Positions 1 to 64,000 of a stretch of DNA of 64,000 nucleotides are shown here, piece by piece. Position numbers and translations under genes: made by a program. The notes beneath the pieces were generated by a model. It saw only the letters and a program-made list of their open reading frames with translations. It did no database searches and had not been told where the DNA came from. Source of the DNA: Natronosalvus amylolyticus (lineage in GTDB: Archaea; Halobacteriota; Halobacteria; Halobacteriales; Natrialbaceae). Numbering within the stretch: the first letter of the stretch is position 1; each line of letters starts with the position of its first letter. Where the stretch lies: positions 372,001-436,000 of the forward strand of contig NZ_CP101156.1 of assembly GCF_024298845.1 (NCBI RefSeq), read 5' to 3'.

Positions 1-138
1 CGTCAACAGAGGATAGCCCGACTCGAGGTCGATTTCGTAGTGCTGGCTGAACGACGAGATGGTGTCGACGCCGGTTCGATTGGGTTTGTAGGCACCCTCC
101 GAGAGGACCGCGTCGACGAGGTCGAGATACTGTTGCAT
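1..138 (-). CDS. thyA: Thymidylate synthase, 5' part only
   Basis: The window opens inside a minus-strand gene whose ATG is at 138; 46 codons are visible. The peptide starts MQQYLDLVDAVLSEGA and continues with YKPNRTGVDT and a GYPLLT segment. This is the N-terminus of classical ThyA, where the Arg of NRTG contacts the dUMP phosphate and the later part reads FPL(V/L)TTKK. ThyA makes dTMP from dUMP with methylene-tetrahydrofolate. The catalytic Cys and the rest of the enzyme lie outside the window. It is divergent from the next gene across about 100 bp. Confidence 0.85.
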   Translation of the reverse strand, partial: MQQYLDLVDAVLSEGAYKPNRTGVDTISSFSQHYEIDLESGYPLLT

Positions 139-237
139 ACTGTGTCCGTTCCGAGTGAACCCACACATAGGTACCGATGTCGAGAACCACGCCATGGAGG
201 CCGTGAGTTCATGTTGGTTGATGGCGTTTTATGCAGT

Positions 238-663
238 ATGGCAGAACTTGTCTCGAGTGAATTTGCCGAATCGCTCGTGAGCACCAGCAGAGTCACCGTC
301 GGTGACACGCTCAGATCGGTTATTTACTTCACCCCCGAGGATTTCGAAGTGCTGTACGTTCGCTCCGATCTTTACGGCGGTGACGAGGACCTGATGCGCG
401 AGGCAAAATCGACGATGGTCGAGAGTGAACGCGTCGGTTTCCAGGAGACAGAGCGGTATAACAAACAATCCCGAAACGGGACGACTGCCGAACCAACCGT
501 GGGAGAGTACGAGTTCACCGTTCGCGTCTTCTCAGAGGGATTCATCAGCCGCGTCATCGTCGGCGACAGCGGGGTCATCATTACGAGCGACGGGATCGAC
601 ATCGGTTCGTTCGAGGATATGTCCGTTGCGATCCGGAAAATGCTTGCCGAACCGCACGTCTAA
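238..663 (+). CDS. DUF7522-like haloarchaeal protein
   Basis: A 141-residue acidic soluble protein. The reading frame is open further upstream, but that part overlaps the divergent thyA start, and the internal ATG at 238 begins MAELVSSEFAESLVSTSRVT, which resembles the usual N-terminus of this haloarchaeal family as I remember it. No catalytic motif or membrane segment is visible. A central Lys/Arg/Asn-rich linker (about residues 68-84) separates two folded-looking halves, the second holding RVFSEGFISRVIVGDSGVII. The function is unknown; the family assignment is from memory of the pattern. Confidence 0.75.
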   Translation: MAELVSSEFAESLVSTSRVTVGDTLRSVIYFTPEDFEVLYVRSDLYGGDEDLMREAKSTMVESERVGFQETERYNKQSRNGTTAEPTVGEYEFTVRVFSEGFISRVIVGDSGVIITSDGIDIGSFEDMSVAIRKMLAEPHV

Positions 664-748
664 TACCCCCGTACCGAGGGGCGTTTGTCCCCTGACTGTC
701 GCAGTAAGTCGACGGTGCTGTCGGTTCGAGTCGGTGAAATCGCCGAAT

Positions 749-2836
749 TCAGGGCTCCACGTACTCGAGCCCCAGTTCTTCGAAGACGAACGACCAGGTG
801 TCGAGGGCCTCCTCGACGACCATCCAGGTCGGTTTGCCCGTTCCGTGGCCGGTGTCTCGAGCCGTCTTGCAGAGGATCGGGTGCTCACCTGTGTTGTATG
901 CTTGCATCCGGGCAGCCATCTTCCAGGCGTGGACGGGATGGACGCGTGTGTCGCTCTCGGCGGTTTTGAACAGGACGGCTGGATAGCCTCGCTCCTCGAG
1001 GTTGTGATAGGGTGAGTACTCGTAGATCCACTCGAACGCCGCCTCGTCCTCGGGTGACCCGTACTCGGTGGTCCACGATTCGCCGAGCAAGAAGGTGTGA
1101 AACTGGAGCATATCGAGCAGTGGGACGTGACACAACACCGCACGCACCAGGTCTGGTCGCTGTGTCATCACCGCACCAACGGTCAGGCCGCCGTTCGACC
1201 CACCCTGGATCGCGAGCCGATCACTCGAGGTGTACCCGCGCTCGATCAGTGACGCTGCAGCGGCGATCATGTCGTCGAACGTGTGTTGTTTCCGCTCGTG
1301 GCGTGCGGCCCGATGCCACTCCTTCCCAAACTCTCCGCCACCGCGGAAGTTGCCGACAGCGTAGACCCCACCCGAGCGCAAGAACGCCTGTCCGAAACGG
1401 GTGTACGACGGTGTCACGCTGATCTCGAAGCCACCGTACCCGTACAGCAACGCGGGATTGTCGCCGTCTAACTCGAGGCCCTCGCGATGGATGACGAACA
1501 TGGGGACTTCGGCTCCGTCCGTCGAGTCGTACCTGACCTGTTTCACCTCGAGGTCGACCGCAGCCTGGAGGTCGGGTCGGTCCAGTTCCTCGAGGGTTGC
1601 ACCGCTCTCGTCGGCGGCCGTCATCGTGGTGTTGTCATCTTCGTCCGCCGGCAGGGCCGCACGAAACACCGCAGGCGGCTGATCGAACGACTCGTAGCCG
1701 AAGAACGCCTCGGGGGCATCACGGTTGCCAGAGAGGCCCGTGACTGTACCGAGCCCCGGCAAGGGGATACGTCCCTGGGAGGCCCCCTCGAGGTCGAAGA
1801 CCTCGAGTTCTGAGACTGCAGCCGTCTCGTACCGACAGAGGAGTCGCTCACCGGCAATCGTGGAGTTCTGTAAAATCCCCTCGCGAGGTGCGAGTACCTC
1901 CGGTAGTGTCGTGGGGTCGACGGGGCCGTCTATCTCTGCCAGGTCGAGCGAGAGCAGTCGATAGGTCGGTGCCTCGAGATTCGTTCGCAGGTAGGCGGTA
2001 TCGCCGTAAACAAGCGGCATGAACAGGTTCTCGGTGTCCTCGAGGACGGGTGTGAGATCGTGACTCCCTGTGGTCACTGGTGCATACAGGAGTTCGCTCT
2101 TTTCCCACGCACTGACCAGCGTGAGCAGAAGGTGTCTGCCCGATCGGTCCGTCTGTAACTGCGGCCACGTCGACGGGTCCGTGATTTCGCACAGCAACTC
2201 GTCGTCCTCGGGGTCGGCCCCGAACTCGTGGTAGTGAACAGATTTCTCGAGCTGACCGCCCTGATCGGCACTTCCCGTTCGATAGTAGTACAGCCCAGAC
2301 GCCGTCCACGCCACGCTGTGACAGCGCCCCAGTTCGGGGAGTTCGTCTATCACGTCGCCGGATGCAATTTCGATGACAGTTACGTCGTAGTTTTCGTTGC
2401 CAGCCTCGTCGACGCCGTAGGCGAGGCGGTCGCCTGCTGGTGAGGGCGACCACCACCCCATCGACACGGTCCCGTCATCGCTCCACTCGTTTGGATCGAG
2501 TAATACCGAGCGGTCCGCCTCGAGGGAAGGACGATGGGTGAGGACGGCCTGGTCATCGTCGGGGCGTTCGACTTCTTGAAAGTAGCCGGTTTTGCGGGCA
2601 CTGATGGTTCCGTACTCGGTTATCTCGGCAAGCGCCTCGAACTCTGGACGGAGCGATTCGCGGACGCTCGCCGATTCGAGATACTCGTCTGCGTACTCGT
2701 TTTGTGTGTCGACCCAGTCCGAAATTTCCTCGGCATTGCCCTCGCCGTCCTCGAGCCATCGGTACGGATCGTCGATGACGACGCCGTGGCGCTCGTATCG
2801 CAGCTTCTCTCGTCTGGTTGCCGGCGGCCCGTTCAT
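749..2836 (-). CDS. Prolyl oligopeptidase family serine peptidase (S9A)
   Basis: A 695-residue protein of the usual prolyl-oligopeptidase length. The N-terminus (YERHGVVIDDPYRWLED) is the family signature, followed by a beta-propeller of about 350 residues. The C-terminal alpha/beta hydrolase has Ser547 in GGSNGG, Asp629 in ESDTRVHP and His664 in GHGTGKP as the probable triad. Such enzymes cleave short proline-containing peptides in the cytoplasm; no signal peptide is seen. The ATG at 2836 is followed directly by conserved sequence, so the start is firm. The gene is monocistronic and divergent from purD. It could have a different peptide specificity, because S9 subfamilies are hard to separate by eye. 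Confidence 0.92.
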   Translation of the reverse strand: MNGPPATRREKLRYERHGVVIDDPYRWLEDGEGNAEEISDWVDTQNEYADEYLESASVRESLRPEFEALAEITEYGTISARKTGYFQEVERPDDDQAVLTHRPSLEADRSVLLDPNEWSDDGTVSMGWWSPSPAGDRLAYGVDEAGNENYDVTVIEIASGDVIDELPELGRCHSVAWTASGLYYYRTGSADQGGQLEKSVHYHEFGADPEDDELLCEITDPSTWPQLQTDRSGRHLLLTLVSAWEKSELLYAPVTTGSHDLTPVLEDTENLFMPLVYGDTAYLRTNLEAPTYRLLSLDLAEIDGPVDPTTLPEVLAPREGILQNSTIAGERLLCRYETAAVSELEVFDLEGASQGRIPLPGLGTVTGLSGNRDAPEAFFGYESFDQPPAVFRAALPADEDDNTTMTAADESGATLEELDRPDLQAAVDLEVKQVRYDSTDGAEVPMFVIHREGLELDGDNPALLYGYGGFEISVTPSYTRFGQAFLRSGGVYAVGNFRGGGEFGKEWHRAARHERKQHTFDDMIAAAASLIERGYTSSDRLAIQGGSNGGLTVGAVMTQRPDLVRAVLCHVPLLDMLQFHTFLLGESWTTEYGSPEDEAAFEWIYEYSPYHNLEERGYPAVLFKTAESDTRVHPVHAWKMAARMQAYNTGEHPILCKTARDTGHGTGKPTWMVVEEALDTWSFVFEELGLEYVEP

Positions 2837-3052
2837 ACCTCGAATTTAGCGGGGATGACAAAATACCTCCGTATCTCCAACGACGTTGCCGTCATTTCGA
2901 TTTCCGTGACCTCCGGACACTCGAAACGGAACGGGATTCGCTCAAACGTCTCGAGGTGCGGGATGATCGGCGACCAGAGATAGGCACATCAGTGCATACC
3001 TCGCTCTCGTGAAAGAGCAACCTTTACAGGTTCCTGCGTACCGTTTTCGACC

Positions 3053-4393
3053 ATGCGCGAACACGTACTGCTGATCGGAGGCGGCGGCCGCGAGCACGCT
3101 ATCGCCCGTTCACTGGCCGACAGCGAGGCGGAACTGTACGCCTGTGCGGGGAACACTAATCCAGGCATCGCGAGTCTTTCGAGCGGGTTTCAGTCGCTCG
3201 AGACGACCGACCCCGAGGCCGTCGTCGAGTACGCCCAGTCGGTCGACGCGACCATCGCCGTCGTCGGCCCCGAAGCTCCACTCGAGGCTGGCGTGGCCGA
3301 CGCCCTCGAAGAAGCTGGCATCTATGCGTTCGGTCCCCACCAGGCCGAAGCCCGAATCGAGACGGACAAAGCGTTCCAGCGGCAGTTCATGCGTGAGCAC
3401 GATATCACGGGCTGTCCGGACTTCGAGACGTTCGAAGACGGCGAGACCGCCTGCGAGTATATCGACGAGTACGACGGCGACCTCGTGATCAAACCCGCCG
3501 GACTCACGGGCGGGAAGGGCGTGAAAGTCATCGGTGATCAGGTCACCCCCGAAGAGGGGAAAGCCTACATCCACGAATCCGACTACGACACCATCGTCCT
3601 CGAGGAACGGCTGATCGGCGAGGAGTTCACCGTACAGGCGTTCGTCGCCAACGGGGACGTCCGAACGGCACCAGCGGTACAGGACCACAAACGGGCCTAC
3701 GAGGGAGACGAAGGGCCGAACACGGGCGGGATGGGCAGTTACTCCGACGCGAGTCGGGAACTGCCGTTCATGACCGAAGCCGATTACGACGACGCCGTCG
3801 CCATCATCGAAGAAACCGTCGATGCACTGGAGGGCTACAAGGGCATCCTCTACGGCCAGTTCATGCTCACGGCCGAGGGGCCGAAAGTCATCGAATTTAA
3901 CGCCCGCTTTGGCGACCCCGAGGCGATGAACACGCTTCCGGTCCTCGAGACGCCGTTCCTCGACGTGTTGACTGCTGCACGAGACCGTGACCCGTTACCG
4001 GACCTCGAGTTCGCCGGACAGGCGACCGTCTGTAAGTACGCGGTGCCGGAAGGCTACCCGACTGATCCAAAAAGCGGTGCCAAAGTGCAGGTCGACGAGG
4101 AGAGCGTGGCTTCGGTGGTCGCGGACTCGTCGAATGGCGACGGCTCGGGTGAGCGAGGCGACGCCCTCCTGTACTATGCGAGCGTCGACGCTCGAGATGA
4201 CGGAGTGTACACGACGACCTCGCGATCGTTTGCCGTGGTTGGTATCGCTGATACCATCGCCGACGCGGAGGCAATTGCAGAGGAGGCGCTCACCATGGCG
4301 GGCGAAGAAGGGCTGCACATGCGCCACGATATCGGTAAAGCCGATCTCGTCCAGCGACGGATCGACCACATGAACGAACTACGCAGCGACTGA
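3053..4393 (+). CDS. purD: Phosphoribosylamine-glycine ligase (GAR synthetase)
   Basis: A 446-residue ATP-grasp enzyme of purine synthesis that joins phosphoribosylamine and glycine using ATP. Visible motifs are the N-terminal VLLIGGGGREHAIA, the ATP-grasp loop KPAGLTGGKGVKV, the TGGMGSYSD segment and the metal/ATP site IEFNARFGDPE. An acidic Gly/Ser/Asn-rich loop (SSNGDGSGERGD, about residues 360-371) looks like a lineage-specific insertion. A TTTACA box at 3023-3028 lies about 28 bp upstream of the ATG, consistent with a leaderless or short-leader transcript. The gene stands alone. Confidence 0.96.
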   Translation: MREHVLLIGGGGREHAIARSLADSEAELYACAGNTNPGIASLSSGFQSLETTDPEAVVEYAQSVDATIAVVGPEAPLEAGVADALEEAGIYAFGPHQAEARIETDKAFQRQFMREHDITGCPDFETFEDGETACEYIDEYDGDLVIKPAGLTGGKGVKVIGDQVTPEEGKAYIHESDYDTIVLEERLIGEEFTVQAFVANGDVRTAPAVQDHKRAYEGDEGPNTGGMGSYSDASRELPFMTEADYDDAVAIIEETVDALEGYKGILYGQFMLTAEGPKVIEFNARFGDPEAMNTLPVLETPFLDVLTAARDRDPLPDLEFAGQATVCKYAVPEGYPTDPKSGAKVQVDEESVASVVADSSNGDGSGERGDALLYYASVDARDDGVYTTTSRSFAVVGIADTIADAEAIAEEALTMAGEEGLHMRHDIGKADLVQRRIDHMNELRSD

Positions 4394-4403
4394 CGAGCTC
4401 CGG

Positions 4404-4409
4404 TTTTTT
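4404..4409 (+). terminator. T-run after purD
   Basis: Six consecutive T residues occur 10 bp after the purD stop in a GC-rich surround. Archaeal transcription often ends at short T-runs without a hairpin. This assignment rests on position and composition only. Confidence 0.4.
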
Positions 4410-4452
4410 CGCGTCTCGAGTGTGGTTTCCTCGGCCAGTCTTTACACCACCA

Positions 4453-4920
4453 TCAGGCGTTCGTCCCTTGCAGGCCGTCGACGAACGCGCTCGTCGCTCG
4501 ATAGAGGACTACCAACCCCGCGAGCCCCACGAGGAGACCGAGGACGATAGCGACCGGGCCGAACCCGGCGAATGCGGTCGAGAGTCCAACCCAGGTCGCC
4601 GCCGCCAACGCGAGGAAGACGCCGACGGTGAGCAAGACGTAGCGAAACAGCGCAACTCGAGGTGAGCCGCGGTTCAGTGCCTCGAGGCCGCCAAGTTGGA
4701 TAGCAGCCGCTTCGACGGCGAGTTGCAAGCCGATGAGCAACGAAAGCCCAAGCACGAGGAGACTCACGGCGGCCTGCTCGAAAACCGACTCGTAGCCGAG
4801 TGCATCGGCGACCGCGAGCACACCGGTGTGGAGTAACACCGTGACGGGAATGCCGACAAGCATGGCGGCACCGAGATAGACCAGGCTGGGAATGACCAGC
4901 GAACGGTTTTGGGTTGCCAT
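4453..4920 (-). CDS. Four-helix integral membrane protein
   Basis: A 155-residue protein with four clear hydrophobic stretches (about residues 9-37, 46-72, 85-110 and 115-141). The third and fourth are joined by the short GLSTAFAGFGPVA loop. No catalytic motif is visible. The product is probably a small cytoplasmic-membrane protein of unknown role. It is convergent with purD, and nothing in the neighbourhood points to a function. Confidence 0.7.
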   Translation of the reverse strand: MATQNRSLVIPSLVYLGAAMLVGIPVTVLLHTGVLAVADALGYESVFEQAAVSLLVLGLSLLIGLQLAVEAAAIQLGGLEALNRGSPRVALFRYVLLTVGVFLALAAATWVGLSTAFAGFGPVAIVLGLLVGLAGLVVLYRATSAFVDGLQGTNA

Positions 4921-5087
4921 GGCATCATATCAACCAGCAGTTATATATTCCTTTCTCCCGAGGCGCCACCGCTACCAACCGTTTGTTCAGCAAGAATTGG
5001 TACACGATTTGTAGCAACATACTACAGTAAGCATATCGTCAAATCAAGCGGTCACCTTCTTGTACTGCCACCTCCAACGACCGTCCA

Positions 5088-5627
5088 GTGAGCGACGACC
5101 CCTCCTCGAGACACGACCGAATTCGCCACCATCCCACACCGGGTGGAGCGAACTCGTTGGGCCACTGGACGAGCGCGCGCCACCCGCTTCGTGTGGCCTT
5201 CAACTACATCGTCGTCTGGCTGATTCGCATCTCGCCCAGCCTCAAACTGAAACGCTGGCTCATGCGCCGACTCGGCATGACTGTCGAACGGGGCGTGTCG
5301 TGGGGCCTCGAGGCGACACCGGACGTGTTCTGGCCTGACCTGATCACGGTCGAAGCCGACGCTATCGTGGGCTACGATGCAACGATTCTCTGTCACGAGT
5401 TCTTGCAAGAGGAGTACCGAACCGGCGAGGTCGTCATCGGCGAAAAGGCGATGATCGGTGCGGGCGCAATCGTCCTCCCTGGCGTCGAGATCGGCGCGGG
5501 CGCGAGCGTGGCCGCAAACTCACTGGTGACTCGAGACGTGCCGCCGGGAGCCACCGTTGCCGGAGTGCCCGCAGAACCCATGGGATCTGCCGGCGTCAAA
5601 TCGGGCGAACCGGTCGATGAGGAGTGA
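5088..5627 (+). CDS. Hexapeptide-repeat acyltransferase
   Basis: A 179-residue protein starting with GTG at 5088. The C-terminal half shows left-handed beta-helix hexapeptide repeats (VVIGEKAMIGAGAIVLPGVEIGAGASVAANS, described here by its ends at about residues 115-145). It ends with the usual DVPPGATVAGVPAEPMG. The N-terminal part (FNYIVVWLIRISPSLKLKRW) is amphipathic and may touch the membrane. Members transfer acetyl or other acyl groups from CoA to sugars, amino acids or other acceptors; the acceptor cannot be read from sequence. Confidence 0.88.
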   Translation: MSDDPSSRHDRIRHHPTPGGANSLGHWTSARHPLRVAFNYIVVWLIRISPSLKLKRWLMRRLGMTVERGVSWGLEATPDVFWPDLITVEADAIVGYDATILCHEFLQEEYRTGEVVIGEKAMIGAGAIVLPGVEIGAGASVAANSLVTRDVPPGATVAGVPAEPMGSAGVKSGEPVDEE

Positions 5628-5755
5628 ATCGAATTGGTGTACTCGTGTACAGATCAGCGACTACCCCGGTTCCTCGCCCACCACGACACCGAATCCTGTG
5701 GGACGGTTGAAAGGTGGTCACTGCTGTCTCGAGGTCTCTCAATGGAAACGCGTCG

Positions 5756-6313
5756 CTACCAGGCGCCTTCGAGTGCCGCCAATCCGAGGACGGAACCTGC
5801 GGTGATGATGACGGTCCACAGCCCGATCGAGGCAGTCATCCAGAGGAGGGTGTTACGCGTTCGAGCCCCGAGTCCCAACGCGAAGACGGCCGCGAGGTGG
5901 ACGCCCGTGACGACCGGTGAGAGCAGCGCCAATCCTGGAAGGCCATAGCGATTCCAGAGTTGTGTTGCACGTTTCCGCCGACCAGCGGGCTCGGTGTCGG
6001 CGGTCGAGTCACCCTCGAGCCACGACTGCAGACGGTCGTACGCGAGACAGATGCCGTATATCGGAAGGACGTTGCCGGCAAACGCGGCGATGGCGACTGC
6101 CACCGGGTCGAGGCCGATGGCAATTCCGATAGGGATAACGACCAGAATCTCGAGTAGCGGAATCGCGGCGAGCACGAAGACGAGACCGTACTGCCAGATA
6201 CCACCTGCATTGGCGAGCAGTGATCTGACCCAGGATTCGGTGTCGGCAAAAGAGAACGCGAGCGTCTCGAGAGACAGACCAACGACAAGCACGGACAACT
6301 CGGGGAGGGACAC
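5756..6313 (-). CDS. Small multidrug export family membrane protein
   Basis: A 185-residue protein with about five hydrophobic segments and a charged cytoplasmic loop near residues 95-115. The segment IPLLEILVVIPIGIAIGLDPVAVA and the order of helices resemble the Sm_multidrug_ex (PF06695) family, whose substrate is not known. It starts with GTG at 6313, only 9 bp after the stop of the upstream oxidoreductase gene, so the two are probably co-transcribed. Confidence 0.7.
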   Translation of the reverse strand: MSLPELSVLVVGLSLETLAFSFADTESWVRSLLANAGGIWQYGLVFVLAAIPLLEILVVIPIGIAIGLDPVAVAIAAFAGNVLPIYGICLAYDRLQSWLEGDSTADTEPAGRRKRATQLWNRYGLPGLALLSPVVTGVHLAAVFALGLGARTRNTLLWMTASIGLWTVIITAGSVLGLAALEGAW

Positions 6314-6322
6314 TGTCGTCGT

Positions 6323-7477
6323 CTACAGGGACGGCCAGGCCGTTCTGGCACGGTTCCAGGACGTCAGGTCGGCAATCCAGCGGGCCGCGATGAGCTTTTT
6401 GAGGTTCTTCGCGGGGAAGCCCCCGAACGTGTCGAACGGCAGCAGTTTGACGTCGTGGGCGACTGCTTTGTCACCGACGGAGACGACCGTTCCTTTGTCG
6501 TCGTACTCCCAGGTTTTGAGGGGGCGGTTGTCGATGGCTCGAGCGATGTTTTCGCCGACGACCTCGGCCGCCTGCCAGGCAGCCTGTGCGGTTGGCGGCG
6601 CGGGCTGGTCGCCCTGGTCTATGACAGCGGAGTCGCCGATGGCGAACACGCGCTCGTCGGTAGTCTGGAAGTTTGCTTTCGCAGTGACGCGGTTGTGCTG
6701 ATTGTCGAGGCTGGTTCCATCGAGCGCTTCGCGGCCGGTGATACCGCCGGTCCAGACGAACACGTCGTACTCGAGTGGGTCGCCCTCGTCGAAGTGGATC
6801 ACGCCGTCTTCGGCCTCGGTGATCGGGTCGTCCGTATGGATACGGACGCCGGCTTCCTCGAGGAGGTCGCGCAGGGCCTGCTGAATCTCCGGGTCGTTAC
6901 CGGGGAAAATCTCGTCGAGTGCTTCGACGAGGTGAATCTCGAGCGGCGCTCGGTTGGCGTCGCGGAACTCGGCGATTTCGCCAGCGGTCTGGATACCGGA
7001 CAGACCGGCCCCGCCGATGACGACCTGTGCTGGCTCGCCACGGGTTGCGTCCTGACTGGCGGTTTTGATCGCGTCGTGGATGTCGAGTGCGTCCTCGAGG
7101 CACTTTAGCGTCAGAGAATTTTCTGCCAGACCTGGGATGCCGTAGTATGCCGTCTGGCTGCCCAGTGCGACGAGAACGTAATCGTACTCCACGTCGTCGC
7201 TTTCCTCGAGTTCGACGACCTGTTCGTCGGTGTCGAGCGCGGTGACAGTGTCTTTGATGAAACGCGTACTCGGGTCTGCGATATCGGCGACGGGAATCGT
7301 GATATCCGACCGAACGGATGGGTCGCGGACGACGCGGTGGGATTCGTGCAAGACGAGATGATAATCAGTGTCAGAAATCCACGTTATCCGGGTGTTACTC
7401 CCGAGATGTGCCTGTAACGACTTGATCGCACCAGCCCCGGCATACCCCGAGCCGAGTACGACGACGTTTTCGGTCAT
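6323..7477 (-). CDS. FAD-dependent NAD(P)H oxidoreductase, NDH-2-like
   Basis: A 384-residue protein with two dinucleotide-binding folds: VVLGSGYAGAGAIKSL at the N-terminus for FAD and VVIGGAGLSGIQTAGEI near residue 160 for NAD(P)H. The late FAD motif ERVFAIGDSAV and the TGGITG loop are typical of type II NADH dehydrogenases and related sulfide-quinone-like enzymes. No redox-active cysteine pair is visible, which favours NADH:quinone oxidoreductase over SQR. The frame is open 75 codons further upstream, but the ATG at 7477 directly precedes the Rossmann strand and is the better start. It leads a probable two-gene operon with the membrane protein downstream. Confidence 0.88.
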   Translation of the reverse strand: MTENVVVLGSGYAGAGAIKSLQAHLGSNTRITWISDTDYHLVLHESHRVVRDPSVRSDITIPVADIADPSTRFIKDTVTALDTDEQVVELEESDDVEYDYVLVALGSQTAYYGIPGLAENSLTLKCLEDALDIHDAIKTASQDATRGEPAQVVIGGAGLSGIQTAGEIAEFRDANRAPLEIHLVEALDEIFPGNDPEIQQALRDLLEEAGVRIHTDDPITEAEDGVIHFDEGDPLEYDVFVWTGGITGREALDGTSLDNQHNRVTAKANFQTTDERVFAIGDSAVIDQGDQPAPPTAQAAWQAAEVVGENIARAIDNRPLKTWEYDDKGTVVSVGDKAVAHDVKLLPFDTFGGFPAKNLKKLIAARWIADLTSWNRARTAWPSL

Positions 7478-7723
7478 ACTGGTCTCTGAGGAATACTCCG
7501 ATACAAAGGTGTTGAAACACGAATCACCGTGTGCACCGTTCGCACCCGGCATATCCTGTCGAAAACGGTTAATAAATTGACTGTTCAAACGAGGTCGATT
7601 GGTGAACGAGTAAGTGTATCGAACAGTCCCTCTCTCCCGAAAAATGCGAGCCATCGGTCCGGCAATCGGCCGGTTGCCAGCCACTTCTGTGTTCGTACCC
7701 AACTATTTGGGTCCGTTAACAAA

Positions 7724-8644
7724 CTACAGAATACGCTTCCCGAACGCACTTGCGGTCAGCTCGACGGCGAGTTTGGCTGTTTCGTTTTGCTCATCAAGAA
7801 TCGGGTTCACCTCGACGACGTCCATGGAGCGGAGGACATCGTTCTGGGCATCTCGTTTTGAGACCAGTTCGAGCGCCGTATGAGCTTCTCGGTAGGTGAC
7901 ACCACCGCGTACCGGGGTCCCGACCCCGGGCGCTTCCTTCGGATCGAGCCAATCCAGGTCGAGGCTGACGTGAATCCCATCCGTTCCAGTCGTCGCGACC
8001 TCGAGTGCGTCTTCGACGACGGCGGTAATACCGCGTTCGTCGATGTCGGACATCGTGAACGCGGTCATCTCACTCTCGTGAACGAGTTCTCGTTCCCGGT
8101 CGTCGATACTTCTGAGGCCGACGTAAACAATCGATTCTTCGCGGACGCGTGGCGCATAGGCCCACTCGTACTCGCTGAACTCCCCACGTCCCAGCACCGC
8201 TGCCAGTGGCATTCCGTGAACGTTCCCGCTCGGCGAGGTTTCAGGCGTGTTCAGGTCGGCATGTGCATCGAACCAAATGACGCCAAGGTCGGCGTTCCTG
8301 GACGATCCTGCCATCGAACCGATCGCAATCGAGTGATCACCTCCGAGCACCAGTGGGAAGGAGCCGTCCTCGAGGGTCGCAGCAACTGAATCTGCAACCT
8401 GTGTACTGACGTCTTCGACCTCTCGAAGGAACTTCGCATTTCCCGCCGCAGGTTGCTTCGCATCTGGATCGCGTTCTTCAGCACGCGGGATCGTCAAGTC
8501 CCCCAGATCGGTACAGCTGTTGCCCGCGTCTTCGAGTACTCCGGCCAGCCCGGCGTATCTGATCGCCGACGTGCCCATATCGACACCACGACGGTCAGCA
8601 CCGTAATCCATCGGAGCACCGATGAGATGAATATCTCGCCTCAT
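7724..8644 (-). CDS. rocF: Arginase
   Basis: A 306-residue ureohydrolase with the full set of Mn-binding motifs: VLGGDHSIAIG, WFDAHADLNTPETSPSGNVHGMP and SLDLDWLDPKEAPGVGTP. The SPSGNVHGMP stretch is characteristic of arginase rather than agmatinase. It hydrolyses arginine to ornithine and urea in the cytoplasm. It is divergent from the DtxR-type regulator across 113 bp. The repeat AGTACACT at 8671-8678 and 8685-8692 lies between them and could be a binding site for a regulator of either gene. Confidence 0.9.
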   Translation of the reverse strand: MRRDIHLIGAPMDYGADRRGVDMGTSAIRYAGLAGVLEDAGNSCTDLGDLTIPRAEERDPDAKQPAAGNAKFLREVEDVSTQVADSVAATLEDGSFPLVLGGDHSIAIGSMAGSSRNADLGVIWFDAHADLNTPETSPSGNVHGMPLAAVLGRGEFSEYEWAYAPRVREESIVYVGLRSIDDRERELVHESEMTAFTMSDIDERGITAVVEDALEVATTGTDGIHVSLDLDWLDPKEAPGVGTPVRGGVTYREAHTALELVSKRDAQNDVLRSMDVVEVNPILDEQNETAKLAVELTASAFGKRIL

Positions 8645-8724
8645 ACTGCTGTATTACCATCCGATGGTTTAGTACACTCGATTGAGTACACTGTGGAAAT
8701 TGAACGAGAAATAAGCGGGTCGGA

Positions 8725-8752
8725 AGATTTAGGGTTTGAGGGGGCTAAATCT
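8725..8752 (+). promoter_or_regulatory. Inverted repeat, candidate metal-regulator operator
   Basis: AGATTTAG and CTAAATCT form a perfect 8-bp inverted repeat with a 12-bp G/T-rich spacer. It ends 5 bp before the start codon of the DtxR-family gene. Position and dyad symmetry suggest autoregulation by that protein. This is inference; no second perfect copy was found ahead of the ZIP transporter gene. Confidence 0.5.
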
Positions 8753-8757
8753 GTACA

Positions 8758-9435
8758 ATGATGCTGAGTGACGTTATGGAGGATTATCTCAAGGCAATCT
8801 ATCAGCTTCAACGCGGTGACGACGAGCGCGTCAAGACCTCCGAAATAGCCGAGGAACTCGACGTCACGTCACCGACAGTCACCAGCATGCTCGAGAAACT
8901 CGAAGATCGGAGCCTCATCGACCGCGAAAAATACCGAGGTGTGACGCTCACCGAAGAAGGCGAAACCGTTGCACTGGAAGTGATCCGCCACCATCGACTG
9001 CTCGAGGCGTATCTAACCGAACACCTCGATTACGACTGGTCGGAAGTACACGAAGAGGCCGACCGACTCGAACACCACATCAGCGAAAACTTCGAGGCGC
9101 GTGTCGCCGCTGCGCTCGATGAACCGGAGGTCGACCCACACGGTGCCCCAATCCCCAGCCCCGACCTCGAGCCACCCAATACGGGGGTCGGCAATCCGAT
9201 TTCTGAGTGTGGGGAGGGAGACACCGTTATCGTCAAAGAAGTCGCTGACCACGACCCGGAGATCCTCTCGTATCTGGCAGATCATGGCCTCGAACCCGGG
9301 GTCGAACTCGAGGTGCTCGAGGTAGCACCGTTCGGGATGGTGACCGCCAGGGCCCGGGGACGTGACACGCAGGTATCACTCCCTGAAGACGTCGCACGAC
9401 ACATTCGAGTGGCGCTACCTGCCGAAGCAGAGTAG
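8758..9435 (+). CDS. DtxR/MntR-family metal-dependent repressor
   Basis: A 225-residue regulator. Residues 1-60 form the winged helix (DYLKAIYQLQ, TSEIAEELDVTSPTVTSMLEKLEDRSLI). Residues 65-140 are the metal-binding and dimerisation domain (EVIRHHRLLEAYLTEHLDYDW and EEADRLEHHIS supply the His/Glu ligands). The C-terminal 75 residues are a FeoA/SH3-like domain. Metal (Mn or Fe) makes such proteins bind operators and shut uptake genes. Two adjacent ATGs (8758, 8761) are possible starts. The ZIP transporter follows in the same direction 130 bp later, which suggests control of metal transport. Confidence 0.92.
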   Translation: MMLSDVMEDYLKAIYQLQRGDDERVKTSEIAEELDVTSPTVTSMLEKLEDRSLIDREKYRGVTLTEEGETVALEVIRHHRLLEAYLTEHLDYDWSEVHEEADRLEHHISENFEARVAAALDEPEVDPHGAPIPSPDLEPPNTGVGNPISECGEGDTVIVKEVADHDPEILSYLADHGLEPGVELEVLEVAPFGMVTARARGRDTQVSLPEDVARHIRVALPAEAE

Positions 9436-9565
9436 TTTTGAAAAGTTGTTCTCGTCCTGAAAATGCTCTCGATCGTCACCCATGCCCAAAGGAAACATCT
9501 TTTATTAGACGGCCCAATTTTATATTGTAGATGTGGCTATTTGATCTGTACAGGGCGATAGTACC

Positions 9566-10495
9566 ATGAAAGACGACGATATGTACGGATTGCCGCGATG
9601 GGTGCTCGCTGTCGGCCCCGTCGTTATTCTCGGATTCGTCTTCGGCCTCCTGTATCTCACTTCGCCGTTCGGTAACTTCGAGGACATGGCAGACGCCGGG
9701 ACCGGGGACATCCTACTGATGCTGTCTCTCATCGGCCTGATCGCCGGTATCGTGCCTGTTGCAATCGGTATGCTCTGGTTCCCATTCATCCAGAGTCTAC
9801 AGCTTCGATACCTACACGGGTTCATCGCCCTCGCTGGCGGTGTGCTCGCGTTCATCGCGCTCGAGATGACCGAAGAGATCATCGAACACGGAGCGATGGT
9901 CGACAATGTCACACTGGCGACGGGCGCTGCAGTCGTCGGAATCGGCGGTACCTTCGCCGTCATGTACGGAGCAAGCCAGTGGCGACAGCGAAAGATGGCA
10001 GCTGACGAAAAGAGTGGCCTCCAGATCGCCTACCTGGTTGCGCTTGCACTCGGCCTGCACAGCATCGGAGAAGGACTCGGTGTCGGTGTCGCGTTCGTTC
10101 AGGGTGATGCCACGCTGGTGACGCTCCTCGTACTCGCGTTCATCATGCACAACGTCATGGAGGGGCCGACCGTCGTTGCCGCTGTTGCGAAAGACCACTC
10201 GAGACCTCCGCTCCGACATTTCGCTGCCATGGGCGTCATTGCTGGCGGCCCCGTTATCCTCGGTGGCTGGATTGGAAGCCTCGCAAACTCTGACCTCCTT
10301 GCCGTATTGTTCTATGCCATCGCAGTCGGCGCCGTCATCCAGGTCCTGCTCGAGGTCGCGGATCTGATTCGATTCGATTCGAAAGTCCTCACCAAATTGA
10401 ACGTCTCGGCGTTCGTCGGCGGCCTCGTTCTCATGTTCCTCCTCGAGGACGTGTTGACGGAGCTGCTCCTCGAGGGATGGCTTGTCCCAGTTTAA
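9566..10495 (+). CDS. ZIP-family metal transporter
   Basis: A 309-residue polytopic membrane protein with about eight helices. The ZIP signatures are present: ALALGLHSIGEGLGVGVAF in the fourth helix and AFIMHNVMEGPTVV in the fifth, giving the paired His/Glu metal site. It moves divalent cations (Zn, Fe or Mn) across the cytoplasmic membrane. A TATA-like TTTTATATT box lies at about 9528-9536, some 30 bp before the ATG, so it has its own promoter. Its position just after a DtxR-type gene suggests metal-dependent regulation. Confidence 0.88.
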   Translation: MKDDDMYGLPRWVLAVGPVVILGFVFGLLYLTSPFGNFEDMADAGTGDILLMLSLIGLIAGIVPVAIGMLWFPFIQSLQLRYLHGFIALAGGVLAFIALEMTEEIIEHGAMVDNVTLATGAAVVGIGGTFAVMYGASQWRQRKMAADEKSGLQIAYLVALALGLHSIGEGLGVGVAFVQGDATLVTLLVLAFIMHNVMEGPTVVAAVAKDHSRPPLRHFAAMGVIAGGPVILGGWIGSLANSDLLAVLFYAIAVGAVIQVLLEVADLIRFDSKVLTKLNVSAFVGGLVLMFLLEDVLTELLLEGWLVPV

Positions 10496-10614
10496 GACTG
10501 GCTTTGGTCACACCAAGGGTTCCACGGGCCTGCTGACCCGTAGTGGTCCGTCGACCGCGGCTCCGAAGTTCCGGATTAGTAACCTATTTGTCACGCACTC
10601 AAGAAACGTGAGGC

Positions 10615-12450
10615 ATGTCGACGCCGAACACAGCCGCGGTCAACCCAGAGGCCCTTGCCCGATTGGCTGAATTTTACCATCCCGTCGTCTCCCCTGACGG
10701 TTCCACGGTCGCGTTCTATTATGACGAACACGGCCGCAACGATCTCTACCTGCTCGACCGGGAGACAGGAGCGTACGAACGCGTGACCGACGGTTCGGTC
10801 CCGCGGAGTGCCCGCTGGCACATCCTGTGGGGCCAGGATGGAGAGGCCGTCTACTTCCACCAGGACGACGCGGGCGACGAACAGAACGACATCGCGGCCT
10901 GGTCCCGTGACGATCACACCCGGACCGTCGTCGATATCGACGGACAGGGAATCCTCATGGACACCACCCAGGATGGCCGTCACGTCCTCTATACGAGCGA
11001 CGAAGGTGAGCAGATGAACTGCTATCGATACGATGTGGAATCTGACGATCGGATCCAACTCACCGACTACGACCGACCCGTCATGTTCGCGGTGTTCGAT
11101 CCCGAGGACGAACGGATTGCCTTTATGACCAACGAGAGCGACACACTCGAAAACCGTGACGTCTACGTCATGAACGCAGACGGAAGCGACAAACGCCGCC
11201 TCGCTATCGGGACCGACGGTTCTGAATCGGCCGTCGCCGGCTGGCATCCCGAGGGCAACCGCCTACTGATCTCCGATAACGCAGACGATCTGCGTCGCGT
11301 CGGTCTCTACGACCTCCAGACCAACGACATCGAGTGGCTCGGTCCCCACGAGGCCGAAGAGTCGCCTGCGGCCATCTCCCCGGACGGCCGGTACGTCCTC
11401 GCAACCCGAACACGGCGTGGGGCGACGATGCCCGTCGTGTACGACCTCGAGTCCAACGAGGCGCGGGAACTCGACCTCGCCGAAGGCGTTACCTCGTTTC
11501 CGAAGGGACGCGGGAGTGCCTTCGTCGACGAGTCGACCGTTGTCTTCGCACACTCGCGACCAGACGAGCGAAAGGAACTCTATGAGTACGACCTCGAGAC
11601 CGACGAGTACACGGTGTTACTCGAGGCCGCCTACGATGACGTCGACCCCGACGCGTTCGTCGACGCGGAGTACGTCACCTACGAGAGCGAAGACGGCCTC
11701 GAGATCGGTGCACTTCTCTACGATCCGCGAGGCGGACCGATTCCTGACGATGCCGACGACGTTCCGGGTGTCGTCCACGTACACGGGGGACCACACTCTC
11801 GATCGTCCAAGATGTTCAACCTGTTTGCTCAGTTCCTGGCCACACGCGGCTACGCCGTCTTACAGCCCAATTACCGGGGGTCGACCGGCAGTGGTCGATC
11901 GTTTAAGCAGGCGATACTGGGCGACTGGGGCGGATTGGAACAGGCCGACGTCGCCGCCGGCGGTCGGTGGCTGATGGACAACCCCTGGATCGACGAGGAG
12001 CGCGTGGCCGTCTACGGCGGAAGTTACGGCGGCTACTCGGTGTACTCCCAGTTGACCCAGTACCCGGAGCTCTGGGCCACCGGTATCGCCTCCGTCGGCA
12101 TCACGGACCTTCACCGCCTCTACGAGGAGGACATGGCTCACTTCCAGTATATTCTCCGCCAGCAGATGGGCGATCCCGAGGAGAACTACGAACTGTGGCG
12201 CGATCGAAGTCCGATCGAACACGTCGAGAATCTCGAACGACCCATCTGTATCGTCCACGGCGTTAACGACCCCCGGTGTCCGATCGAGCAGGCGCGGCTG
12301 TTTCGGGATGCACTGCTCGAGCGAGGCTGGACCGAGGGGGAGGCCTTCGAGTACACCGAGTTGGGTGCAGAGGGTCACGGATCGACGGACATCGACCAGA
12401 AGATCCGCAAGTTCGAGTTGCTAGGTGACTTTCTCGAGCGACGATTGTAA
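10615..12450 (+). CDS. S9 family peptidase, acylaminoacyl-peptidase type
   Basis: A 611-residue protein. The first 370 residues are WD40/TolB-like beta-propeller repeats (many D-G-x-x-V-x-F/Y and SPDG motifs). The last 240 residues are an alpha/beta hydrolase with Ser470 in YGGSYGGY, Asp552 in HGVNDPRCP and His588 in AEGHGS. The acidic surface and lack of a signal peptide indicate a cytoplasmic enzyme. Members remove N-acylated residues or cut oligopeptides. The hairpin-like GC stretch between this gene and the ZIP gene (about 10535-10552) could end the upstream transcript. Confidence 0.92.
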   Translation: MSTPNTAAVNPEALARLAEFYHPVVSPDGSTVAFYYDEHGRNDLYLLDRETGAYERVTDGSVPRSARWHILWGQDGEAVYFHQDDAGDEQNDIAAWSRDDHTRTVVDIDGQGILMDTTQDGRHVLYTSDEGEQMNCYRYDVESDDRIQLTDYDRPVMFAVFDPEDERIAFMTNESDTLENRDVYVMNADGSDKRRLAIGTDGSESAVAGWHPEGNRLLISDNADDLRRVGLYDLQTNDIEWLGPHEAEESPAAISPDGRYVLATRTRRGATMPVVYDLESNEARELDLAEGVTSFPKGRGSAFVDESTVVFAHSRPDERKELYEYDLETDEYTVLLEAAYDDVDPDAFVDAEYVTYESEDGLEIGALLYDPRGGPIPDDADDVPGVVHVHGGPHSRSSKMFNLFAQFLATRGYAVLQPNYRGSTGSGRSFKQAILGDWGGLEQADVAAGGRWLMDNPWIDEERVAVYGGSYGGYSVYSQLTQYPELWATGIASVGITDLHRLYEEDMAHFQYILRQQMGDPEENYELWRDRSPIEHVENLERPICIVHGVNDPRCPIEQARLFRDALLERGWTEGEAFEYTELGAEGHGSTDIDQKIRKFELLGDFLERRL

Positions 12451-12638
12451 TCGTCTGACTCGAGTGTGTCTTCCCGAGTGACAGTACCGATAGCGTTCGC
12501 CTGACCTGATTCCGTATGGCGAGTTTCACACCAGGATAGAAGCGCAACGCCTTACTACAGTCATCAAAAACATTCTATACCGAACACCGACCTGCACTGA
12601 CCATCGGATTTAAGCAAATCAATTACGAAGGATTCCCT

Positions 12639-13172
12639 ATGTCATCAATCGAACTTACGCCAAGCCAAAAAAAGATTCTCCGCGCACTGACCAACCTGCA
12701 TACTGAAGACGAAGACGCCATAAAAGGTGAAGATATCGCCGAGCAGGTCGACCGAAATCCCGGAACGATTCGCAATCAGATGCAGAGCCTGAAAGCCCTC
12801 CAGCTCGTCGAAGGTGTACCCGGGCCGAAAGGTGGTTACAAACCGACCGCCGCCGCGTTCGAAGCACTCGAGATTCAGCAGATGGACGAACCTGCGGCTG
12901 TTCCAATCACCCACGAAGGTACCGAAGTCGAAGGCGTTCTCGTCGAAGAAATCGACCTCTCGAGCGTCCACCATCCCGAACTATGCCGGGCTGAGATTCA
13001 CGTCCAGGGCTCGACCAGCGACATCCACGAGGGTGACACTGTTATCGTCGGTCCGACGCCGCTCTCGAAACTCGTTATCGAAGGCGAACTCGACGGGAAA
13101 GACGACACGAACAACATCCTGATCTTGCGGATCAACGACATGGTCGCTCCGGCCGAAGAGCCGGCACACTGA
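12639..13172 (+). CDS. Winged-helix regulator, often annotated Rrf2-like
   Basis: A 177-residue protein. Residues 5-75 are a winged helix (LTPSQKKILRAL, GEDIAEQVDRNPGTIRNQMQSLKALQLVEGVPGPKGGYKPT). The C-terminal part is a beta-rich domain with DTVIVGPTPLSKLVIEGELDG that may sense a ligand or dimerise. Many haloarchaea have this arrangement annotated as Rrf2 family. The three Cys residues of IscR-type [Fe-S] sensing are absent; a single Cys is present near residue 116. The target is unknown. It is convergent with gyrA. Confidence 0.75.
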   Translation: MSSIELTPSQKKILRALTNLHTEDEDAIKGEDIAEQVDRNPGTIRNQMQSLKALQLVEGVPGPKGGYKPTAAAFEALEIQQMDEPAAVPITHEGTEVEGVLVEEIDLSSVHHPELCRAEIHVQGSTSDIHEGDTVIVGPTPLSKLVIEGELDGKDDTNNILILRINDMVAPAEEPAH

Positions 13173-13297
13173 GTGGTTCGTCACGCCTGCGTATGTAAGC
13201 CGAACCGATGGGTTCGGTTTACACGGCAACGCTTGACGGAGTACTGAGCGGGGTAATCAGACGCCTCGTCGCGTTCGTTGTCTCTCGAGTTGTATTA

Positions 13298-13379
13298 ATC
13301 GTAGCCAGTGAAACGGTTTACACACCTACCGCGACACCCGCTTGCGATAGTGTGTGCAATGACTTTCACTGGCTACGAT
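13298..13379 (-). repeat. 82-bp palindromic element, copy A
   Basis: This element has 16-bp perfect inverted ends ATCGTAGCCAGTGAAA/TTTCACTGGCTACGAT and continues as an imperfect palindrome almost to its centre. Its reverse complement aligns over its whole length with copies B (58324-58405) and C (58710-58791), including the inner block TCATTGCACAC. It lies in the 347-bp gap between the convergent winged-helix gene and gyrA, where I see no gene. It may be a MITE-like element, a structured RNA or a bidirectional terminator. Confidence 0.85.
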
Positions 13380-13519
13380 AGTAGTCGATTACGCGTTTGC
13401 TCGAAGCGTACCGCTAACTCAGGCTGTAAACCGATCCCGTTCGACTGGACCGTATAGTGATTCCAGAACTATCCAGGCGCTCGAGTGGAGACGATATCGA
13501 ACGAGCGCCCGGGTCGTTA

Positions 13520-16006
13520 TTACTCCTCGTCTGATTCGGGCTCTTCGAGGTCGGAAACGTCTTCGGGGATCACGTCGACGCTTGCCACGGCGTCTCCGCT
13601 TTCGACATCCATCAGTGTGACGCCCATGGTGTTTCGGCCGACCGTCGAAATCTCGCTCGCGCGGGTCCGCATGATCTGGCCACGCTCGCTCATCATGACG
13701 AGTTCGTCTGCTTCGGTCACCGCTTTGACTGCCGTTACCGGGCCATTGCGCTCGTTCGTCTTGATGTCGATCAAACCCTTGCCGTAGCGAGACTGGGTCC
13801 GATACGCCGAGAGCAGTGTTCGTTTTCCGTACCCGTTTTTAGTGACCGTCAACAGCGCACGGTCGTCGTCCTCGTCGGTCGAGGCCAGCCCGGCGACAGC
13901 GTCACCCTCCTGGAGTTTGATGCCGTTTACTCCGCGGGCATTTCGCCCCATCGCTCGGACCTCCTCTTCGTCGAATCGAATCGTCATCCCCTGTTCGGTG
14001 GCGATAACGAGGTCTTTCGAGCCGTCAGTCACGTCGACGTCGACGAGTTCGTCACCCTCCTCGAGGCTTGCTGCGATGATGCCTGTCGAGAGGATGTTGT
14101 CGAACGCTGATCCCGCCGTTCGCTTGACGTACCCGTTCTGCGTTACCATCGTCACGTACTCGTCTTCGCCGAAGGCGTCGGTGTCGACGATTGCAGTGAT
14201 GTTCTCGCCAGGGTCGAGATCGAGGATGTTGACCGCGGATTTCCCGCGGGCCGTCCGGCCCATCTCCGGGATTTCGTAGGTTTTCAGCTGATAGACCTGG
14301 CCGTGGTTGGTAAAGCAGAGCAGATAATCGTGGGTGTTCGCCCGGAAGACGGTCGTCACCCGGTCACCGTCTTTGACGTCTGCACCGATAATCCCTTTCC
14401 CACCGCGACCTTGCGCGTCGAAGTTGGCGATAGGCATCCGCTTGACGTAGTCGTCTTCGGTCATGACGACGAACACGTCCTCTTGCGGAATGAGGTCCTC
14501 GTGCGTGACCGTTCCCTGGTCCTCGAGAATAGAGGTTCGTCGGTCGTCGTCGTACTCGTCTTTGATCTCGAGCAGTTCGTCTTTGATGACGTCGAACAGG
14601 GCGGATTCGCTCGCGAGGATGGCCCCGAGGCGTTCGATCTCGGCAGTCACTTCCTCGTACTCGTCTTTGATCTCCGTCGACTCCATGGAGGTGAGGCTCC
14701 CGAGTTGCATCCGAACGATATGTTCGGCCTGTGCCTCCGAGAAGTCGAAGTGCTCTTGCAGACCTGCTCTGGCTGCATCACGGTCTTCGGAATCTTGGAT
14801 CAGGTCGACGACGTCGTCGATGTTATCGAGCGCCTTGAGTCGCCCCTCGAGGATGTGTGCGCGTTCTTCGGCCTCGTTCAGGTCGTACTCGCTGCGTCGT
14901 CGAACGACCTCCTTGCGGTGGGCGATGTACTCCTCGAGGGTTTCTTTGAGCGTCAGCACGCGTGGCTGACCGTCAACCAGTGCGAGGTTGATCACGCCGA
15001 AGGTTCGCTCGAGGTGATTCTCGAGCAGTTTGTTTTTCACGACGTCGACGTTTGCACCTCGCTTGCACTCGATGACGACGCGGACGCCCTCACGGTCGGA
15101 TTCGTCACGAAGGTCGGAGATACCCTCGATAACGCCCTCGTTGACATCCTCGGCGATTCGTTCGACCATCCGTGCCTTGTTCGCCTGATAGGGCAGTTCG
15201 GTGATGACGATCCGTTCCCGGTTCGCTTTCCACTCTTCGACCTCGAACTCAGCGCGGACACGAATACGACCGCGACCGGTCGCGTACGCGGAGTAGATGG
15301 CGTCACGACCGACGATGTTCGCGCCGGTTGGGAAATCGGGGCCTTTGACGTGTTCCATCAGGTCCTCGACGGTCGCCTCGGGGTTGTCGATGAGTTCGAC
15401 GGTCGCGTCGATTACCTCGCCCAGGTTGTGTGGCGGGATGTTCGTCGACATCCCGACGGCAATCCCTGAGGAACCATTGACCAGCAAGTTGGGGAACGAT
15501 GATGGAAGGACCGTCGGCTCTTGCAATCGGTCGTCGTAGTTCGAGGCGAAGTCAACGGTGTCTTTCTCGATGTCCTCGAGCAGTTCTTCGGCAATCGCGG
15601 CCATGCGAGCCTCCGTATACCGGGGTGCTGCAGCCGGATCGCCGTCCATCGAACCGAAGTTCCCCTGACCGTCGACCAGCGGATAGCGCATCGAGAAGTC
15701 CTGGGCCATCCGTACCAGGGTGTCGTAAATCGCGCTGTCACCGTGTGGATGGTAATCACCCATCGTCTCTCCGACGATGGAGGAGGATTTTCGATGGCTC
15801 GAGCGACTCGTCACGCCGAGTTCGTGCATCGCATACAGGATTCGCCTGTGGACGGGTTTCAGGCCGTCACGGACGTCCGGGAGGGCACGACCGGCGATGA
15901 CGCTCATCGCATAGTCGATGTAGCTCTGTTCCATTTCGTCCTCGATTCGGACGGTCTCTACGCTTTGGGCGTCTACGTCGTGGGGGTCTGGTACCTCAGA
16001 ACTCAT
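13520..16006 (-). CDS. gyrA: DNA gyrase subunit A
   Basis: An 828-residue subunit with the breakage-reunion core: [35 protein letters not shown] and the catalytic Tyr in [11 protein letters not shown]. The C-terminal beta-pinwheel contains QGRGGKG (the GyrA-box, usually QRRGGKG) that wraps DNA and marks gyrase rather than topoisomerase IV. The frame is open 21 codons upstream, but that part overlaps gyrB, and the ATG at 16006 sits one base after the gyrB stop. It is co-transcribed with gyrB and introduces negative supercoils. The tail is very acidic (LEEPESDEE). Confidence 0.97.
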
Positions 16007-16007
16007 A

Positions 16008-18044
<2,037 letters not shown>

Positions 18045-18213
18045 CTACCTTCGTGGGAAACCGTCGTTCGAGGAAGCAAAAGCGGAGATACACGGACAGA
18101 TACGTCGGAAATGCCGTGATACAGCCAAACGATTTATTGTACTCGAGCACTGCGGAATCACTTTCACCGCGGTAGCGCACACCTTTTAGCCCCCGCGGGT
18201 TAAAGACGGGACG

Positions 18214-20697
18214 ATGACGTCGCTACAGTCGACACTCGGCGAGGAGGGGATCGCCGAAGAACTCGCTGACAACCAGCGAGCGATCTCCATCGCCGAGTTC
18301 TTCGAGAAGAACAAGCATATGCTTGGCTTCGACAGCGGGGCCCGTGGACTCGTCACGGCCGTCAAAGAGGCCGTCGACAACGCCCTCGACGCCGCTGAGG
18401 AAGCCAGTATTCTCCCAGATATTTATGTCGAAATTCAAGAAACGGACGACTACTACCGGCTGATCGTCGAAGACAACGGTCCCGGGTTGACGAAAGAATC
18501 GCTGCCCAAGGTGTTCGGAAAACTGCTCTATGGCTCTCGATTCCACGCTCGCGAGCAGAGTAGAGGCCAGCAGGGAATCGGTATCTCCGCTGCCGTGTTG
18601 TACGCACAGCTCACGAGCGGGAAACCGGCCAAGATCACCAGTCGAACGCAAGGTGCAGCAGAGGCTGAATACTTCGAACTCATCGTCGACACCGACGAAA
18701 ACGAACCCGAGATTTCGGTCGAGGAAAAGACGACCTGGGATCGACCACACGGCACGCGGATCGAACTCGAGATGGAGGCGAACATGCGCGCCCGGAACCA
18801 GCTACACAACTACATGAAACATACGGCGGTCGTGAACCCGCACGCCCGCCTCGAGCTGGTCGAACCGAACGCCCACTTCAAATTCGAGCGGGCAACCGAT
18901 CAGCTTCCCGAAGAAACCGAAGAGATCCGTCCACACCCCCACGGCGTCGAACTGGGGACGGTCATCAAAATGTTGAACGCGACGGACTCACACTCGGTCT
19001 CCGGATTCCTTCAGGAAGAGTTCACGCGCGTCGGCAAGAAGACGGCCGAATCCATCATCGACGAGTTCCGTGACCGTCACTACGGCCGCGCCATGCGATG
19101 GAAGCCACCTGGCGCACACGAAGCCGGCGACATCGAGTCTGCTGTCGAAGCAGCGACGGCAAACAAGGGTGCAGAGGCGACGACAGCCTTTGCGACGGAG
19201 ATTGCAGACGCCGTCTCGAGCCGGGACCGAATTGCCCACCACGAACTCTCGACGGTCGTCGAGAACGTCGGCGACGCCGTTGGCGAGGAGTACGGGACGA
19301 CGTTCGGGTCGACGGTACGAGAGAACGCGATCGAAGCGGCGTGGGAGACGATCTGCGGCCACGAAGAAGCGACCAACGAGGGTGCAAAAGACGTTGACGG
19401 CCAGCAGGCCCTGGACGATATCGGCGAAGGCGAGAAACCCAACGTCTCCCGACTCGTCACGGATCTCTACGGGATCAGCGACGCGGCGACGAGTACCCGC
19501 AAGGACGACGAGGTCGTCCACGCCTTTTCGGTTCGACTGGCTGGCACGTTCGAAGACCTCGAGGATACCCGACATCGCCTCACCCACAGAGAGCTACGGA
19601 AAGCCATCGACCGCGCGGCCGATCTCACGGAAGAGTACGACGACGTCGCCTTCGGCGACACCGCTCGAGAGAACGTCACGGAAGCGATCTGGAACGTGAT
19701 GGCCACCGTCCCGGACGACCCGCCGCTCGTGCGTGAACTCGCAGGTGACCGTGATGCCTGTAGCGACCTCGTCGAGGGAATGCGTGCGACGAACATCATG
19801 GCACCGCCGACGCGGTGTCTGTCGCCGATTACTGACGAACTGGTCGAAGCCGGCCTCAGAAAGGAGTTCGACGCCGACTTCTATGCGGCGGCAACCCGTG
19901 ATGCGGGCGTTTCGGGAGGTGACCCCTTCATCGTGGAGGCGGGTATCGCCTACGGTGGCGACCTGGCAGCCGAGGGCAGCGTCGACGTTCTCCGATTCGC
20001 CAACCGGGTGCCCCTCGTCTACCAGCGAGGTGCCTGTGCGACGACTGACGTCGTCAAAGATATCGGCTGGCGAAACTACGGCCTCGACCAGCCTGGCGGC
20101 TCCGGCCTCCCAAACGGCCCGGCCGTCATCATGGTGCACGTCGCCTCGACGAACGTTCCCTTTACCAGCGAGTCCAAAGACGCCGTGGCGAACGTTCCCG
20201 AGATCGAAGACGAGATCGAACTCGCGATACGGGAAGCCGCCCGCGAACTGAAACGCTATCTGAACAAGCGACGCTCGATGCAAAAACGCCGGCAGAAACA
20301 GAACGTCCTCGGCAAAATCCTGCCTGAGATGGCCGAAAAGGTCGCCGAGGTGACCGACCGAGACCAGCCCAATATCGACGATGCGGTTGCCCGGATCATG
20401 AACAACGTGCTGGTCGAACGCCACCGCGAAGACGACGACTCGAGCGTCAAACTGGTCGTCGAAAACCACTCGAGCACGGCCGAATCACTCGAGATCACGG
20501 ACATCGTTAGCGCCGAGCCGGCCAACCTTTCGGATGGTGCGTCGGCCATCGAGATGGACGGTGAGTGGTTCGTCTCCTGGGACGTTGACGTTCCTGGCGG
20601 TGAGGAAGCGACACTCGAGTACGAAGTTCCCGGCGACGCCACGTTCGACCTCGACGTCAAAGGCATCGACGAGGAGAAACTGACGATCACAGCATGA
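18214..20697 (+). CDS. top6B: Type II DNA topoisomerase VI subunit B
   Basis: An 827-residue ATPase subunit. The N-terminal GHKL fold has [23 protein letters not shown] and [21 protein letters not shown]. It is followed by an H2TH and transducer region and an Ig-like C-terminal domain. A stretch of about 190 residues (about 310-500, rich in Ala/Glu and two similar TVREN/DTARENV helices) is an expansion in the H2TH region, and its two halves look like repeats of each other. The enzyme relaxes and decatenates DNA with ATP. It overlaps top6A by 4 bp. Confidence 0.95.
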
Positions 20698-21785
20698 GTA
20701 CGGATTCAGACGCGACGGCCCGAGCACAGCTCATCGACCTGGCTGCCCAGTTTTACGATCAGTTCGAACTGGGCGAGATTCCACACATGGAGGTACCAAC
20801 CCGGTCGAAAAGTAACATCGAACTCGACGAGGAAGCCAACGTCTGGGTGTACGGCGACCGGACGTCGACCCGTAGTGCGAACTCCGTTCGCGGCGCACGG
20901 AAACTGCTGAAAGCGGTCTACACCATCGAGTTCCTCGCCGACCAGCTCGAGCAGGATCGTTCGTCGACTCTGCGTGAGTTGTATTACCTCTCCGAAAGCT
21001 GGGACAACAAGGAAGCCCAGTTCAACGATCAGGACGAATCTAACCAGTTGATCGAAGACCTCGAGATCGTGAGCGAGGTTACCCGTGAGGACTTCCACAT
21101 GCGCCCGGAAGAGTCCGGAGCGACGATTATGGGGCCGCTGTTCTTGCGCGAACAGACCCGTCGTGGCGACCGCGAAATCCACTGCCAGGAAGACGTCGGC
21201 GAAGGTGGCTACCAGATTCCCAACAACCCCGACACTATCGAATTTCTCGACTCGGATGCCGAATTCATCCTCTGTGTCGAGACCGGTGGGATGCGTGACC
21301 GACTCGTCGAGAACGGCTTCGACGATGATTACGGCGCGCTGGTCGTCCACCTCAAGGGACAACCCGCTCGAGCGACCCGTCGAATCACGAAACGGCTCCA
21401 CGACGAACTCGGATTGCCGGTGACGGTGTTCACTGACGCTGACCCGTGGTCGTACCGGATTTTCGGCTCGGTTGCCTACGGATCGATCAAATCCGCACAC
21501 CTTTCGGAGTATCTCGCGACGCCCCAGGCACAGTTCATCGGCATCCAGCCCTCGGATATCGTCGAGTACGACCTGCCGACGGACCCGCTGACCGACTCCG
21601 ACATCAACGCCCTCGAAAACGAGTTGACCGACCCACGGTTCCAGACCGATTACTGGGAAGAACAGATCGAACTCCAGCTCGATATCGGGAAGAAGGCAGA
21701 ACAGCAGGCACTCGCGGCTCGCGGTCTCGACTTCGTGACCGACACCTACCTGCCCGAGCGTCTCGAGCAGATGGGGATTTTCTAG
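20694..21785 (+). CDS. top6A: Type II DNA topoisomerase VI subunit A
   Basis: A 363-residue Spo11-like DNA-cleaving subunit. The winged-helix catalytic motif is [13 protein letters not shown] (Tyr97/Tyr98; the second matches the usual catalytic position). The TOPRIM domain follows with [12 protein letters not shown] and [19 protein letters not shown] (metal-binding Glu and DxD). It starts with ATG in an ATGA overlap with top6B, so subunit translation is coupled. Its neighbour on the other side of top6B is the gyrase operon, so the two type II enzymes could share control from the 274-bp intergenic region. Confidence 0.96.
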
Positions 21786-21843
21786 GGCACTTTTCTTCCG
21801 CTCGAGTGGTACAGTGCCGGTGGCTGCGGATGAATTTCCCGTG

Positions 21844-22551
21844 TCACTGTGTCGGTGTCTCGAGTACCACAGGGACGCCTCGATGGGCGACGTCGACGAC
21901 GAACGCGTCTTCGTCCGTCTCGAGGGCGGCGAACGTGTTGTAATGAATCGGGAGCACCAGTCCTGGCCGAATCGTGTCGGCGAGGTCGGCGGCATCGTGG
22001 CGGTCCATCGTGAAAGCGCCACCGATCGGCGGGAGCAGACAGTCGATAGCCAGTTCCTCGTGGGCGGGGAGGACGTCGCTATCTCCTGGCCAGAACGCAC
22101 AGACGCCGTCGATGGTCACGCCGAAGCCACAGCCCTCGCCTTTCGGGTGGTACGGGACGCCGTCGTCGTCAGTGTAGGGACCGTCCGGTTCGTTGTACGC
22201 CGGCGTGGTGAACAGGTCGAGTGGCCCGAGGACGAACGACTGGTCTTCCCGGACGCGTTCGACCTCGTATGGGAGTTCCTCGGGTTGTTCGTCGACGCGG
22301 TCGATTTCGTCGGCATCGACGGCCTCGTGCACGACGACGATTGCGTCTTCGTGAGCGACCCGCCTGATACCGTCGGGGTCGTAGTGGTCGCCATGAGTGA
22401 CGAGCACGAGGTCGCCGTCTCGTTCGTCGTAGTCGTCGAGGACGCCGTACCGTCCCGGGTCCATGTAGACGACAGCGCCGGTTTCTCCCTCGAGGCGAAC
22501 GGTCGCGTAGCCAAGCCAGTCGATCAACACCGAATCGAAGCGGACGGTCAT
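21844..22551 (-). CDS. Metallo-beta-lactamase fold hydrolase
   Basis: A 235-residue protein with the MBL metal motif in the form THGDHYDPDG (H-x-D-H), a later metal Asp in FWPGDSDVLP and His in LPIHYNTF. The layout resembles UlaG-like lactonases and the short MBL proteins that are widespread in archaea. The substrate is unknown. It is convergent with top6A, with only 58 bp between the stops. Confidence 0.85.
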   Translation of the reverse strand: MTVRFDSVLIDWLGYATVRLEGETGAVVYMDPGRYGVLDDYDERDGDLVLVTHGDHYDPDGIRRVAHEDAIVVVHEAVDADEIDRVDEQPEELPYEVERVREDQSFVLGPLDLFTTPAYNEPDGPYTDDDGVPYHPKGEGCGFGVTIDGVCAFWPGDSDVLPAHEELAIDCLLPPIGGAFTMDRHDAADLADTIRPGLVLPIHYNTFAALETDEDAFVVDVAHRGVPVVLETPTQ

Positions 22552-22589
22552 GATTGGGCGTTCGGGAAGTGAGTCGAAAAGCGTTGGGC

Positions 22590-22640
22590 TCTCGAGTGGG
22601 CGAGTGAGGCCGGTGTGTCATCTCGAGTGGGCGAGCGAGG
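22590..22640. repeat. Short direct repeat
   Basis: TCTCGAGTGGGCGAGTGAGG (22590-22609) recurs at 22621-22640 with one change, a 31-bp period, in the gap between the MBL gene and the dehydrogenase gene. It probably arose by slippage; no function is evident. Confidence 0.5.
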
Positions 22641-22674
22641 GTGGTGGGTGAGTGAGAACAGTGTGGTCTCAGGT

Positions 22675-23676
22675 TCAGGGAAGGACCTGATTCTCGAGGT
22701 CCCGGTAGGAGCCGGTCTCTCGAATCGTGGTCACGTTCCTGGCGACGATATCGGCCAGTCGGTCGTAATAGCGCGGCGTGTACCCCGAGTTGTGTGGCGT
22801 GATACGAACGTTTTCGAACGTCCAGAGAGGATGCGATTCGGGCAACGGCTCCGGATCGGTTACGTCGAGGGCAGCCCCACGGATGCCGTTGCGACGAATC
22901 GCTCCCACGAGGGCGTCCGTGTCGACGACGGGGCCTCGAGCGACGTTGACCAGGACGGTCGACGGTGGGAGGGTGTCGAACGCATCCCGGTCGATGAGTC
23001 CGCGCGTTTGTTCGGTGAGCGGACAGGCGAGGACGAGATACTCGGTCCGCGAAAGTGCCTCGTAGACGTCCGCGTCGTCGTACCCGAACACTTCGTCAAC
23101 GGGACCGCCTTTTTCGGGAGAGTGGCGGATGCCCAGGCGTTCGACGCCGAACGGCTCGAGGCGTTCACAGACGGCCTGACCGATGGCCCCGAGTCCGACC
23201 ACTGTGACCGTCGACCCCTGTAACTCGTGGGTCTGGTAGTGACGCCACTCCCGCCGTCGCTGTCGGCGTTCCCCGACGTGAAACCGACGGGTAAACGCGA
23301 GCATCGAGCCGATGACGTGCTCGGCGATGTTTGGACCGTGGACGCCCGATGCGTTGGTGACTGCTACCGACCGGTCGGCCAGCGTCTCGAGGGGCAGGTG
23401 GCCCGTCCCGGCGTACGCACAGGCAAAGAGTCGGAGGTTCGCGGCGTGCTCGAGGAGCGATTCGTCGAACGTCATGCCAGTCACGATTGGCGTCTCGCGA
23501 ATGAGTTCTCGCTCTGCTGTCGGCGTGTCTGCCACGTTCACTGTCGTTTCCGGTAAGTGGCTACGAAGTTTCTCCGCGTACGCTCCAACCGGCATCCCGT
23601 GGGTGCCGCGACGCAACACGAGTACGTCCGGGTTCGAACTCGATTCTCCCGACGCGCCCGCACGGTTTCCTGTCAT
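22675..23676 (-). CDS. D-2-hydroxyacid dehydrogenase
   Basis: A 333-residue NAD(P)-dependent enzyme. The Rossmann motif is VVGLGAIGQAV, and the catalytic Arg, Glu and His are in NVARGPVV, DVTDPEPLPESHPLW and ITPHNSG. It interconverts 2-keto and 2-hydroxy acids, possibly glyoxylate/hydroxypyruvate or 3-phosphoglycerate-like substrates. Lack of a C-terminal ACT domain argues against biosynthetic SerA. The ATG at 23676 is chosen over an upstream one at 23724 because the extra 16 residues are basic and unlike the family. Confidence 0.9.
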   Translation of the reverse strand: MTGNRAGASGESSSNPDVLVLRRGTHGMPVGAYAEKLRSHLPETTVNVADTPTAERELIRETPIVTGMTFDESLLEHAANLRLFACAYAGTGHLPLETLADRSVAVTNASGVHGPNIAEHVIGSMLAFTRRFHVGERRQRRREWRHYQTHELQGSTVTVVGLGAIGQAVCERLEPFGVERLGIRHSPEKGGPVDEVFGYDDADVYEALSRTEYLVLACPLTEQTRGLIDRDAFDTLPPSTVLVNVARGPVVDTDALVGAIRRNGIRGAALDVTDPEPLPESHPLWTFENVRITPHNSGYTPRYYDRLADIVARNVTTIRETGSYRDLENQVLP

Positions 23677-23837
23677 ATCAGGGTACTCACGACGACCTGA
23701 CTTGAATCTGCGGTTTGTCGTCATTTCGAAACTGCGATAGTAAGTCGTGGAACTATCGAGGGGCTTGACCGATCCCCGCTCTACCCGAGTGTTTCAGGAC
23801 TTCTTATATCGCTATTCAGGCCGTCCGAGTGGCGCGA

Positions 23838-24626
23838 TCACTCGCCTTCGAAGGTTGGTGGCTCCTTCTCGAGAAAGGCCGCTAATCCTGCCGCATAATC
23901 GCCCGTATCGGCCAGTGACGTGATTCGTTCCTGTTCGAGGTCCAGGTGTTCGTTCAGGCTGTTGGTCGAAGAAGCACGGAAGAGTCGTTTGATTTCGCCG
24001 TAGGCTTTCGTCGGCCCGCTCGCCAGAGAGGTCGCGATCCCCTCGAGCCGATTATCGAAGGCTTCGTCGTCCACGACTTCGGTAGCGATTCCGATATCGA
24101 CCGCCTCGTCGGCACCGATCGGCTCGTCGAGGAACGCGATTCGCTGTGCCGTCCGACGACCAACCAGCCTGGGCAACAGCCAGGTCGCCCCGCCGTCGCC
24201 CGAGAGACCGATTTTTGGATACGCGTACTCGAATCGCGCATCGCTCGAGGCGAGAACGATATCGCTGGCCAGTGCCAGCCCCATCCCTCCCCCTGCGACG
24301 ACGCCGTTGACGCCGGCCACCACCGGAACGGGCGCATCGACGATCGTGGACACGGTATCGTGGAGGGGTTCGGCAATCGCCTCGAGACGGTCCGCGTCGG
24401 TCTCGTCGCCCTCGAACGTGGACAGGTCAGCGCCCGTGTTGAACACGCTACCGGTCCCGGTCAGAACGAGACAGCGCACAGATTCGTCGGCTGCGAGGTC
24501 GCTGACTCGCTCTGCGAGGGCGTTTGCCATCCGTTCGTCCATCGCGTTGTGTCGGTCAGTCCGCTCCATGACGACCCGTGCCACATCATCGTCCCATTCC
24601 GTCCGAATGTGCTTTGGTGCGCTCAT
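23838..24626 (-). CDS. Enoyl-CoA hydratase/isomerase family protein
   Basis: A 262-residue crotonase-fold protein. The first oxyanion-hole element is NTGADLSTF and the second is GVNGVVAGGGMGLALASDIVLAS, followed by PKIGLSGDGGATWLLPRLVG. The Gly-Asp-Gly in that last motif, in place of the usual Pro-Glu position, makes the exact reaction uncertain (hydratase, isomerase or PaaG-like). The ATG at 24626 begins MSAPKHIRTEWDDDVARV; the upstream 18 codons look non-coding. It stands alone, convergent with nothing close. Confidence 0.88.
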   Translation of the reverse strand: MSAPKHIRTEWDDDVARVVMERTDRHNAMDERMANALAERVSDLAADESVRCLVLTGTGSVFNTGADLSTFEGDETDADRLEAIAEPLHDTVSTIVDAPVPVVAGVNGVVAGGGMGLALASDIVLASSDARFEYAYPKIGLSGDGGATWLLPRLVGRRTAQRIAFLDEPIGADEAVDIGIATEVVDDEAFDNRLEGIATSLASGPTKAYGEIKRLFRASSTNSLNEHLDLEQERITSLADTGDYAAGLAAFLEKEPPTFEGE

Positions 24627-24758
24627 AGCTGTCTCGAGGCTCGAGTCGAAGAAAAAACCGGTCGGTTTGTGTTCCGTCATTGGATTTGCCGTAACTGTGT
24701 GCTAGGCCGCGACCATCCCGGTTCGTCGCTGGCTGGTGAGCGAGTACAACGAACCCTA

Positions 24759-25403
24759 TTACAGTGTGAACGACCCCAGCAGTTTCCGTTCGGCTTGCCG
24801 TCGATGCTCGTCCGCGGTCCGCCGGTCGATACCGACTCGGTCTGCGACGGTTTCCATCGAAACCCCGCGGGGGACCTCGTAGTAACCGCCCTCGACGGCA
24901 CACCGAACCACCTCTCGCTGACGTGGTGACAGCGACGGAGTCGATTGACCCACCCCCGACAGCGACCGGTCGATGTCGGTGACGGCGAGTTCACGTTTCG
25001 ACTCCACAGTCACGGAAAACGATTCGAGCAACGCGCGGTAGTACTCGGTAAGCTTCGATGGGTCGAGGGCGATGACGCGAATCAATCGTGCTCCGTCCCG
25101 ATACCGAATCGGGGGTAACAACAGGCAATCGTAGCCCTCGAGGTCGGTGTCAGCGACGGACATGCCGTGCGTTTTGACACAGGTTTCTGTCGCCACGACG
25201 AGTTTCGTCCCCTCGACGATCGAATCCGACACGCCGACGAACCTATCGACTCGCTCGAGAACGTCTTCGACGGTTCCCCGCGGACACTCGATGACGAGCA
25301 GGTCGCTGTGGTCGTTACACCACAGCGACACCGAGGCACTATACTCGGCCGTAATCTCGTCGAACGGACTGTCGCCGACGAGGCGAAACGTGGCTTCGTG
25401 CAT
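24759..25403 (-). CDS. HTH-10 (bacterio-opsin activator type) regulator, candidate hut regulator
   Basis: A 214-residue protein. The last 60 residues hold the HTH_10 domain ([52 protein letters not shown]). The N-terminal 140 residues are the usual beta-rich haloarchaeal sensor-like part without a recognisable PAS or GAF. It is transcribed away from hutUGIH, with 55-80 bp between the starts, so it is the natural candidate for their regulator. The ATG at 25403 is taken; a GTG three codons upstream is possible. Confidence 0.85.
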
Positions 25404-25420
25404 ACCGTACACACAGCGCC

Positions 25421-25430
25421 ATTATATAAA
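25421..25430. promoter_or_regulatory. Symmetric TATA box between the hut regulator and hutU
   Basis: ATTATATAAA contains the perfect palindrome TTATATAA. It is the only AT-rich block in the short divergent gap. It lies about 33 bp from an in-frame ATG at 25459 on the hut side and about 22 bp from the regulator ATG on the other. Archaeal TATA boxes usually sit about 26 bp before the transcript start, so one box could serve both directions or make them compete. Confidence 0.6.
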
Positions 25431-25485
25431 ACACCAGGCGTACGGCTACTCGAAACCCATGTCGATTCGTGATGAATGCGTGACT

Positions 25486-27228
25486 ATGTCCGATCAATCC
25501 GCTCGAGCGACCGACACAATCGGCGAACCGAGCGAGCAGTGGATCGAGTACCAAGGTGCGAACACGGGATCGAATCTCGAGTGTCGGGGCTGGCGACAGG
25601 AGGCGGCACTCCGAATGTTAAACAACAACCTCGACCCCGAGGTTGCCGAGGACCCGGAATCGCTCGTCGTCTACGGGGGGACCGGTCGCGCGGCGCGCTC
25701 GTGGGACGCCTACGATGGTATTTGTTCGCAACTACGAGATCTCGGCGACGAAGAAACCCTGCTGGTCCAGAGCGGGAAACCGGTTGGCCGATTCGAGACA
25801 CACGAGCGCGCACCGCGTGTGCTCATCGCCAACTCGAACCTGGTTGGGCGCTGGGACGACTGGGAGCACTTCCACGAACTCGAGTCGAGGGGGCTAATTA
25901 TGTACGGGCAGATGACCGCCGGTTCCTGGGCGTACATCGGAACCCAGGGCATCATCCAGGGAACCTACGAGACGCTGGCCGAACTCTCGCGCCAGCACTT
26001 CCCCGACAATCGCGGCCTCGAGGGAAAGATTGTCGTCACCGCCGGACTGGGTGGGATGGGCGGGGCACAACCACTGGCCGTCACGATGAATCACGGCGTC
26101 TGTATCGCTGCCGACGTCGACGAGCGACGGATCGAGCGTCGCCTCGAGACCGAGTACTGTCAGGAGCGCGCCCCGGACCTCGAGACGGCAATCGAGCGGG
26201 CAAGGGCGGCCGCCGAGTCTGGCGAGGCATACAGCGTCGCCGTCCACATGAACGCCGCCGATATGCTCGAGGCGATGGACGAACGAGGGTTCGTCCCGGA
26301 CGTTATCACCGATCAGACCAGCGCACACGACGAGCTCGAGGGGTACTACCCGTCGGGGTACACCGTCGAGGAAGCCGAAGCGCTTCGAGAACGCGACCCC
26401 GAGGCGTACGTCGAAGCGAGCCTCGAGACGATGGAACGACACGTCGACGGTATTCTAGCGATGCAGAAGGCGGGAGCCATCGCGTTCGAATACGGAAACA
26501 ACATTCGTGGCCAGGTGGCCGACCATCGCGACCACGAGCGAGCCTTCGATTTCCCGGGGTTCGTTCCGGCCTACATCAGGCCGTTGTTCTGTGCGGGCAA
26601 GGGGCCGTTCCGCTGGGTTGCCCTCTCTGGCGACCCCGCCGACATTCATCGAACCGACGACGCGGTTCGTGAACTGTTTCCCGAAAAAGACCACCTTCGC
26701 CGCTGGATCGACCTCGCACAGGAGCAAGTCGCCTTCCAGGGGCTTCCTTCTCGCGTCTGTTGGCTCGGCTTCAGTCGCGACGAGGACGGACTGACCGAAC
26801 GAGCGCGTTTTGCCCTCCGAATCAACGACCTGGTTGCCGACGGCGAGATTTCAGCCCCCATCGTCGTCACGCGCGACCACCTCGACGCCGGGTCTGTCGC
26901 GAGTCCGAACCGGGAAACGGAAGCTATGCGCGACGGGTCGGATGCGGTCGCCGACTGGCCGATTCTCAACGCCCTGCTCAACACGGCCGCAGGAGCCGAC
27001 ATCGTCAGCGTCCACAACGGCGGTGGCGTCGGCATCGGCAACTCGCTGCACACGAACAACCACGTCGTGCTCGACGGGACGGACCTCGCCGCCGAGAAGG
27101 CCCGGCGCGTCTTTACGACCGATCCCGGCATGGGCGTGATTCGCCACGCCGACGCCGGCTACGACGAGGCCCTCGAGGAAGCACGAAACTCCGACGTCAC
27201 GATTCCGATGGGAGGTGACTCCCGGTGA
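25486..27228 (+). CDS. hutU: Urocanate hydratase
   Basis: A 580-residue urocanase, the second step of histidine breakdown (urocanate to imidazolonepropionate). Visible motifs include [24 protein letters not shown], the NAD-binding [26 protein letters not shown] and the catalytic-Cys segment [16 protein letters not shown]. An in-frame ATG at 25459 would add nine residues (MSIRDECVT) and fits a leaderless transcript from the TATA box; MSDQ at 25486 is the more family-like start. It is the first gene of the hutUGIH operon. Confidence 0.95.
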
Positions 27229-28193
27229 CTGCGTTCGGACGGCCTCCGGCGTGGGAGTCCCTCTCGAGCGATCCGAACGACACCACCTTCGGCGATGTGA
27301 TCGAAGCGACGTCCCTCGAGGCCACGACCGAGGACGCGGATTGCCCCGTCGGCGAGGCTATAGCTGCGTACGATGCCGTCCTCGTCGGCGAGCCTTACGA
27401 TGGAGCCGTTATCGGCAGACAGGGTGCCAGCGAAGGGCCGCAAGCGATACGCGCGGCCCTGGCGGGCGTGAAAACCCATCACTTCGACCGTGGGCCGGTC
27501 GAGAACAGTTGGTCAATCGCCGATATCGGCGACATCGAAATACAGGAAGGGGGCGTTGCGACGGTACAATCTGCACTCGAGCGGGCGATTACGCCCCTGT
27601 ACGAACACGGCGTTCGACCGGTCTTTTTGGGCGGGGATAATTCGCTCACGGTCCCCAACGTGGGCGCTGCCATCGAGGCCCTCCCCGGCAGCGTTGGGGT
27701 AATCAGCCTCGATGCTCACCTCGATTGTCGCGAACCCACCGACGGCCCCTCGAGCGGGACACCGTATTATCAGCTTCACGAACGCGGACTGGACGCCTTC
27801 ACCGTCGTCGGTGCGAGGCACTTCGAGACCTCGAGCGCGTACGCGGGTTTCGTCGATGAACAGGGTGGAACTATCGTCACTGCCGACGCCGTTGGACGCG
27901 ATTTCGACGCGGCCGTCACAAAAGCGCTCGATGCGGTCTCCGACGTCGACCACGTCTTTTGCAGCCTGGATATGGACGTCCTCGATGCGACGGCCGCTCC
28001 GGGCGTGAGCGCACCGACACCTGGCGGACTCACGACGCGAGAACTGTACGCGCTGCTCGGCCGACTCGGGGCCGAAGACAGACTCGTCGGCTTCGAGGTT
28101 GTCGAGTGTGCACCGCCGCTCGAGGACGGATCGATGACGAGCGACGCGGCTGCTCGAGCGATCGCCCACCTGCTTTCGGGGTGGTCACGATGA
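27225..28193 (+). CDS. hutG: Formimidoylglutamase, ureohydrolase family
   Basis: A 322-residue arginase-fold enzyme that removes formamide from formimidoylglutamate. It starts with GTG in a GTGA overlap with hutU. Two of the metal motifs are standard ([34 protein letters not shown]). The first reads LGGDNSLTV, with Asn where arginases have a Mn-binding His. An Asn at this site has been described for a trypanosomal formiminoglutamase (from memory), so the enzyme may bind its second metal weakly. Context in the hut operon supports the assignment. Confidence 0.88.
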
Positions 28194-29500
28194 GTGCTGA
28201 GAACGGCGCCGGAACCGCGGGCCACAAAACTATCGTCTACAACGCGGGCGAACTCGCCGTCGGGCCGGAGGGGTCGGCGGGTAACGACGATCTCCGCGTG
28301 CTCACCGACGGCGCGCTCGTTGCGGTCGACGGCACCGTCGTCTCGGTCGGCTCGAGCGAGGAGATTACCCGATCGTATCCGCCTGAAAACGCGGATACCG
28401 TTATCGACGCCGATGGTGATGCGGTCGTCCCGGGGTTCGTCGACCCGCATACACATGCGGTGTTCGCCGGCGATCGCTCCGACGAGTTCGAGGCCAAACT
28501 CGAGGGAACCACCTACCAGGAACTGCTCGCAGACGGCGGGGGCATTTTGCGAACGGTTCGAGCGACCCGCGAGGCATCCCTCGAGGAACTCGTGGCGAAC
28601 CTGCGTACGCATCTCGACGTGATGCTGGCCCACGGAACGACAACTGCCGAGGTGAAATCGGGCTACGGACTCGACACCGATACGGAGTGTCGGTTGCTCG
28701 AGGCCATCTCGATAGTCGACGACAGTCACCCGGTCGACCTCGTGGCGACGTTCCTCGGTGCCCACGCGGTGCCCCCCGAAACGGACGCGGATGCTTACGT
28801 CGAGCAGGTTATCGACGAACAGTTGCTGGCCGTCGCCAATCAGGGCATCGCCAGGTTCTGTGACGTGTTCTGTGAAGACGGCGTGTTCTCGGTTGAACAA
28901 TCTCGCCGGGTCCTCGAAGCCGGACTCGAGTTCGGGTTGACGCCGAAGGTTCACGCCGAAGAACTCTCCCATCTCGGCGGGACGAAGCTGGCAGCCGATC
29001 TCGAGGCAGCCAGCGCGGACCACTTGTTGTACTCGAGCGAAGACGACATCGACGCCCTCGTCGCGGCCAACACCGTCCCCGTGTTATTGCCAGGGACGGC
29101 CTTCGGACTCGGGGAGTCGTATGCCGATGCACGCGGGATGCTCGAAGCAGGAGCACCGGTCGCTCTCGCCACCGATTTCAACCCGAACTGTTTTGGGCGA
29201 AGTATGACCTTCACCCAGACACTGGCGTGTGTCGGGATGGGAATGACCCCGGCGGAGGCACTGCTCGGGTCGACGACTAACGCGGCGATGGCACTCGATC
29301 TACCGGGTGAGACGGGCCGACTCGAGCCTGGGGCACCGGCTGATTTCCTCGTCGTCGACGGGCCCCGGTACGCGCACCTCGCGTACCAGTTGGACGGAAA
29401 CCCTGTCAGGACGGTCTGTAAAGACGGTCGAGTCGTAGCCGAGGGTGGACGACGTGTCGACACCGACAGCGACCGATTCGAGGCGGAGGGGACACGATGA
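28190..29500 (+). CDS. hutI: Imidazolonepropionase
   Basis: A 436-residue amidohydrolase, the third step of the pathway. It has the metal motif VPGFVDPHTHAVFAGDRSDEF, GGGILRTVRATREAS, KSGYGLDTDTE, HAEELSHLGG and the late Asp in ALATDFNPN. The start is ATG 28190, in an ATGA overlap with hutG. The open frame continues upstream inside hutG but in the wrong context. Acidic residues between the first strands are typical of haloarchaea. Confidence 0.95.
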   Translation: MSAENGAGTAGHKTIVYNAGELAVGPEGSAGNDDLRVLTDGALVAVDGTVVSVGSSEEITRSYPPENADTVIDADGDAVVPGFVDPHTHAVFAGDRSDEFEAKLEGTTYQELLADGGGILRTVRATREASLEELVANLRTHLDVMLAHGTTTAEVKSGYGLDTDTECRLLEAISIVDDSHPVDLVATFLGAHAVPPETDADAYVEQVIDEQLLAVANQGIARFCDVFCEDGVFSVEQSRRVLEAGLEFGLTPKVHAEELSHLGGTKLAADLEAASADHLLYSSEDDIDALVAANTVPVLLPGTAFGLGESYADARGMLEAGAPVALATDFNPNCFGRSMTFTQTLACVGMGMTPAEALLGSTTNAAMALDLPGETGRLEPGAPADFLVVDGPRYAHLAYQLDGNPVRTVCKDGRVVAEGGRRVDTDSDRFEAEGTR

Positions 29501-31173
29501 CTGACGTGATCGAACTCGATGGAGAGTCGCTTACCCCTGAGGCCGTCGCGGCCGTCGCTCGTGATCACGCCAAAGTCCGGATAACAGACGAGGCCCGGGA
29601 CCGTGTCCGCGCCTCGAGAGCCCGCGTCGAAGACGTCATCGAAAGCGGCGAGCCGGTGTATGGTCTCAATACCGGGTTTGGTGAACTCGTGGACGAACGA
29701 ATTCCTGCCGACCGTATCGAACAGTTGCAGACGAACCTCATTCGCAGCCACGCGGCTGGAAGCGGGCGTGAACTGCGCGTCGAGGAAGTTCGTGCCATGA
29801 TGGTCTGTCGGGTCAACGCACTGGTCAAAGGCTACTCGGGCGTCAGGCCCATAGTCGTCGATCACCTCGCCACGTTACTCAACTGTGGTGTCCATCCCGT
29901 CGTTCGCTCTCGAGGCAGTCTTGGGGCGAGTGGTGACCTCGCCCCACTTTCCCACATGGCGCTGGTCCTCCTCGGCGAAGGTGAGGCTATGTTGACCGAT
30001 GGAGCCGGGCAAGCCGAAACCGACGACTCGAGGGACGGCGGATCACCTCCCGATGGCAGCGCCATGCGCGTCACTGGCGACGTCGCCCTCGAGGCTGTCG
30101 ACCTCGAACCACTGTCGCTGGCCCCCAAGGAAGGGCTGGCGCTGATCAACGGGACCCAGCTGACGGTTGGCCTCGCCTCGCTGGTCGTCGTCGACGCCGA
30201 ACGTCTCGTGCAGGCGGCGGATGCGACCGGCGCGCTGACGACCGAAGTCACACTTGGGACGACTGCGAGTTCCGATCTGGCAATTCAGGACGTCAGACCA
30301 CACGCAGGCCAGGCGACGAGCGCTGCTACCGTTCGGGCGTTGACAGCAGATAGCCAGATTGTCGAATCACACCGAAACTGTGACCGTGTTCAGGATGCGT
30401 ACTCGTTACGGTGTCTCCCGCAGGTCCACGGCGCCGTTCGTGACGCCATCGCCCATCTTCGAACGGGTGTCGAAATCGAGTTGAACAGTGCGACCGACAA
30501 TCCGCTGGTGTTCCCTGCTGAAAGCGTCGATGACCGTGCCTCCGGCACCGACGTCGGTGCGGTCATCTCGGGTGGGAACTTCCACGGCCAACCGCTGGCA
30601 CTCCGCCTCGAGTACGCCAGACTCGCACTTATCGACCTGGCGGCCATCGCCGAACGTCGAATCGACCGATTGCTCAACCCGAACCTCCAGGAGCCACATT
30701 TGCCCCCATTTCTCGCACCTGACAGTGGCGTCCAGTCCGGGTACATGATCGCCCAGTACACCGCGGCCGCGTTGCTCAACGAGTGTCGGTCTCTCGGCGC
30801 GGCCTCGAGTGACAACACTCCGGTGAGCGGTGGGCAAGAAGACCACGTCAGTATGAGCGCCCAATCTGCGCTAAACACCCGTCGAACGCTCGAGAACGCC
30901 CGACGGATCGTCGCCACCGAAGCCATCTGTGGCGCGCAGGCCGCCGAATATGTGGACGCGGCCATCGAAGCAGGATTCGTCGACGACACTGCGTTCGACG
31001 ACTCCTCGCGGCCACACGGGCTCGGCGCGGGCACCGCTGTGCTTTACGAGCAGATCAGAGCGGTCGTGCCGCCGCTCGAGGACGACCGCGTGCTGACACC
31101 CGAACTCGAGGAAGTCGCCGAGTTAATTCGGGTCGGTGCAATCGAAGACGCGCTCGAATCAGTGCTCGAGTAA
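29497..31173 (+). CDS. hutH: Histidine ammonia-lyase
   Basis: A 558-residue enzyme that deaminates histidine to urocanate, the first step of the pathway. The MIO cofactor triad Ala-Ser-Gly lies in GSLGASGDLAPLSH; other family blocks are YGLNTGFGEL, NGTQ, QDAYSLRCLPQVHGAV, NSATDNPLVF and GQEDHVSMSA. An insertion of about 20 hydrophilic residues (near 170-190, with DDSRDGGSPPDG) follows LLGEGEAML; most relatives are shorter here. It overlaps hutI by ATGA and ends the operon, followed by the palindromic element at 31196. Confidence 0.96.
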   Translation: MTDVIELDGESLTPEAVAAVARDHAKVRITDEARDRVRASRARVEDVIESGEPVYGLNTGFGELVDERIPADRIEQLQTNLIRSHAAGSGRELRVEEVRAMMVCRVNALVKGYSGVRPIVVDHLATLLNCGVHPVVRSRGSLGASGDLAPLSHMALVLLGEGEAMLTDGAGQAETDDSRDGGSPPDGSAMRVTGDVALEAVDLEPLSLAPKEGLALINGTQLTVGLASLVVVDAERLVQAADATGALTTEVTLGTTASSDLAIQDVRPHAGQATSAATVRALTADSQIVESHRNCDRVQDAYSLRCLPQVHGAVRDAIAHLRTGVEIELNSATDNPLVFPAESVDDRASGTDVGAVISGGNFHGQPLALRLEYARLALIDLAAIAERRIDRLLNPNLQEPHLPPFLAPDSGVQSGYMIAQYTAAALLNECRSLGAASSDNTPVSGGQEDHVSMSAQSALNTRRTLENARRIVATEAICGAQAAEYVDAAIEAGFVDDTAFDDSSRPHGLGAGTAVLYEQIRAVVPPLEDDRVLTPELEEVAELIRVGAIEDALESVLE

Positions 31174-31195
31174 GGTGTCGAGGTGAGGTTGGCTC

Positions 31196-31295
31196 ATAGG
31201 GAGTATCGTAGCCAGCCGGCGTTTTCGAAGGACGGCTGTCGACGCTGTGCCTCGATTCTTCGTCGGTACCGATGAACTCATACGATAATCTCTCT
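31196..31295 (-). repeat. ~100-bp palindrome-ended element, copy E
   Basis: This element has imperfect inverted ends (ATAGGGAGTATCGTA at left; TACGATAATCTCTCT at right). Its reverse complement matches copy D (55952-56052) in the ends and in the inner blocks GANTTCAT and CCGG(T/C)TGGCTACGAT. It lies between the convergent hutH and the 31.4-kb regulator gene, where it may also act as a terminator. Confidence 0.65.
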
Positions 31296-31367
31296 CAGTG
31301 TCCGAGTGGTTTTCCGGAGACGGGTAAACCGGTATTCGAGTAGGTTCGCGAAAAGATCGAACTGGTT

Positions 31368-33359
31368 TCAATCCGAGCCGTCTTCGTCGTCAAAGAAATC
31401 ACGCAATACTTCCTGGAGCCCTTTCCGCAAATGCTGATGCATCGTGGGTGGTGCAATTCCCATCGACTCGGCAATCTCTTCACCAGTGGAGCCTCGTGGC
31501 CAGTTGAAATAGCCCCCGTAGTACGCCAGTCGTAACGCGGTGAGCTGTCGATCAGTCAACCGATCCCGGACGTGGTTTCGTCGATCCTGTGCCGTCGAGA
31601 CCGACCGATCTTCATCGTGTTTCGAGATCAATTCCGTCCGTTCGTACACCCGAGTCACAGCTTCAACGATTTCTCGGACGTTGGTGTCTCGAGAGACCTC
31701 AACCGTTACGTGTCCGACGCCGTCTTCGACGACGATATCCCGAATCGTCGCCCCGTATCCGGTTAACGTTCCGACCGCGGACTCCGACAGCTGAATGCCT
31801 ATCGTCGCCTTAGTGTCTCCATCTTTGATCAACCGACACGTTTCGACCGAGTGATGATTCTGAGCGGCTTCGTAAACGCAGTCGCCACTCAGGCCATCGA
31901 CCGTGACGTACTGGTATCGTTCCCCGTTTGCCGTCGTGCCCGTCCACTCGAGGGTAACGGTACAGTTGTGCTCTTTCGACAGGTCGAACGAAAAGGAATT
32001 ACCGCCCTCGATCCGAAACTCGAGAACCGTCACGGCGTCGGCGAACAGCAATCGGCGGTTTTTGATTCCGTTAATCGCAAACCCGATCGTTTCGCCGAGG
32101 AGTTTGAACGTTTCCGTTTCTCTCGACCCGAACGCATCGCCACGACGAGCGAGCACCGTCAATACGCCGTATACGGTATCGTCGTGTGCGAGCGGTACCG
32201 CGATTGCTGAGTGGATGTTTTCTTGCCGAGCGATACGCTGGAGTCGCTCGGGTATATCCGACTCTGTCTGCAGTTCGTTACTCGAGTAGATCTCGTTCTG
32301 TTCGAAGGCCTTCGTGATGGGGCGATCACCAGCGTGCTCGAGTGATCGGACCTCGTCGAGGTAGCTGTCCACCTCACCTCGGCCGAGCTGGTAGGTGATT
32401 TCACCGGCTCCGGTCGGGCGTGAAATCCAGGCCCCACAGTACAGCGGTGATTGGACCAGTTGTTCACAGACGGCCGCTTCGACGGCCGATTGCGTCGGCG
32501 CTTCCACCAGCGTGCGAATGATCCGACGAACGACGCTATTGATCTGGTTGAGCGACTCGAGGTGATCACGTCGCTGTCGAAGTGCCTGCTCTCGCTCGTG
32601 TCGTTCGGTGATGTCTCTGGCGAGCCAGATGACGACCGGCCGACCGTACGGACTGTTTTCGATTGGGACCACCCGTCCGTCGAACTGCCGACGGCCATCG
32701 GTTGTCTCGGCGTCGTACTCGATTGACTGAATCGTCCCAGTGTCGTGTGCAGCTTCGATAGCGCTATACAACCGGTCAGCAGTCGACTGGGGAAACGCCT
32801 CCCACAGCGTTCGACCAACGAACTCTTCCGATGAAACGGTGTACAGATCGGCAGCATTTGGCCGGATTTCGGTGTCCAGATACCGTCCGTCGGTGTCCAG
32901 GACGAACACCTCATCGGGCAACGTCGTCGTCAGTAACTCGGTGAGGTCGACGGAGGATACATTGGCACTGAGATCTTCGCTTTCTGTGTCTTCAGTCAGC
33001 ATCTCCGCAAGCTGCTCGTTCAGATCGTCGATCTCACTCGATGGGACGTACTCGCTCGCGCCGTGTCTGAGTGCGACCGTTGCGAGGCTTTCACTCCCTT
33101 CTCGGCTTGGTGCTACGACCGTCGTTCCCGTCCAGTCGGTCGTTTCGATTCTCTGGAGGGCGGACCTGACCCAGTCTGGATCGCTCGAGAGAACGAGGGT
33201 GGCATCGGGCTGGGTTTCCTCGAGCGTGTCATCGAGCGATTCCAACGTAGTGAGGTGCCGAACGGTGTGTTCCCACCGGCTCTCGAGTGACTCGAGGGAC
33301 GGCAGATGTGATTCATCGGATGCAACGACGAGCGTGGAACGTGGACTACCTGTCGACAT
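31368..33359 (-). CDS. Multi-domain sensor-regulator: PAS, GAF, Bat effector, HTH-10
   Basis: A 663-residue protein. Residues 1-130 resemble a receiver domain that lacks a clear phospho-acceptor pocket. Residues 145-265 are a PAS domain ending in WLARDITERHEREQAL. Residues 275-430 are a GAF domain. Residues 440-590 are a Bat-type effector domain, and residues 600-655 the HTH_10 (LTDRQLTALRLAYYGGYFNWPRGSTGEEIAESMGIAPPTMHQHLRKG). Such proteins sense light, redox or small ligands and act as transcription regulators. It is convergent with hutH, so a role in histidine use is possible but unproven. Confidence 0.88.
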   Translation of the reverse strand: MSTGSPRSTLVVASDESHLPSLESLESRWEHTVRHLTTLESLDDTLEETQPDATLVLSSDPDWVRSALQRIETTDWTGTTVVAPSREGSESLATVALRHGASEYVPSSEIDDLNEQLAEMLTEDTESEDLSANVSSVDLTELLTTTLPDEVFVLDTDGRYLDTEIRPNAADLYTVSSEEFVGRTLWEAFPQSTADRLYSAIEAAHDTGTIQSIEYDAETTDGRRQFDGRVVPIENSPYGRPVVIWLARDITERHEREQALRQRRDHLESLNQINSVVRRIIRTLVEAPTQSAVEAAVCEQLVQSPLYCGAWISRPTGAGEITYQLGRGEVDSYLDEVRSLEHAGDRPITKAFEQNEIYSSNELQTESDIPERLQRIARQENIHSAIAVPLAHDDTVYGVLTVLARRGDAFGSRETETFKLLGETIGFAINGIKNRRLLFADAVTVLEFRIEGGNSFSFDLSKEHNCTVTLEWTGTTANGERYQYVTVDGLSGDCVYEAAQNHHSVETCRLIKDGDTKATIGIQLSESAVGTLTGYGATIRDIVVEDGVGHVTVEVSRDTNVREIVEAVTRVYERTELISKHDEDRSVSTAQDRRNHVRDRLTDRQLTALRLAYYGGYFNWPRGSTGEEIAESMGIAPPTMHQHLRKGLQEVLRDFFDDEDGSD

Positions 33360-33705
33360 TGTACTATGACGCGGCCTGTTGGGCGGTGGTCGTCAACTGT
33401 TCGTTTCGATAGGGGCCCGATGGCGTTCGTGCTGTAGAGCACGACTGATGTCTGTCGACTCCTTGGTACGGATGGACGGAGTGTGTATTATTCTTCCGGC
33501 CCCGGGTATCCTCTTCGAATCTGGTATAATGGAGTATTTCGATAGGCGACCCTTACCGCCTGACTCCACTGTACCGTTCTGTTTCCAATGGTTATCTATC
33601 AGGGCTATGGATAAACCAATCGGTACAACCAGTATGTTCTTTCACCGAGCCAGAACTATCACTGGGAATTATATCCCTCGAAAGAGACTGACATGCAGGG
33701 ATGGG
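33360..33705. other. Gap of about 345 bp with no gene seen
   Basis: This stretch lies between the divergent 31.4-kb regulator and the small zinc protein. It is less GC-rich than its surroundings. It carries a TATA-like AATTATATCC at 33667-33676 that fits the start at 33706. Open frames here have no acidic haloarchaeal character. Confidence 0.5.
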
Positions 33706-33855
33706 ATGATTAAGACAGTCAAGACACTCCTCTTTCAGGGAGATGGAACGGGGATCGTTCACGAATGTAGACGGTGTGGAACGACAGTTGAGGCGCCGAC
33801 GTGTTCCTGTCCGTCCTGCGACGTCGGGGATATCGTCAGCTACCACACTGAATAA
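33706..33855 (+). CDS. Small zinc-ribbon protein
   Basis: A 49-residue protein. It carries HECRRCGTTVEAPTCSCPSC, giving two CxxC knuckles (Cys21/24 and Cys35/38, with an extra Cys33), a rubredoxin-like zinc ribbon. The final segment DVGDIVSYHTE is acidic. The ATG at 33706 is chosen because it follows the TATA-like box by about 35 bp and because related haloarchaeal ribbons begin at this point. The function is unknown; such proteins may bind nucleic acid or a partner protein. Confidence 0.7.
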   Translation: MIKTVKTLLFQGDGTGIVHECRRCGTTVEAPTCSCPSCDVGDIVSYHTE

Positions 33856-34040
33856 GAAGCCAACACGTTTACTCGAGACTGGCCACATTTCCTCGCGTGG
33901 GCGCTCACACACTCGAGTCAGTCCTCGTGTGAGCCGTGTTCGACTCGAAGCAGTCACAGTGAGATGCATCTGCACAGACTGCTGTTGATAGGGATATTCT
34001 CCTCGACCGCCGATAAAATAGCGAAACCGCCGTTCGTACG

Positions 34041-34292
34041 CTAGATGTGACCCTGGTCTTTCAGTTCGTCGACGACGTCGTCGACGAACGCGTCGACGCT
34101 CTCGTACGGGAACTCGCCACCGGAGAGTTTGGTGTTGAGTTCCATTGCGGTCATCGAGAAGTCGCCCGACTCGAATTTCGTTCCGGGGCCGTTTGGCAAC
34201 GCGGGAACGAGGTCCATTGGACTCGAGATCGGGTAGTCTGCGCCTTCGAACGCCTCGGTGAATTGCTCGCGGAGTTCAGCTTCGTCTGCCAT
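34041..34292 (-). CDS. MTH865-family small protein
   Basis: An 83-residue acidic alpha-helical protein: ELREQFTEAFEGADYPISSPMDLVPALPNGPGTKFESGDFSMTAMEL is the hallmark of the MTH865 (PF07747) family, quoted here only by its position at residues 6-52. The function is unknown, though structures are EF-hand-like. The ATG at 34292 is preferred. A TTTATTATTTAT block at 34313-34325 lies upstream at the spacing expected for a leaderless transcript. Confidence 0.85.
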   Translation of the reverse strand: MADEAELREQFTEAFEGADYPISSPMDLVPALPNGPGTKFESGDFSMTAMELNTKLSGGEFPYESVDAFVDDVVDELKDQGHI

Positions 34293-34455
34293 AGCACTCC
34301 CCATGTTCACGCGGATAAATAATAAACCTGTTTACTACATTTGTTTGCCCAGTAGCACGAACACGCGGTGAGGAACAACCTGCTGGGAACAGGGAACCAG
34401 GCGATAGCTCCCTTTGAACGAGGTCTAACTCCCTCAGGTCCGGTCCCAGTGGCTG

Positions 34456-35139
34456 TTAGAGTCGTCGCATGAACTCGGGGAGGATACCTCGTTCGTCCCG
34501 CCCACCGCCAGCAGGCGTCGGTTCGACACCCGGTCGGTCAGCGTTCGAGTCGGTCTCGCCGGGTTCTACGAAGGCGTCTCCCGTTTCATTCGTGGGGCCC
34601 GCAGTCGAGTGATCGACCCCTTCCCCGCTCGAGTCGATAGGTTCTTGCCTGCTCTCGCCCCTGGATTCGGCCAGGTCTGCCTCCGCAACTGCTTCTTCGT
34701 ACGCCTCCACTGATTCCGGCCCGAAGTAGTACGGTTCGACGGGATCGAAGTAGTCCATCAACTGCAGGTTGACAAAGCCGGCCACAACCAGCGCGACCGG
34801 GAAGATGATGTCGGGTAACAAGATGACGAGCATGATCGCTACTGGTGAGTAGACGAAGTACGCTGCGATCCGAAACCAGTTGCCGACGTAGGCATCGACG
34901 ACGTAGGCATACACGCCGTAGGCACCGATTACGAGGCCGATATCAAGATACAATCCGACGGGCATCCAGACCCCTCCCGCGATGAGACTGTGCGTGTACA
35001 GGGCAAGCGCGCCGGTAAGAACGGTGGCTCGATTGACGTAGGTCTCATCGAGAGCCATGCCAAAAACGAGGAGCCCAATCTGTAACAGCGGTGCGGCGAT
35101 CCACCACGGCAGCGATTCGAAGATGAGTCCCGGATACAC
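34456..35139 (-). CDS. Integral membrane protein with acidic tail
   Basis: A protein of about 227 residues with four or five hydrophobic helices (WWIAAPLLQIGLLVFGMAL, TGALALYTHSLIAGG, DIGLVIGAYGVYAYVV, AAYFVYSPVAIMLVILLP). A hydrophilic Glu/Ser/Pro-rich C-terminal tail of about 75 residues follows, ending GGGRDERGILPEFMRRL. The frame is open to 35385, but the added 82 residues are basic and unlike haloarchaeal coding sequence, so a GTG at 35139 is proposed. The function is unknown. Confidence 0.6.
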   Translation of the reverse strand: MYPGLIFESLPWWIAAPLLQIGLLVFGMALDETYVNRATVLTGALALYTHSLIAGGVWMPVGLYLDIGLVIGAYGVYAYVVDAYVGNWFRIAAYFVYSPVAIMLVILLPDIIFPVALVVAGFVNLQLMDYFDPVEPYYFGPESVEAYEEAVAEADLAESRGESRQEPIDSSGEGVDHSTAGPTNETGDAFVEPGETDSNADRPGVEPTPAGGGRDERGILPEFMRRL

Positions 35140-35438
35140 GTCGGTTCCTTTGTAGATTGTCGTCGACGGAGACGACGGTTGGCTTACTCGAGGGCGATAC
35201 GTTGAGAGGGTTCGTATCCGAACAGAAGCAGGACCAACCCTAAAACGTTCGTTCCGTTTCGAGACTCGATACGAGCCTCGAGTTTCGTGTACAGATTGGC
35301 GCCAATGGCCGCCGGCCACGTGTGTCTGGACTTTCTCGAGGTGTTTCGTGCTGGTGGTTTTGGCCGAAAACCGCTTATTTACCAATAATTAGATAGATTC
35401 CGCAACAATAATGCTATCGTAGCAGCCTGGTGGTATGT

Positions 35439-35828
35439 ATGGCTAAAGATACCGTCAGGTATCCCGACGACGTCGTGGAAGCGATAGACGCCCTCGTCGA
35501 CGACGGTATGTTCGAGAGTAAGTCCGAATTTTACCGATTCTCTGCCGAGTACGTCCTGACGCTCATCAATCCTGATCACGAAGTTGAGACGTTCAATTTC
35601 GACGAGATCAAATCGGAGCTCCATATCGAGGAGGTCAACCACGTCGAGGCACTGGGTACGGATGGCGGCACGTTCTTTCTCGACGCCATCATAACCGTCC
35701 GGAAACACGGCCTGAGAGGTAACTACGAGGATGCAGAGCGCTTCATCGACACGCATTACGAACCAACCGATCAGGAGTGCATCATCCTCGAGGAGCTACT
35801 GGGGACGTATCGCGACGGCGTTACCTGA
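35439..35828 (+). CDS. CopG/RHH-type DNA-binding regulator
   Basis: A 129-residue protein. Residues 1-45 form a ribbon-helix-helix (DTVRYPDDVVEAIDALVDDGMFESKSEFYRFSAEYVL). The remaining 80 acidic residues look like a ligand or oligomerisation domain. Highly similar proteins are widespread in haloarchaea, where the target is not known. The ATG at 35439 starts MAKDTVRYPDD; the earlier GTG is three codons upstream. No toxin gene adjoins it. Confidence 0.85.
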   Translation: MAKDTVRYPDDVVEAIDALVDDGMFESKSEFYRFSAEYVLTLINPDHEVETFNFDEIKSELHIEEVNHVEALGTDGGTFFLDAIITVRKHGLRGNYEDAERFIDTHYEPTDQECIILEELLGTYRDGVT

Positions 35829-35894
35829 GTAGGTTGTCACGAGGGTTCTGGCACTGATACGTACACGGTCTACAAAAAAGCAGGCCGAGGCGGT

Positions 35895-37658
35895 TCACCA
35901 GTCGACTCCGGTCCATTCCTGTCTCCCGGGGAGTCCCAGCGGCTCGAGATCCACGTGCGCCGCTACTAACTCGGCCGCTCGGTCGTAGGGAGTCACCGAT
36001 TCGTCGTCAGCATCGATCACGTCTCCTTCATCACGTCCTCCGGTAGCACTCGGTGGGCATTCCGCCTGTCGACGGACACAGCGAACGAACGCACGACGCA
36101 CGGCATCGGTTTCGAACAGTCCGTGCAGATAGGTGCCCAGCACGAGTCCGGACGCGACACTCGAGGGTTCGAGGGGCGACGTGAGTGTCTCGGGGGCGGT
36201 CTCGAGCGGCCGCGTTCGACCGGCATGAATCTCGTATCCCGTCACCGGTCCGGTCGCACCGGCCATCAATGGCGATGCAGATTCATCGACCTGGACGGTC
36301 GTTCTGCGCACTTGTTTCGCCTCATCGAACGTCGTTTCGATTGGAAGCACACCGAGTCCATCGAGGGAGGTCTGTCTCGAGGTTGCTGCCTCGAGCCCGG
36401 TGTTATGTAACCGTGTCCCAAGCATCTGGAACCCGCCACAGAGGCCGACGATTGGGCCATCGAACCGTGCGATGGCCTCACCGATACCCGATCGATGCAG
36501 CGCCTCCAGATCATCGACCGTGTTTTTCGTGCCCGGGAGCACGACCGCATCGGCGTTTCCGAGAGGGGATTCTGGCGTCGGTTCAGTCGTTGCCCCCTCG
36601 ACCGGAATGAACGCGACACGAACGCCCGGTTCGCCCACGAGCGCCTCGATGTCAGTCGCGTTCGATAGGTGGGGGAGTCGCGGAACCGCGATGGTCACCG
36701 TGGAGTCGGCTGGCGCGTCGTCGATACCCCAGACCGCCCGCTCGTCCGTGGCCGGTAAACTGAGGCTATCTTCCTCGGGAAGTCCGGGGTCGTCGTACGG
36801 TATCACGCCCAGGACGGGAATCCCGGTTTTCTCCTGGAGTGCCTCGATACCGGACTCGAGAAGGGCTTTTTCGCCCCGGAATTTGGTGATGACCATCCCA
36901 ACGACCCGCGCACGGATGTCATCGGGGACCAGCTCGAGCGTCCCATACAGGCTCGCGAAAGCACCCCCGCGCTCGATATCGACGAGCAGCAGGATGTCAG
37001 CATCGCCAAAACGCGCGGTTTCGATATTCGCCAGGTCACGATCATGGAGGTTGATCTCGGCGATACTCCCTGCCCCCTCTGCGATAACGAACTCGTTTTC
37101 GGCTGCCAGTCGCTGATATGACGTTTCGGCTGCGTCTCGAGCATCGTGCCAATGGCTTTCGTAGTACGATCCGGCACGCAGATGTTCGACAGCCTTGCCC
37201 TGGATAACGAGTTGACTCTCGCCGTTGCCGCGTGGTTTCAACAACACCGGATTGACGTCCGTCGTGGGGGTCGTTCTGGCTGCTCGAGCCTGTACGTACT
37301 GTGAGACGCCGATTTCACCCCACGGCGAGTCGCTCTTTTGGGACGAAGAGACAGTCACTCGACCATCCGTATCCGTCCAGTCATCCCCATTTTCTCGAGT
37401 GGTCGGGTCTGTACTTGCACTGGCACTCCAAGCACAGGAGTCGGCGCGAGTCTCAGCACAGGAGTCGGCGCGAGTCTCAGCACAGGAGTCGGCGCGAGTC
37501 TCAGCACAGGGGACGACGCGAGCGTTGTTGCTCATGTTCTGTGCCTTGTATGGGGTGACGGACACCCCGCGGTCGGCAAGTAGCCGGCACAATCCGGCGG
37601 CAACCGTCGACTTTCCAACGTGGCTTGCCGTCCCGGCGACGAGGATGGTCCTTGCCAT
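35895..37658 (-). CDS. cobQ: Cobyric acid synthase with a repeat-bearing insertion
   Basis: A 587-residue enzyme that amidates four side chains of adenosyl-cobyrinate a,c-diamide. The N-terminal DTBS-like domain has the P-loop [14 protein letters not shown] and YKAQNMSNN. The C-terminal class I glutamine amidotransferase has Cys in [14 protein letters not shown] and His in GTYLHGLFE. Between NMSNN (residue 45) and GEIGVSQ (114) lie about 65 extra residues, where relatives have fewer than ten. The insert begins with three CAETRADS units (51-74) and runs on into Ser/Thr/Asp-rich sequence. The adenosyltransferase gene lies 2.6 kb away. Confidence 0.92.
37432..37522 (-). repeat. 24-bp tandem repeat inside cobQ
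   Basis: Three identical 24-bp units (37432-37455, 37456-37479, 37480-37503) are followed by a degenerate partial fourth. Each unit encodes eight residues, CAETRADS, so copy-number changes keep the reading frame. The exact identity of the units suggests recent expansion. Confidence 0.9.
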
Positions 37659-37833
37659 CTGATTGATTCGACGAAGGGATTCGAGGGGTTTCGCTGTAAC
37701 GGTACTCGATGCCCCGACGAATCGGTCGATTCCCGACGGTGTTCAGTGGTGTTCGAGTTCAGTTCGATGGACGATTTCACGCAATCGGAGTCGCATTGGG
37801 GAACTATCCAGCAAGGGTGACCGGGCTGGCCGG

Positions 37834-39270
37834 TCACCCGGTTCGGTATCGCCGTTCCCATCGCGGACCGGCAGCGCGGGCGAGCGCCAGCCCGATACCT
37901 CCCGCTAGCACACCGACAGACAGGAGACCGCCAACGTGAACGACACTCGAGCCGTCGAACACGAAACCAATGAGGAGTGCCGGAACCAGAACGGCGGCGA
38001 CGGCGAGGGTAAACGCCACGAAACGAACCGCATCGAACAGGAATTCGTTGGGGTCGAATCCGGCGATGGCGACCGTCACGCCGTAGTAATAAAGCGAGAA
38101 GCCGCCGAGCAAGACGCCCCCAACGATGGCCTCGAGTGGGGCCACACCGTACCAGAAGAGTGCGACGACGTACGGGACGAACATCGTCGGCCCGCCGACG
38201 AGATAAAACGCCAGCCGTTTGGCTCGAAACACGGCCGTGACAGAGACCGGGTAGGCGAGATACGCCTCGACGGAATCGAACTGGGTTAACCAGTTATACG
38301 TCGTAAACGCCGTCAGCCCGAGAATGCCGCCGAAGAAAATACCAGATGCTGGCTCGACGCCGACGATGGTACGTACGATGGTCTCGAGTGCAACGGTCGT
38401 CCCAAACAGAATCGCGGCAGAGACGACCGGTTTCCAGAGACCGCCACTCGAGCGAGCCAGGTCAAGCAACGTCTTTCTCACGAGCGGATCACTCGAGCCA
38501 GGGACGCGCTCCACCCAGGTAGCACGCGTCGAGGTCGAGTGTGTATCTCCGGTAGCCATCGGGTCGTACAGTCGAAGTGCACCGAGGGCGATGACCGCTG
38601 TTACCCCTGCGACACCACCGCCAATCCAGACCGGGCCGTCGACGAACACCAGCCAAGAGAGGTAACTGCCGTCCACGCCGAATTGTAACAACCCGATTCC
38701 TGCCAGCAGTCCGCCGAGGGCGAACCAGCGGGTCGATACGCCTCGAGTCCGAAGTGCAATCAACGTGAGCGTGAGGGTCCCGCCGACCAGAAAAACCAGA
38801 CTCAGCGATAGCCACGTGGTGACGACCCGCCACGCGATCAGCGGGTCGAGTCCCTCGAGCGCGATGGCGGCAGTCGAGAGCGGCAACACGAAGACGACGG
38901 CATAGAAAATCGCGTCTTTGAGCAGAAAGTGACCGAGCAACCGCCGCTGAGCAATCGGCAACGTCGACGAGGTACCGAGGACGGGGGTAATCTCGCCGAA
39001 GATATTCTCGAGCATGTCCGAACCGACGAACGCCGCCGAACCGCTGTAGAGGCCGAACGCGAGCACGGCGAGGTGTAAGCCGGTTCGAATCGCTTTCGTC
39101 GAGTAGCCGGTTTCGACCATGGCATACGACCCGACGGCAACCAGTGTCGCGATCACCAGTGGGAAGAGGAGAAATCGTCTGCCGCCGAACAGGCGCGTGT
39201 GCAGTCGCCACTCCTCACGAAAGAGCGTGACGAACAGCGTTCGGTCGAGGCTGGCCCCCATCGCAATCAC
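37834..39270 (-). CDS. ABC transporter permease, multi-helix
   Basis: A 478-residue polytopic membrane protein with about twelve hydrophobic segments and few charged loops. It overlaps the ATPase gene stop (GTGA at 39267-39270); an ATG three codons later (39261) is an alternative start. The topology matches ABC-2-like permeases of haloarchaea that pair with a single ATPase. The substrate is not evident. The C-terminus is short and basic (RAAGPRWERRYRTG). Confidence 0.85.
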   Translation of the reverse strand: MIAMGASLDRTLFVTLFREEWRLHTRLFGGRRFLLFPLVIATLVAVGSYAMVETGYSTKAIRTGLHLAVLAFGLYSGSAAFVGSDMLENIFGEITPVLGTSSTLPIAQRRLLGHFLLKDAIFYAVVFVLPLSTAAIALEGLDPLIAWRVVTTWLSLSLVFLVGGTLTLTLIALRTRGVSTRWFALGGLLAGIGLLQFGVDGSYLSWLVFVDGPVWIGGGVAGVTAVIALGALRLYDPMATGDTHSTSTRATWVERVPGSSDPLVRKTLLDLARSSGGLWKPVVSAAILFGTTVALETIVRTIVGVEPASGIFFGGILGLTAFTTYNWLTQFDSVEAYLAYPVSVTAVFRAKRLAFYLVGGPTMFVPYVVALFWYGVAPLEAIVGGVLLGGFSLYYYGVTVAIAGFDPNEFLFDAVRFVAFTLAVAAVLVPALLIGFVFDGSSVVHVGGLLSVGVLAGGIGLALARAAGPRWERRYRTG

Positions 39271-40031
39271 TCCGGAGTTGGCGCGAGGGTTTCGACTCCC
39301 TCTGGCATATCGCGCGGTTCCTGGCTCGAGACGGCATCGATGAATCGCTGTCGGAGTGAACCATTCTCAGGGAGTGGGAGCTGTTCGACAGCGAGGCAGG
39401 TCCCGTCGGCGACGATGCCGACTCGCGTGCAGATCGACTCGGCCACCTCGATGTTGTGTGTCGAGACGAAAATCGTGTTTCCGTCGGCACAGTAGGCCCG
39501 TAAAAACGACTTTACCTGCTCCTGGACGATGGGATCGAGATTAGCCAGCGGTTCGTCGATACAGACCAGTTTCGGCTCGTGGAGAAACGCCTGTGTAATC
39601 ATCACCTTCTGTTGCTGGCCGCGCGAGAGGTCAGTATGGAGGGTGTCTAACTTCCCTCGAAAGCCAAGTCGGTCGACCCACTCCTCAATCCGGCCTGCCA
39701 GCGTTTCTGGCTCGAGGCCCCGAATCTGCCCCACGAACTCGAAGTACTCTCGAGGGGTGAGAAAGCTCGGCGGGGACTGCTTTTCCGGAAGGATACCCAC
39801 GCGACGACGCGCCTCGAGTGGCTCCTCCGTCGGATCGACACCGAGAACCGAGATTTCACCACTATCGGGAACCAGCTGTCCGGTCACCAGTGCGATGGTC
39901 GTCGTTTTACCGGCCCCGTTGGGGCCCAGAAAGCCGAATAGCTCCCCTGCATCGACCTCGAACGTCATTCCCGAGAGCGCCTGGACCGAGCCAAACGATT
40001 TCTCGAGTCCAGAGACACGAAGGGCGGACAT
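39267..40031 (-). CDS. ABC transporter ATP-binding protein
   Basis: A 254-residue ATPase with Walker A GPNGAGKTT, Q-loop PEKQSPPS, signature LSRGQQQKV, Walker B LVCIDEPLANLD and the switch His in STHNIEVAE. It belongs to the CcmA/NatA-like export group. It is the upstream gene of a two-gene operon with the permease. Export of a small molecule or a role in membrane maintenance are both possible. Confidence 0.93.
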   Translation of the reverse strand: MSALRVSGLEKSFGSVQALSGMTFEVDAGELFGFLGPNGAGKTTTIALVTGQLVPDSGEISVLGVDPTEEPLEARRRVGILPEKQSPPSFLTPREYFEFVGQIRGLEPETLAGRIEEWVDRLGFRGKLDTLHTDLSRGQQQKVMITQAFLHEPKLVCIDEPLANLDPIVQEQVKSFLRAYCADGNTIFVSTHNIEVAESICTRVGIVADGTCLAVEQLPLPENGSLRQRFIDAVSSQEPRDMPEGVETLAPTPE

Positions 40032-40252
40032 TGATTGGATGCACTTTGCAGTGAATGTGACATAACTGTACTGTCCATATTGTCTCGAAAAGACAGGTCC
40101 AAAGGGGGTACGCCGACGGTCGTGGCAATCTCGAAGGGAAGTGTCTCTTGAATCGTCCGGACTCCTCGAGTGACAGTGATTCGTAAAACTCTCGAGAGAC
40201 TCGAGTGGAGGGGGGTACCGCTCGAGTGTCGCAGGACTTTCACGAGTCGCTA

Positions 40253-41008
40253 TCAGTATTCGGTTCCGCGTCTGGCTCGCTGTCCGGCATCGATCGGATG
40301 GCGTTGTTTGGTCACCTTCGTGACGAGGTCTGCAACCTCGAGCAGATACGTCGGTTCGGCGTGGCTGCCGGTCAACACGAGCTCCATATCGTCGGGCTTC
40401 TCATCGATCACAGACAGCACGTCCGCCGGCTCGAGCAGCCCCATATCTGCAGCGTACAGAATCTCGTCGAGAATCAGCATGTGGACGCCATCGTCGGCGT
40501 CTCTCTCGAGGGCGAGCGGTTCGGTAAGGTCGGCGTCCGCGGCTGCCGAAAGCAGTTCCCTGGCTCGGTCGAGGCCAACCTGGGCTTGCCGTTCGTGATC
40601 GGCTTCGTCGCTTCCGTCGGCCATGCCGTGCCAGCCGTAGTGGCCCAGGTTTTCGTAACTGAATCCAGGCAAGGCGGCGATAGTGTTGTACTCTCCGCGA
40701 ACGGCTTCCACGCTCGAGGCCCCGCCTTTCATGAACTGGAGCATGTGCACGCGATAGCCGTTTCCGGCAGCGCGGAGGCCCATTCCCATCGCGGCAGTCG
40801 TCTTCCCCTTGCCGTCTCCCCACCAGACCTGCACGAGGCCGAACTCCTCGGGAGCCGCGGGCGTGATTGGCTGTGCCTCGGGTGTCTCGCCCTTCCCCGG
40901 CGTCCGCTCGAGGGTCGCGTCTCGAGACTGATAGCCCGATTCGTCCCCACCAGCGCTCCCATCAGAGGGGGATTCGTTGGTGTCGTCGACGTTCGTGCGG
41001 TCTTCCAT
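40253..41008 (-). CDS. cobO: Cob(I)yrinic acid a,c-diamide adenosyltransferase (CobA/CobO type)
   Basis: A 251-residue P-loop protein. After an acidic N-terminal extension of about 60 residues comes VQVWWGDGKGKTTAAMGMGLRAAG with the nucleotide loop GDGKGKTT. Later blocks are LILDEILYAADMGLL and LVLTGSHAEPTYLLEVADLVT, and the C-terminus is RGTEY. It transfers adenosyl from ATP to cob(I) corrinoids. The long acidic extension is a halophilic feature. cobQ lies nearby on the same strand but is separated from it by the ABC genes. Confidence 0.93.
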   Translation of the reverse strand: MEDRTNVDDTNESPSDGSAGGDESGYQSRDATLERTPGKGETPEAQPITPAAPEEFGLVQVWWGDGKGKTTAAMGMGLRAAGNGYRVHMLQFMKGGASSVEAVRGEYNTIAALPGFSYENLGHYGWHGMADGSDEADHERQAQVGLDRARELLSAAADADLTEPLALERDADDGVHMLILDEILYAADMGLLEPADVLSVIDEKPDDMELVLTGSHAEPTYLLEVADLVTKVTKQRHPIDAGQRARRGTEY

Positions 41009-41043
41009 GCCCGGGTATGGGAGTCGGTTGCCTATGAATCAAC

Positions 41044-41580
41044 CTACCTCGAAGGACTCGAGACGCGCTCGTCGAACTGTTCGCGAACTTTGTCGATTTT
41101 CGGGGCCGCGTGCATACGACAGTAGGCATCAGTCGGATTCTTCTCGAAGTAATCCTGGTGGTAGGCTTCGGCTTCGTAAAACGTCTCGAGGGGTTCGACT
41201 TCCGTGGCAATGTCGTCGTAGCTTCCCGCCGCCTCGAGTTCCTCGATGAACGCCGTCGCGAGCTCACGTTGCTCGTCACTGTGGGTGTAAATCGCCGAAC
41301 GATACTGGGTGCCGACGTCCGGGCCCTGGCGGTTGACCTGCGTCGGGTCGTGAACCGTAAAGAACACCTCGAGGATATCACCGTAGCCGATCACGTCCGG
41401 GTCGTACTCGAGCTGGACGACTTCAGCGTGACCAGTTTTACCGCGACAGACCGCCTCGTAGGTCGGATTCTCGACGTGGCCGCCAGCGTACCCCGATGTG
41501 ACCGCCTCTATTCCCTCGAGTTCCTTGAACGCAGCCTCGATACACCAGAAACAACCGCCACCGAGCGTCGCTCGTTCCAT
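41044..41580 (-). CDS. msrA: Peptide-methionine (S)-S-oxide reductase
   Basis: A 178-residue repair enzyme of typical length. The catalytic Cys is in GGGCFWCIEAAF, and the family blocks YAGGHVENPTYEAVC, TGHAEVVQ and YRSAIY are present. It reduces S-methionine sulfoxide in proteins and free Met. It lies just upstream of the cobalamin gene on the same strand (35 bp between them) and could be co-transcribed with it. Confidence 0.95.
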   Translation of the reverse strand: MERATLGGGCFWCIEAAFKELEGIEAVTSGYAGGHVENPTYEAVCRGKTGHAEVVQLEYDPDVIGYGDILEVFFTVHDPTQVNRQGPDVGTQYRSAIYTHSDEQRELATAFIEELEAAGSYDDIATEVEPLETFYEAEAYHQDYFEKNPTDAYCRMHAAPKIDKVREQFDERVSSPSR

Positions 41581-41669
41581 ACACGGTATACGTGACTGAC
41601 GGGCAAAGAGGTGACGGACGACGACCTCGAACCAGCATCTCCCTCTCGAAGCCCTTTTACGGACTTTGA

Positions 41670-42017
41670 TTATCTGGAATCTTCTTCAGCCCCGTTGTCA
41701 CCACGTCGTTCATCGACCGGTGGCCCACCCGGGAGTTCGTGGGGGTCTGGCGGATCCTCGCCGCGGACCACGTCGTCTCGTTCGAACAGGTAAAACACGA
41801 TTCCCGCGAGAACGATCACGAGCAGCCCCGGAATCGGAACAGTCCCGACGAACACGTGTAACGCGAGTCCGATTCCCATCGAGACGGCGACGATTCCGGC
41901 CCAGAGCCGAGGGCGGTCGAACCCGACTCGCTGTGCGTCCCAGTAGACGAGGCCAGTCAGCACCATAATTACAATGAGGCCACCGACAGCGACGAGTGGC
42001 GACGTGGCGAGAACCAT
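41670..42017 (-). CDS. Small membrane protein, three helices
   Basis: A 115-residue protein with three hydrophobic segments (about residues 6-26, 37-55 and 61-80) and an acidic Pro/Gly-rich tail (DPPDPHELPGGPPVDERRGDN). No enzymatic motif is visible and the role is unknown. The start codon is the ATG at 42017. Confidence 0.7.
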   Translation of the reverse strand: MVLATSPLVAVGGLIVIMVLTGLVYWDAQRVGFDRPRLWAGIVAVSMGIGLALHVFVGTVPIPGLLVIVLAGIVFYLFERDDVVRGEDPPDPHELPGGPPVDERRGDNGAEEDSR

Positions 42018-42253
42018 TTGTGGATTAATTGAGTCGACCTGCGCAAAAGCGTTCTGAGAAACGGTGAGGCAACGACTGGGAACCTGCGAGTCCCTCGATT
42101 GGGACTCGTGCTCGAGTCAGACTGCGATACCAATGGAAACCGTCTCCAGCACCTATCCCGGAATCGCTACTAGTACCCTCTAAAACGTCGACTCCTGCGT
42201 GAAACCGGACATTCGAAATCGGTTTCCCGTAACCGTTCAGCTTTGGGAAGCCA

Positions 42254-42985
42254 CTAATCGACGACAGCAACGGCTCGAACCGGGGACCCGTCACCATCAG
42301 CTACTGCAAGCGGGAACGCCTGCACTTCGAACACTGCGTCAGTCGGGAGCGCCTCGAGTCCACGAAGGTTCTCGAGGAGGAGCCGGTCAGCTTCGAACAT
42401 GGTCTGGTGGAAGGGATACGTACCAGGTTCCTCATCATTCGTCCCAGAACTCTCATCGTTCGTACCAGGGCCCTCATCGTTCGGACCGGAGTCGTCATCG
42501 TCCGCTCCCGGCGTAGGGTCGACGTTCAACGCGTCGATACCGAGGTCGAGGTCGTTGGCGACGAGCCAGTCTCCGGCGTCTGCGGTCAGATACGGGTGTT
42601 CGAAGTACCGATCGGTGCCCCAGTACTCCGCCCAACCAGTGTAACAGAGAAGCAAGGACGCTGTCTCGAGTGCCGTTTCGGATACCGTCACCGCCTCAGT
42701 CAATCGATTCTCGTCGATCGGTGTTCTCGGCTCGAGTGGTCGACAGTCGGCGACGACGGCTCGAAACCGAAATCGCTCGAGGTCGATAGCTTCGATCGTA
42801 TCTCCATCCGGTCGCATGTGCGCGGGGGCGTCCATGTGCGTCCCGGTGTGTGAGGACAGTTCGAGCCTCGAGGTAGCGTACCCGTCCGATTCGATGGTGG
42901 CTGTCCGGCCGATTTCGACCGGTGGTGAGCCAGGATAGACAGTCATCCCCGTTTCGAGAGGATGTGACAGATCGTACAGCCTCAT
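42254..42985 (-). CDS. Cyclase-family (kynurenine formamidase-like) hydrolase with repeat insertion
   Basis: A 243-residue metal-dependent hydrolase. The hallmark is SSHTGTHMDAPAHM (the HxGTHxDxPxH motif), and the N-terminus is MRLYDLSHPLETGMTVYPGSP. Members hydrolyse N-formylkynurenine or other amides. A hydrophilic insertion of about 30 residues (around 160-190, three units of the [P/T]NDExx type) lies before YPFHQTMFEADRLLLENLRG. It is encoded by 21-bp units. The ATG at 42985 is the conserved start; the upstream open frame is not. Confidence 0.88.
   Translation of the reverse strand: MRLYDLSHPLETGMTVYPGSPPVEIGRTATIESDGYATSRLELSSHTGTHMDAPAHMRPDGDTIEAIDLERFRFRAVVADCRPLEPRTPIDENRLTEAVTVSETALETASLLLCYTGWAEYWGTDRYFEHPYLTADAGDWLVANDLDLGIDALNVDPTPGADDDDSGPNDEGPGTNDESSGTNDEEPGTYPFHQTMFEADRLLLENLRGLEALPTDAVFEVQAFPLAVADGDGSPVRAVAVVD
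42426..42500 (-). repeat. 21-bp tandem repeat inside the cyclase gene
   Basis: Three degenerate 21-bp units (42426-42446, 42447-42467, 42468-42488) and part of a fourth share the core CTCATCGTTCG. They encode seven-residue acidic units and keep the reading frame. They are more diverged than the cobQ units, so probably older. Confidence 0.8.
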
Positions 42986-43260
42986 GCGTAGTCTCGACTC
43001 GAGTCCGGATTGAACGTTGTGCTTTGCCTGTCGTGGATGAGGACATTGATACAACGACGGTAGCCAATGCTATGATAAATATATTAAATTGTTATGACAT
43101 GCATATTATTGCGGCTGTGGGACCCGATCCCTGTTCGTGAGATAGTTCGGACCGACACCGTCTACGGCGCACTATCAGCCACACCTGAACACCAGTGCTC
43201 ACACTCGAGCGACACGAATCCCTCACCTTTTTTGATCTCACATGCCGAGGCTCGGGATGT

Positions 43261-43986
43261 ATGTACAAGCACGTCGCCTTGCTGGTGCGAAAGGACGGGA
43301 TGAGCCACGAGGAGTTCGTCGACTACTGGCAACACAATCACACGCCTATCGCTCGTGATATCGAAGGTGTGGTTCGCTACCAGACGGTTGTCCCGACCGA
43401 ACCCGACCACGCCGAGTTCGATGGCCTCGCAGAGCTCTACTTCGAGACGCTCGAGGATCTCCACGACGCCCTCGGCAGTTCGGGGTCCCGGGATTACGAC
43501 CCAACCAGGGAGGTCGCCGCCGAGGCACGTGCTGACGTCGACAACTTCCTCGACCTCGAGGGCCGACCACGGTTCATCGGCGAGGAAATCGTTCAGAAAG
43601 ACGAAACAGATGGCGACACGACGGGGCTGTACAAACACTCCGCATTCCTGGTCCGACAGGAAGGGATGAGCCACGAGGAGTTCGTCGACTACTGGCAAGA
43701 GAACCACACGCCGATTGCCCGCGAAATCGAAGGTGTCGTCCGGTATGCGACGGTCCTGCCAGCGGATCCCGAGAACGCCGAGTTCGACGGCGTTGCCGAA
43801 CTCTACTTCGAAGACCTCGATGCGCTGTACGACGCACTGGGCAGTGAAGGCTCTCGAGATTACGACCCGGACCGTGGGAAGGCAAAGGAGGCTCGCGAGG
43901 ACGTCGATAACTTCCTCGCGATCGAAGATCGGCCACGTTTTATCGGACAGGAGACGCTACAGGTCGACCGGACGAGCGAGGACTGA
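43261..43986 (+). CDS. Tandem EthD-domain protein
   Basis: A 241-residue protein made of two near-identical EthD domains (residues 1-115 and 123-238), each with the pattern L-V-R-x-x-GMSHEEFVDYWQ-x-NHTPIAR-x-IEGVVRY and ending DNFLx-x-E-x-RPRFIG. The repeat period is 366 bp. EthD domains are dimeric ferredoxin-like folds, so the fusion would form both halves of a dimer in one chain. The function is unknown; single-domain relatives occur beside oxidation or degradation genes. The stop overlaps the next gene (TGATG). Confidence 0.88.
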   Translation: MYKHVALLVRKDGMSHEEFVDYWQHNHTPIARDIEGVVRYQTVVPTEPDHAEFDGLAELYFETLEDLHDALGSSGSRDYDPTREVAAEARADVDNFLDLEGRPRFIGEEIVQKDETDGDTTGLYKHSAFLVRQEGMSHEEFVDYWQENHTPIAREIEGVVRYATVLPADPENAEFDGVAELYFEDLDALYDALGSEGSRDYDPDRGKAKEAREDVDNFLAIEDRPRFIGQETLQVDRTSED

Positions 43987-44579
43987 TGGCAACCATGGAG
44001 TATGCAAAGCAGGTTCGAGCGGCGTTTCCCGAACTCGAGGCAATCGATGACGGGCAACTCCGCGACCAGGTCGTCGAGGCGTGGGTCCTCGGCCTTGAGC
44101 GAGGCGGGTGGCGAACGATTCAGGACATCCCCTACGCCTGGAACATTCACGAGGTCGACAACGTCGAGCACGTCCGCGGGACGACGAAAATCGCCCTCGA
44201 GTCGGCGGCCATCCAGCGCGATTTTCACAGCGCAGACCCGGACGAAGACGTCCTGATTGGGGCGTGTTTGCTCCACGACGTCGGCAAGTGCTACGAGTAC
44301 GTCGACTTCGTAGACGAGTCGCTCGTTGATCCGGACCCGACCTACTGTAGCGAGGAGATTCCACACTCGATCTCGGGATATGCGCTGGCTCACGAGGTAG
44401 GTTGTCCACTCGCGGTTCAGCGCGCGATACCGCACTTTCTGGGCGAGGTGCCGACGCGAACGCTCGAGGCCGAACTGGTCAAGAGTGCCAACTCCGCGAG
44501 TTCGAACGCGATTACCCAGGCTACGATGGGGATTACGTTGAAAGAGTGGGTCGACCAGTACTCACAGACGACAGGGTGA
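43986..44579 (+). CDS. HD-domain phosphohydrolase-like protein
   Basis: A 197-residue protein. The HD metal motif is present as NVEHVRGTTK, ACLLHDVGKCYEY and HSISGYALAHEVG, and other His residues are in AIPHFLGEVP. Proteins of this kind cleave nucleotide or phosphoester bonds; the substrate is unknown. Translation is probably coupled to the EthD gene by TGATG, which suggests the two act together. Confidence 0.85.
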   Translation: MATMEYAKQVRAAFPELEAIDDGQLRDQVVEAWVLGLERGGWRTIQDIPYAWNIHEVDNVEHVRGTTKIALESAAIQRDFHSADPDEDVLIGACLLHDVGKCYEYVDFVDESLVDPDPTYCSEEIPHSISGYALAHEVGCPLAVQRAIPHFLGEVPTRTLEAELVKSANSASSNAITQATMGITLKEWVDQYSQTTG

Positions 44580-44746
44580 CTGACAGTCGACAGTGTGGCC
44601 GGTGAATCACGGTTCGCCTCATCCCGAGAGCCCCCATATCTCGATTGCGCTCGCCAGACCTCGATAGGGGCGTTTGCCAACACCGGCTGTGGTCCGTTCA
44701 TGCCAGACCGCGCAATGGACAGTATCGCTTTCCGTGAAGGGAAGGC

Positions 44747-45016
44747 ATGTCAGAGCCACGTTCTTCGATTCGCGATCTCCCACCGAGTGCGAAACTCGTG
44801 TATTTCGTGCTCGAGCACCACGACCGGATGACGCAACAGGAGCTAGCGGCTGAAACGATGTTGCCGGACCGAACCGTTCGACACGCCCTCGACCGACTCG
44901 AGTCCGTCGACAGCATCGACCGTGAGATCAGTTTTCGTGACGCCAGACAGTCGCTGTATTCGCTGACTCGCTCGAACCCTCGAGCGCATCTCGAGTCGAG
45001 TGGTAGCCTCGAGTAG
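44747..45016 (+). CDS. Small winged-helix (MarR/ArsR-like) regulator
   Basis: An 89-residue protein that is almost all winged helix: AKLVYFVLEHHDRMTQQELAAETMLPDRTVRHALDRLESVDSIDREISFRDARQSLYSL, here given only by its residues 15-73. It lacks a sensor domain. Related haloarchaeal proteins are called MarR family. A target is not evident; the EthD/HD operon and the MFS transporter are the neighbours. Confidence 0.8.
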   Translation: MSEPRSSIRDLPPSAKLVYFVLEHHDRMTQQELAAETMLPDRTVRHALDRLESVDSIDREISFRDARQSLYSLTRSNPRAHLESSGSLE

Positions 45017-45439
45017 ACGGATTGAACAGGTCTGGCCTCGAGGATGCGGATATGAGGGCGTCATAGAACACTTCTCACAGGACTCATTCCAACTGCGTTC
45101 GCAGGGAATAAGCCGATACATAGGTCTGCGAATAGAACACTACGAATTGTTGAGCATCCGCGAACGAAGTGAGCGGTTCACCGCCCGAGCGCGGTGCGTT
45201 CTGACGACACCAACGGGTTTTACCGGGGTTCGACCGAGTGAGCGAAGCGAACGAAGGAAGACCCCGGTAAAAGAGGTTGCTGTATTGAGCATTTTCTTGT
45301 AGCACTACAGAAATGGGTGAATTATTCTATGACATCCTCGATATAGCGTTGTGCGACAGACCCTCAAACGCCTCGGTTTGTCTGCCGCAACCGCAGAGTA
45401 CAGGTGTATCGACCGTCGTCTCTCGGACGAGCATCGAAG
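45017..45439. other. Gene-free stretch with a strong inverted repeat
   Basis: The 423-bp gap between the winged-helix gene and the MFS gene has no convincing frame. It holds the hairpin at 45218-45272 and two GAGC/GAAC-rich tracts (GCGAACGAAGTGAGC at 45160-45174 and GAGTGAGCGAAGCGAACGAA inside the loop). GAGC-rich strings of this kind recur in haloarchaeal genomes near repeats. Confidence 0.5.
45218..45272. repeat. 12-bp perfect inverted repeat
   Basis: TTTTACCGGGGT (45218-45229) pairs perfectly with ACCCCGGTAAAA (45261-45272) across a 31-bp loop. It is flanked by TTGAGCAT on both sides (about 45150 and 45285), so the unit may be a remnant of a mobile element or a structured terminator. Confidence 0.65.
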
Positions 45440-46822
45440 ATGTCCGACTCGAGTCCATCGTCGCGTTCGCAGACTGGCTCGAGACTGGCGTCACTCAGCG
45501 ACTTCGGGCGTTACGATGCCCTCGTCCTGACGGCCCTCATCTGGTTTCTCGCGAAATTCCTCCGATACGCGTTTCCCCCGCTTTTCGAACCACTGCAGGC
45601 AAGTTACGGCGTCTCGAACACAGTCCTCGGCCTGGCTTTTACCGGCTTCATGATAGTGTACGCCGCGATGCAGTTCCCCTCCGGCGTCCTTGCCGATCGA
45701 ATCGGCTCGATTACAGTCATTACGGGCGGCGTCGTTCTCGCCTCGAGCGCGGCGCTCCTGCTCGTTTTCGACAGCCCATTTCTCGTCCTCGTCGCCGCCA
45801 TGCTCGTCATGGGAGCCGGAACGGGTGCACACAAAACCGTCGCCGTTCGACTCCTGGCTCGAGCCTATCCCGCTCGCACGGGGCGTGCGCTTGGATTCTT
45901 CGACACGGTCGGCACCTTTGGTGGTGTCGCCGCCCCGATAGCTGTGGTTTTCGTCGCTTCCCTCTCAGTTGCGACCGTCTCGAGTTGGCGACTCGTTTTC
46001 GTGGCGGCCGGCCTCCTCGGCCTCGTGTTGGCTGGATTGTTCGTTACCCGCGCGCCCAGACGACTGGCGAACACGCCACGCCACGAGCGCGATGGCGACA
46101 GCCGGAACAGTGCCCAACCTGACGAAGCCAACGGTGACTCGAGCGAAGCGATGACCGAAACCGAGAACAACAACGCCGCGCCCTCGAGTACAGAACCGTC
46201 GACTCCCGGCCTTCGTCGGTACGCAACGCTGTTTCGAGACCCGCGGTTTTCGGCGTTCGTCCTGGCGACCATCTGTTTTTCGTTCACCTACAACGGCCTC
46301 GTTGCCTTCGCACCGTTATACATGACTGAGGAGGCTGGGCTCGAGTTGTCGACGGCAAACCTAATATACAGTGCGCTGTTTGCGGTCAGTCTGATCCAGC
46401 TTGTGACCGGCGAAATGGCCGATAGAGTGGGGTCGTTACCGGTAATCGTCACGTCGCTCACCGTTGCTTCGCTGGCGCTCATCGCGTTCGTCGGACTTAC
46501 GGGCGTCGGCTCTGCGCTCATCCTCGGCGGTGCACTCGTCGCCGTCGGGTTCGGATCGCACGGGTTTCGGCCCGTTCGGGGCGCCTATCTGATGGCCGCG
46601 GTCCCGCCATCCATCTCCGGGGGGAGTCTCGGTGTGGTGCGAACGCTGTTGATGGGAGCCGGAGCTATCGCGCCAGCAATTATCGGCTACCTCTCCGAGA
46701 CTGTCGGCTTCAGACCCGCCTTCTGGATCCTCGCCGCTTCGATCACCATCGCCACCTTGCTCTGTGCAACCCTATTGGTAACCGAGGGTTCGTCGTTCCG
46801 GCCCTCGAGCGAATCGACGTGA
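45440..46822 (+). CDS. Major facilitator superfamily transporter
   Basis: A 460-residue protein with twelve hydrophobic segments. The loop between helices 2 and 3 contains GVLADRIGSI, the MFS A-motif, and the equivalent loop after helix 8 has GEMADRVGSLP. The central hydrophilic loop (about residues 206-250) is long and Asn/Glu/Ser-rich. No substrate can be read. The ATG at 45440 is preferred over an upstream one at 45404. Confidence 0.9.
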   Translation: MSDSSPSSRSQTGSRLASLSDFGRYDALVLTALIWFLAKFLRYAFPPLFEPLQASYGVSNTVLGLAFTGFMIVYAAMQFPSGVLADRIGSITVITGGVVLASSAALLLVFDSPFLVLVAAMLVMGAGTGAHKTVAVRLLARAYPARTGRALGFFDTVGTFGGVAAPIAVVFVASLSVATVSSWRLVFVAAGLLGLVLAGLFVTRAPRRLANTPRHERDGDSRNSAQPDEANGDSSEAMTETENNNAAPSSTEPSTPGLRRYATLFRDPRFSAFVLATICFSFTYNGLVAFAPLYMTEEAGLELSTANLIYSALFAVSLIQLVTGEMADRVGSLPVIVTSLTVASLALIAFVGLTGVGSALILGGALVAVGFGSHGFRPVRGAYLMAAVPPSISGGSLGVVRTLLMGAGAIAPAIIGYLSETVGFRPAFWILAASITIATLLCATLLVTEGSSFRPSSEST

Positions 46823-47033
46823 TCGAGCACGATGGTTCGAGATCTAGGTGTCAAGAGCGTGTATGGCTCGAGGCTACGTATCCTCCCAAGCGTCGACTTG
46901 TGAGCGAAACCGCGCCGCACTGCGTGATTTCACTCAGGACTGCAGGTCTGGAAAGCCACTAAGACAATACACGGGTGATTGGCTCGAGGTGGTTGATGAG
47001 CCCTATGCAGTCACGAACGTCTGTGACGTGCCT

Positions 47034-50000
47034 TCAGGACCGACTGTAAACGACCCAGACGCCGAGTAAGAGGACGCCAACTACTATCGAAACGCTACCA
47101 ACAACCGTCTGCCCGGCGAGAAGCAGGCTCAGACCAGCGACGAATCCGGCTGCACCCCCGCCGACGGCCCCCGAAGTCACTGGCGTCGTATTTTCAGTTT
47201 CGCGCGTCTCCGCTGGCTGTTCAGCAACCCCCTCTTCGAGCGCTCGCACATCGCTTTGCAACGACTCGAGTGACGACACACGACCCTCGATGCCTTCGAT
47301 ATCTGCTGTCGCCGTCTGAATGTCTTCGATACGCGAGGATACCTCGTCGAGTCTGGTTTTTAACTCATCTTCGACATCGTCGAGTCTGCTTGCTACCTCG
47401 GAATCGGCGTCATCGAGCCGGTCGACAGATTCTGCCGTCGTTTCTTGCTCGACTTCGAGTGTATTCACTGTGTCCTCGAGCGTATCGAGTCGGGGGTCGA
47501 CCGACTCGTGTGTTACCAGCCTGTCGGGTTCGGGAACTCCGTCTTCGATTGACTCGACCTGTGTCTCGAGGTCGTTCAATCGCTCCGCGAGGCTCCCACT
47601 CCTGTTTTCGACGGCTTCGACCGTGTCCCGGATGTCCGATACGTTGTCTTCGCGTGTCTCACATTCCGTTGTGAGTTGTTCGACGGTCGCAGTTACCTCG
47701 TCGACTGCCGAGTGCTGGGTGGCAAGCTTTGAATCGATGGTTTCCTCCAGATCAGTGCGGGTCGACTCGAGTGCATCCCGTACCCCTTCGATGTCGGATT
47801 GGAGTGATTTGATATCCGTTTCGCGGGCCGTTTCGATATCGGCGATTGATTCCTCGACGGATTCGAGGTCGGTTTGTAGAACCTGGAGTGTACTCTCGAT
47901 GCCATCGATAGCTGCTGTCGCCGTCTGGAGATCTGCTTCGGTTGCGTATTCGGCTTCGACTGTGTCGAGATCCGACCGGAGTTGCTCGACATCTGTCTGT
48001 AACGTGTCGAGCTTCGATGTGACAGTATCGACGTCGTCGGTGACGCTCTCAACCTGTGATTCGATTCCCTCAGTCCGCTCGTTCGTCGTCTGGAGTGTCT
48101 CATCGAGGCCCGAGATCAACGCTTCGAGGTCAGCACGTTCTTGTTCACCTGTTGCCTCGACATCTGTGATCGATTCCTCGAGATGGCCGGTTCTATCGGT
48201 TAATTCGTCGGCTCTCTCGGCGAGGCGGTCGGTCTGTGCTTCGGTGTCTGATGCTTTCGTCTCGACAGCAGCAGTTCTCGCCTCGATGTCGTCCGTCTTC
48301 ACCTCGAGGTTTTCAGCCTTCGTCTCGATGGTCTCGGTTCTCTCCTCGAGGTTTTCAGCCTTCGTTCCGAGGGTATCCGTCGTCGTCTCGACATGGTCAG
48401 TTCGTGTTTCGAGGGTATCCGTTTTCGTCTCGAGACGATCTAACGCCTGGTGAAGAGCCGTTACCTCCCCACGTATCTCATCGACCTGCGTTTCGAGCGC
48501 AGCTACTTTTGACCCGACCGAGTCGACTGTTGACTCGAGGGCAGTGATACCTGCCTCGAACGTTGAAAGGTCGCTTTCGAGGGTATCGACGCTCGTCTCG
48601 AGTCCGTGCGCATCGTCACGAAGGGCTTCGTGGTCGTTCCGAAGGGCCTCGTGTTCTTTCTCGCGGGTTTCGAGGGCTTCTTCGACCGCTTCGAGCGTCG
48701 TTTCCACCGTCTCGAGATCGGACTGGAGCGTTTCGAGTTGCCCGTCGAGATCAGTCTTCGTCGCTTTGTAGTCGTCGAGGTGAGACTCGAGGCCAGCCGT
48801 CAGGTCGTCGATCTCCTCACCGAGAGATGTTGCAAGCGAATCAACGTCGGAGTCCAGCCTTTCGAGTGTTTGGTCGAGCGCTTCGATCTCCGCCATAGAG
48901 TCGGTTTTCAGTGTCTCGAGAGCGTCCTGTAACCCAGTTTCGGCAGCTTCGAGATCGCCGCGGAGCGCTTCGAGTGCCTCCTTTTCCGCATGGGTTTCTG
49001 CCTTCGTTTCGAGTGTATCGGCCCTGGTCTCGAGGGCGGAGAGTTCTGTTGTGATTGTTTCGACATCGCCTGAAACGTCTTCGAGTCCCGACCTGATGGA
49101 CTCGATTTCTTCGTCGCGCGACCCGAGTCGGTCGAACAACTGTGTGATGGCGTCATCGTTCCGCTGATGGTCGATGTCGCTGTCCATTTCGTCGAACGAC
49201 ACGCTCGAGGTACTTTCGAGGCCGCCCCCTCTGGCTGACTGCTGTACAATGGTTTGGTCCGTCCTGTCCTCGGTGGAGGCAGTCGAGTCGCCTGCTGTGG
49301 TTGCATCGGTCCCACCCGAGTTCGAGCCTGTTGTATCACCCCACGTAACCGCATCGAACGCGTCGACGCCATCAGCCGCGGCTGCGAGCGCCCCGCGAAC
49401 CGGACTCTCGGCTGGGTCGTTCGCGAGACGAACCCCACGTATCGAAAACGGAAGGTTTGCGGCATCGAACCGACCACCGAGAAGAAATTCGATCCCCTCG
49501 ATCGCTTCGTCACCCCCGACTGCAACGGGTACCGAAATCCCCTGTTGCAGGTCGGCTGCCTCCGCCTGTGTCGTGATGGCGTCGGCCAACTCGCCCGCGA
49601 GCGCGTCGTGAGCCTGGGCGAGCGCGCTTTCGACACCACCCGTTGCCGCACTCGGATCGAGCTGAAACCCCTCGAGAACCGATGCGACCTGGTCTCTCGA
49701 GTGGCCGGTTTTGCCGGCCGCTTGCTCGACGATCCAGTCAGTCCCCTTCGCCAGTGAAAATGCGAGAACGGGGACGCCGTAGTACGAGAGGGCGACACTC
49801 GTCGTCTGGGATTCGATACAGACGCCGAGTCCGGTCACATTTTCGTCCTCGAGTTGGTCGTAGATCACGGCAAATCCTTTGCTAATCGGCGTCCCATCGT
49901 ATCCCAGTCGCTCGAGGACGGCGGCGACAGACTCTCGGTGGGCGTCCGTCGGTTCCGTCACATCCACGAGGGTCCCGGGCGTGGTATACCAGACTCCATC

Positions 50001-50435
50001 GTCGCTAGCGTCTGTCGACGTGTCCGGGTTTGCCGACGTCTTTGCTCCGTCGTTCGAAGCGTCCGCTCCGTTGCTCGAGGTACCTGCTCCCTCTCTCGAG
50101 GCGTGTGACCCGTCGACGACGAATTCGATGAGTGACTCGAGAGCGGGTTCAGCATAGCCTCGAACGTCCAGAACTCCGTTGACAAAGAGTGGCGTGGCGT
50201 CGATATCGTTGGCAGTGGCCAGATCTGCGGCGTCTGATCCAAGAGCGTAGGTCGTCCCCTCGTACTCGATCGTACGGATATCCGTTGGTACTGCCTCATC
50301 CCCGTTGTGTTCTTCGCTACCCGATTCCCCCTCGAGGGCGAGTACAATCGCCGGTTCATCGGCTATCCTCGTCGTTGACCGCTCCCCAACGGCCGATCGT
50401 AGTGTCCCCGTTCCGATATCGAGACCGAATTCCAT
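47034..50435 (-). CDS. Actin/MreB-like head fused to a long coiled coil with a C-terminal membrane hairpin
   Basis: A 1133-residue protein. Residues 1-370 read as an actin-fold ATPase: phosphate-1 loop DIGTGTLRSAVG (6-17), an MreB-like IADEPAIVLAL strand, VNGVLDVRGYAEPALESLIEF, a phosphate-2-like region near TGLGVCIESQTTSVAL (201-216) and an adenosine-motif-like VAVGGDEAIEGIEFL (304-318). The phosphate-2 Asp/Gly residues are replaced, so ATP hydrolysis is not certain. A 40-residue Ser/Asn/Ala-rich loop (108-147) interrupts the domain. Residues 425-1070 are almost continuous coiled coil; about 660-750 is a run of near-perfect heptads (LETKTDT, LEERTET, IETKAEN). Residues 1088-1130 form two hydrophobic segments, a probable membrane hairpin. 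The ATG at 50435 begins MEFGLDIGTG; 48 codons of open frame upstream lack character. The function is not known. Confidence 0.8.
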   Translation of the reverse strand: MEFGLDIGTGTLRSAVGERSTTRIADEPAIVLALEGESGSEEHNGDEAVPTDIRTIEYEGTTYALGSDAADLATANDIDATPLFVNGVLDVRGYAEPALESLIEFVVDGSHASREGAGTSSNGADASNDGAKTSANPDTSTDASDDGVWYTTPGTLVDVTEPTDAHRESVAAVLERLGYDGTPISKGFAVIYDQLEDENVTGLGVCIESQTTSVALSYYGVPVLAFSLAKGTDWIVEQAAGKTGHSRDQVASVLEGFQLDPSAATGGVESALAQAHDALAGELADAITTQAEAADLQQGISVPVAVGGDEAIEGIEFLLGGRFDAANLPFSIRGVRLANDPAESPVRGALAAAADGVDAFDAVTWGDTTGSNSGGTDATTAGDSTASTEDRTDQTIVQQSARGGGLESTSSVSFDEMDSDIDHQRNDDAITQLFDRLGSRDEEIESIRSGLEDVSGDVETITTELSALETRADTLETKAETHAEKEALEALRGDLEAAETGLQDALETLKTDSMAEIEALDQTLERLDSDVDSLATSLGEEIDDLTAGLESHLDDYKATKTDLDGQLETLQSDLETVETTLEAVEEALETREKEHEALRNDHEALRDDAHGLETSVDTLESDLSTFEAGITALESTVDSVGSKVAALETQVDEIRGEVTALHQALDRLETKTDTLETRTDHVETTTDTLGTKAENLEERTETIETKAENLEVKTDDIEARTAAVETKASDTEAQTDRLAERADELTDRTGHLEESITDVEATGEQERADLEALISGLDETLQTTNERTEGIESQVESVTDDVDTVTSKLDTLQTDVEQLRSDLDTVEAEYATEADLQTATAAIDGIESTLQVLQTDLESVEESIADIETARETDIKSLQSDIEGVRDALESTRTDLEETIDSKLATQHSAVDEVTATVEQLTTECETREDNVSDIRDTVEAVENRSGSLAERLNDLETQVESIEDGVPEPDRLVTHESVDPRLDTLEDTVNTLEVEQETTAESVDRLDDADSEVASRLDDVEDELKTRLDEVSSRIEDIQTATADIEGIEGRVSSLESLQSDVRALEEGVAEQPAETRETENTTPVTSGAVGGGAAGFVAGLSLLLAGQTVVGSVSIVVGVLLLGVWVVYSRS

Positions 50436-50535
50436 GTCATCGGATGTGAGGGCGGTTACTTTGCCTTTTGGCTCTGAATACCAGATGTGAAAATCAGGCC
50501 CGTAGCAAACCGAAAGGTAGGGTCTCGCGTGGACG

Positions 50536-50584
50536 TCGTCCGTTCGCGAAATTAGCTGTTGATACTCGTCCGTTCGCAAAATCA
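50536..50584. repeat. Two direct repeats upstream of the actin-like gene
   Basis: TCGTCCGTTCGCGAAATTA (50536-50554) recurs as TCGTCCGTTCGCAAAATCA (50566-50584), a 30-bp period. They lie about 100-150 bp ahead of the actin-like gene start and after the epimerase stop, so they may be regulator sites. Confidence 0.55.
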
Positions 50585-50609
50585 GGCGGGTATGTGGTGA
50601 AAAGGCGGT

Positions 50610-51578
50610 TTACAGCGGTTCGAGACCGTTCTCGGCCCGCAGCACGTCGATGTACTCGCTGAATCCGGTCTCGAGGTCGTACTCGGGTTCGTACTCGAGG
50701 TCCGTTTTTGCTGCGCTCATATCGAGTCGTTGGGTCCAGGGGAGTTCCCCTTCGTCTGCGACGTCAATATCGGCATCTGGTACGATCGATTCGACGGTTT
50801 CAGCAGCCTCTCGAATGGTTGCAACGGTGCCGCGAACGTTGTAGATCCGCCTCGAGAGTCGGTCATCCGGGGCGAACGTTGCCTTGCGGAACGCCTGAGC
50901 GATATCGCGGACGTACTGCCAGTCGATGACCTGATCGCCGTACTCAACTGCGAAGGACTCTCCAAGTGCTGGCTTTTCGATGATGTTGGCGAGAAACGCC
51001 GAGCCACCAGTTTCGCGGTATGGCCCATACGCAACTGTCGGCCGAAGCCCAACGTGTGAAACGTCGTGATCCTCGTAATAGACGCGTGCCTGGTGCTCGT
51101 TGTACTCCTTGGTCGCTCCATAGAGGGTGTCTGGATAGACGAGGTCGCTTTCGGTGACCCAGCCGTCGTTGTCCGTGTAGTTCGTCGGTGGAGCATACAC
51201 TGCTGCGGACGATGCCCAGGCAACCCGTTCGACCTGGTCGTCGAGGAGTCGTGCGGTTTCGAACACATTGTTCGTCCCCTCGATGTTGACCTGCAGAGCC
51301 GTTCGAGGATGGTCTCGAGCGGTCGTCGTCAGGAGTGCAGCGAGGTGGACGATGTGGGTCGCGCCGGTTTCCCGGACGGCCCGAAGAACGTCCGTTACCT
51401 CGGAGACGTCACCGCGTCGGATTTCTACGTCTTCGGCAACGTCCAGTTTCTCGAGAATGCGTGGATCCGTCGAGAGGTCGAACGCGATCACGTCGTGCCC
51501 CTCTGCGACCAGGTCTTCGACCACGTACGAACCGATGAAGCCCGTGCCACCAGTGACGAGTACAGTGTTGCCTGCCAT
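50610..51578 (-). CDS. NAD-dependent epimerase/dehydratase
   Basis: A 322-residue extended short-chain dehydrogenase. The nucleotide motif is VLVTGGTGFIGSYVVEDL, and the catalytic pair is Tyr/Lys in YGATKEYNE with the Ser/Ala block ASSAAVYAPP. It probably acts on a nucleotide sugar or a similar metabolite; the exact reaction is unknown. The ATG at 51578 starts at MAGNTVLVTGG; the upstream frame is not conserved-looking. It lies upstream of the actin-like gene on the same strand, with 174 bp between. Confidence 0.9.
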   Translation of the reverse strand: MAGNTVLVTGGTGFIGSYVVEDLVAEGHDVIAFDLSTDPRILEKLDVAEDVEIRRGDVSEVTDVLRAVRETGATHIVHLAALLTTTARDHPRTALQVNIEGTNNVFETARLLDDQVERVAWASSAAVYAPPTNYTDNDGWVTESDLVYPDTLYGATKEYNEHQARVYYEDHDVSHVGLRPTVAYGPYRETGGSAFLANIIEKPALGESFAVEYGDQVIDWQYVRDIAQAFRKATFAPDDRLSRRIYNVRGTVATIREAAETVESIVPDADIDVADEGELPWTQRLDMSAAKTDLEYEPEYDLETGFSEYIDVLRAENGLEPL

Positions 51579-51750
51579 TATCACGAACGTCCATACAGGA
51601 CGGCAAAAGCGTTCTGACATGTGGCCGTCTCGAGCCACCATTGCCACTCATCTGCGCTCAGATCTGTACAAGAATGGCCCCTTGAGGGCGAAGTCCGTGT
51701 GAATGATTTTTCTGTAGAGTCACAGTTCGATCACACCTGCCCTCGTCACG

Positions 51751-52599
51751 CTACTGGTCGGGTATGAGGACACTCGAGTCACCGACTTCGAGTTCGTCAC
51801 CCACAGCGAGTGTCTCACCCCAGTCTGATTCCGGAACCTTCGTGTTGACCATCAGGCGGAAGTAGTGGTCGAACCACGCCGTATTCGCCCATTCGGGTAG
51901 CGTGGCTTCTCGTTGAGAGACGAACGTCTCCTGAAAACCCGGCGTCCGTTCACCGGTATCGGGATGGCGAGTCGGCACCACACACCGTTGGCAGGGATTG
52001 ATTCCGTACAATCGAGTTGTGCCGATGCTGAACGGTATTGCACGCCCCGGTTTTTCGTAGAGTTGGTCCTCCCAGAACGCCATCGGTGTGCTCACCTCGA
52101 GATTCGCCCGCAAACGCCGTCGCATCTCGGTGACGTCGATGTCGTCGAACCAGGCGGAAACGGCCTCGAGCGTTTCCGTCGAGATGAGCGTGGGTCCGGA
52201 TGCGTCAGTGTCGTCCGGATAGCCACCTTCGTCGTCACGGACGAGGGAAACTTCGTAGCCGAAGAAGTCGGTGAGCCAGGACTCGAGTGTCTCACGATCC
52301 TCCTCGAGGTGGAACGTTTGTGTAGTTCCTTCAGCGTCGGTTCGGCCTTGGGTGTTGGCTCGTCCCTCAGTTATCGGGGTGGTTCCGATGGTGACCGTCA
52401 TCCGGTCCAGGTCGTAACTCGCTCGTAATCGATGAATCGAACGCTCCCGTTTCCCGTTGACATACTCGCCCGACGAATCGAGGATTGCGTACCGACGGTC
52501 CCACTCCAGAGCACCGTTTTCGACGAGCGTCGCGTGTTCGACCGGTGTCGGATCGAGTGATTTGATCGGGTGGACGAAGATTCGCTCGAGGTGGGCCAT
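51751..52599 (-). CDS. MOSC-domain molybdenum-cofactor protein
   Basis: A 282-residue protein. The N-terminal beta-barrel is LERIFVHPIKSLDPTPV and the MOSC domain carries the conserved Cys in INPCQRCVVPTRHPDTGE. Proteins of this kind (mARC-like or YiiM-like) bind molybdenum cofactor and reduce N-hydroxylated compounds or move sulfur. The enzyme partner is not visible nearby. Confidence 0.9.
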   Translation of the reverse strand: MAHLERIFVHPIKSLDPTPVEHATLVENGALEWDRRYAILDSSGEYVNGKRERSIHRLRASYDLDRMTVTIGTTPITEGRANTQGRTDAEGTTQTFHLEEDRETLESWLTDFFGYEVSLVRDDEGGYPDDTDASGPTLISTETLEAVSAWFDDIDVTEMRRRLRANLEVSTPMAFWEDQLYEKPGRAIPFSIGTTRLYGINPCQRCVVPTRHPDTGERTPGFQETFVSQREATLPEWANTAWFDHYFRLMVNTKVPESDWGETLAVGDELEVGDSSVLIPDQ

Positions 52600-52735
52600 T
52601 ACTTGTCACATTGGACTCGGAGGTGATAGCGGTGTCCGTTCGAGGCTGTTGGAAAAGGGATAGTGTCCGATTCCAGAGTGCGAATCGTCGCGGTCGTTGC
52701 AATCGATTTGAGACCTGATTTCACCCAGTTGTGCT

Positions 52736-52781
52736 TGCCTCGAGATAGCGTCGGATTATATTGCCTCGAGATAGCGTCGGA
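52736..52781. repeat. Two 21-bp direct repeats
   Basis: The sequence TGCCTCGAGATAGCGTCGGA occurs at 52737-52756 and again at 52762-52781, with a T before each, a 25-bp period. They lie in the 226-bp gap upstream of the MOSC gene, whose promoter region they occupy, and downstream of the TPP-enzyme gene. Function unknown. Confidence 0.6.
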
Positions 52782-52825
52782 AAAGCAAAAGAGCTCCGCG
52801 AACTACGGACCGGTCAAGGTGGGGC

Positions 52826-54760
52826 CTACTCGTGTAAGCCACCGACCTCGTCGTAAAACGAGGACGAAAGCTGATCAGCCATCTCCTCGTCGGGGTCGAT
52901 TCTGACGTCCACGACCGTTGGGACGTCAGCCCTGGTCGCTTCGGAAATCGTGCGCTCGAGGCCATCAGATTCGGTGATTCTGACGCCGTCACCACCCATC
53001 GCTCGAGCGATGGCGACGAAATCCGTATCGTGGAACGTGGTGCCTGGGATCGCATCGTCCATCTGTCGCACCATCCCCAGCGAGCGATCATTGAGGATGA
53101 CGAAGGTCGGGGCGACGCCACAGTCGACCGCCGTCTCGAGTGCGGTCATCGTCATCGTGAACCCGCCGTCCCCAGCAACGCAGATAGCGTCCTTACCGAG
53201 CAGTGCAGCGGTGACGGCAGCGGGGGCTGCCCAGCCCATCGCCCCGACGCCACCGCTTCCGTAGTAGCTCCCGGTGGTCGGTACCTGGAGGTAGTTCAGC
53301 AACCAGAATCTGTTGTTCCCCGAGTCAGCGGTGACGACGGTCTCCTCGTCCATAACGGCCTCGATGGCCTTACACACCTGCTGTGGTTTGATCGGACCTT
53401 CGTCAGCTGGTTCGGTTTTCTCGGACGTCACCTCGAAGTCCTTTCGTGCGGTTGCCGCTCGCTCGAGCGCCCAGCTTTCGCCGTTTTCGTTCGTCGCTGT
53501 CGGCGCATCAGCAGCCGTGGCAGTTGACGCAGCATCAGTCGTAGGGGTCACAATCCCGCGGTCCGCTGCGTTCTCGAGTAGTCCAGCGAGGGTTTGGCCC
53601 GCATCACCGATCAGGCCAACATCGGCCGGATAGACCCAACCGGCGTTTCTCGAATCGATATCTGCGTGGATGATCGTCTGCTCGTCGGGTCGAATGAACG
53701 ATGCCGCTTGCCAGTTGGTATCCATCGGGTTCAGTCGACAACCGACCACCAACAGCACGTCTGCCTCGCTGACGACCCGATTAGCGCCTTCGTGCCCGAA
53801 CGACCCAATGACGCCAGCTGCTCGTTCGTGTGTCTCCGGTATCGTCGATTTGCCGAGATACGACGTGGCGACGGCAGCATCGAACGTCTCAGCGACATCG
53901 ACGAGGAGGTTGTACGCATTTCCTGCAGTCGAACCTGTATGCGTTTCCTCACCTGCCGAGTCGTTGTCACTGCCGACGCCGTCCCCGGCCGTCCCATCCT
54001 GGGTCCCTGCACTCGAGTGGACGCCGTTCCCGGCCAGAATTACTGGCCGATCGGCCTGCTCGAGGGCCTTCACCGCCGTCTCGAGGTCCGAGTCAATCGG
54101 TCTCGAGCGCCAGTTTTGGACCTGTTCTTTGTCGTCCCACAGTCCAGGTGTCTGACCGGTCTCGAGATCGTCAGTGATCGCCGACCCGTCGAAGATGACC
54201 GCACAGGGCCCATTTCGTCCAGCAGTCGCGTGTTTGAAAGCCAGTTGAACGCTTCTGACGGTTTCGTTTGGGGTCCGGGGGAACCACCACTCCTTTGTCA
54301 CCCCGTCCAGTATTTTTGGGAGCGAGAGACCACCGTAATCTCCCCGAGCCTGTTGGTACGGTGCGAGCGTCGAGTAATCGCCGCGTTCTGAGGCCTCGGT
54401 GAGGACGACCATCGGCGAGGAACCGAGTCTCGCTTCCATCTGCCCAATCGTCCCGAGACTACCAATCCAGGGCCCCTGTCCGGCGAGAACGGCTGGGGAC
54501 CCAGTCATGCGACCGTAAGCTTCGGCCATCACGCTCGCCTCGCGTTCGTCTCTCGGCCTGACCACAGAAATATCAGTCTCGCGATGCCCAATCGTCTCGA
54601 ACACTTCGATGATACGGCCCCCGGGGTAGCCGAATACGAACTCGACGTCGAGTGCCTCGAGAGTGTCTACGACACGTTCTGCGGTCGCTTCTGTGTATGT
54701 AGCTGCTTCGTTTTCCGCTGCTTGCGTTGTTTGCTCGTCAGGGCGTTCGCTATCGGTCAT
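52826..54760 (-). CDS. Thiamine-pyrophosphate enzyme, acetolactate-synthase type
   Basis: A 644-residue protein with the three-domain layout of acetolactate synthase-like enzymes. The N-terminal PYR domain has FGYPGGRIIE and the catalytic Glu in RPRDEREASVMAEAYGR. The middle domain has VILAGNGVHS. The C-terminal PP domain has the TPP/Mg motif AGDGGFTMTMTALETAVDCGVAPTFVILNDRS. Two low-complexity insertions (near 255-280 and 400-430) are lineage-specific. It overlaps the EthD gene by 11 bp, so the pair are co-translated. It is not next to ilvN or ilvC, so a branched-chain role is unlikely; a 2-keto acid decarboxylase or oxidase-like role is possible. Confidence 0.85.
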   Translation of the reverse strand: MTDSERPDEQTTQAAENEAATYTEATAERVVDTLEALDVEFVFGYPGGRIIEVFETIGHRETDISVVRPRDEREASVMAEAYGRMTGSPAVLAGQGPWIGSLGTIGQMEARLGSSPMVVLTEASERGDYSTLAPYQQARGDYGGLSLPKILDGVTKEWWFPRTPNETVRSVQLAFKHATAGRNGPCAVIFDGSAITDDLETGQTPGLWDDKEQVQNWRSRPIDSDLETAVKALEQADRPVILAGNGVHSSAGTQDGTAGDGVGSDNDSAGEETHTGSTAGNAYNLLVDVAETFDAAVATSYLGKSTIPETHERAAGVIGSFGHEGANRVVSEADVLLVVGCRLNPMDTNWQAASFIRPDEQTIIHADIDSRNAGWVYPADVGLIGDAGQTLAGLLENAADRGIVTPTTDAASTATAADAPTATNENGESWALERAATARKDFEVTSEKTEPADEGPIKPQQVCKAIEAVMDEETVVTADSGNNRFWLLNYLQVPTTGSYYGSGGVGAMGWAAPAAVTAALLGKDAICVAGDGGFTMTMTALETAVDCGVAPTFVILNDRSLGMVRQMDDAIPGTTFHDTDFVAIARAMGGDGVRITESDGLERTISEATRADVPTVVDVRIDPDEEMADQLSSSFYDEVGGLHE

Positions 54761-55094
54761 CGTCCGACTCCGTATCGGCTTCGTTCAGGTGGACCGTTTC
54801 GTCGACGATGAGCGTCTCACTCTCGTCCATGTCGATAAACGTCGCCGCGTCTTCTTGCACCTCCTGTCCGATTTCCGAATCGAAGGCGTCACTGAGCGTT
54901 TCGTGGTCGGGGAACTCTAGCTGAACGATGCCATCGTAGCTGGCGTATTCCGGACTCGTCGGTACTGACGTCGCGTATCGCTCGAGGCCAGGGAGCCGTT
55001 TTGCGATTTCGATGTGATCGCCCTGCCAGCGCTCGAGGAACGCCTCGTGGTCGAGATCGTCGTTCCGAACCAGTAAATTTACGAACGTGACCAT
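54750..55094 (-). CDS. EthD-domain protein, single domain
   Basis: A 114-residue dimeric ferredoxin-like protein. It has the EthD pattern NLLVRNDDLDHEAFLERWQGDHIEIAKRLPGLERYA, here described by residues 6-41, and the strand IVQLEFPDHETLSDAF. It ends with an acidic tail. It is the first gene of an operon with the TPP enzyme and may channel or rearrange an intermediate; the function is unknown. It is related to the double-EthD protein at 43261 but not closely. Confidence 0.85.
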   Translation of the reverse strand: MVTFVNLLVRNDDLDHEAFLERWQGDHIEIAKRLPGLERYATSVPTSPEYASYDGIVQLEFPDHETLSDAFDSEIGQEVQEDAATFIDMDESETLIVDETVHLNEADTESDDDR

Positions 55095-55216
55095 GTTCGT
55101 CCGTGCTGTCTCCGGGTCGGCCCTTTGCTCTGTCGGTTTGCAAATATTGCCGGGCAGGACTTGCCGGACACTGACACCGTTATATGTGTGGGCTACCCAC
55201 TGTCATACACTAACCA

Positions 55217-55396
55217 ATGAGTGTACAGCTACGGAAACCGACCAAGCGGGTATGTGAGCAGTGTGAACGAACCGAGCAGTGGGATGAAACTAACGGCGCC
55301 TGGCAGTTGGCGCGAGAGGATGGGTCGAAGTTGGTAGGTGATCCCCATTGTATCCACGAGTGGGACATCAATGGGACGTTTTATCCGTTCGAGTGA
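55217..55396 (+). CDS. HEWD-family small protein
   Basis: A 59-residue protein. It contains CEQC (Cys13/Cys16) and a second pair in HCIHEWD (His44, Cys45, His47), so it may bind zinc, and it ends INGTFYPFE. The HEWD tetrapeptide is the signature of the haloarchaeal HEWD family. A TATATG box at about 55181-55186 lies about 34 bp upstream, followed by the imperfect dyad GTGGGCTACCCAC (55188-55200). The function is unknown. It abuts the origin region on its 3' side. Confidence 0.85.
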   Translation: MSVQLRKPTKRVCEQCERTEQWDETNGAWQLAREDGSKLVGDPHCIHEWDINGTFYPFE

Positions 55397-55533
55397 ACTG
55401 CGTAATTCGTCGCGATTGAACGGTAGATGCGAATTGGATAGCAGTTGTCTCGTTCGAGTTATTCGTGCTGGTCGAGAGGTTACAGGGCCGACGCTGTCGA
55501 ATTGGATGCTGAATAGTGGTAGTTGAAATACCT

Positions 55534-55559
55534 CCCCCACCCCACTCTGTCGAGTGTTT
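55534..55559 (-). promoter_or_regulatory. ORB-like repeat a
   Basis: On the minus strand this reads AACACTCGACAGAGTGGGG followed by TGGGGG. It is identical over 25 bp to repeat e, in the opposite orientation. Confidence 0.75.
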
Positions 55560-55621
55560 GTGCTCGAGAGTGGTGGCTTCGGTTGTGAGTGTGTTACGGC
55601 CCAAAATGTTGTCTATAAACT

Positions 55622-55677
55622 ACAAACTGCCTGAAGGGATGAGACATCCACAAACTGCCTGAGGGGATGAGACATGG
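55622..55677. repeat. 28-bp tandem duplication in the origin spacer
   Basis: Two adjacent 28-bp units start ACAAACTGCCTGA and contain GGGATGAGACAT. They differ at the GAAGGG/GAGGGG step and at the last two bases. They lie between ORB-like repeats a and b and may be origin sites. Confidence 0.8.
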
Positions 55678-55775
55678 TGATCATTGGCACCCCCCATGAC
55701 TGGAGCTTCTGGGCTTTCCCCTCAAACCTCTGTAACATATTGACTGACCAGTGCAAACCGGTGGCCGGAGTGAGA

Positions 55776-55796
55776 CACCCCACCATGTCGAGTGTT
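55776..55796 (-). promoter_or_regulatory. ORB-like repeat b
   Basis: On the minus strand this reads AACACTCGACATGGTGGGGT. It points left, like repeat a, on the left side of the putative unwinding region. Confidence 0.65.
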
Positions 55797-55951
55797 GTGA
55801 ACACTGGATTGATTCGAGTAAGCGTGAGTTCTCTCTGCTACCAGCTCGAGGGTTCATTGCCGGTTCAGTGGCTTCCCAAACCTGAACTGGTGGGTGAAAT
55901 CAAGCGGTTCGATTCGATTTCACTCATGAGTCGACGTTTAGGAGGGTACTC

Positions 55952-56052
55952 ATAGGGATTATCGTAGGAATTCATAGTTTTCCACTGACGGACCGAGATA
56001 CGTCGCCAAAGACCAGACGTCGAACCCTCCGGTTGGCTACGATAATCCCTAT
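55952..56052 (+). repeat. ~100-bp palindrome-ended element, copy D
   Basis: The ends ATAGGGATTATCGTAG and CTACGATAATCCCTAT are perfect 16-bp inverted repeats. The inside resembles copy E (31196-31295), and the inner end CCGGTTGGCTACGAT is shared with the 82-bp family in its TGGCTACGAT part. It lies within the gene-free origin spacer and could extrude as a hairpin. Confidence 0.8.
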
Positions 56053-56328
56053 CAGGTGATAATCGAAAAAGTAGTATTTCGGGGATGTACATCTCAATGT
56101 AAACCGACACCTCTCTCGTAATCGACACGCTCCGTCTCAATGCTCTGCTCTCAGCAATCGACATCTGTAGCCGCTGACTCGAGGCTTCTGATCAGGTTCT
56201 CGAGCAGCCGACGGCCGTTTGAATCTGATGTCGAATACGCAAGAGACTGGGTTACGTCTATTACACAGAGAATCGGTCGATAGAACGGGTGGTCAAACAC
56301 AGTCGGTTTGGTACAACAGGCTGTTTGG

Positions 56329-56351
56329 AACACTTGACAATATGGGGTGGG
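56329..56351 (+). promoter_or_regulatory. ORB-like repeat c
   Basis: AACACTTGACAATATGGGG followed by TGGG, on the plus strand, about 80 bp upstream of the orc1 start. It differs from the consensus at three positions. Confidence 0.6.
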
Positions 56352-56380
56352 TTATCCCCTCGCCATAACAAACACTCGAC

Positions 56381-56397
56381 GCACTCGACACGGTGGT
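56381..56397 (+). promoter_or_regulatory. Partial ORB-like repeat d overlapping the orc1 promoter
   Basis: GCACTCGACACGGTGGT matches the first part of the consensus and ends where the orc1 TATA box begins. An Orc protein bound here would cover the promoter, suggesting autoregulation. Confidence 0.45.
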
Positions 56398-56407
56398 TTT
56401 ATATATG
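56397..56407 (+). promoter_or_regulatory. orc1 TATA box
   Basis: TTTTATATATG lies about 27 bp before the ATG at 56429, the spacing expected for a leaderless archaeal transcript. Confidence 0.65.
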
Positions 56408-56428
56408 TTCGGCCGAGGATTCAAACTA

Positions 56429-57658
56429 ATGCCGCTGTTCGACCGGGACACGTCGATATTTTTTGATGAGGACGTGCTGCGTGAAGACTATCAGCCGGAG
56501 TCCATCCAGGAGCGTGACGAGGAAATCGAGACGTACATGGCTTCGCTCCAGCCGGTGATCAACGGAGCACAACCGCGTAACATCTTTTTATACGGGAAAG
56601 CTGGCGTCGGAAAAACGGCCGTCACTCGATATCTCCTCTCGCACCTCGAGCGGGACGTCGAAGCGTACGACGACGTCGAACTCACAGTCGTCTGGCTCAA
56701 CTGTAACAATCTCTCGTCTTCGTATCAGGTCGCTGCCAATCTTGTGAACGAGCTTCGGCCCCCCGGAAAGCAAATCAGTACCACGGGGTATCCTCGCCAG
56801 ACCGTGTTCGACATGCTCTACACAGAACTCGAGACTATCGGCGGGACGGTGTTGATCGTTCTCGATGAGATCGATCACATCGGTGACGACGACGGAATAC
56901 TATACGAACTTCCGCGTGCACGAGCGAATGGCTACCTCTCATCGGTCAAACCCGGCATCATCGGCATCAGCAACGATTTGAGTTTCCACGACAGTCTTTC
57001 CCCGAAAGTCAAAGACACGCTGTGTGAAGAAGAAGTGCACTTTCCGCCGTATACTGCTGGTGAACTTCGCTCGATTCTCGCCCAGCGGGCGGAGAACGCG
57101 CTGTACGAAGCGGCCTACGAGCCAAACGTCCTCTCGCTATGTGCCGCGCTGGCTGCACAGGATACGGGGAGTGCCAGACAGGCACTCGATTTGCTCTACA
57201 AGGCAGGAGACATCACGCGCGCGGATGACGCTGAAACGATCACCGAAGCACACGTTCGTGAAGCCCAACAGGCACTCGAACGTGGGCAGATTAGACAGGG
57301 GATGATGGAGCTTACCCGACACGGCCACCTCGCGCTTGCGGCCGTGTTGAGTATCGCGATCGAGGAGGAAACGCCAGCTCGAGTCCGTGAAATCTATCCG
57401 GAGTATGCGTCCATCGGTGAACGGTTTGGCACCAAACCACTGGTTCGGCGGCGGATGCACGACCATCTCTCAGACCTGGCGATGCAGGGTATTTTGAAAC
57501 GGTATGCGCGAAACCATGGCCGATCTGGCGGACAGTACTACGAATACGACCTCGACGTGACCCTCGAGTTAGCTCTCGATGTCGTCGATGAACTCGAGGA
57601 CGTGGACCTATCACTCGAGGCGGTACAAACTGCAAAACGTCGTGGGTTGAGTACGTGA
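56429..57658 (+). CDS. orc: Orc1/Cdc6 replication initiator
   Basis: A 409-residue AAA+ protein. Walker A is GKAGVGKT (56-63), Walker B LIVLDEID (142-149), and the sensor-1 region reads [11 protein letters not shown]. The C-terminal winged helix binds origin DNA. The N-terminus [24 protein letters not shown] is typical. The ATG at 56429 is taken rather than the frame start at 56393 because of the TATA-box spacing and family N-terminus. It binds ORBs and loads the MCM helicase. Haloarchaea carry several copies; this one probably acts on its own adjacent repeats. Confidence 0.94.
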
Positions 57659-57751
57659 CGTCCGCTCCGGGTTAGACGGCCCTTCGGGCAGAAGCGACTG
57701 CTATTGGCTCACCTCCCGAACTATTAAATACGTGTTCCCGTCGGGCCACTC

Positions 57752-58234
57752 TCACCGGGTAGTAGCAAATACGTCCACGAGGCGACTCGAGATGCCGTAC
57801 AAAAACAGGATCGCGGACGCGGCGACCTGAACCCAGGTTCCGACGAGGAGTTCCAGTAGGTCGCCGCTCGGAACGCCGATCGAAGCAACCACGAGGGAGA
57901 GCACTGCTGATGCTATCAGAATAGTGGACGTCCTCGGATTCCACGGTTGGAAAACCTCGGGTGGGTGCTGAGACAGATAGACCCCCAGAACGACGATAGC
58001 CGCGGCAAGTACTGAACTGAATACGACCGATGGTGCGAGCCACACCGTTATTTCATCGCCCCGACAACCCAACAGTTGCCGATGGATCATTTCTTCAGTG
58101 CACAGCCGTGCCTGCGGAAGGAAAGCACTAATCACGTAGAGAGCGGCGGCAACGAGCGCAATGAGTTCGCCCCGGTTTGCGGTCTTTGTATTGAACCACC
58201 AAATTTGCACGGTATCCTCAGCGATCTTTTTCAA
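57752..58234 (-). CDS. Four-helix membrane protein of unknown function
   Basis: A 160-residue protein with four hydrophobic segments (about residues 22-41, 65-87, 101-121 and 127-149). The first extracellular-looking loop holds two Cys residues (LCTEEMIHRQLLGCRG) that could pair. No enzyme motif is seen. It is convergent with orc1. Confidence 0.65.
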   Translation of the reverse strand: MKKIAEDTVQIWWFNTKTANRGELIALVAAALYVISAFLPQARLCTEEMIHRQLLGCRGDEITVWLAPSVVFSSVLAAAIVVLGVYLSQHPPEVFQPWNPRTSTILIASAVLSLVVASIGVPSGDLLELLVGTWVQVAASAILFLYGISSRLVDVFATTR

Positions 58235-58323
58235 CTAACCCTTCTTGAACCTTCGGCTGCGTGGATCGCCAACCCGTCCGCGCTAACAGAGAGTTGCTCG
58301 AAAAGCTACGTTCCGCTCCAATT

Positions 58324-58405
58324 ATCGTAGCCAGCGAACGTCATTGCACACCCTATCGCAAGATGGCGTCGCGGTCGGTGTGTCAATCGTTTCACTGGCT
58401 ACTAT
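58324..58405 (+). repeat. 82-bp palindromic element, copy B
   Basis: It starts ATCGTAGCCAGCGAA and ends TTTCACTGGCTACTAT, with the inner TCATTGCACACCCTATCGCA block and a short loop. The arms pair over about 35 bp with a few mismatches. It matches copy A (reverse complement) and copy C along its length, and lies in the 744-bp gap 58235-58978 between the membrane-protein gene and tnpB. That gap also holds ORB-like repeats e and f, copy C and the IS left end, with no other gene seen. Confidence 0.85.
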
Positions 58406-58493
58406 AGGTTTTACACGACGATCTTCCTGTCGCGAGGGGCGACAATAACACAACAGGTGGCTGCTCACATATGGGTACACGTTCGCGTACCGG

Positions 58494-58518
58494 AACACTC
58501 GACAGAGTGGGGTGGGGG
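58494..58518 (+). promoter_or_regulatory. ORB-like repeat e
   Basis: AACACTCGACAGAGTGGGG then TGGGGG. It is identical to repeat a over 25 bp and in the opposite orientation, 2.9 kb away across orc1. Confidence 0.75.
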
Positions 58519-58584
58519 ACCCACTCTCTTTCCGTTCACCGAGAACCGAGCAACTATCTGAACACCGACGGCCACCTCACACGA

Positions 58585-58609
58585 AACACTCGACAAAGTG
58601 GGGTGGGAC
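58585..58609 (+). promoter_or_regulatory. ORB-like repeat f
   Basis: AACACTCGACAAAGTGGGG then TGGGA. It points right and is the copy closest to the insertion element. Confidence 0.75.
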
Positions 58610-58709
58610 ACCTGACGCCACATCCAGGTGGACGCTTCGATAACGCAGCAATTACAGGAATTTGAGGATAAGTCCCCGAGTTTCAGCCGAGGGTTGTCGT
58701 CAACTCTCT

Positions 58710-58791
58710 CTAGTAGCCAGTGAAAGTCATTGCACACCCTCGCCCAAGAGAATGCCGCAGTAGGTGGGTACATCGTTTCACTGGCTACGAT
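58710..58791 (+). repeat. 82-bp palindromic element, copy C
   Basis: It runs from CTAGTAGCCAGTGAAAGTC to GTTTCACTGGCTACGAT and is exactly the same length as copies A and B. The inner half is more diverged. It ends 48 bp before the left boundary of the insertion element. Confidence 0.8.
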
Positions 58792-58839
58792 ATACCACGA
58801 ACATCCGGACTATCCAACTTAATTCGGTTCCGTTGTTAC

Positions 58840-60364
58840 AGAAAGTCAAGGAGAAAGCCCACGACTTGAGTCGTGGGATGAATCCCACAACAGACGACAC
58901 GAACCACGAGCGATAGCCAGTCCGAGTCTCCCACGCTCATCCATACCTTTACAAAACAATATTTCGTAAGATCTGGTGATGAAGCGAGCCAACCGCTTCA
59001 ACGTTCGCCCTCGCTCGGAGAAAGAGCGTGAGGTGTTCATTCGCTGGTTGGACGCTTCTGCGAGTCTCTGGAACGAGACCAACTACGCTCGCCGCCAAGC
59101 CTTGCTTGAAGACGACGAAAGCATCTGGGACGCCGACACCGGCAAACTCGAAGGCAAATACAAGGGTGTTCTCAGCAGTTCCGTCGCCCAGCAGATCATC
59201 CGCAAGAACTCCGAAGCGTGGCGGTCGTTCTTCTCCAGCAACGAGAAGTACCACGCCGGCAAACTCGACGAGAAGCCGTCGCCACCCGGGTACTGGGGTA
59301 ACGAAGACGATGGACGGGTACTCCGCACGTACGTTCGCAACGACCAGTACACCATCCAATTCGGGAAATATTCCCGGCTTGAAGTCCCGATCGGCTCCGA
59401 ACTCAAAAACGAACTTGGGTTGAATCGGAACCAACGCCTTCGCGTTGAAGTTGCTGGTGAGCCGAAGTGGAGCGGCGAGCAAGGCCGACTCGAACTCGTG
59501 TACGACGAAACCGCAGATACGTTCAGGGCTTATCAACCAGTCACCGTCGACAGTTCTCGACTGGATTCACCACTGGCTTCGGAAGAAGCCGCTCTCGACG
59601 TGGGCGCGAACAATCTCGTCGCTTGCACGACGACAACCGGTTCTCAATACTTGTACGAAGGACGTGAGTTGTTCGAGCGGTTCCGCGAAACCACCGAACA
59701 AATCGCGTACTACCAGTCACTCCTCGAAGACCAGCGCAAATCCAGCAAGCGCATCGACCGCTTGTACCGTAAGCGCACGAATCGGCGCAAACACGCCCAA
59801 AACACCCTCGTCCGCGACCTCGTGGAACGTCTGTACGACGAGGGCGTGTCGACGCTGTACGTAGGCGACATCAAAGGCGTTCTCTCAACACATTGGTCGC
59901 CGGTTATAAACTCGAAGACGCACAACTTTTGGGCGTACCGCCGGTTCATCAATCGGCTCGAAGACATGTGCGAAGAGTACGGTATCAGGGTCGAAGAGGA
60001 ATCTGAAGCGTGGACGAGTCAGGAGTGTCCCGACTGTGGCGAGCGCGAAGGGACTATTCGCCACGAGGATTCGCTGGCGTGTCCGTGTGGGTTCGAGGGT
60101 CACGCCGACCTTGTCGCATCGGAATCGTTCCTGAGACAGCAGAACAACACAGTAGGGTCGATGGCACGGCCCGTGTACCTCAAGTGGAACAAACACAGTT
60201 GGCGGGAACATCATAGCCCGCCCTCCCTTGTGGAGACAACGGCCAACGAGGCGTACACAAACCAAAGTACCGCAGCAGGCGGGAATGTCGCTCTCGGGGA
60301 AGTTCAGGACGACTGAGGCTCCCACGAGAGGAATCTCACGACTTCAGTCGTGGGTGGATGTCAA
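58840..60364 (+). mobile_element. IS200/IS605-group element of IS1341 type (tnpB only)
   Basis: No tnpA is present; the only gene is tnpB. The ends fit the IS608 layout. The left target tetranucleotide TTAC is at 58836-58839 and the right cleavage tetranucleotide TCAA at 60361-60364. Terminal hairpins are CCCACGACTTGAGTCGTGGG (58858-58877) and CTCACGACTTCAGTCGTGGG (60335-60354). The guide tetranucleotide AAAG lies directly before the left hairpin (58854-58857) and GAAT directly before the right one (60331-60334). These match the IS608 guide and cleavage sequences as I know them, so the ends look intact and movable in trans by a TnpA from elsewhere in the genome. Confidence 0.88.
58979..60316 (+). 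CDS. tnpB: TnpB RNA-guided nuclease homologue
   Basis: A 445-residue TnpB. RuvC-I is [10 protein letters not shown] (Asp207). The zinc ribbon is C350/C353 and C368/C370 in [21 protein letters not shown]. RuvC-III has Asp377 in [10 protein letters not shown]. The segment that normally carries the RuvC-II Glu (consensus VxEDL) reads [10 protein letters not shown], with Gly296 where Glu is expected. Related haloarchaeal TnpBs share GDL here, so the loss may be clade-wide. The start is ATG 58979; a GTG one codon upstream is possible. TnpB proteins use an RNA from the element end to cut target DNA. Confidence 0.9.
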
Positions 60365-60569
60365 TGACGAATCGTTCGCTTTTTCGGGCAAGCGATACGG
60401 TCGTCACGTTCTATCGCGCTCGGTCCGAGGAAGGGCCGAAACACACTGTCGAAGCCAGCCATCGAAACCGCCGGTTGGCTTCGATGCTCCCAACAAAAGG
60501 TTCGTTGCCACCTCAATCGTCAGCAAACAGCACGGATTTGCTGGTCCGTACGCACGGTTATACCCCAAA

Positions 60570-61352
60570 TCAGTCGTTCCAGACGCCTCGAGTCGGGTAG
60601 TCCTCGTCAATACCCCAGGCTTCCATCTCCTCGAGTCGTGGCGATTCGTAACCGCCTATCTTGCTGTGTGTCCAGCCCAGCTCGGCGAGTTCAGCCTGCA
60701 GTTCCGCGAATTTGAACGGTGCCGTGACGGCATCCAGCACCGGGACGCCGAGTTCGTCCTGTAGCGTTTCGTGGAACCCGTACTCGGCGGTACAGCCCAG
60801 GATGACGACCTCGGCGTGGTCTTCCTCGATGGCTGCTCGAGCGGCTTCGGTGAGTCGCTCTCTGGTACACTCCGGGTCGGCCTGGAAATCCAGCACGCCG
60901 AGATCGACGGGCCGGAACGAGGCCAGGCGGTCGCCGAAGCCGTATCGTTCGATGGTTGCCCGCATCTGTGGTATCCACTTGCGACGGCCGACGACGACAG
61001 AGAAGGTATCCCCCATCGTCGATGCCAGATGCGTCGTTGCCTGGGCAGGCCCCATGACGGGCATCGAATCGGAAACTTCGCGGGCCTCCTCGAGACCGAG
61101 GTCGTAGAAACAGCCGATCACGGTGGCATCGACGCCGTCGTTTTCGGCCTCCTTGACCAGGTGCAACACGTCGGTCAGGACGAGCGACTCGTAGTAGTGG
61201 TACTCGACGTGGTGTGGGCCGCGGTCAAGGCTGACGGTTTCGACGGTGGTCGAATCGCGTTTCACGTCGTTCAGCAGGTCTTCGATGTCGCCGCTAAAGT
61301 CGTCGTGGCCGACTGGGTCTATCCATCTGATTGTCGTTTCGGTGGAACGCAT
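60570..61352 (-). CDS. Asp/Glu/hydantoin racemase family protein
   Basis: A 260-residue racemase. Two catalytic cysteines are in ATVIGCFYDLGLEEA and EVVILGCTAEYGFHE. The gene lies directly after hyuB (1 bp between stop and start), which points to hydantoin racemase in a hydantoin-use operon. The ATG at 61352 is chosen; the 17 extra codons upstream overlap hyuB. It would convert D- and L-substituted hydantoins for the hydrolases. Confidence 0.85.
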   Translation of the reverse strand: MRSTETTIRWIDPVGHDDFSGDIEDLLNDVKRDSTTVETVSLDRGPHHVEYHYYESLVLTDVLHLVKEAENDGVDATVIGCFYDLGLEEAREVSDSMPVMGPAQATTHLASTMGDTFSVVVGRRKWIPQMRATIERYGFGDRLASFRPVDLGVLDFQADPECTRERLTEAARAAIEEDHAEVVILGCTAEYGFHETLQDELGVPVLDAVTAPFKFAELQAELAELGWTHSKIGGYESPRLEEMEAWGIDEDYPTRGVWND

Positions 61353-61353
61353 A

Positions 61354-63153
61354 TTATCTCCTCTCGTGTTCGTTCGCTTCGGTTTCCGTTCGTTTCTCCG
61401 CACGCAGCCGTTCAGTCGCCGCGTCGTCTATCTCCCCCGACTCGGTAAGGGCGACACCGTACACCTCTCGAGCGAGTTCCGGAGTGATGTATTCGTCTCG
61501 GCAGTCCTCGAGGACCCGTTCGGGCTCACGCTCGAGTGGGTCGCCCCAGCCACCGCCGGAACTGGTGACGAGTCTGGCGGTTTCGCCGTCTTCGAGGGGT
61601 TCGTTGGTTAGCTTCGACGCCCGTTCGACGGAGCCGTCGTTTCGCAACAGTTCGATGTAGTTGCCGTCCCCTTTCTCCCCGCCTTCGACACCCCAGGGTG
61701 GATACTCCGACCGGCCGAAGGAGGCGGTGATGAAGCCGCCGCTTTCGTTGTACATCGTGTAGTCTTGCACGAGTCCGGTGCCCCCACGGAAGCGGCCGTG
61801 ACCTGCCTCCTGTGGCGTGTCGAGGGCGAACTGGTCGAACAGCAGTGGAAACCGCGTCTCCATGATTTCGACGGGCATCTCGAGGGTGTCGCCGTCCCCG
61901 GCACAGACGAGGACGTCAGCCCCGTCCCTGTCGGCGCAGGCTCCCCACCCGCCGGGTTGCGGTTCGATAACGAGGAAGTCGTCGCCAGTGCGTTCGTCAG
62001 TTCCCCCGACGATGGTCGCACAGACGCTCGTGAAATGCCCCGCCGAGAGTTTATCTGGCAACTGTGGGGCAAGTGCCTTCCAGGGGAGTTCGGCCGCCAT
62101 CGCGGAAGACTCCCAGTCGGTTCCGATTGGTGCCGGTTTGGTAGCATTGAGTACTGTCCCTTCCGGAATAATCACCTCGAGCGGTTCGAAAAAGCCCTCG
62201 TTGGTCGGTGCACCCGGGAGCGTAATGGCCTGGAAGAACGACCGGACGTCGCTGATACTCGCGGCGTACGGCGAGTTGATCGGTCCTTCCGTTTCCGGGT
62301 CGGTGCCAGTGTAATCGAGGGTGACCGTCTCGTCGGTAATCGTTACCGCACACTCGACGTGGATCGGTTCGTCGGTAATGCCGTCGTCGTCCAGGTAATC
62401 CTGGGCGTGATAGGTGCCGTTTGGCAGTTCCTCGACGGCGTCCCGTACCAGATCGTGGCCGTACTCGAGCCACGCGTCGACGGCCACCTCGAGGGTGTCC
62501 CAGCCGTACTCTCGAGCGATATCCTGGACGCGTTCGACGCCGACGTCGAGGGAGGCCTTCTGGGCCTGCATGTCTCCGAGCGTCATCTCGGGCATGCGGG
62601 TGTTCGCGGCGACGATATCGGCGACGGCTTCGTTCTCGACGCCACCCTCGTAGAGTTTGACCATCGGATACTGTATCCCCTCCTGGAAGACGCTCGTTGC
62701 ATCAGTCGTCCACGAACCGGGGTCTTTGCCACCGATGTCCGTCCAGTGGGCCTTCGAAGCGAGGAACATGACTGGTTCGTCTCGTCCGTCGTCTTCGAGG
62801 AAGACCGGGGCAACCATCGCGACGTCGTTCAGGTGGGTGCCGCCGTGATAGTCGTTGAGCATAATCACGTCGCCGGGTTCGAACCCATCGCGGCCGAACT
62901 TCTCGACGGTGTCCGAAACGCAGAATTTCAGCGTTCCGAGAAACCCCGGAACGCCGTTGGCCTGCGCGACGACGTTCCCGTCGATGTCGACGATACCGGT
63001 CGCGTAGTCGAGCGTCTCGTAGATGACGCTCGATTTAGCCGTTCGGCCGAGGTTGATAAACGACTCCTCAGCAGCGCTTTGCAAGGCGTTCGTAATGACC
63101 TCTCGAGTAAACGGGTCGAGGTCGGTTTTCGGTTCGTTTGTCTGGTGACTCAT
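61354..63153 (-). CDS. hyuB: Hydantoinase B/oxoprolinase-type subunit
   Basis: A 599-residue protein of HyuB/N-methylhydantoinase B length. Diagnostic blocks are MLNDYHGGTHLNDVAMVAPVF, IDGNVVAQANGVPGFLGTLK, GGTGLVQDYTMY and SSGGGWGDPLEREPE. It works with HyuA to hydrolyse hydantoins or 5-oxoproline with ATP. The start ATG overlaps the hyuA stop (ATGA at 63150-63153), and the racemase follows. Confidence 0.93.
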   Translation of the reverse strand: MSHQTNEPKTDLDPFTREVITNALQSAAEESFINLGRTAKSSVIYETLDYATGIVDIDGNVVAQANGVPGFLGTLKFCVSDTVEKFGRDGFEPGDVIMLNDYHGGTHLNDVAMVAPVFLEDDGRDEPVMFLASKAHWTDIGGKDPGSWTTDATSVFQEGIQYPMVKLYEGGVENEAVADIVAANTRMPEMTLGDMQAQKASLDVGVERVQDIAREYGWDTLEVAVDAWLEYGHDLVRDAVEELPNGTYHAQDYLDDDGITDEPIHVECAVTITDETVTLDYTGTDPETEGPINSPYAASISDVRSFFQAITLPGAPTNEGFFEPLEVIIPEGTVLNATKPAPIGTDWESSAMAAELPWKALAPQLPDKLSAGHFTSVCATIVGGTDERTGDDFLVIEPQPGGWGACADRDGADVLVCAGDGDTLEMPVEIMETRFPLLFDQFALDTPQEAGHGRFRGGTGLVQDYTMYNESGGFITASFGRSEYPPWGVEGGEKGDGNYIELLRNDGSVERASKLTNEPLEDGETARLVTSSGGGWGDPLEREPERVLEDCRDEYITPELAREVYGVALTESGEIDDAATERLRAEKRTETEANEHERR

Positions 63154-64000
63154 CGGATTTCCTCCGTGATTCGAACGTTCGCGTACTCGTCGAGTCGGAA
63201 CTGTTGTCCGGGGTGAACGAGCGTGGTACAGGCCGGTTCTTCGATGATGGCCGGTCCAGTGACCGGTTCGTCGATCGGTATCGAGGCTCGTTCGTACACC
63301 GTGGTCTCTTGGGTCCCCTCTCGGTCGAAATCAACTGTGCGAGAACCTTTCCTCGCGTCTTCGAGGGTGCCGTCTCGAGAAACGGGTTCGATCGTCGGCT
63401 TGGCCGCTTCCGCCGTCGCGGTGAGGCGAACGTTGACGAGTTCGACCGGGTCGTCGAGCGAGAACGTGTACGCCTGTTCGTGGCGCTCGTGGAATCGGGC
63501 TATCGTCGCTCCAATCGCGTCTGCAGTGACCAGCGGTTCGCTCGAGGCAGCCGAAACCGTTCTTTTTGTATCCTCGCTCCCCACCGGAATTGGCGTCTGC
63601 ACGGTATGTTCCTGACCGGTGTACCGGAGGTCGACGCTCAACTCGAGTGAAACCTTCTCGGGAGGAATGTCTTCCTCGCCAAATTCGGTGACCGCGCGGT
63701 CGGCCAGTTCGACAAAGCGTTCGTTCACGGCGGGTGCAGCCTCGCGGTGGAACGGGCGGACCCAGGTCCGCACGTAATCTCGGCGAAGGTCCGTCAGGAG
63801 CATCCCCCAGGCGGAGAACTGTCCGGGCGCTCGTGGGATGATGACTTCGTTGACGCCGAGGTCACGCCCCAGGGCGGCGGCGTGCAGGCCGCCTGCCCCA
63901 CCGCTGGCGACCATCGCGAACTGTCGCGGGTCGTACCCCCGCTGCAGGCTGACCTGCTTCAACGCGTTCGCCATGTTGGAGTTGACGACCCGGAGGATGC
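63150..64000 (-). CDS. hyuA: Hydantoinase A/oxoprolinase-type subunit, C-terminal part
   Basis: The window ends inside this gene; only the last 283 codons are visible. The segment VNSNMANALKQVSLQRGYDPRQFAMVASGGAGGLHAAALGRDLGVNEVIIPRAPGQFSAWGMLLTD, described here by its ends at 63770-63990, is the HyuA ATP-grasp-like active region. It is followed by DLRYTGQEHTVQTPIP. The N-terminal part and start lie beyond 64000. It is co-transcribed with hyuB. Confidence 0.92.
   Translation of the reverse strand, partial: ILRVVNSNMANALKQVSLQRGYDPRQFAMVASGGAGGLHAAALGRDLGVNEVIIPRAPGQFSAWGMLLTDLRRDYVRTWVRPFHREAAPAVNERFVELADRAVTEFGEEDIPPEKVSLELSVDLRYTGQEHTVQTPIPVGSEDTKRTVSAASSEPLVTADAIGATIARFHERHEQAYTFSLDDPVELVNVRLTATAEAAKPTIEPVSRDGTLEDARKGSRTVDFDREGTQETTVYERASIPIDEPVTGPAIIEEPACTTLVHPGQQFRLDEYANVRITEEIR

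Follow-up and report, generated by a model that had tools for sequence, protein, structure and literature searches.

Gene structure and genomic context

The window, a stretch of 64,000 nucleotides from Natronosalvus amylolyticus, encodes a protein with an actin-fold head, a coiled-coil stalk and a C-terminal hydrophobic hairpin (Table 1). An earlier note on this DNA, made from the sequence alone, had the coordinates of the open frame exactly right and omitted that it lies on the minus strand; the actin landmarks that it quoted were all found in the translation, in the same order. The frame runs from an ATG at 50435 to a stop at 47034. Upstream it continues without a stop as far as a TTG at 50579, and the start was placed at 50435 because relatives align from there and a conserved block precedes it.

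Table 1. Coordinates of the stalked volactin gene and its features in the window.
Feature	Position	Strand	Basis or remark
Stalked volactin paralogue, 1133 aa	47034..50435	minus	Translation; homologous long frames in 75/101 genomes of family
Actin-fold volactin head, residues 1-355	49371..50435	minus	PF25216, AlphaFold2 model, fold alignments
Phosphate-1 loop DIGTG, residues 6-10	50406..50420	minus	Alignment
Lys186 codon, aligned with MreB catalytic Glu	49878..49880	minus	Alignment columns; Glu in 40/40 plain volactins
Degenerate phosphate-2 loop VCIESQTTSV, residues 205-214	49794..49823	minus	Alignment; plain volactin has ISFGAGMTNV
Adenosine-motif region AVGGDEAIEG, residues 305-314	49494..49523	minus	Alignment; 1 residue shorter than plain volactin
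Conserved linker motif VSFDE...DDAITQLFDRLG, residues 412-438	49122..49202	minus	Recurs in family as LSFDE, then DDAIDQLFDRL
Coiled-coil stalk, residues 439-1085	47181..49121	minus	Heptad periodicity
C-terminal Gly-rich hydrophobic hairpin, residues 1086-1131	47043..47180	minus	Hydropathy; AGGGGAGVVAGG...TM in 38 distinct tails
Promoter/operator-like block TTTTCACATCTGGTATTC...CAAA...CAA	50461..50493	minus	~58 bp before ATG; conserved in relatives

The upstream block, which can be written TTTTCANNTCTGGTA..C with a CCAAA...CCAAGAGG part, stands at -57 to -59 in 49 of the 56 distinct Natrialbaceae sequences compared and carries 1.43 bits of information per base, versus 0.29 in the adjacent upstream flank. 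Even when up to 3 mismatches are allowed it has no second copy in the genome, which suggests that it is a putative element for dedicated control of the stalked gene.

A chance frame is ruled out by the orthologues, the conserved motifs, the upstream element and purifying selection, and separate genes read as one are ruled out by the recurrence of the same fused frame in 75 genomes of the family. Between two Natronosalvus copies of the gene, dN/dS is 0.18 for the head, 0.41 for the stalk and 0.36 for the hairpin; with purifying selection on every part, the gene is not decaying. We conclude that the stalked volactin is real and conserved.

The gene is flanked by genes for an MFS transporter (45404-46822) and a MOSC protein (51751-52599), both kept in approximately 18-20 of 32 named loci, and in some relatives an epimerase gene is also a neighbour. 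A functional gene cluster was considered and set aside, the MOSC/MFS synteny being stable and without obvious functional link. Elsewhere in the window, genes for two EthD-domain proteins (43195-43986 and 54750-55094) lie near those for a TPP enzyme (52826-54760) and for a putative cyclase (42254-43054), and may form a degradation cluster with them.

The head is a volactin with an actin fold

Residues 1-353 match the Pfam family Volactin (PF25216) over the entire profile (1-321 of 321) with an E value of 8e-112 and 374 bits, the curated cut-off being 35 bits. The AlphaFold2 model of the head has an actin fold (pLDDT 90.5, pTM 0.88); an initial model, built on 26 fused heads, reached only pLDDT 63, and 90.5 was obtained once diverged volactins were added. 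Full-length fold alignments of this model returned MamK (Z 27.4), BeeR (25.9), MreB (~25) and crenactin (24), with FtsA and PilM also among the matches. For MamK and MreB, identity in these alignments is approximately 16-17%. A profile search of the PDB with 77 relatives reached MreB by sequence alone (E 1e-5), and BeeR and FtsA more weakly.

The actin-like head proposed in the earlier note is therefore borne out by profile and model alike, and no non-actin fold was predicted. The note did not give the known family name, volactin. Of the actin-family profiles, which it had suggested for a check, PF25216 matched the head, and the MreB profile PF06723 gave no match to it at E values up to 1. Across the genome, the sole match to PF06723 is an Hsp70 protein. 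An MreB identity for the head was dropped for lack of a PF06723 match; unlike MreB, the stalked form also has no mre neighbourhood.

The stalked head belongs to the known volactin family, and the stalked form itself is a novel variant. It groups by sequence, fold and tree with VolA (HVO_2015, PF25216; PMC10869688). VolA-type proteins are single-domain proteins of approximately 325-365 residues (341 in this genome) with neither stalk nor membrane segment, whereas the stalked form has 1133 residues. Two motifs, GGRFDAAxLPFS and GFAVxYDQ, are invariant among stalked heads. A second haloarchaeal actin, salactin of Halobacterium salinarum, has a canonical actin fold and a disordered, charged N-terminal tail, and forms filaments that extend from the cell poles (PMC10746226). 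Salactin and the stalked form are both haloarchaeal actin-fold proteins, but as far as its published description goes salactin has no coiled coil or membrane segment (PMC10746226). No description of a stalked or fused archaeal actin was found in the literature searched, preprints and subscription papers being outside its scope.

Linker, stalk and membrane hairpin

The head is joined to the stalk by a low-complexity linker that carries the conserved motif seen in relatives as LSFDE, then DDAIDQLFDRL. From this motif to the Gly-rich tail the stalk spans approximately 648 residues. Its hydrophobic periodicity at 3.5 residues is 1.95 (0.18 +/- 0.05 in shuffles), its heptad score is 208 (91 +/- 5 in shuffles), and approximately 80% of its a and d positions are hydrophobic. 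At 0.1485 nm per residue the stalk would span approximately 95-96 nm if continuous. The coiled coil of about 640 residues and 95 nm described in the earlier note was thus recovered, with imperfect continuity: there are nine register shifts, and prolines cluster at 968, 970 and 981, so that the stalk is likely to bend.

Among 34 complete sequences the median stalk has 641 residues, and the extremes are 135 and 889 residues, or approximately 20 and 132 nm. The short version, with 135 stalk residues (~20 nm), was found in Halopiger djelfimassiliensis and a genome of the same family (loci L077 and L138), so stalk length is not fixed. Stalk and hairpin recur across relatives despite this variation.

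Two hydrophobic segments, 1089-1107 and 1111-1129 by hydropathy, close the protein, in agreement with the membrane anchor that had been proposed for it. A basic residue is among the last five positions in 31 of 38 distinct tails. The small turn between the segments and the lack of a signal peptide suggest that both ends of the protein are cytoplasmic.

Distribution and evolutionary origin

A profile of the stalked head was searched against 391 genomes of the class, 101 of them from the same family, with counts taken from the listed matches. The long stalked form is present in 75 of the 101 family genomes and in 20 of 26 genera, in frames of 649-1564 residues; the named relatives with a stalked form in this family are all Natrialbaceae. 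Five genomes from two further haloarchaeal families (loci L129-L133) encode proteins of 775-878 residues that resemble this form in head, stalk and hydrophobic C-terminus. Head and stalk thus occur together in 80 genomes, and the fused architecture is not peculiar to one host. In a phylum-wide sample, every volactin from methanogen families that covers the profile is plain, and no stalked form was found in the sampled methanogens.

The genome under study encodes one other volactin, absent from the earlier note: a separate gene for a plain volactin of 341 residues, unlinked to the stalked gene at a distance of approximately 445 kb. All 80 genomes with the stalked form (80/80) also encode a plain volactin. 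Since nearly every genome of the family has a plain volactin anyway, this pairing is weak evidence for a link between the two.

A phylogenetic tree places all stalked heads in one clade (support 100/99), next to or within the haloarchaeal volactins, and separates the stalked heads plus haloarchaeal volactins from those of methanogens (100/100). The stem branch of the stalked clade is 0.5, a strong divergence from plain volactin. Separate fusion events in the families f7 and f10 are disfavoured against one origin by an AU test in which the Natrialbaceae forms were forced apart from the other stalked forms (p 0.02), with the reservation that the branches are long. The simplest history that the sequences suggest would be a single duplication plus fusion within haloarchaea, followed by losses or transfer. 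A viral origin was rejected, as a PHROGs search with the head gave no match and a plasmid search gave only four records, each less than 60% identical.

Active-site residues

In the alignment, the column of the MreB catalytic Glu holds Glu in none of 55 stalked heads, versus all of the plain volactins compared (40/40); the volactin Glu was equated with the MreB residue by motif and position, and its catalytic role is accordingly putative. Lys (22 heads) and Arg (18) are the commonest replacements, followed by Thr (7), Gln (3), Pro (2), Ser (2) and Ala (1). VolA-type proteins combine this Glu with a GAG[ML]T phosphate-2 loop, which is found in all plain volactins compared, whereas the stalked form here has Lys186 and VCIESQTTSV. 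The degenerate phosphate-2 noted earlier extends to nearly all stalked heads. In Natrialbaceae stalked forms the loop is mostly xQTT, and the adenosine region is one residue short. The three f7 forms lack the Glu and retain a GxGT-like phosphate-2 loop, and represent a possible intermediate state. Retained in the stalked heads are the phosphate-1 DxG, in most members, and a nearly invariant Thr212. Judged from these residues, the stalked form is best read as a membrane-tethered volactin paralogue that is probably impaired in ATP hydrolysis.

Proposed role of the stalked volactin

Volactin of Haloferax volcanii forms filaments and promotes the rod-to-disk transition (PMC10869688). Its filaments bridge the cytoplasm and contact the membrane by their tips only (PMC10869688), so a tip anchor is needed. 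We tentatively favour, with a little less than even confidence, a role for the stalked form as a membrane-tethered paralogue by which volactin filaments are anchored or capped some way off the membrane. The hairpin would act as the membrane anchor, and the coiled coil would oligomerise the protein and hold the head up to approximately 95 nm away. The head, presumably cytoplasmic, no longer has the residues expected to place the water for attack and to hold the phosphates, and its ATP hydrolysis would be slow or absent. It would most likely attach to plain volactin filaments, at their ends or along their sides, or join them as a non-hydrolysing subunit, and the filaments would thereby be anchored to the membrane. 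A normal, dynamic volactin in the same cells as a putatively non-turnover head on a membrane stalk is best read as this pairing of filament with anchor or cap. The unlinked position of the two genes counts against it. The stalked form would also not be required for tip anchoring in general, because Hfx. volcanii anchors its volactin tips with only one identified actin homologue (PMC7617734).

The earlier note had proposed a scaffold for cell shape, division or DNA organisation, considered here in its active, ATP-driven form. The phosphate-1 DxG and Thr212 that the heads retain would suit such a protein, but the family-wide change at the catalytic Glu, which is absent from 55 of 55 heads examined, favours an anchor or cap over a dynamic ATPase acting on its own, and we regard the active scaffold as very improbable. 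Spiroplasma MreB3, which lacks the catalytic motif, still polymerises, with slow phosphate release, and is a proposed membrane anchor for MreB1/4 filaments (PMC9597168), a precedent for the anchor reading. Like the stalked form it has lost catalytic residues beside active paralogues; unlike it, MreB3 is single-domain, has no stalk, and replaces Glu by Asp (PMC9597168), whereas stalked heads mostly carry Lys or Arg. The stalked head might likewise assemble with itself, without plain volactin, into slow and stable filaments that are linked to the membrane as a brush or cortex, and its fold is closest to the filament formers MamK, BeeR and MreB. A long stalk on each subunit would crowd such a filament, however, and the alteration of the phosphate-1, phosphate-2 and adenosine loops makes nucleotide-driven assembly doubtful; we consider this outcome unlikely.

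FtsA and PilM are membrane-linked actin-fold proteins and possible adaptors, and they reach the membrane via short helices or partners. The stalked form differs from both in its long coiled coil with a hydrophobic hairpin as the route to the membrane. Its head could nevertheless act outside any actin polymer, as a PilM/FtsA-like adaptor for another partner, with the stalk as an envelope or nucleoid spacer. The head's own invariant motifs and the long stem branch fit such a function, while the fully kept actin fold and the restriction to genomes that also encode plain volactin do not, and we rate it as rather unlikely.

The stalked form is a directly testable candidate for the way in which archaeal actin filaments attach to the membrane: it is widespread and conserved, seems to be deficient in catalysis, and combines an actin-fold head with a stalk and anchor of its own. 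If the anchoring reading is true, archaea would offer an example in which an inactive actin serves as a tether beside an active one. That haloarchaea evolved, on a single occasion, a specialised pseudo-actin carried by a long membrane stalk to capture the tips of their own actin filaments is conceivable, if on balance doubtful; anchoring of this kind was not found described for actins in the literature searched.

A second candidate for membrane attachment lies beside plain volactin, which usually adjoins a DUF7139 gene, whereas the stalked gene has epimerase, MOSC and MFS genes as neighbours. DUF7139 proteins are multi-span membrane proteins with a charged tail. In most of the haloarchaeal loci examined, their gene immediately precedes the plain volactin gene on the same strand, and they could be a membrane partner and general anchor of plain volactin. 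Given such a general anchor, the stalked form would be an extra, long-reach one. The DUF7139-plain volactin pairing also occurs, at a greater distance, in some methanogen loci. In locus L002 the DUF7139 gene (PF23600; 153-1076) and the plain volactin gene (1174-2199) lie on the same strand, with DUF7139 upstream.
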